Below are positions 1-16,048 of a DNA stretch of 16,048 nt, in pieces. This DNA comes from Candidatus Altarchaeum sp. (GTDB taxonomy: Archaea > Altiarchaeota > Altiarchaeia > Altiarchaeales > Altiarchaeaceae): assembly GCA_018260755.1 (NCBI GenBank), contig JAGTWP010000019.1, positions 1 through 16,048 of the forward strand. Direction: 5' to 3'. The notes under the pieces are model-generated. The model did no database searches and was not told the DNA's origin. It worked only from the letters and a program-made list of their open reading frames with translations. The position numbers were made by a program, and so were the translations under genes. How positions within the stretch are numbered: the first letter of the stretch is position 1; each line of letters opens with the position of its first letter.

Positions 1-53
1 ATATATTTGTATTTGAAGGATAATTTATAACAACAGAAGATTAAACGGTCTCA

Positions 54-173
54 AAATTTATAATTTTCAGTATTTAAAAATCTTGCAGATTTTTAAAGAT
101 TGAAAACTTATAGTTTTCAGTATTTAAAAATCTTGCAGATTTTTAAAGATTGAAAACTTATAATTTTCAGTAT
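54..173. repeat. 50-bp tandem repeat, about 2.4 copies, each able to fold into a hairpin
   Basis: The core ttttcag recurs at 64, 114 and 164, giving an exact 50-bp period. The two full units (64-113 and 114-163) are nearly identical, and a partial third ends near 173. Each unit holds a perfect 11-bp inverted repeat, tttaaaaatct / agatttttaaa, around a tgc loop (73-83 and 87-97 in the first unit). Outer arms ttttca / tgaaaa (64-69 and 101-106) extend it after a 3-nt bulge on each side. The junction of units contains a TATA-like cttataatttt, and the last one lies about 30 bases before the TPR gene start, so the array may carry that gene's promoter. There are no spacers, so this is not CRISPR. 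Function unknown. Confidence 0.9.
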
Positions 174-192
174 ACTTAAAACAAGTTTTAAA

Positions 193-1551
193 ATGGATAA
201 AAGCAACATTAATAAAAAAAATAAGGATGATAAAGGCAGGGAAAAGAAAAAGAAAAGAAATTTTTTCCCGATAATTTTTTTTGCTGCTCTTCTGCTGTTG
301 TTTATTGGCACATACATTTTTTTGCATCCTTATGTTGACAAACCCCCAGAAATTGCCACTGCTGAAAATGCAGCACTTCAAAAGGAAAATGCAGGCGACA
401 TTACAGGTGCCATAGATGAATACAACAATCTGCTGAATAAAGAAAATAACGCTGAAAAGAAATGCATATATTATACGAGAATCGCAAAATTATATTCCCA
501 ATTGGAAAAAGAAGAAATTGCAAAGGGATATTATGAAAATGCCGCAAATATTGCCGGCGAAAAAAATTTTTCAAACTGTATGTATGAAGCAATGTTCTGG
601 AGATGGTATTATGAGAAAAATGCAACATGTTTAATGAAAGCGGTAGATATTGCAGAAAATTTAAATGACGCTAAAAAGAAATTTTACTCTTATTCTCAAC
701 TGGCAAATTATTATCTTAATTCTCAGGATTTTACAAAAGCAAAGGAAATTTATGATAAAGCGATGGCATTAAGTAACGAGGGGGACTATAAAACAATCGG
801 CTATAATTATTTTGGAATCGGAGCACTTTATACCGAATGGAATATGTATGAGATTGCGCTGCAAAATTTAAAACTTGCCGAGGATTACTTAAAAAAGAGC
901 GATGATAAAGATGGTCTGATGGATACATATCTGAGAATTGCATATATTTATGCAAAAAACAATGATACCGAAAATGCAATGGCCTATTACGAAAAGGCAT
1001 GTAAAATTTCAAACATAACTAATAAAAACAGTAACGCCGAATTGGGAATTGCTTCTGGGTATATAACGATTGCACAGAAAAAATTAGAAAATAAGGACTA
1101 CAACGATGCGATAGAACATTCAAAAACAGCAATAAATTTACTTATGGAATATCACAGCAGTGAGCAGGACATGGCAAACGCGCAAAACATTCTATGCTAT
1201 GCTTATTTTGCAATGAAGCAGGATGTAGAAGCGGATCAGTGCTATGGTTTTCTTAAAATTGGGTTATTGGATAATGATGCAAATAAATTTAAAGCATATA
1301 AATCAAGGGCATCGCTTAACGAATTCTTTGGATTAACATACGAAGGAATAGAGATAACGGTTGCCGAAGATGAAAACGGAACAATGAAACAGACAAATGC
1401 TTCATGTGGAAGAATCCTGCTCGCAGTTGATGACTATAAAAAAGCAGCGGAAACAGGTAAAAAGATCAATGTGAGCGATGAGGAAACAAAAGGTATTAAC
1501 TTTAAAATTTCCGAACTTGAAAATAAGGCAAAAGAATGCAATATAAATTAA
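193..1551 (+). CDS. Membrane-anchored TPR-repeat protein
   Basis: A 452-residue protein. Residues 1-22 are strongly basic and lysine-rich. They are followed by one hydrophobic segment at about 24-44, which predicts a signal anchor with the basic end in the cytoplasm and the rest outside. Residues about 56-350 are a series of helical TPR-like repeats with the usual small and aromatic pattern (for example near 68-80, 95-120, 167-195, 206-232, 245-272 and 288-318), resembling SNAP/TPR scaffold proteins. The last 100 residues are less repetitive. TPR arrays bind protein partners; the partner cannot be read from the sequence. The ATG at 193 follows a tttaaa run without a Shine-Dalgarno motif. The 3' end overlaps the next gene by 16 bases, suggesting co-transcription. 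Specific function unrecognised. Confidence 0.8.
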   Translation: MDKSNINKKNKDDKGREKKKKRNFFPIIFFAALLLLFIGTYIFLHPYVDKPPEIATAENAALQKENAGDITGAIDEYNNLLNKENNAEKKCIYYTRIAKLYSQLEKEEIAKGYYENAANIAGEKNFSNCMYEAMFWRWYYEKNATCLMKAVDIAENLNDAKKKFYSYSQLANYYLNSQDFTKAKEIYDKAMALSNEGDYKTIGYNYFGIGALYTEWNMYEIALQNLKLAEDYLKKSDDKDGLMDTYLRIAYIYAKNNDTENAMAYYEKACKISNITNKNSNAELGIASGYITIAQKKLENKDYNDAIEHSKTAINLLMEYHSSEQDMANAQNILCYAYFAMKQDVEADQCYGFLKIGLLDNDANKFKAYKSRASLNEFFGLTYEGIEITVAEDENGTMKQTNASCGRILLAVDDYKKAAETGKKINVSDEETKGINFKISELENKAKECNIN

Positions 1552-2393
1552 ATCACAGGGACTTCATAGAAAAGGACTCTAAATTTTATGCCATTTTAAG
1601 CACAAAACCATTGGTATGTTCTTTAAGATACGCACAAACAGATGGAATTCTTAAAAAGGTTGATGGAGGAATTGTTGTTATTGATGATATTGACGATGTC
1701 CAAATTTTTAGCGGAAGAGAACGACTGAACGATATAATTAACCATCACGCAGATGTTTATGAGCGGGATGTGTATGATTTGGCTAAATTTCTGTCAAATT
1801 TTACCGACACAAAAAATTTGGGAATTTCCGGTTCTGGACTTATTAAATGTTACAAAAATGATTCTGACATTGACTTTGTTGTTTACGGAATAAAAAATTT
1901 TAACAATGCGAGGAATGCAATCAAACGAGCAATTTTAAACAACGGGGTAGTTAAGAACTTAAATTTGGAACAATGGAAAGAACTCTATGCAAAGCGGATA
2001 TTCGGTAATGAATTAACTTATGATGAATTTTTATGGCACGAGAACAGAAAATTTAATAAAGGAACAATCAACAACAGAAAATTTGATCTTTTGCTTTCGG
2101 ATGATGTAAGGGTAAATTTAAATTTTAAAAAAATCGGAAATATTGTAAAGAAAGGTAAAGTTATCAAATCAAGTCCCTTTTCATATCCTGCTTATTATGA
2201 AATTATTGAGCACAACGAAATTTCAAAAATTTTATGTTGGACACATACCTACATTGGGCAGGCATTTGAAGGTGAAAATATAGAAGTTTCCGGGATGCTT
2301 GAAGAAATAAATAACAGAACAGGTTATGAAAAATTTATAATTGTTGGAACATCAAGAAAAGCAATCGGCGAATATATAAAAGTAATAAAGTGA
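1536..2393 (+). CDS. Archaeal nucleotidyltransferase (DNA polymerase beta-like fold, COG1665-like)
   Basis: A 285-residue protein. The N-terminus (RDFIEKDSKFYAIL, residues 8-21) resembles the opening of the archaeal COG1665 predicted nucleotidyltransferases, in which RDF-I-E precedes a short beta-rich region. The catalytic signature of the pol-beta superfamily is visible: GSG at 99-101, then SDIDF at 110-114, giving the paired metal-binding Asp111 and Asp113. RKFDLLL around Asp184 is a good candidate for the third carboxylate. These enzymes transfer a nucleotide to a substrate that is unknown for this group. The only plausible start is the ATG at 1536, inside the 3' end of the TPR gene in another frame, which implies translational coupling. 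Superfamily assignment is firm; the biochemical role is not known. Confidence 0.8.
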   Translation: MQYKLNHRDFIEKDSKFYAILSTKPLVCSLRYAQTDGILKKVDGGIVVIDDIDDVQIFSGRERLNDIINHHADVYERDVYDLAKFLSNFTDTKNLGISGSGLIKCYKNDSDIDFVVYGIKNFNNARNAIKRAILNNGVVKNLNLEQWKELYAKRIFGNELTYDEFLWHENRKFNKGTINNRKFDLLLSDDVRVNLNFKKIGNIVKKGKVIKSSPFSYPAYYEIIEHNEISKILCWTHTYIGQAFEGENIEVSGMLEEINNRTGYEKFIIVGTSRKAIGEYIKVIK

Positions 2394-2436
2394 AAAATAA
2401 GAAAAAAAATGAAATAAAATTTACTGAATTAACGAA

Positions 2437-2496
2437 ATGAAGAAATGCCCGAAATGCGGAAAAATGTTAATTATTTATTATTTATTGAAATTGTAA
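2437..2496 (+). pseudogene. Possible zinc-ribbon remnant or micro-ORF (19 codons)
   Basis: In the 180-bp gap after the nucleotidyltransferase, an ATG opens 19 codons reading MKKCPKCGKMLIIYYLLKL before a stop. The CPKCG knuckle is the classic first half of an archaeal zinc ribbon, but no second cysteine pair follows. It may be the stump of a small zinc-ribbon gene cut off after the first knuckle, or chance. The rest of the gap (2394-2436 and 2497-2540) is AT-rich with nothing else recognisable. Confidence 0.25.
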
Positions 2497-2540
2497 TTAT
2501 CAAATAATTAAAAATTTAAAAAATATAATAAAAACAATAA

Positions 2541-2552
2541 CCTTTAAAAAAT
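2541..2552 (+). promoter_or_regulatory. Putative BRE/TATA promoter for the FKBP-thioredoxin pair
   Basis: The run cctttaaaaaat is centred about 26 bases before the ATG at 2573, the spacing of an archaeal TATA box to a transcript that starts at or next to the start codon. The purine/C stretch just before it fits a BRE. There is no Shine-Dalgarno motif before the ATG. The whole region is AT-rich, so chance matches are easy. Confidence 0.4.
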
Positions 2553-2572
2553 AAAATTTAAAAATTTTTAAA

Positions 2573-3922
2573 ATGAATGAAAAAAATTTGTTAAAGGGCT
2601 ATGAATTATTAGGAATTGCAGCAGTCGGAGCAATTTTGATTTTAAGTATATTGATAAGCGGATGTGTGGAAGATTCTAAAACCACAACTGTGGAAGAAGG
2701 TAACCAAGTCGGAGTTTATTACATAGGAAAACTACAGAACGGGACAATATTTGACCAGTCCAAAGAAGGTAATCCTTTAACATTCATTGTTGGCAGCGGA
2801 CAAATGATCAAAGGGTTTGAAGAAGCCGTGATTGGAATGAAAGAGAATGAAACAAAAAATGTGACATTAGATCCGGAAAAGGCTTATGGTGAAAGAGATC
2901 TAAACAAAGTGAAAAAAATTCCAAAAGTCAGTGTAGAGTCCATATTTATAGACAATGTCCCATTAGGTGATTTCAAACAGATAATTGGAAAAGACCCTGT
3001 TATTAATAAAACATACACAATACAACGAATACCCTGGCCTGTAAAGGTTGTAGAAATAAAAAATACAACAGTAAAACTAAAACACGAGCCAGTTTCAGGC
3101 ACAGTAATTAATATTGGTTTTGGTAAAGTAACTACTGTAACAACAAATGAAACCAATCTGACACTTACCTCTAATCCTGTAGTTGGCACAAGGCTAAATA
3201 CACAGTCAGGAGTTGCGGTAGTATCGGATGTTGATAATAAAGATATCACTCTGGATTATAATCATCCTATGGCTGGAAAAACTTTAAATTTTGAAATTAA
3301 ATTAGTTGAAATTAAAAAATTTGACAAACCCGATGTTGAGGTTTTCGTCATGGCTTACTGTCCTTATGGAACTCAGATAGAAAAAGGAATAATACCTGTT
3401 CACGAACTGCTAAAAGATAAAGCGAATATTAGCATAAGGTTTGTGCAGTATACGATGCATGGAAAAAATGAGATTGATGAAAATACAAAGCAGTATTGCA
3501 TACAAAAGGAACAACAGGATAAATATTGGGGGTATCTTGCGTGCTTCCTTGAAAAAGGTGATTCGGCGAATTGCTTAAACAAAACCAATATAGATAAAAA
3601 CAAGCTTCAAAGTTGTATAAATGAGGCCGATAAAGAATTCAGTATTTCATCTGATTTAGCTTCGGGTGCCCAGTATCCGAGATACAGAGTCAATGAAGGT
3701 ATTGCAATGAAGTACGGCGTTCAAGGTTCTCCAACATTTGTTATAAATGGTGCACAAGTTAATGCAAATAGAGATTCGGAGTCATTAAAAAATGCAATTT
3801 GTAATGCCTTTCCACAAAAAAAGCGACCTGCCGAATGCAATCAGACATTAAGTAGTACTCCCCCTTCTCCCGGCTTTGGTTTTAGCGGAACCGGAACTAA
3901 TAGTGGCGCAACATGTGGATAA
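2573..3922 (+). CDS. Lipoprotein: FKBP/SlyD-type prolyl isomerase fused to a DsbA-like thioredoxin domain (CPYG)
   Basis: A 449-residue predicted lipoprotein acting outside the membrane. A hydrophobic segment (12-29) ends in the lipobox ISGC with Cys31 as the lipid-anchor residue. The FKBP domain starts at about 42 (VYYIGKLQNGTIFD; GSGQMIKGFEEAVIGM at 74-89; AYGERD at 104-109) and closes with NHPMAGKTLNFEI at 230-242, the arrangement of long archaeal and SlyD FKBPs with an inserted flap. Residues 155-243 contain three tandem copies of the FKBP closing element. A DsbA-like thioredoxin domain begins at about 255, with CPYG at 263-266 and the cis-proline motif GSPTFVING near the C-terminal third. 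The tail is glycine/serine-rich and ends in CG. Expected roles are prolyl isomerisation and thiol-disulfide chemistry on exported proteins. It is paired with the similar gene 10 bases downstream. Confidence 0.85.
   Translation: MNEKNLLKGYELLGIAAVGAILILSILISGCVEDSKTTTVEEGNQVGVYYIGKLQNGTIFDQSKEGNPLTFIVGSGQMIKGFEEAVIGMKENETKNVTLDPEKAYGERDLNKVKKIPKVSVESIFIDNVPLGDFKQIIGKDPVINKTYTIQRIPWPVKVVEIKNTTVKLKHEPVSGTVINIGFGKVTTVTTNETNLTLTSNPVVGTRLNTQSGVAVVSDVDNKDITLDYNHPMAGKTLNFEIKLVEIKKFDKPDVEVFVMAYCPYGTQIEKGIIPVHELLKDKANISIRFVQYTMHGKNEIDENTKQYCIQKEQQDKYWGYLACFLEKGDSANCLNKTNIDKNKLQSCINEADKEFSISSDLASGAQYPRYRVNEGIAMKYGVQGSPTFVINGAQVNANRDSESLKNAICNAFPQKKRPAECNQTLSSTPPSPGFGFSGTGTNSGATCG
2600..2667 (+). repeat. 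68-bp block identical to 3960-4027 (signal-peptide region, copy 1)
   Basis: The bases coding from Tyr10 to the residue after the lipobox cysteine are identical in both FKBP lipoproteins, including every synonymous position. The first nine codons differ at only four bases. Downstream of the block the two genes diverge strongly. This is duplicated DNA encoding the export signal. Confidence 0.95.
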
Positions 3923-3932
3923 TTTTTTTAAA

Positions 3933-5105
3933 ATGGATGAAAAAAATTTGTTAAAAGAGTATGAATTATTAGGAATTGCAGCAGTCGGAGCAATTTTGAT
4001 TTTAAGTATATTGATAAGCGGATGTGTAGATTCAGGGGGAAAACTTGTAAAAGAAGGAGATAATGTAAAAGCAAATATTACCGAAAGCAATATAACAAAC
4101 ACAATTTTTATAGAAAATATATCTGCTAAAGGAAAGAGTTACCCTTTTGAAAAGGATTTAATCGGACTGAATATCGGAGAAAAGAAAATTTTAAGTTATG
4201 AGGAAATTATTTCTGTAAAATTAAGTCAGGAACCAAAAGCAAATACCGTATATTCTACTCCTCAAGGGGCAATAAGGGTATTTAATGTTACGGATACACA
4301 ATTTTATGTAGGACAACAACCATTAACCGGAGAAACCTTAAAATTTCATGTAACTATGAAGAACATAACAAGTAAAAAAGTAAATGAAAGCATAAAGACA
4401 ACTGTTGAAAACGGTGATTCTGTTGAAGTTGAATATATAGGAACATTGACTAATGGAACGAAATTTGATAGTGGAACTATAAATTTTACAGTTGGAAGCA
4501 AGCAGATGATAAATGGCTTTGATAAAGGTGTTGTCGGGATGAAAATAGGTGAAAGCAAAGATATGGTTATTCCTCCGGAAGACGGATACGGACTTCCCGA
4601 AGCGATTCCAAGAGTAATTCCGCAAGAAATAACAATAGATGTATTTAAAGGTGCATTCAACAACGAAGAACCAATAAAAGGCAAAGAATATACAAATTTA
4701 AATAGTTTACCATGGCCAATTAAGGTCATAGATGTTAAAACAAGAACTCATAACATTACAATTGAAATTTTAGATGCCGGAAATTTTTCTTATTCTTGTC
4801 TTGAAGGATATGGAATTGATAAAGGAGCAGTTATATTTTATCATACCGACTGGTGTCCGCACTGTCAAAAGATGAAGCCATGGGTTCAAAATTTAACTGA
4901 TGAAGGATATAAATTTTTCTCGGTTGAAGCAGAAAAAGAGCCGAACAAAGTAAAGATTGTAAAAGAATGTGCATCTAAAGAAATAAATACTGGTGGAGGA
5001 ATTCCGCAATTCGGATGTCCTGCAAATGGAAAAAGCCACATTGGCGAATTTACGAGTATAGCGGATATGAAAAATTTTGCAGAAGAATGTAATAAAGCAG
5101 CGTAA
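3933..5105 (+). CDS. Lipoprotein: tandem FKBP-like domains fused to a thioredoxin domain (CPHC)
   Basis: A 390-residue protein from the ATG at 3933. An in-frame ATG at 3876 would add 19 residues inside the previous gene and is rejected, because the 3933 start aligns with the sister protein. The same signal and lipobox ISGC (Cys31) are present. Residues about 37-147 are a degenerate FKBP-like module lacking the usual opening motifs but keeping a closing element (PLTGETLKFHV, 130-140). Residues about 154-285 are a clearer FKBP domain (VEVEYIGTLTNGTKFD at 164-179, GSKQMINGFDKGVVGM at 188-203, GYG at 218-220). It lacks the final NHPLAG strand. A thioredoxin-like domain follows, with the redox motif WCPHC (Cys308, Cys311) and GIPQFGC near 356-362. 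It probably forms, with its neighbour, an extracytoplasmic folding pair. A T7 run lies in the 10-base spacer between them. Confidence 0.85.
   Translation: MDEKNLLKEYELLGIAAVGAILILSILISGCVDSGGKLVKEGDNVKANITESNITNTIFIENISAKGKSYPFEKDLIGLNIGEKKILSYEEIISVKLSQEPKANTVYSTPQGAIRVFNVTDTQFYVGQQPLTGETLKFHVTMKNITSKKVNESIKTTVENGDSVEVEYIGTLTNGTKFDSGTINFTVGSKQMINGFDKGVVGMKIGESKDMVIPPEDGYGLPEAIPRVIPQEITIDVFKGAFNNEEPIKGKEYTNLNSLPWPIKVIDVKTRTHNITIEILDAGNFSYSCLEGYGIDKGAVIFYHTDWCPHCQKMKPWVQNLTDEGYKFFSVEAEKEPNKVKIVKECASKEINTGGGIPQFGCPANGKSHIGEFTSIADMKNFAEECNKAA
3960..4027 (+). repeat. 68-bp block identical to 2600-2667 (signal-peptide region, copy 2)
   Basis: Second copy of the perfectly conserved signal-peptide and lipobox coding block; see 2600-2667. 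The duplication explains the matching export signals of the two lipoproteins. Confidence 0.95.
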
Positions 5106-5117
5106 AACGCACAAACC

Positions 5118-5134
5118 TAAAAATATTATAAATT
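5118..5134 (+). promoter_or_regulatory. Putative TATA promoter for prefoldin beta
   Basis: The stretch aaaatattataaat lies 25-40 bases before the ATG at 5159, consistent with a TATA element for a leaderless or very short leader. The 53-bp gap after the lipoprotein stop leaves room for an independent promoter. Low sequence specificity, given the AT-rich context. Confidence 0.4.
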
Positions 5135-5158
5135 TAAAATTTCTTTTAAAAATTTAAA

Positions 5159-5518
5159 ATGGAAATGCAGGACGAAGTCAGGGATAAAATAATGCAGTAT
5201 CAGCAGATGCAGGAAAGTTTACAGTATTTTATGATTCAGGAACAGCAGTTAAAGGCAAAGATAAGCGAAAGTGAGGAGGCATTAAAAAAGATAGAAAACT
5301 ACAATGAAGGAAAAATTTATGCTATTGTCGGAAAGATTATGGTTGAAACGAAGAAGGATGAAACAATTGCAAAACTGAAAGAGGACAAAGAGATAGCAGA
5401 GGTTCGGCTGAAGTCGATGGAAAGACAAGAGACAAAACTGAAAGAAGGAATAACTAAATTAGGTACCGAATTACAAACATTTTTACAGCAGGCACAACCG
5501 ACTCATGGGGGAAATTAG
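5159..5518 (+). CDS. pfdB: Prefoldin beta subunit
   Basis: A 119-residue protein, the usual length of archaeal prefoldin beta. Two long amphipathic coiled-coil helices (about 5-45 and 70-112) flank the central hairpin region with the family signature NEGKIYAIVGKIMVE (49-63), equivalent to the Y-k-vG-l-v motif between the beta hairpins. The prefoldin hexamer (two alpha, four beta) captures unfolded proteins in the cytosol and passes them to the group II chaperonin. The alpha subunit gene is not in this window. The N-terminal ATG follows an AT-rich leader with a TATA-like box. It sits next to the two FKBP lipoproteins, grouping folding factors, though those act outside the membrane. Confidence 0.9.
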   Translation: MEMQDEVRDKIMQYQQMQESLQYFMIQEQQLKAKISESEEALKKIENYNEGKIYAIVGKIMVETKKDETIAKLKEDKEIAEVRLKSMERQETKLKEGITKLGTELQTFLQQAQPTHGGN

Positions 5519-5557
5519 AAATTTATAATTTATACATGGTAAAAATTTAAGATTTAA

Positions 5558-5662
5558 AAAAAGACATCAAAAAATTACGAATGGTATGTAAAAGCTAATT
5601 TAAGAGAATCTGCAGGTAAGTAGGTAGTAATTGATAACAAGATGAAAAGTACCAGACCGTAA
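5558..5662 (+). pseudogene. Decayed small gene resembling DUF5678
   Basis: In the 240-bp gap between prefoldin and the dehydratase, one frame reads NYEWYVKANLRESAGK (5573-5620), then a TAG at 5621, then VVIDNKMKSTRP and a TAA at 5660. The pattern of an aromatic-rich start, then -AGK-W-V-I-D-K, resembles the short DUF5678 domain, and the TAG sits exactly where that family has tryptophan (one base from TGG). There is no in-frame ATG after the TAA at 5555, so the reading frame has lost its start as well. The remaining bases 5519-5557 and 5663-5728 show no other gene or RNA. Family recall is from memory and is tentative. Confidence 0.4.
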
Positions 5663-5725
5663 AAAACAAAATGACCAAAAATTGGCAATTGTATTTTTAA
5701 TGGTTTAAAGGATTTAAATGAAAAG

Positions 5726-5740
5726 TTTTTAATAAAAAAT
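5726..5740 (+). promoter_or_regulatory. Putative TATA promoter for the LeuC-like gene
   Basis: The run tttttaataaaaaat is centred about 26 bases before the ATG at 5758, matching archaeal leaderless spacing. A related run, tttttaataaaaaaa, follows it immediately. No Shine-Dalgarno motif is seen. Confidence 0.35.
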
Positions 5741-5757
5741 TTTTAATAAAAAAATAA

Positions 5758-7014
5758 ATGGCTCCTCAAACAATTTCGGAAAAAATTTTCTCATCGCATA
5801 TAAAAAAAGAAGTATCTGCGGGAGATGTAGTTGAAGCGGAAGTTGATTATGTAATGGTAAATGATGTTACAGGACTGCCCGCATTTGAAGCATACAAAAA
5901 TTTTAATGTTGAACCAATGATTGACAAGGTTGTTCTGATTCCTGATCATTATGTTCCGAATAAAGATGTTCCTTCTGCGATGCAGGCAAAGGCGATGAGG
6001 GAATTTGCAAAAAACCATCGTATTAAGAATTATTTTGAGATCGGAAGAGGTGGTGTTTGTCATCAGCTCATGATTGAAAAGGGCTTTGTCGCTCCGGGAA
6101 GATTAATTGTTGGAGCGGACTCGCATACCTGCACTTACGGGGCATTGGGTTGTTTTTCAACCGGAATTGGTTCTACTGAAGCGGCAAGTGCTATGGCAAC
6201 CGGAAAACTATGGTTCAAAGTTCCCGAAACGCAAAAATTTGTGATTAACAAAAATTTAAAAAAATTTGTCGGCGGCAAGGATGTAATATTGAAGATTATC
6301 GGAGATATTGGTGTTGATGGTGCCTTGTATAAGACAATGGAATTTTACGGAGAAACAGTAGAACATTTGCCTCTTGCAGACAGAATCACGATTTCAAACA
6401 TGGCAATTGAAGCAGGAGGAAAAGCAGGAATTTTTCCTGCGGATGAAAAGGTTTCTGAATATTTAAACGGAAGGGTTATAGGAAATTATAAGGCGGTTTA
6501 TGCTGATGAAAATGCCGAATATTGTGAGACCTTCAATTATGATGCAGGTAAAATTGACTGCATGGTTGCGATGCCGTATTTACCTTCAAATGTAAAACCT
6601 GCATCTGAATTAAACCATATTGCAATTGATCAGGCATATTTAGGAAGCTGCACAAATGGACGACTTGAGGATTTACGCATTGCTGCAAAAATTTTAAAAA
6701 ATAAAAAAGTTAATAGTGCTGTAAGAATGATTGTTGTTCCCGCATCAACGGAAATTTATACACAGGCAATGAAAGAAGGACTTTTTGAAACTTTTATTAG
6801 GGCGGGAGCATACATTTCAGGCCCCACCTGCGGTGCATGTCTCGGCGGATATATGGGTGTTCTGGCAAGCAAAGAAAGATGTATTTCTTCAACAAACAGA
6901 AATTTTATCGGAAGGATGGGGGCAAAGGATAGTGAGGTCTATTTGGCAAATCCCGCTGTTGTTGCTGCAAGTGCTATAACAGGAAGAATTACAGACCCGA
7001 ATGAAATTTTGTAA
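5758..7014 (+). CDS. leuC: 3-isopropylmalate dehydratase / homoaconitase-type large subunit
   Basis: A full-length 418-residue member of the aconitase superfamily, of the short archaeal LeuC type. Recognisable elements are DHYVPNKD (61-68), GADSHTCTYGALG with the preceding GRGGVCHQ, the cluster ligand Cys298 in GSCTNGR (296-302), and the CxxC ligands Cys358 and Cys361 in GPTCGACLG. NRNFIGRMG and the end motif ASAITGRITDP are also present. The protein would hold a 4Fe-4S cluster and, with a separate small subunit, isomerise 2-isopropylmalate in leucine synthesis. Related complexes act on homoaconitate (AksD) or citramalate-derived substrates, and sequence alone does not separate them here. The small subunit gene (leuD) is not adjacent. 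It ends 9 bases from the convergent SemiSWEET gene. Confidence 0.9.
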   Translation: MAPQTISEKIFSSHIKKEVSAGDVVEAEVDYVMVNDVTGLPAFEAYKNFNVEPMIDKVVLIPDHYVPNKDVPSAMQAKAMREFAKNHRIKNYFEIGRGGVCHQLMIEKGFVAPGRLIVGADSHTCTYGALGCFSTGIGSTEAASAMATGKLWFKVPETQKFVINKNLKKFVGGKDVILKIIGDIGVDGALYKTMEFYGETVEHLPLADRITISNMAIEAGGKAGIFPADEKVSEYLNGRVIGNYKAVYADENAEYCETFNYDAGKIDCMVAMPYLPSNVKPASELNHIAIDQAYLGSCTNGRLEDLRIAAKILKNKKVNSAVRMIVVPASTEIYTQAMKEGLFETFIRAGAYISGPTCGACLGGYMGVLASKERCISSTNRNFIGRMGAKDSEVYLANPAVVAASAITGRITDPNEIL

Positions 7015-7023
7015 ATTGTAAAT

Positions 7024-7308
7024 TTAATACTTGTTAGAAATTTCGGAGTGATGTTTGCCGTAATGAAATTTCATTAAGAGTAATATTATGTTAAGCAAGA
7101 CCCCGATAAAATTTACTAAAATTATAACTATGTCATTTCTGAAAAACCCATAAATTATCCATAAAAACATGCCCGCGCATAAAAGTCCGAGCATAAGATA
7201 AGACAAATCATCTAATCGCTTTGTTTTCCGGCCCTTATAAATTTGAGGGATAAATCCGCTTAAAGTTATTATTCCTGCACTTATTCCTAACATTGATATA
7301 AAATCCAA
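7024..7308 (-). CDS. SemiSWEET / PQ-loop family small transporter
   Basis: A 94-residue membrane protein with three predicted transmembrane helices (about 6-22, 36-56 and 60-79), the size of prokaryotic SemiSWEETs. The first helix carries the PQ-loop signature GFIPQIYKGRKTKR (18-31), followed by LSYLMLGLL. The third helix contains Asn66 in LVNFIGVLLN, matching the conserved pore asparagine. Two such subunits form a sugar-conducting pore in characterised homologs. The substrate here is unknown. The short charged tail (FHYGKHHSEISNKY) faces the cytoplasm or outside depending on topology. It diverges from the HD hydrolase gene over a 52-bp AT-rich interval that must hold both promoters. Confidence 0.85.
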   Translation of the reverse strand: MDFISMLGISAGIITLSGFIPQIYKGRKTKRLDDLSYLMLGLLCAGMFLWIIYGFFRNDIVIILVNFIGVLLNIILLLMKFHYGKHHSEISNKY

Positions 7309-7360
7309 TTTTTGTTTTTATGATTTTTTAATTTTTTAACAATTATTAAATCAAATAAAA

Positions 7361-8575
7361 ATGCAACCTAAATATAAAAGAGTCCTGCAAGATGAAAGGC
7401 CTGACTTGTATAATACAATTATAAAATATGATGAAAACAGGGAAAATTTACTCTCAAAATTCGCAACGAAAAACAATGATGGAATAAGAAGAGAACAAAA
7501 ATTTATGGAAGACATACGAACAAAATTTTCAAGGGATGCGGACAGGATAATCCATTCAAAGGCATACAGCAGATATATTGACAAAACACAGGTATTCTTT
7601 CTGGTTGATAATGACCATATTACACACAGAGTATTGCATATCCAGCTCGTATCAAAGATTGCCCGCACAATCGGAAGGTCTTTACGACTGAATGAGGATT
7701 TAATTGAAGCAATTGCCATGGGTCATGACATCGGACATCCGCCTTTCGGGCATCTGGGGGAAAAAATTTTGTCGGACTTATGCAAAAAGAATAGGAGCGA
7801 AATATTTTTACATAATGTTGAAGGTGTGAAATTTTTGGATGATATTGAAAATTGTAATTTAACATTACAGGTTCTTGACGGAATTCTGTGCCATAACGGT
7901 GAAATATTTGAAAGGAGTTTAAAGCCGGACAGGAAGAAGGACTGGAAAATTTTTGACAACGAAATAAAGGAAATTTTAAAAGACAAAGGCGGAACGAAAG
8001 ATTATAGACCTATGACTCTTGAAGGGTGCGTAGTTAGAGTGGCTGATATTATTGCCTATCTCGGAAGGGATATTCAGGATGCGATTGAAATCGGATTAAT
8101 AAACAGAGGCGATTTAAATTCAATATCTGAAGAATGCAAGGGAAAAATCGGTACTGAAAACGCCGACATCGTTAATAATCTTATAATTGACATAATTGAG
8201 AACAGTTTTGACAAAGAAGACGAAATTTCTTATTCAAAGGAAATTTATGAGTGCCTGAAAAAATATGAAAAGTTTAACTATGATAAAATTTACAATAATC
8301 CGAAGCGACTGGGAGAGAAAAGCAAGATTGAGGAAATGTACAGGACATTATTTGAGAAATTTTTAAATGACTTAAAGCATAAAAATAAGGACTCTAAAAT
8401 TTATGAACACTTTGTTGAAATTAAGAAAATAAACAGAGAATATGTTGAGAACTCTTCTTATGCCGAGATTGTCAGGGATTACATTGCGGGAATGACTGAC
8501 AGATATTTTGAAGACGCATTTAAGGATGTTGTAATGCCTAAAAGAGTAAAGACATTTAAGGAAAAAGAAATTTAA
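7361..8575 (+). CDS. HD-domain deoxynucleoside triphosphate triphosphohydrolase-like protein
   Basis: A 404-residue protein of the dGTPase-like HD group. The order of motifs fits: SRDADRIIHSKAYSRYIDKTQVF (57-79), then HRVLH with candidate metal ligand His93, the HD pair His122-Asp123 in MGHDIGHPPFGHLGE, CHNGE near His178, and RVADIIAYLGRD with Asp229 as the fourth ligand. Such enzymes remove triphosphate from dNTPs and can control nucleotide pools or defend against phages. The specific substrate cannot be read here. The C-terminal half is charged and helical and contains the family ending SYAEIVRDYIAGMTDRY. It is convergent with pyrE, with 38 bases between the stops, and both stop regions sit near a perfect 14-bp palindrome at 8610-8623. 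Confidence 0.8.
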   Translation: MQPKYKRVLQDERPDLYNTIIKYDENRENLLSKFATKNNDGIRREQKFMEDIRTKFSRDADRIIHSKAYSRYIDKTQVFFLVDNDHITHRVLHIQLVSKIARTIGRSLRLNEDLIEAIAMGHDIGHPPFGHLGEKILSDLCKKNRSEIFLHNVEGVKFLDDIENCNLTLQVLDGILCHNGEIFERSLKPDRKKDWKIFDNEIKEILKDKGGTKDYRPMTLEGCVVRVADIIAYLGRDIQDAIEIGLINRGDLNSISEECKGKIGTENADIVNNLIIDIIENSFDKEDEISYSKEIYECLKKYEKFNYDKIYNNPKRLGEKSKIEEMYRTLFEKFLNDLKHKNKDSKIYEHFVEIKKINREYVENSSYAEIVRDYIAGMTDRYFEDAFKDVVMPKRVKTFKEKEI

Positions 8576-8609
8576 TGAGAAATCAAAATCATCAAATTAT
8601 TAAAATTGT

Positions 8610-8623
8610 AAATTTATAAATTT
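8610..8623. other. Perfect AT palindrome between convergent genes
   Basis: The 14-bp sequence aaatttataaattt is its own reverse complement. It overlaps the pyrE stop codon and lies 35 bases after the HD-hydrolase stop. It may contribute to bidirectional termination or be a by-product of AT-rich composition. Confidence 0.4.
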
Positions 8624-9177
8624 TCCTTAAAATCACCAACCGTAAGCAATGAGAGCAAAGTTATTCCTTCTTTTGCCAGATTTTCCTTTGCCCCTTCCAT
8701 CCTGTCAACAATTGTAATAATCACATCCGTTTTACAATTAAACCCCCTTACTGCATTCACTGCTTTTAGAACAGAGCCACCCGTTGTTGTAACATCTTCA
8801 ACGAGCACAGCTTTGTAGTTTTCCTTTAAATTTCCCTCAATTAATTTTTTTGTTCCCCTTTTCTTTTCCTCTTTTCTTACAAAAAATCCCTGAAGCGGTT
8901 TTAAATTTTGGCTTTTTGTAATTATGGCAGAGACGATGGGAATTCCTCCTGTTTCCATACCTCCGACATAACTAATATCCGGACATTGAGCCGTAATAAT
9001 TTCAAGCATACCATCTGCTATTAAATTTGAACCTTCGGGATCAAGTGCAACGGGTTTCATATTAAAATAAAAAGGACTTTGCTTTCCTGAGGCGAGTTTA
9101 AATTTTTCCTCTTTGTTGCTCATTAATGCCTTTTCCTTAATCAGTTCAATTAACCGTTTCTTTTTTTCTGCATCCAT
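8614..9177 (-). CDS. pyrE: Orotate phosphoribosyltransferase
   Basis: A 187-residue enzyme of the type I phosphoribosyltransferase fold. The PRPP-binding signature is VLVEDVTTTGGS at 124-135, with the acidic pair Glu127-Asp128. The flexible catalytic loop is visible as RKEEKKRGTKKLIEG (101-115), and the N-terminal hood contains KLASGKQSPFYFNMK (27-41), which fits orotate binding in OPRTases. It makes orotidine 5'-monophosphate from orotate and PRPP in pyrimidine synthesis. The gene starts 14 bases after the argJ stop on the same strand, so the two are very likely co-transcribed. A TATA-like tttataaa just before the ATG is too close for a leaderless promoter. Confidence 0.9.
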   Translation of the reverse strand: MDAEKKKRLIELIKEKALMSNKEEKFKLASGKQSPFYFNMKPVALDPEGSNLIADGMLEIITAQCPDISYVGGMETGGIPIVSAIITKSQNLKPLQGFFVRKEEKKRGTKKLIEGNLKENYKAVLVEDVTTTGGSVLKAVNAVRGFNCKTDVIITIVDRMEGAKENLAKEGITLLSLLTVGDFKENL

Positions 9178-9191
9178 TTTGGTTTTATAAA

Positions 9192-10382
9192 TTAATTATA
9201 TTCTGCATTTATCTTAACATAATCATAAGTCAAATCACATCCCCACGCCGTTGCATTGTTTTCTCCTTCATTTAAATTGAGCAAAATCCTTATGTTTTTT
9301 GCTTTCATTATGCCCCAGTCATCTAATTTATTGGCAATTCCTTTGTTTAAAACTTCAACAACCTTGTTAGTGTCAATGTCCTCAAATTTCAAATCAATAT
9401 TGTCAAAATTTATTTTTGCAACACTTCCTGATGCACTCATTATTCTTCCCCAGTTTAAATTTTCCCCGAAAAATGCGGATTTAACCAAATTTGAATTCAC
9501 TATTGTAAGTGCAATTTTTTTTGCCTTGTTTTGTGTCTTTGCACCTTCAACGACAACCTCTAAAAATTTAGTCGCTCCTTCTCCATCCGCCACAACCTTT
9601 TTTGCCAGTTCCTTTGTTGAAAATTTAAGCAAAAATTTAAAATCATCAACGCTGCAGGTTTTTGTTCCGTCGGAAAGTAAAATAATGCAGTCATTTGTGC
9701 TCATACACCCGTCGACAGAAATCATATTGAATGATTCGCCGACCGCTTCCTTTAAGCATTCATTCAAAATTTCTGCATTAGAAACATCATAATTTTCTCC
9801 TAAATTTGCGTTTGTTGTCAAAAAGCACAGCATCGTTGCCATATTCGGAGCAATCATTCCTGCACCTTTACAAATCCCGCCTATTTTTATTCCTTTGTAT
9901 TCGTAAGAAATTTCCTTAAATTTTGTGTCCGTTGTCATAAGCGCTTTATTTGCATTTCGGGAAGAAATTTCATTAATGTCCAAATCATGAACGATTTTTC
10001 TTATTTTTTCAATATCCATCCGTTTTCCGATAATTCCTGTTGATTCACATAAAATTTCATCGGGATTGCTCTTTAATTTTTCAGATGCAATTTTGCACAT
10101 TTCTTCGGCATCGGCAAGTCCTTCCCGGACACATGCATTTGCATTTCCGGAATTGGCAATTATTGCCTTAAATTTTTTCCTCTTATTCAATTGTGCTATA
10201 TCATATTTTACGGGATTTGCCTTTATTGAGTTTTTTGTAAATACAGCGGCACAATCGCACAAATTTTCATTCCATATTAAAGCTACTCCATATTTTTCAG
10301 TCTTAATTCCGTTTGCCTTAAATTTGTTTATGCTTATGCCGTCATTGCATGATTTTATTTCTTTTATGTTTGATATGCTCAT
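9192..10382 (-). CDS. argJ: Arginine biosynthesis protein ArgJ (ornithine acetyltransferase)
   Basis: A 396-residue protein covering the full ArgJ family length. The self-cleavage site is recognisable in KGAGMIAPNMATMLCFLTT (172-190): cleavage is expected between Ala182 and Thr183, making Thr183 the catalytic nucleophile of the beta chain. Other family motifs include ANSGNANAC (76-84), the ESTGIIGKRMD region (113-123), and SFNMISVDGCMSTND further on. It transfers acetyl from N-acetylornithine to glutamate, recycling the acetyl group in arginine synthesis. Some members also make N-acetylglutamate from acetyl-CoA; this cannot be decided here. A TATA-like box lies 20-28 bases upstream of the ATG, so the gene probably starts an argJ-pyrE transcript. 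Confidence 0.93.
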   Translation of the reverse strand: MSISNIKEIKSCNDGISINKFKANGIKTEKYGVALIWNENLCDCAAVFTKNSIKANPVKYDIAQLNKRKKFKAIIANSGNANACVREGLADAEEMCKIASEKLKSNPDEILCESTGIIGKRMDIEKIRKIVHDLDINEISSRNANKALMTTDTKFKEISYEYKGIKIGGICKGAGMIAPNMATMLCFLTTNANLGENYDVSNAEILNECLKEAVGESFNMISVDGCMSTNDCIILLSDGTKTCSVDDFKFLLKFSTKELAKKVVADGEGATKFLEVVVEGAKTQNKAKKIALTIVNSNLVKSAFFGENLNWGRIMSASGSVAKINFDNIDLKFEDIDTNKVVEVLNKGIANKLDDWGIMKAKNIRILLNLNEGENNATAWGCDLTYDYVKINAEYN

Positions 10383-10402
10383 TTTGTTAAAATTTTGTTA
10401 AA
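10381..10402. repeat. 11-bp perfect direct repeat at the argJ start
   Basis: Two head-to-tail copies of attttgttaaa (10381-10391 and 10392-10402) span the argJ start codon and the interval to its TATA box, followed by a partial attt. On the coding strand this reads as two tttaacaaaat blocks. It may be a binding site or a replication-slippage product. Confidence 0.6.
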
Positions 10403-10410
10403 ATTTATAT
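10401..10410 (-). promoter_or_regulatory. Putative TATA box for argJ-pyrE
   Basis: On the minus strand the sequence gatataaatttt is centred about 24-26 bases before the argJ ATG, the standard archaeal TATA position for a leaderless transcript. No Shine-Dalgarno motif precedes the ATG. Among the promoters here it is the most TATA-like. Confidence 0.5.
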
Positions 10411-10442
10411 CTCTGCTTCCAACAAATTTATAATAACTCTGT

Positions 10443-10595
10443 TTATTGTAATTGCTTAACTGCGTTAAATTTTTCTGTCCGCTTAAATATTTCTCTTATT
10501 GCTAGTAAATCCAATTTTGATTGTGTTTTTATTGTCCCATTGGCGCGGTGAATTTTAAATCTTTCTTTTTGGATATAATAAGATAAATTTAGATT
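10443..10595 (-). pseudogene. Start-less 50-codon reading frame, possible C-terminal gene remnant
   Basis: Most of the 230-bp gap between the helicase and argJ is covered by one open minus-strand frame bounded by TAA at both ends and lacking any ATG. It reads LSYYIQKERFKIHRANG, then TIKTQSKLDLLAIREIFKRT, ending EKFNAVKQLQ. The mix of residues looks coding-like, and it contains a GC-rich patch (attggcgcggtg, 10539-10550) that stands out from the surroundings. It resembles the C-terminal end of a larger protein; a transposase of the IS1634 type is one weak guess. The family is not recognised with confidence. Confidence 0.3.
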
Positions 10596-10612
10596 TTAAC
10601 ATAAATAAAATT

Positions 10613-12592
10613 TTAACTCTGTGAAATTTTCTCAAAAAATCTTTTTATATAAATTTCCGGTTTTTCGGTAACAATCTGTGCAAAGTCCTTTGGCAGACAT
10701 TTTGAAAAATTCTGCCATTTATATCTTTCATCAAGCAGCACAATTACTCCTCTGTCTTTCTCACTCCTTATTCCTCTTCCCGCTGCCTGCACAACCTTAT
10801 TCATTGCAGGATAAATATATCCGTACTTCCATCCTGCCTTGAATTTTTCATCATAATAATTTATTAACGCCTTTGTTTCCAAATCTGGAAAGTTCAAAGG
10901 CAGTCCAACAACAATAACCGCACTAAGTAAATTATTTGCATAGTCAATACCTTCCGAAAGCGAGCCGGCAAGCACCGCACACAGCACAGCACCACCTGAA
11001 TTTTTAAATTTAACTAATTTTTTGTAAAGTTCCATGCGGTCTTCCTTTGTCATATCCTGCTGTTCAACTAAGAGCGGTTTCGTAAAATTTTCATTATTTA
11101 ACAATTCCCTTATAAAAGATGAAATTTTATCCAAAATTTTGTAAGAAGGAAAGAAAATTGCGACATTGTCATCAACGCATTTTAAAATTTCATATATCTT
11201 CGCAGCATAAGTTTTGAACATTTCCTCGCTTCGCATTTCATACTTTGTAGTTAAGCCCTCAACAATTATGACCAATTTATTTTTCTTTGGAAACGGTGAT
11301 TTGTACTCTTTCAGCATCGCCATTTTATCTGCAATTCCCAATATGTCTTTATACATCTCCAACGGGATTAATGTTCCGCTCATCAAAACAGCCGAATGAC
11401 AAGTATTAAAAATTTCCGATGTTGAAACCGACGGGTCAAGACAATTATAATATAAAGAAAAATAGCCCCTGTATCTCCCTGTTGCATCCTTTCTCATTTC
11501 TTTCTTCAGTATTCTTACAAAACCCTTTTCATCCCTGTTCCAGCTTCCGAGAAATTTACCTATTGTATTTAAATATGAACGATAGCGATTCGGTGTTTTT
11601 AAAATTTCAGCGCCAGTGTAGTCTACATCATTTACAAAATCATCATATTTCCAGTTAGCAGGTCCTTCAATTTTACTGATGCCTTTTTCAACTGCTGCAA
11701 CAAATTGAGATTTTTCTATAAAAATTTCATTATTATTGTTCAATTCCTTTCCAAACTCAGTTAAAATTTTTTTTAAATTTAAAACAGCATCATGAAGATA
11801 AATTTTGCCGACATTTTCCGCTTCTTTTCCTGCTCTTTCAATTGAAAATTCGCTGATAGAATGGCTTAAAAGAGTTCTTATCCTTTCCGGAAGATTATGT
11901 GATTCGTCAATTATAATGATTGAATCACTTAACTCTTTCTCAATCCTTGTTAGGAAGGTATCCCTGACTGACTTTGAAAATATGTGAAAGTAATCACAAA
12001 TTATTATATTTGCATCCTTTGCACATTCAATTGTAATCTCATAAGGGCATACATCGTGTCTGCTGCACATTTCCCTTACCTCTTCGCTGTGCATTATGAA
12101 ATTTTTTACCTCGTTTTTAATTCTGTCTGCAATGAGTTCTTCATTTTTTTTAGGATGGGCATTTTTGTAAAACGGACATTCTTCATGCTCCTTTTTTGCC
12201 TTGCAGAATTCATTGAATTCACTACTTGAAATGTCATCTATGTCCGGATACAGACACATCCATTGCTTTCCTATTATATCAACAGCGGTAAAATTTATAT
12301 TGTATTTTTCTTTTATTTTTTTTAATGTCTCTATAACAATCTCGTGCTGTGTGTGTTTCGGAGTAAGAAAGAATATTGTCTTGTTGTTTTTTAATGCATA
12401 GTCAAGCATTCCGCCAAGAGCAGCAGCTGTCTTTCCGATTCCTGTCGGTGCGTGAGCGAGTAAAATTTTTCCTTCGTTAACGCTTTTATAAACATCATCC
12501 AAAAATTCCTTTTGACCGTCACGGATATTTGAATAAGGAAACAATATATCCGAATTTTGCGGCGTTGTATTTGTTACCTTCTCTTCAGGCAT
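10613..12592 (-). CDS. XPD/Rad3-like superfamily 2 DNA helicase with iron-sulfur domain
   Basis: A 659-residue helicase with the motif order of XPD/DinG proteins. The Q-like region RDGQKEFLDDV is at 24-34, Walker A APTGIGKT at 48-55, the Walker B box DESH at 229-232 and motif VI QAAGRGIRSEKDRG from 602. Between Walker A and DESH lies a cysteine-rich segment (Cys113, 130, 139, 176, 182) fitting the 4Fe-4S domain of this family; Cys113, 130, 139 and 182 (the last in CPYE) are the likeliest ligands. SGTLIPL marks motif III-IV. These enzymes unwind DNA 5' to 3' and act in repair or in processing of replication structures. In archaea the exact role of XPD is still unclear. The start lies 24 bases after the membrane-protein stop, suggesting one transcript. 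Confidence 0.9.
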   Translation of the reverse strand: MPEEKVTNTTPQNSDILFPYSNIRDGQKEFLDDVYKSVNEGKILLAHAPTGIGKTAAALGGMLDYALKNNKTIFFLTPKHTQHEIVIETLKKIKEKYNINFTAVDIIGKQWMCLYPDIDDISSSEFNEFCKAKKEHEECPFYKNAHPKKNEELIADRIKNEVKNFIMHSEEVREMCSRHDVCPYEITIECAKDANIIICDYFHIFSKSVRDTFLTRIEKELSDSIIIIDESHNLPERIRTLLSHSISEFSIERAGKEAENVGKIYLHDAVLNLKKILTEFGKELNNNNEIFIEKSQFVAAVEKGISKIEGPANWKYDDFVNDVDYTGAEILKTPNRYRSYLNTIGKFLGSWNRDEKGFVRILKKEMRKDATGRYRGYFSLYYNCLDPSVSTSEIFNTCHSAVLMSGTLIPLEMYKDILGIADKMAMLKEYKSPFPKKNKLVIIVEGLTTKYEMRSEEMFKTYAAKIYEILKCVDDNVAIFFPSYKILDKISSFIRELLNNENFTKPLLVEQQDMTKEDRMELYKKLVKFKNSGGAVLCAVLAGSLSEGIDYANNLLSAVIVVGLPLNFPDLETKALINYYDEKFKAGWKYGYIYPAMNKVVQAAGRGIRSEKDRGVIVLLDERYKWQNFSKCLPKDFAQIVTEKPEIYIKRFFEKISQS

Positions 12593-12616
12593 TTTTGTCG
12601 GGCTTTTTGTTATTTT

Positions 12617-13807
12617 TCACCATGTTTTGCTTAAACCTCTAAGACCTTGTGATAAATTTTGAGTGCTTTTAATTTCCTCCGGAAGCACTACTGTATCTTT
12701 TTCGTTTTCATCCTTTTTGTTTTTAGATTCTTTCTCTTTCATCAATGAATATACATAAGTAAGAGCATAGACGGACAAAATGTAAGGAGCAACAATAATG
12801 TCCAACACAATTGAAAAAATTTCTTCAATAACATATAAAGAAAATGAAGGCTCCATCGCATTTGCAAACGAAATTATAAGTGCAGGAATTGAAACGAGTA
12901 GTTGAATAACAAAGACAATTAAAATCAGAAAGGTAAATTTTTTTGTGTTGTCCTTTACAAAATTTAATGACTTTTTTACTGCGTCGGTTACATCTGTATT
13001 GTCATTCAACACAATGACAGATGGCAAAATATAAGTAATTGAAGAAATTACTATGAAAGTAATGAATATCAAAACAACGGTTAAGAACATAAAAAGAATA
13101 AGAAAAGGTATAAGAAAGATATATAACAAAAGAGGATTGATAAAGCCAATGGCAATAGTTAAAATCAAAAGGATAAAGGTAATAATTGTTCCCCACAGAT
13201 AAATTTTCCTAAATTTTTTCGAGAGAATGTAATATCCCACAGCAAGCAATATAATCACTTGAATAAAAAACATAATAAATACTACAAGCATAATTTCTCC
13301 TAATGTTACCATGCCTGAATAAGATGCTGAAACAGATGAAGGCAAAAGAGAAAAAGACCAAAAGAATAATATTATTCCGATAATTCCGGGAAGGAAAAAC
13401 AAGATATTTGCTGCCAAGACACCGAATATCGCTACGGGACCCTTTGTTATTGTTGTTTTTCCTATGTCTAAAATTTTTGTTTTTTGTCCGTTAAGATAGT
13501 CCTTTACAGCTCTCAATCCTGCAACATTGGCAAGAACTGTGAAGACAAAGAGAAAAATTGAATATATTATGATTAAATTCATAATGTCCATAAATTTCTT
13601 AAAAAAATAACTATCAAAACCATCGGAATTCGCATAAAATGTAGATGAATAAGAACTTTGATAAGTGGTTAGTTCAAACTCAAACATTGGTTTTGCAACG
13701 AACAAAAAACTCAAAATTGAAATTATTCCTAAAATTATAAAAGGTACAAATATTACTTTATTCTTTTTTAATACATCAAGCCCGTTTTTTAATGCGTCAG
13801 ATAACAT
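12617..13807 (-). CDS. Multi-pass membrane protein of unknown function
   Basis: A 396-residue protein with about eight hydrophobic segments (roughly 17-37, 76-98, 124-153, 171-195, 203-222, 226-262, 291-315 and 330-355). An amphipathic N-terminus (LSDALKNGLDVLKKNK) and a charged, lysine/glutamate-rich C-terminal tail (357-396) flank them. The pattern of an initial DAL-GL-L-KN helix, together with the late VTDAVKKSLNFVKDN segment before a membrane helix, is typical of archaeal membrane proteins distantly like the glycerophosphodiesterase membrane domain. I do not recognise a specific family. No catalytic motif is visible. A TATA-like aataaatat lies about 25-35 bases before the ATG, so it may have its own promoter as well as being read from gyrB. 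Confidence 0.75.
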   Translation of the reverse strand: MLSDALKNGLDVLKKNKVIFVPFIILGIISILSFLFVAKPMFEFELTTYQSSYSSTFYANSDGFDSYFFKKFMDIMNLIIIYSIFLFVFTVLANVAGLRAVKDYLNGQKTKILDIGKTTITKGPVAIFGVLAANILFFLPGIIGIILFFWSFSLLPSSVSASYSGMVTLGEIMLVVFIMFFIQVIILLAVGYYILSKKFRKIYLWGTIITFILLILTIAIGFINPLLLYIFLIPFLILFMFLTVVLIFITFIVISSITYILPSVIVLNDNTDVTDAVKKSLNFVKDNTKKFTFLILIVFVIQLLVSIPALIISFANAMEPSFSLYVIEEIFSIVLDIIVAPYILSVYALTYVYSLMKEKESKNKKDENEKDTVVLPEEIKSTQNLSQGLRGLSKTW

Positions 13808-13818
13808 TTTCTAAATTT

Positions 13819-14007
13819 TTAAATTTTTTCCTGCATATTTATTCTCTCAGATATATTCTTTTTAATTTCATTTTCACTTTGTAATTTAGTCATATATTTC
13901 GCTACAAAGATATTACTCCCCAAACATCCTAATCCGTAATGTACTTCTTCCTTGCCTTTATGCTCACAAATAATCAATCCTACTGGTGGTTTTTCCCACG
14001 AATACAT
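13819..14007 (-). pseudogene. C-terminal remnant of a YhcG/DUF1016-type PDDEXK nuclease
   Basis: A 62-codon frame whose first residues, KPPVGLIICEHKGKEEVHYG (6-25), followed by CLGSNIFVAKYMTKL, match the end of the YhcG (DUF1016) nuclease domain, where a conserved PP-GLI-C---K precedes a beta-strand ending in V--Y---LP. In intact proteins the catalytic D and ExK residues lie upstream of this point. Here they are absent, and an in-frame TGA occurs 3 codons before the ATG. The product would be inactive as a nuclease. It sits between gyrB (49 bases away) and the membrane protein, on the same strand. A real small protein reusing this tail is possible but less likely. Family match is from memory. 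Confidence 0.6.
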
Positions 14008-14056
14008 TTTATTTTCTCAGTAATAGTTAAGGTATTTATTAATTTTTAGAGGAAAT

Positions 14057-16048
<1,992 letters not shown>

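Follow-up and report, generated by a model that had tools for sequence, protein, structure and literature searches.

Whether proline isomerisation and disulfide chemistry can be served by one and the same exported chain is the question raised by two adjacent genes, P0001 and P0002, of an archaeon of the genus Altiarchaeum (Altarchaeum). Prolyl isomerisation and disulfide formation are two steps of protein folding classically known to be slow, and as a rule separate enzymes catalyse them. Both genes lie in the window, that is, the whole stretch of 16,048 nucleotides analysed here, whose genome (G000) comprises 78 contigs and is 85 % complete; three congeners (G001-G003, 65-87 % complete) were compared with it. 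The reading preferred here, with a probability of about 70 %, is that both products are exported lipoproteins which act as foldases with two activities outside the cytoplasmic membrane.

The original prediction described two adjacent membrane-anchored fusions of FKBP with thioredoxin-fold domains, one with CPYG and the other with CPHC. This description has held: the reading frames are intact and in tandem, with the stop of the first at 3922, the next ATG at 3933 and ten bases between, and both the lipobox leaders and the domains have been found. The TTG start listed at 3876 gives a longer P0002 frame; the leader starts at ATG 3933.

2573..3922, plus strand: P0001, 449 aa, predicted lipoprotein with leader, FKBP (with insert) and DsbA/GILT-like domain
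2573..2665, plus strand: P0001 leader, aa 1-31, ending in a lipobox-like ISGC as read from the sequence
3933..5105, plus strand: P0002, 390 aa, predicted lipoprotein with leader, degenerate FKBP, FKBP and thioredoxin
3933..4025, plus strand: P0002 leader, aa 1-31, with a lipobox-like ISGC at its end

In both proteins ILISGC closes at residue 31, a hydrophobic stretch and a lipobox cysteine being present, and both are predicted to be archaeal lipoproteins. The two leaders are 95.3 % identical in DNA across 106 bases. Within the genus, the same lipoprotein leader also stands ahead of unrelated mature proteins, namely ZnuA-type and SBP_bac_11 binding proteins and TPR proteins, with copies at G000:C41:8834-8959 (minus strand, ZnuA-type) and on G001:C164, G001:C4 and G003:C134. 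The leaders look as if they had been swapped as parts among proteins and, being shared with binding and TPR proteins, would mark export and anchoring. Altiarchaeum cells have two membranes (PMC4460559), so that "periplasm" would be a fair word for the compartment concerned. A sigma-70 promoter scan of the locus, using a model ill-suited to archaea, remained at chance level. At 41-181 the window also holds a short repeat, which recurs several times, in either orientation and at ~73-97 % identity, close to the loci of the relatives.

The domains of P0001 are the following:

2684..2923, plus strand: FKBP_C core, aa 38-117 (Pfam PF00254, E 2.1e-21)
2924..3322, plus strand: insert-in-flap-like region and C-terminal FKBP strand, aa 118-250, with partial SlyD/FkpB-type matches at aa 213-250
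3323..3919, plus strand: DsbA/GILT-like domain, aa 251-449, delimited by AlphaFold pLDDT and structure matches, of a family found in CPR/DPANN
3359-3370, plus strand: the CPYG motif within the DsbA/GILT-like domain, read from the sequence

The domain searches suggested by the original prediction placed FKBP_C far over its cut-off in P0001 and in P0002 (E 6.9e-21), with 76.5 and 74.8 bits against a curated cut-off of 21.1, and the FD...F...GF...YG core is kept in both; the thioredoxin folds of the two proteins fell below theirs. For the C-terminal part of P0001, Thioredoxin_4 (1.1e-4), DSBA (1.8e-4) and GILT (1.4e-3) were all just under the cut-offs, and for this reason other tests of these folds were made. 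Structure prediction has given a divided answer. Based on an alignment of 83 sequences, the C-terminal domain of P0001 reached a pLDDT of ~96-99, the top matches among solved structures being GILT (6nwx, Z 14.6) and DsbA (3bci, Z 13.1); the fold is that of thioredoxin with an inserted helical part, and a cis-Pro segment is present, the GSP segment being invariant. The FKBP half stayed below pLDDT 50 because the alignment is almost wholly DsbA-like, and the model of P0002 was also poor. The insert of P0001, of ~95 aa, is followed by a C-terminal segment which aligns with SlyD/FkpB, the match to FKBP26_IF being weak (E 0.66). P0001 resembles SlyD/FkpB-type FKBPs in its FKBP_C core and possibly in an insert in the flap, whereas both proteins differ from them in their predicted export, lipobox anchor and fused thioredoxin fold, and P0002 also in its shortened insert.

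The motif CPYG contains a single cysteine and is not a CxxC active site, so that a second thiol would be needed to resolve a mixed disulfide; P0001 does have a cysteine close to its C-terminus. This combination is a feature of the family. Across CPR and DPANN the DsbA-like domain is common, one scan having confirmed 379 relatives, of which 80 were kept; CPYG as well as a cysteine within the last six residues were each found in 80 of the 81 proteins counted. FKBP_C accompanies it in five of 83 proteins scanned, all five altiarchaeal; no viral relatives of the domain were found. A further survey, centred on a DPANN genome, returned mostly the same genomes again. The domain is like DsbA and GILT in its thioredoxin fold with helical insertion, but differs from both in that CPYG replaces CxxC, a conserved cysteine lies near the C-terminus and an FKBP stands in front.

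P0002 is built differently:

4032..4382, plus strand: degenerate FKBP-like N domain, aa 34-150, recognised by hhalign to the FKBP-with-insert family
4398..4781, plus strand: FKBP domain with shortened insert, aa 156-283 (Pfam PF00254, E 6.9e-21 at aa 156-232)
4791..5102, plus strand: thioredoxin module (Pfam PF00085, E 1.7e-4), with CPHC at 4854-4865

The N domain aligned end to end with FKBP-with-insert sequences (hhalign probability 97.6 %, E 4e-12), the loops having been lost, and P0002 is therefore considered to hold one degenerate and one active-looking FKBP; in the latter the insert is shortened and the last strand uncertain. This degenerate copy, the single cysteine of CPYG and the near identity of the leaders had been overlooked by the original prediction. 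The thioredoxin module scored 22.0 bits in Pfam against a cut-off of 23.5, a two-copy relative (L067) reaching 42.6. Its CPHC is the motif of E. coli DsbA, and it is followed by a cis-Pro loop, IPQF, both cysteines and the proline being invariant in 17 of 17 aligned copies. In the same copies six cysteines are invariant, the CxxC pair and four others, as would be expected for a domain living in an oxidising space. The AlphaFold model, built from four sequences, was poor (pLDDT 57.5), and its Foldseek matches to FKBP/SlyD (E 0.007-0.1) carry little weight.

The survey of co-occurrence gave support to the pair in one family and not in the nearest relatives. In all three congeners the FKBP-Trx gene occupies the corresponding syntenic position, with the upstream genes and prefoldin conserved. 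In G003 and G002 it reads leader-N-Trx-FKBP-Trx, and in G001 leader-N-Trx-FKBP, ended by a contig edge. The FKBP-DsbA gene was not found in G001-G003 at their 65-87 % completeness; a second gene behind the FKBP-Trx gene of G002 resembles a remnant that has suffered an in-frame deletion in its interior. The tandem pair was found again in WOR_SM1_SCG, of a second family (L070/L122), as FKBP-insert-DsbA and then N-Trx-FKBP-DsbA, the order being that of the window. The gene at 1718-3559 of this locus agrees in length and source with SCG_1643 (A0A098E9R9; 613 aa, FKBP_C and Thioredoxin_4), reported as a doubtful homologue of the hamus protein, closer to a putative peptidylprolyl isomerase (PMC4975002); the part of that publication available here only names it, and module structure, pairing, recurrence and conversion are not described there.

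Furthermore, another altiarchaeal family has the arrangement TM-FKBP-(CxxC region)-DsbA, with a short and different FKBP lacking the insert (L072/L155, L075/L190). In a woesearchaeote (L148) a SurA_N-parvulin-thioredoxin gene at 148-1500 stands immediately before a DsbA-like gene at 1460-2743, and the C-terminal part of its product is related to the thioredoxin module of P0002. From the altiarchaeal FKBP fusions and the woesearchaeal parvulin fusion it follows that isomerase and thiol enzyme have been joined several times, with different isomerases; DsbA-like genes and genes for module-bearing isomerases adjoin in at least two lineages. An apparent SurA-like part ahead of a DsbA domain in Micrarchaeota (L174) was discarded, as Pfam gave no confirmation.

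The CPHC module is found well beyond the pair. Among 247 archaeal genomes, in which DPANN are thinly sampled, matches above 70 bits are confined to the class of the window, where the hosts are FKBP proteins, exported beta-helix (NosD-type) proteins on G000:C49 and G003:C68, membrane-anchored proteins of 240-290 aa, and the C-terminus of AglB in G002 (1234 aa) and G001 (a 527-aa fragment). Since its hosts include unrelated exported proteins, the domain is best described as a module of the lineage, not specific to the pair; both thioredoxin folds credited to the pair by the original prediction are there, the CPHC one being no exclusive property of it. In the exported beta-helix protein of G000:C49 (L066 6818-8299) the module sits between the N-terminal part and the helix, and a Cell-wall-binding-2 protein of G025 (L112 555-2495) ends in a thioredoxin module without CxxC. 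Other altiarchaeal families have proteins of 240-260 aa which end in a CPHC-type module; that these are VKOR-Trx fusions was excluded by their sequences and by Pfam.

It is on such hosts that a non-catalytic interpretation draws, in which the FKBP domains are substrate-binding or structural surface modules and the thioredoxin parts only stabilise or sense redox state. The presence of modules related to the CPHC one in a beta-helix surface protein and, without CxxC, in a cell-wall-binding protein would agree with it. So would the degenerate FKBP of P0002 and the report (PMC4975002) that in Ca. A. hamiconexum the protein of the hamus (grappling hook) has FKBP_C beside S_Layer_N and NosD. However, the second FKBP of P0002 retains its core motifs, its CPHC is intact, and the independent fusion with another class of PPIase, the parvulins, points to a PPIase function, so that this interpretation is considered improbable.

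Within the window the module also bears the mark of an exchange:

4830..5016, plus strand: tract common to the P0002 gene and the beta-helix gene on G000:C49, attributed to gene conversion, 186 of 187 bases identical, covering the catalytic core

In this genome the identity between the FKBP-Trx and beta-helix genes is 38.5 % over the 39 bases before 4830 and 76 % past the tract. Between G000 and G003 the beta-helix orthologues are 65.7 % identical inside the tract and 95 % just past it, and the FKBP-Trx orthologues 87.7 % within it. As the tract is almost identical within the genome while about one site in three is different in the beta-helix orthologue, it is attributed, on this comparison, to a recent gene conversion between both genes, the simplest reading being that it was copied from the FKBP-Trx gene to the beta-helix gene. 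In G003, the tract is identical at 187 of 187 positions between both copies inside one protein. The near-identical leaders of P0001 and P0002 point in a similar direction. A fragmented assembly of 78 contigs might raise the suspicion that near-identical leaders and thioredoxin tracts are artefacts and the pair a chimera; nevertheless, every tract is internal to its contig and none lies at an end, the repeat of G003 falls within one protein and a further family has the tandem pair too, all of which leaves such an artefact very little credit.

All four Altiarchaeum genomes show an AglB with a cysteine-rich linker and a thioredoxin-fold tail. In addition to the CPHC tails of G002 (L084 1387-5091) and G001 (L085 4485-6068), the proteins of G000 (G000:C46, L100 1831-5790) and G003 (L101 2939-6904) carry, behind the cysteine-rich linker, DsbA-like halves in reversed order, the cis-Pro half and then the CxxC half. 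No such tail was found in other altiarchaeal AglB, many of whose loci end before the C-terminus, with the exception of a piece in G012. There, a C-terminal AglB piece with a thioredoxin module (L109 3417-4187) lies ~500 kb from the AglB gene (L105 3545-6826), with which it shares 314 bases at 98 %, and the gene appears to be split or rearranged. The eukaryotic oligosaccharyltransferase has thioredoxin subunits, MAGT1/TUSC3 and Ost3/Ost6 (PMC7563561). It is the AglB fusions, and not P0001 or P0002, that resemble Ost3/Ost6, a thioredoxin-fold domain being attached to a glycosyltransferase; those of two Altiarchaeum genomes differ in being a single chain with the module at the C-terminus, and the likeness seen is one of arrangement. 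It is a tentative idea, rather doubtful as a whole, that the thioredoxin core of Altiarchaeum is a mobile part, homogenised by conversion across exported FKBP foldases and beta-helix proteins and with related copies on AglB, and that a network made by this lineage would couple proline isomerisation, disulfide chemistry and N-glycosylation, AglB-thioredoxin being a prokaryotic counterpart of Ost3/Ost6. A literature search of partial coverage found neither PPIase-thioredoxin nor AglB/STT3-thioredoxin fusions.

As regards the preferred reading of the pair as foldases, the FKBP part would bind unfolded exported chains and speed prolyl cis-trans isomerisation, and the tethered thioredoxin-fold part would then form, break or shuffle disulfides on the same bound chain, P0001 and P0002 possibly having substrates in common. 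Of the two, P0002 with its dithiol CPHC would more probably act as oxidoreductase or disulfide donor; P0001, with CPYG and one cysteine, may rather be an isomerase or reductase of the GILT kind, its conserved cysteine near the C-terminus being a candidate for resolving the mixed disulfide. Prolyl isomerases and disulfide isomerases are known to cooperate in refolding assays. The repeated fusions and the gene neighbourhood support a joint folding role, and to this extent the coupling of isomerisation with disulfide exchange suggested by the original prediction stands, exchange by the single-cysteine CPYG domain not being self-evident. Against a foldase count the CxxG motif of P0001, the shortened insert and uncertain final strand of the P0002 FKBP, the retention of one gene of the two in three congeners and the negative searches for redox partners: VKOR as membrane oxidant gave no match over the cut-off in any of 29 genomes, and DsbD_TM was not found in the genome of the window at its 85 % completeness.

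The missing oxidase match would also suit a role of both proteins as thiol reductants or repair factors, for instance in sulfur handling, instead of oxidative foldases, as would the anoxic habitat of Altiarchaeales (PMC4975002) and the thiol reductase GILT as top fold match of the P0001 domain. Such a role is judged unlikely, since no DsbD-type electron source was found in the window's genome either, and a repair function would leave the FKBP fusion without an obvious purpose.

On the reading as foldases, single chains joining both activities, made repeatedly with different classes of isomerase, suggest an advantage of physical coupling, and the synergy can readily be tested. The conversion tract catches unrelated exported proteins in the act of exchanging a domain, and the fusions with AglB provide a minimal system in which to see how N-glycosylation might be aided by thiol enzymes.
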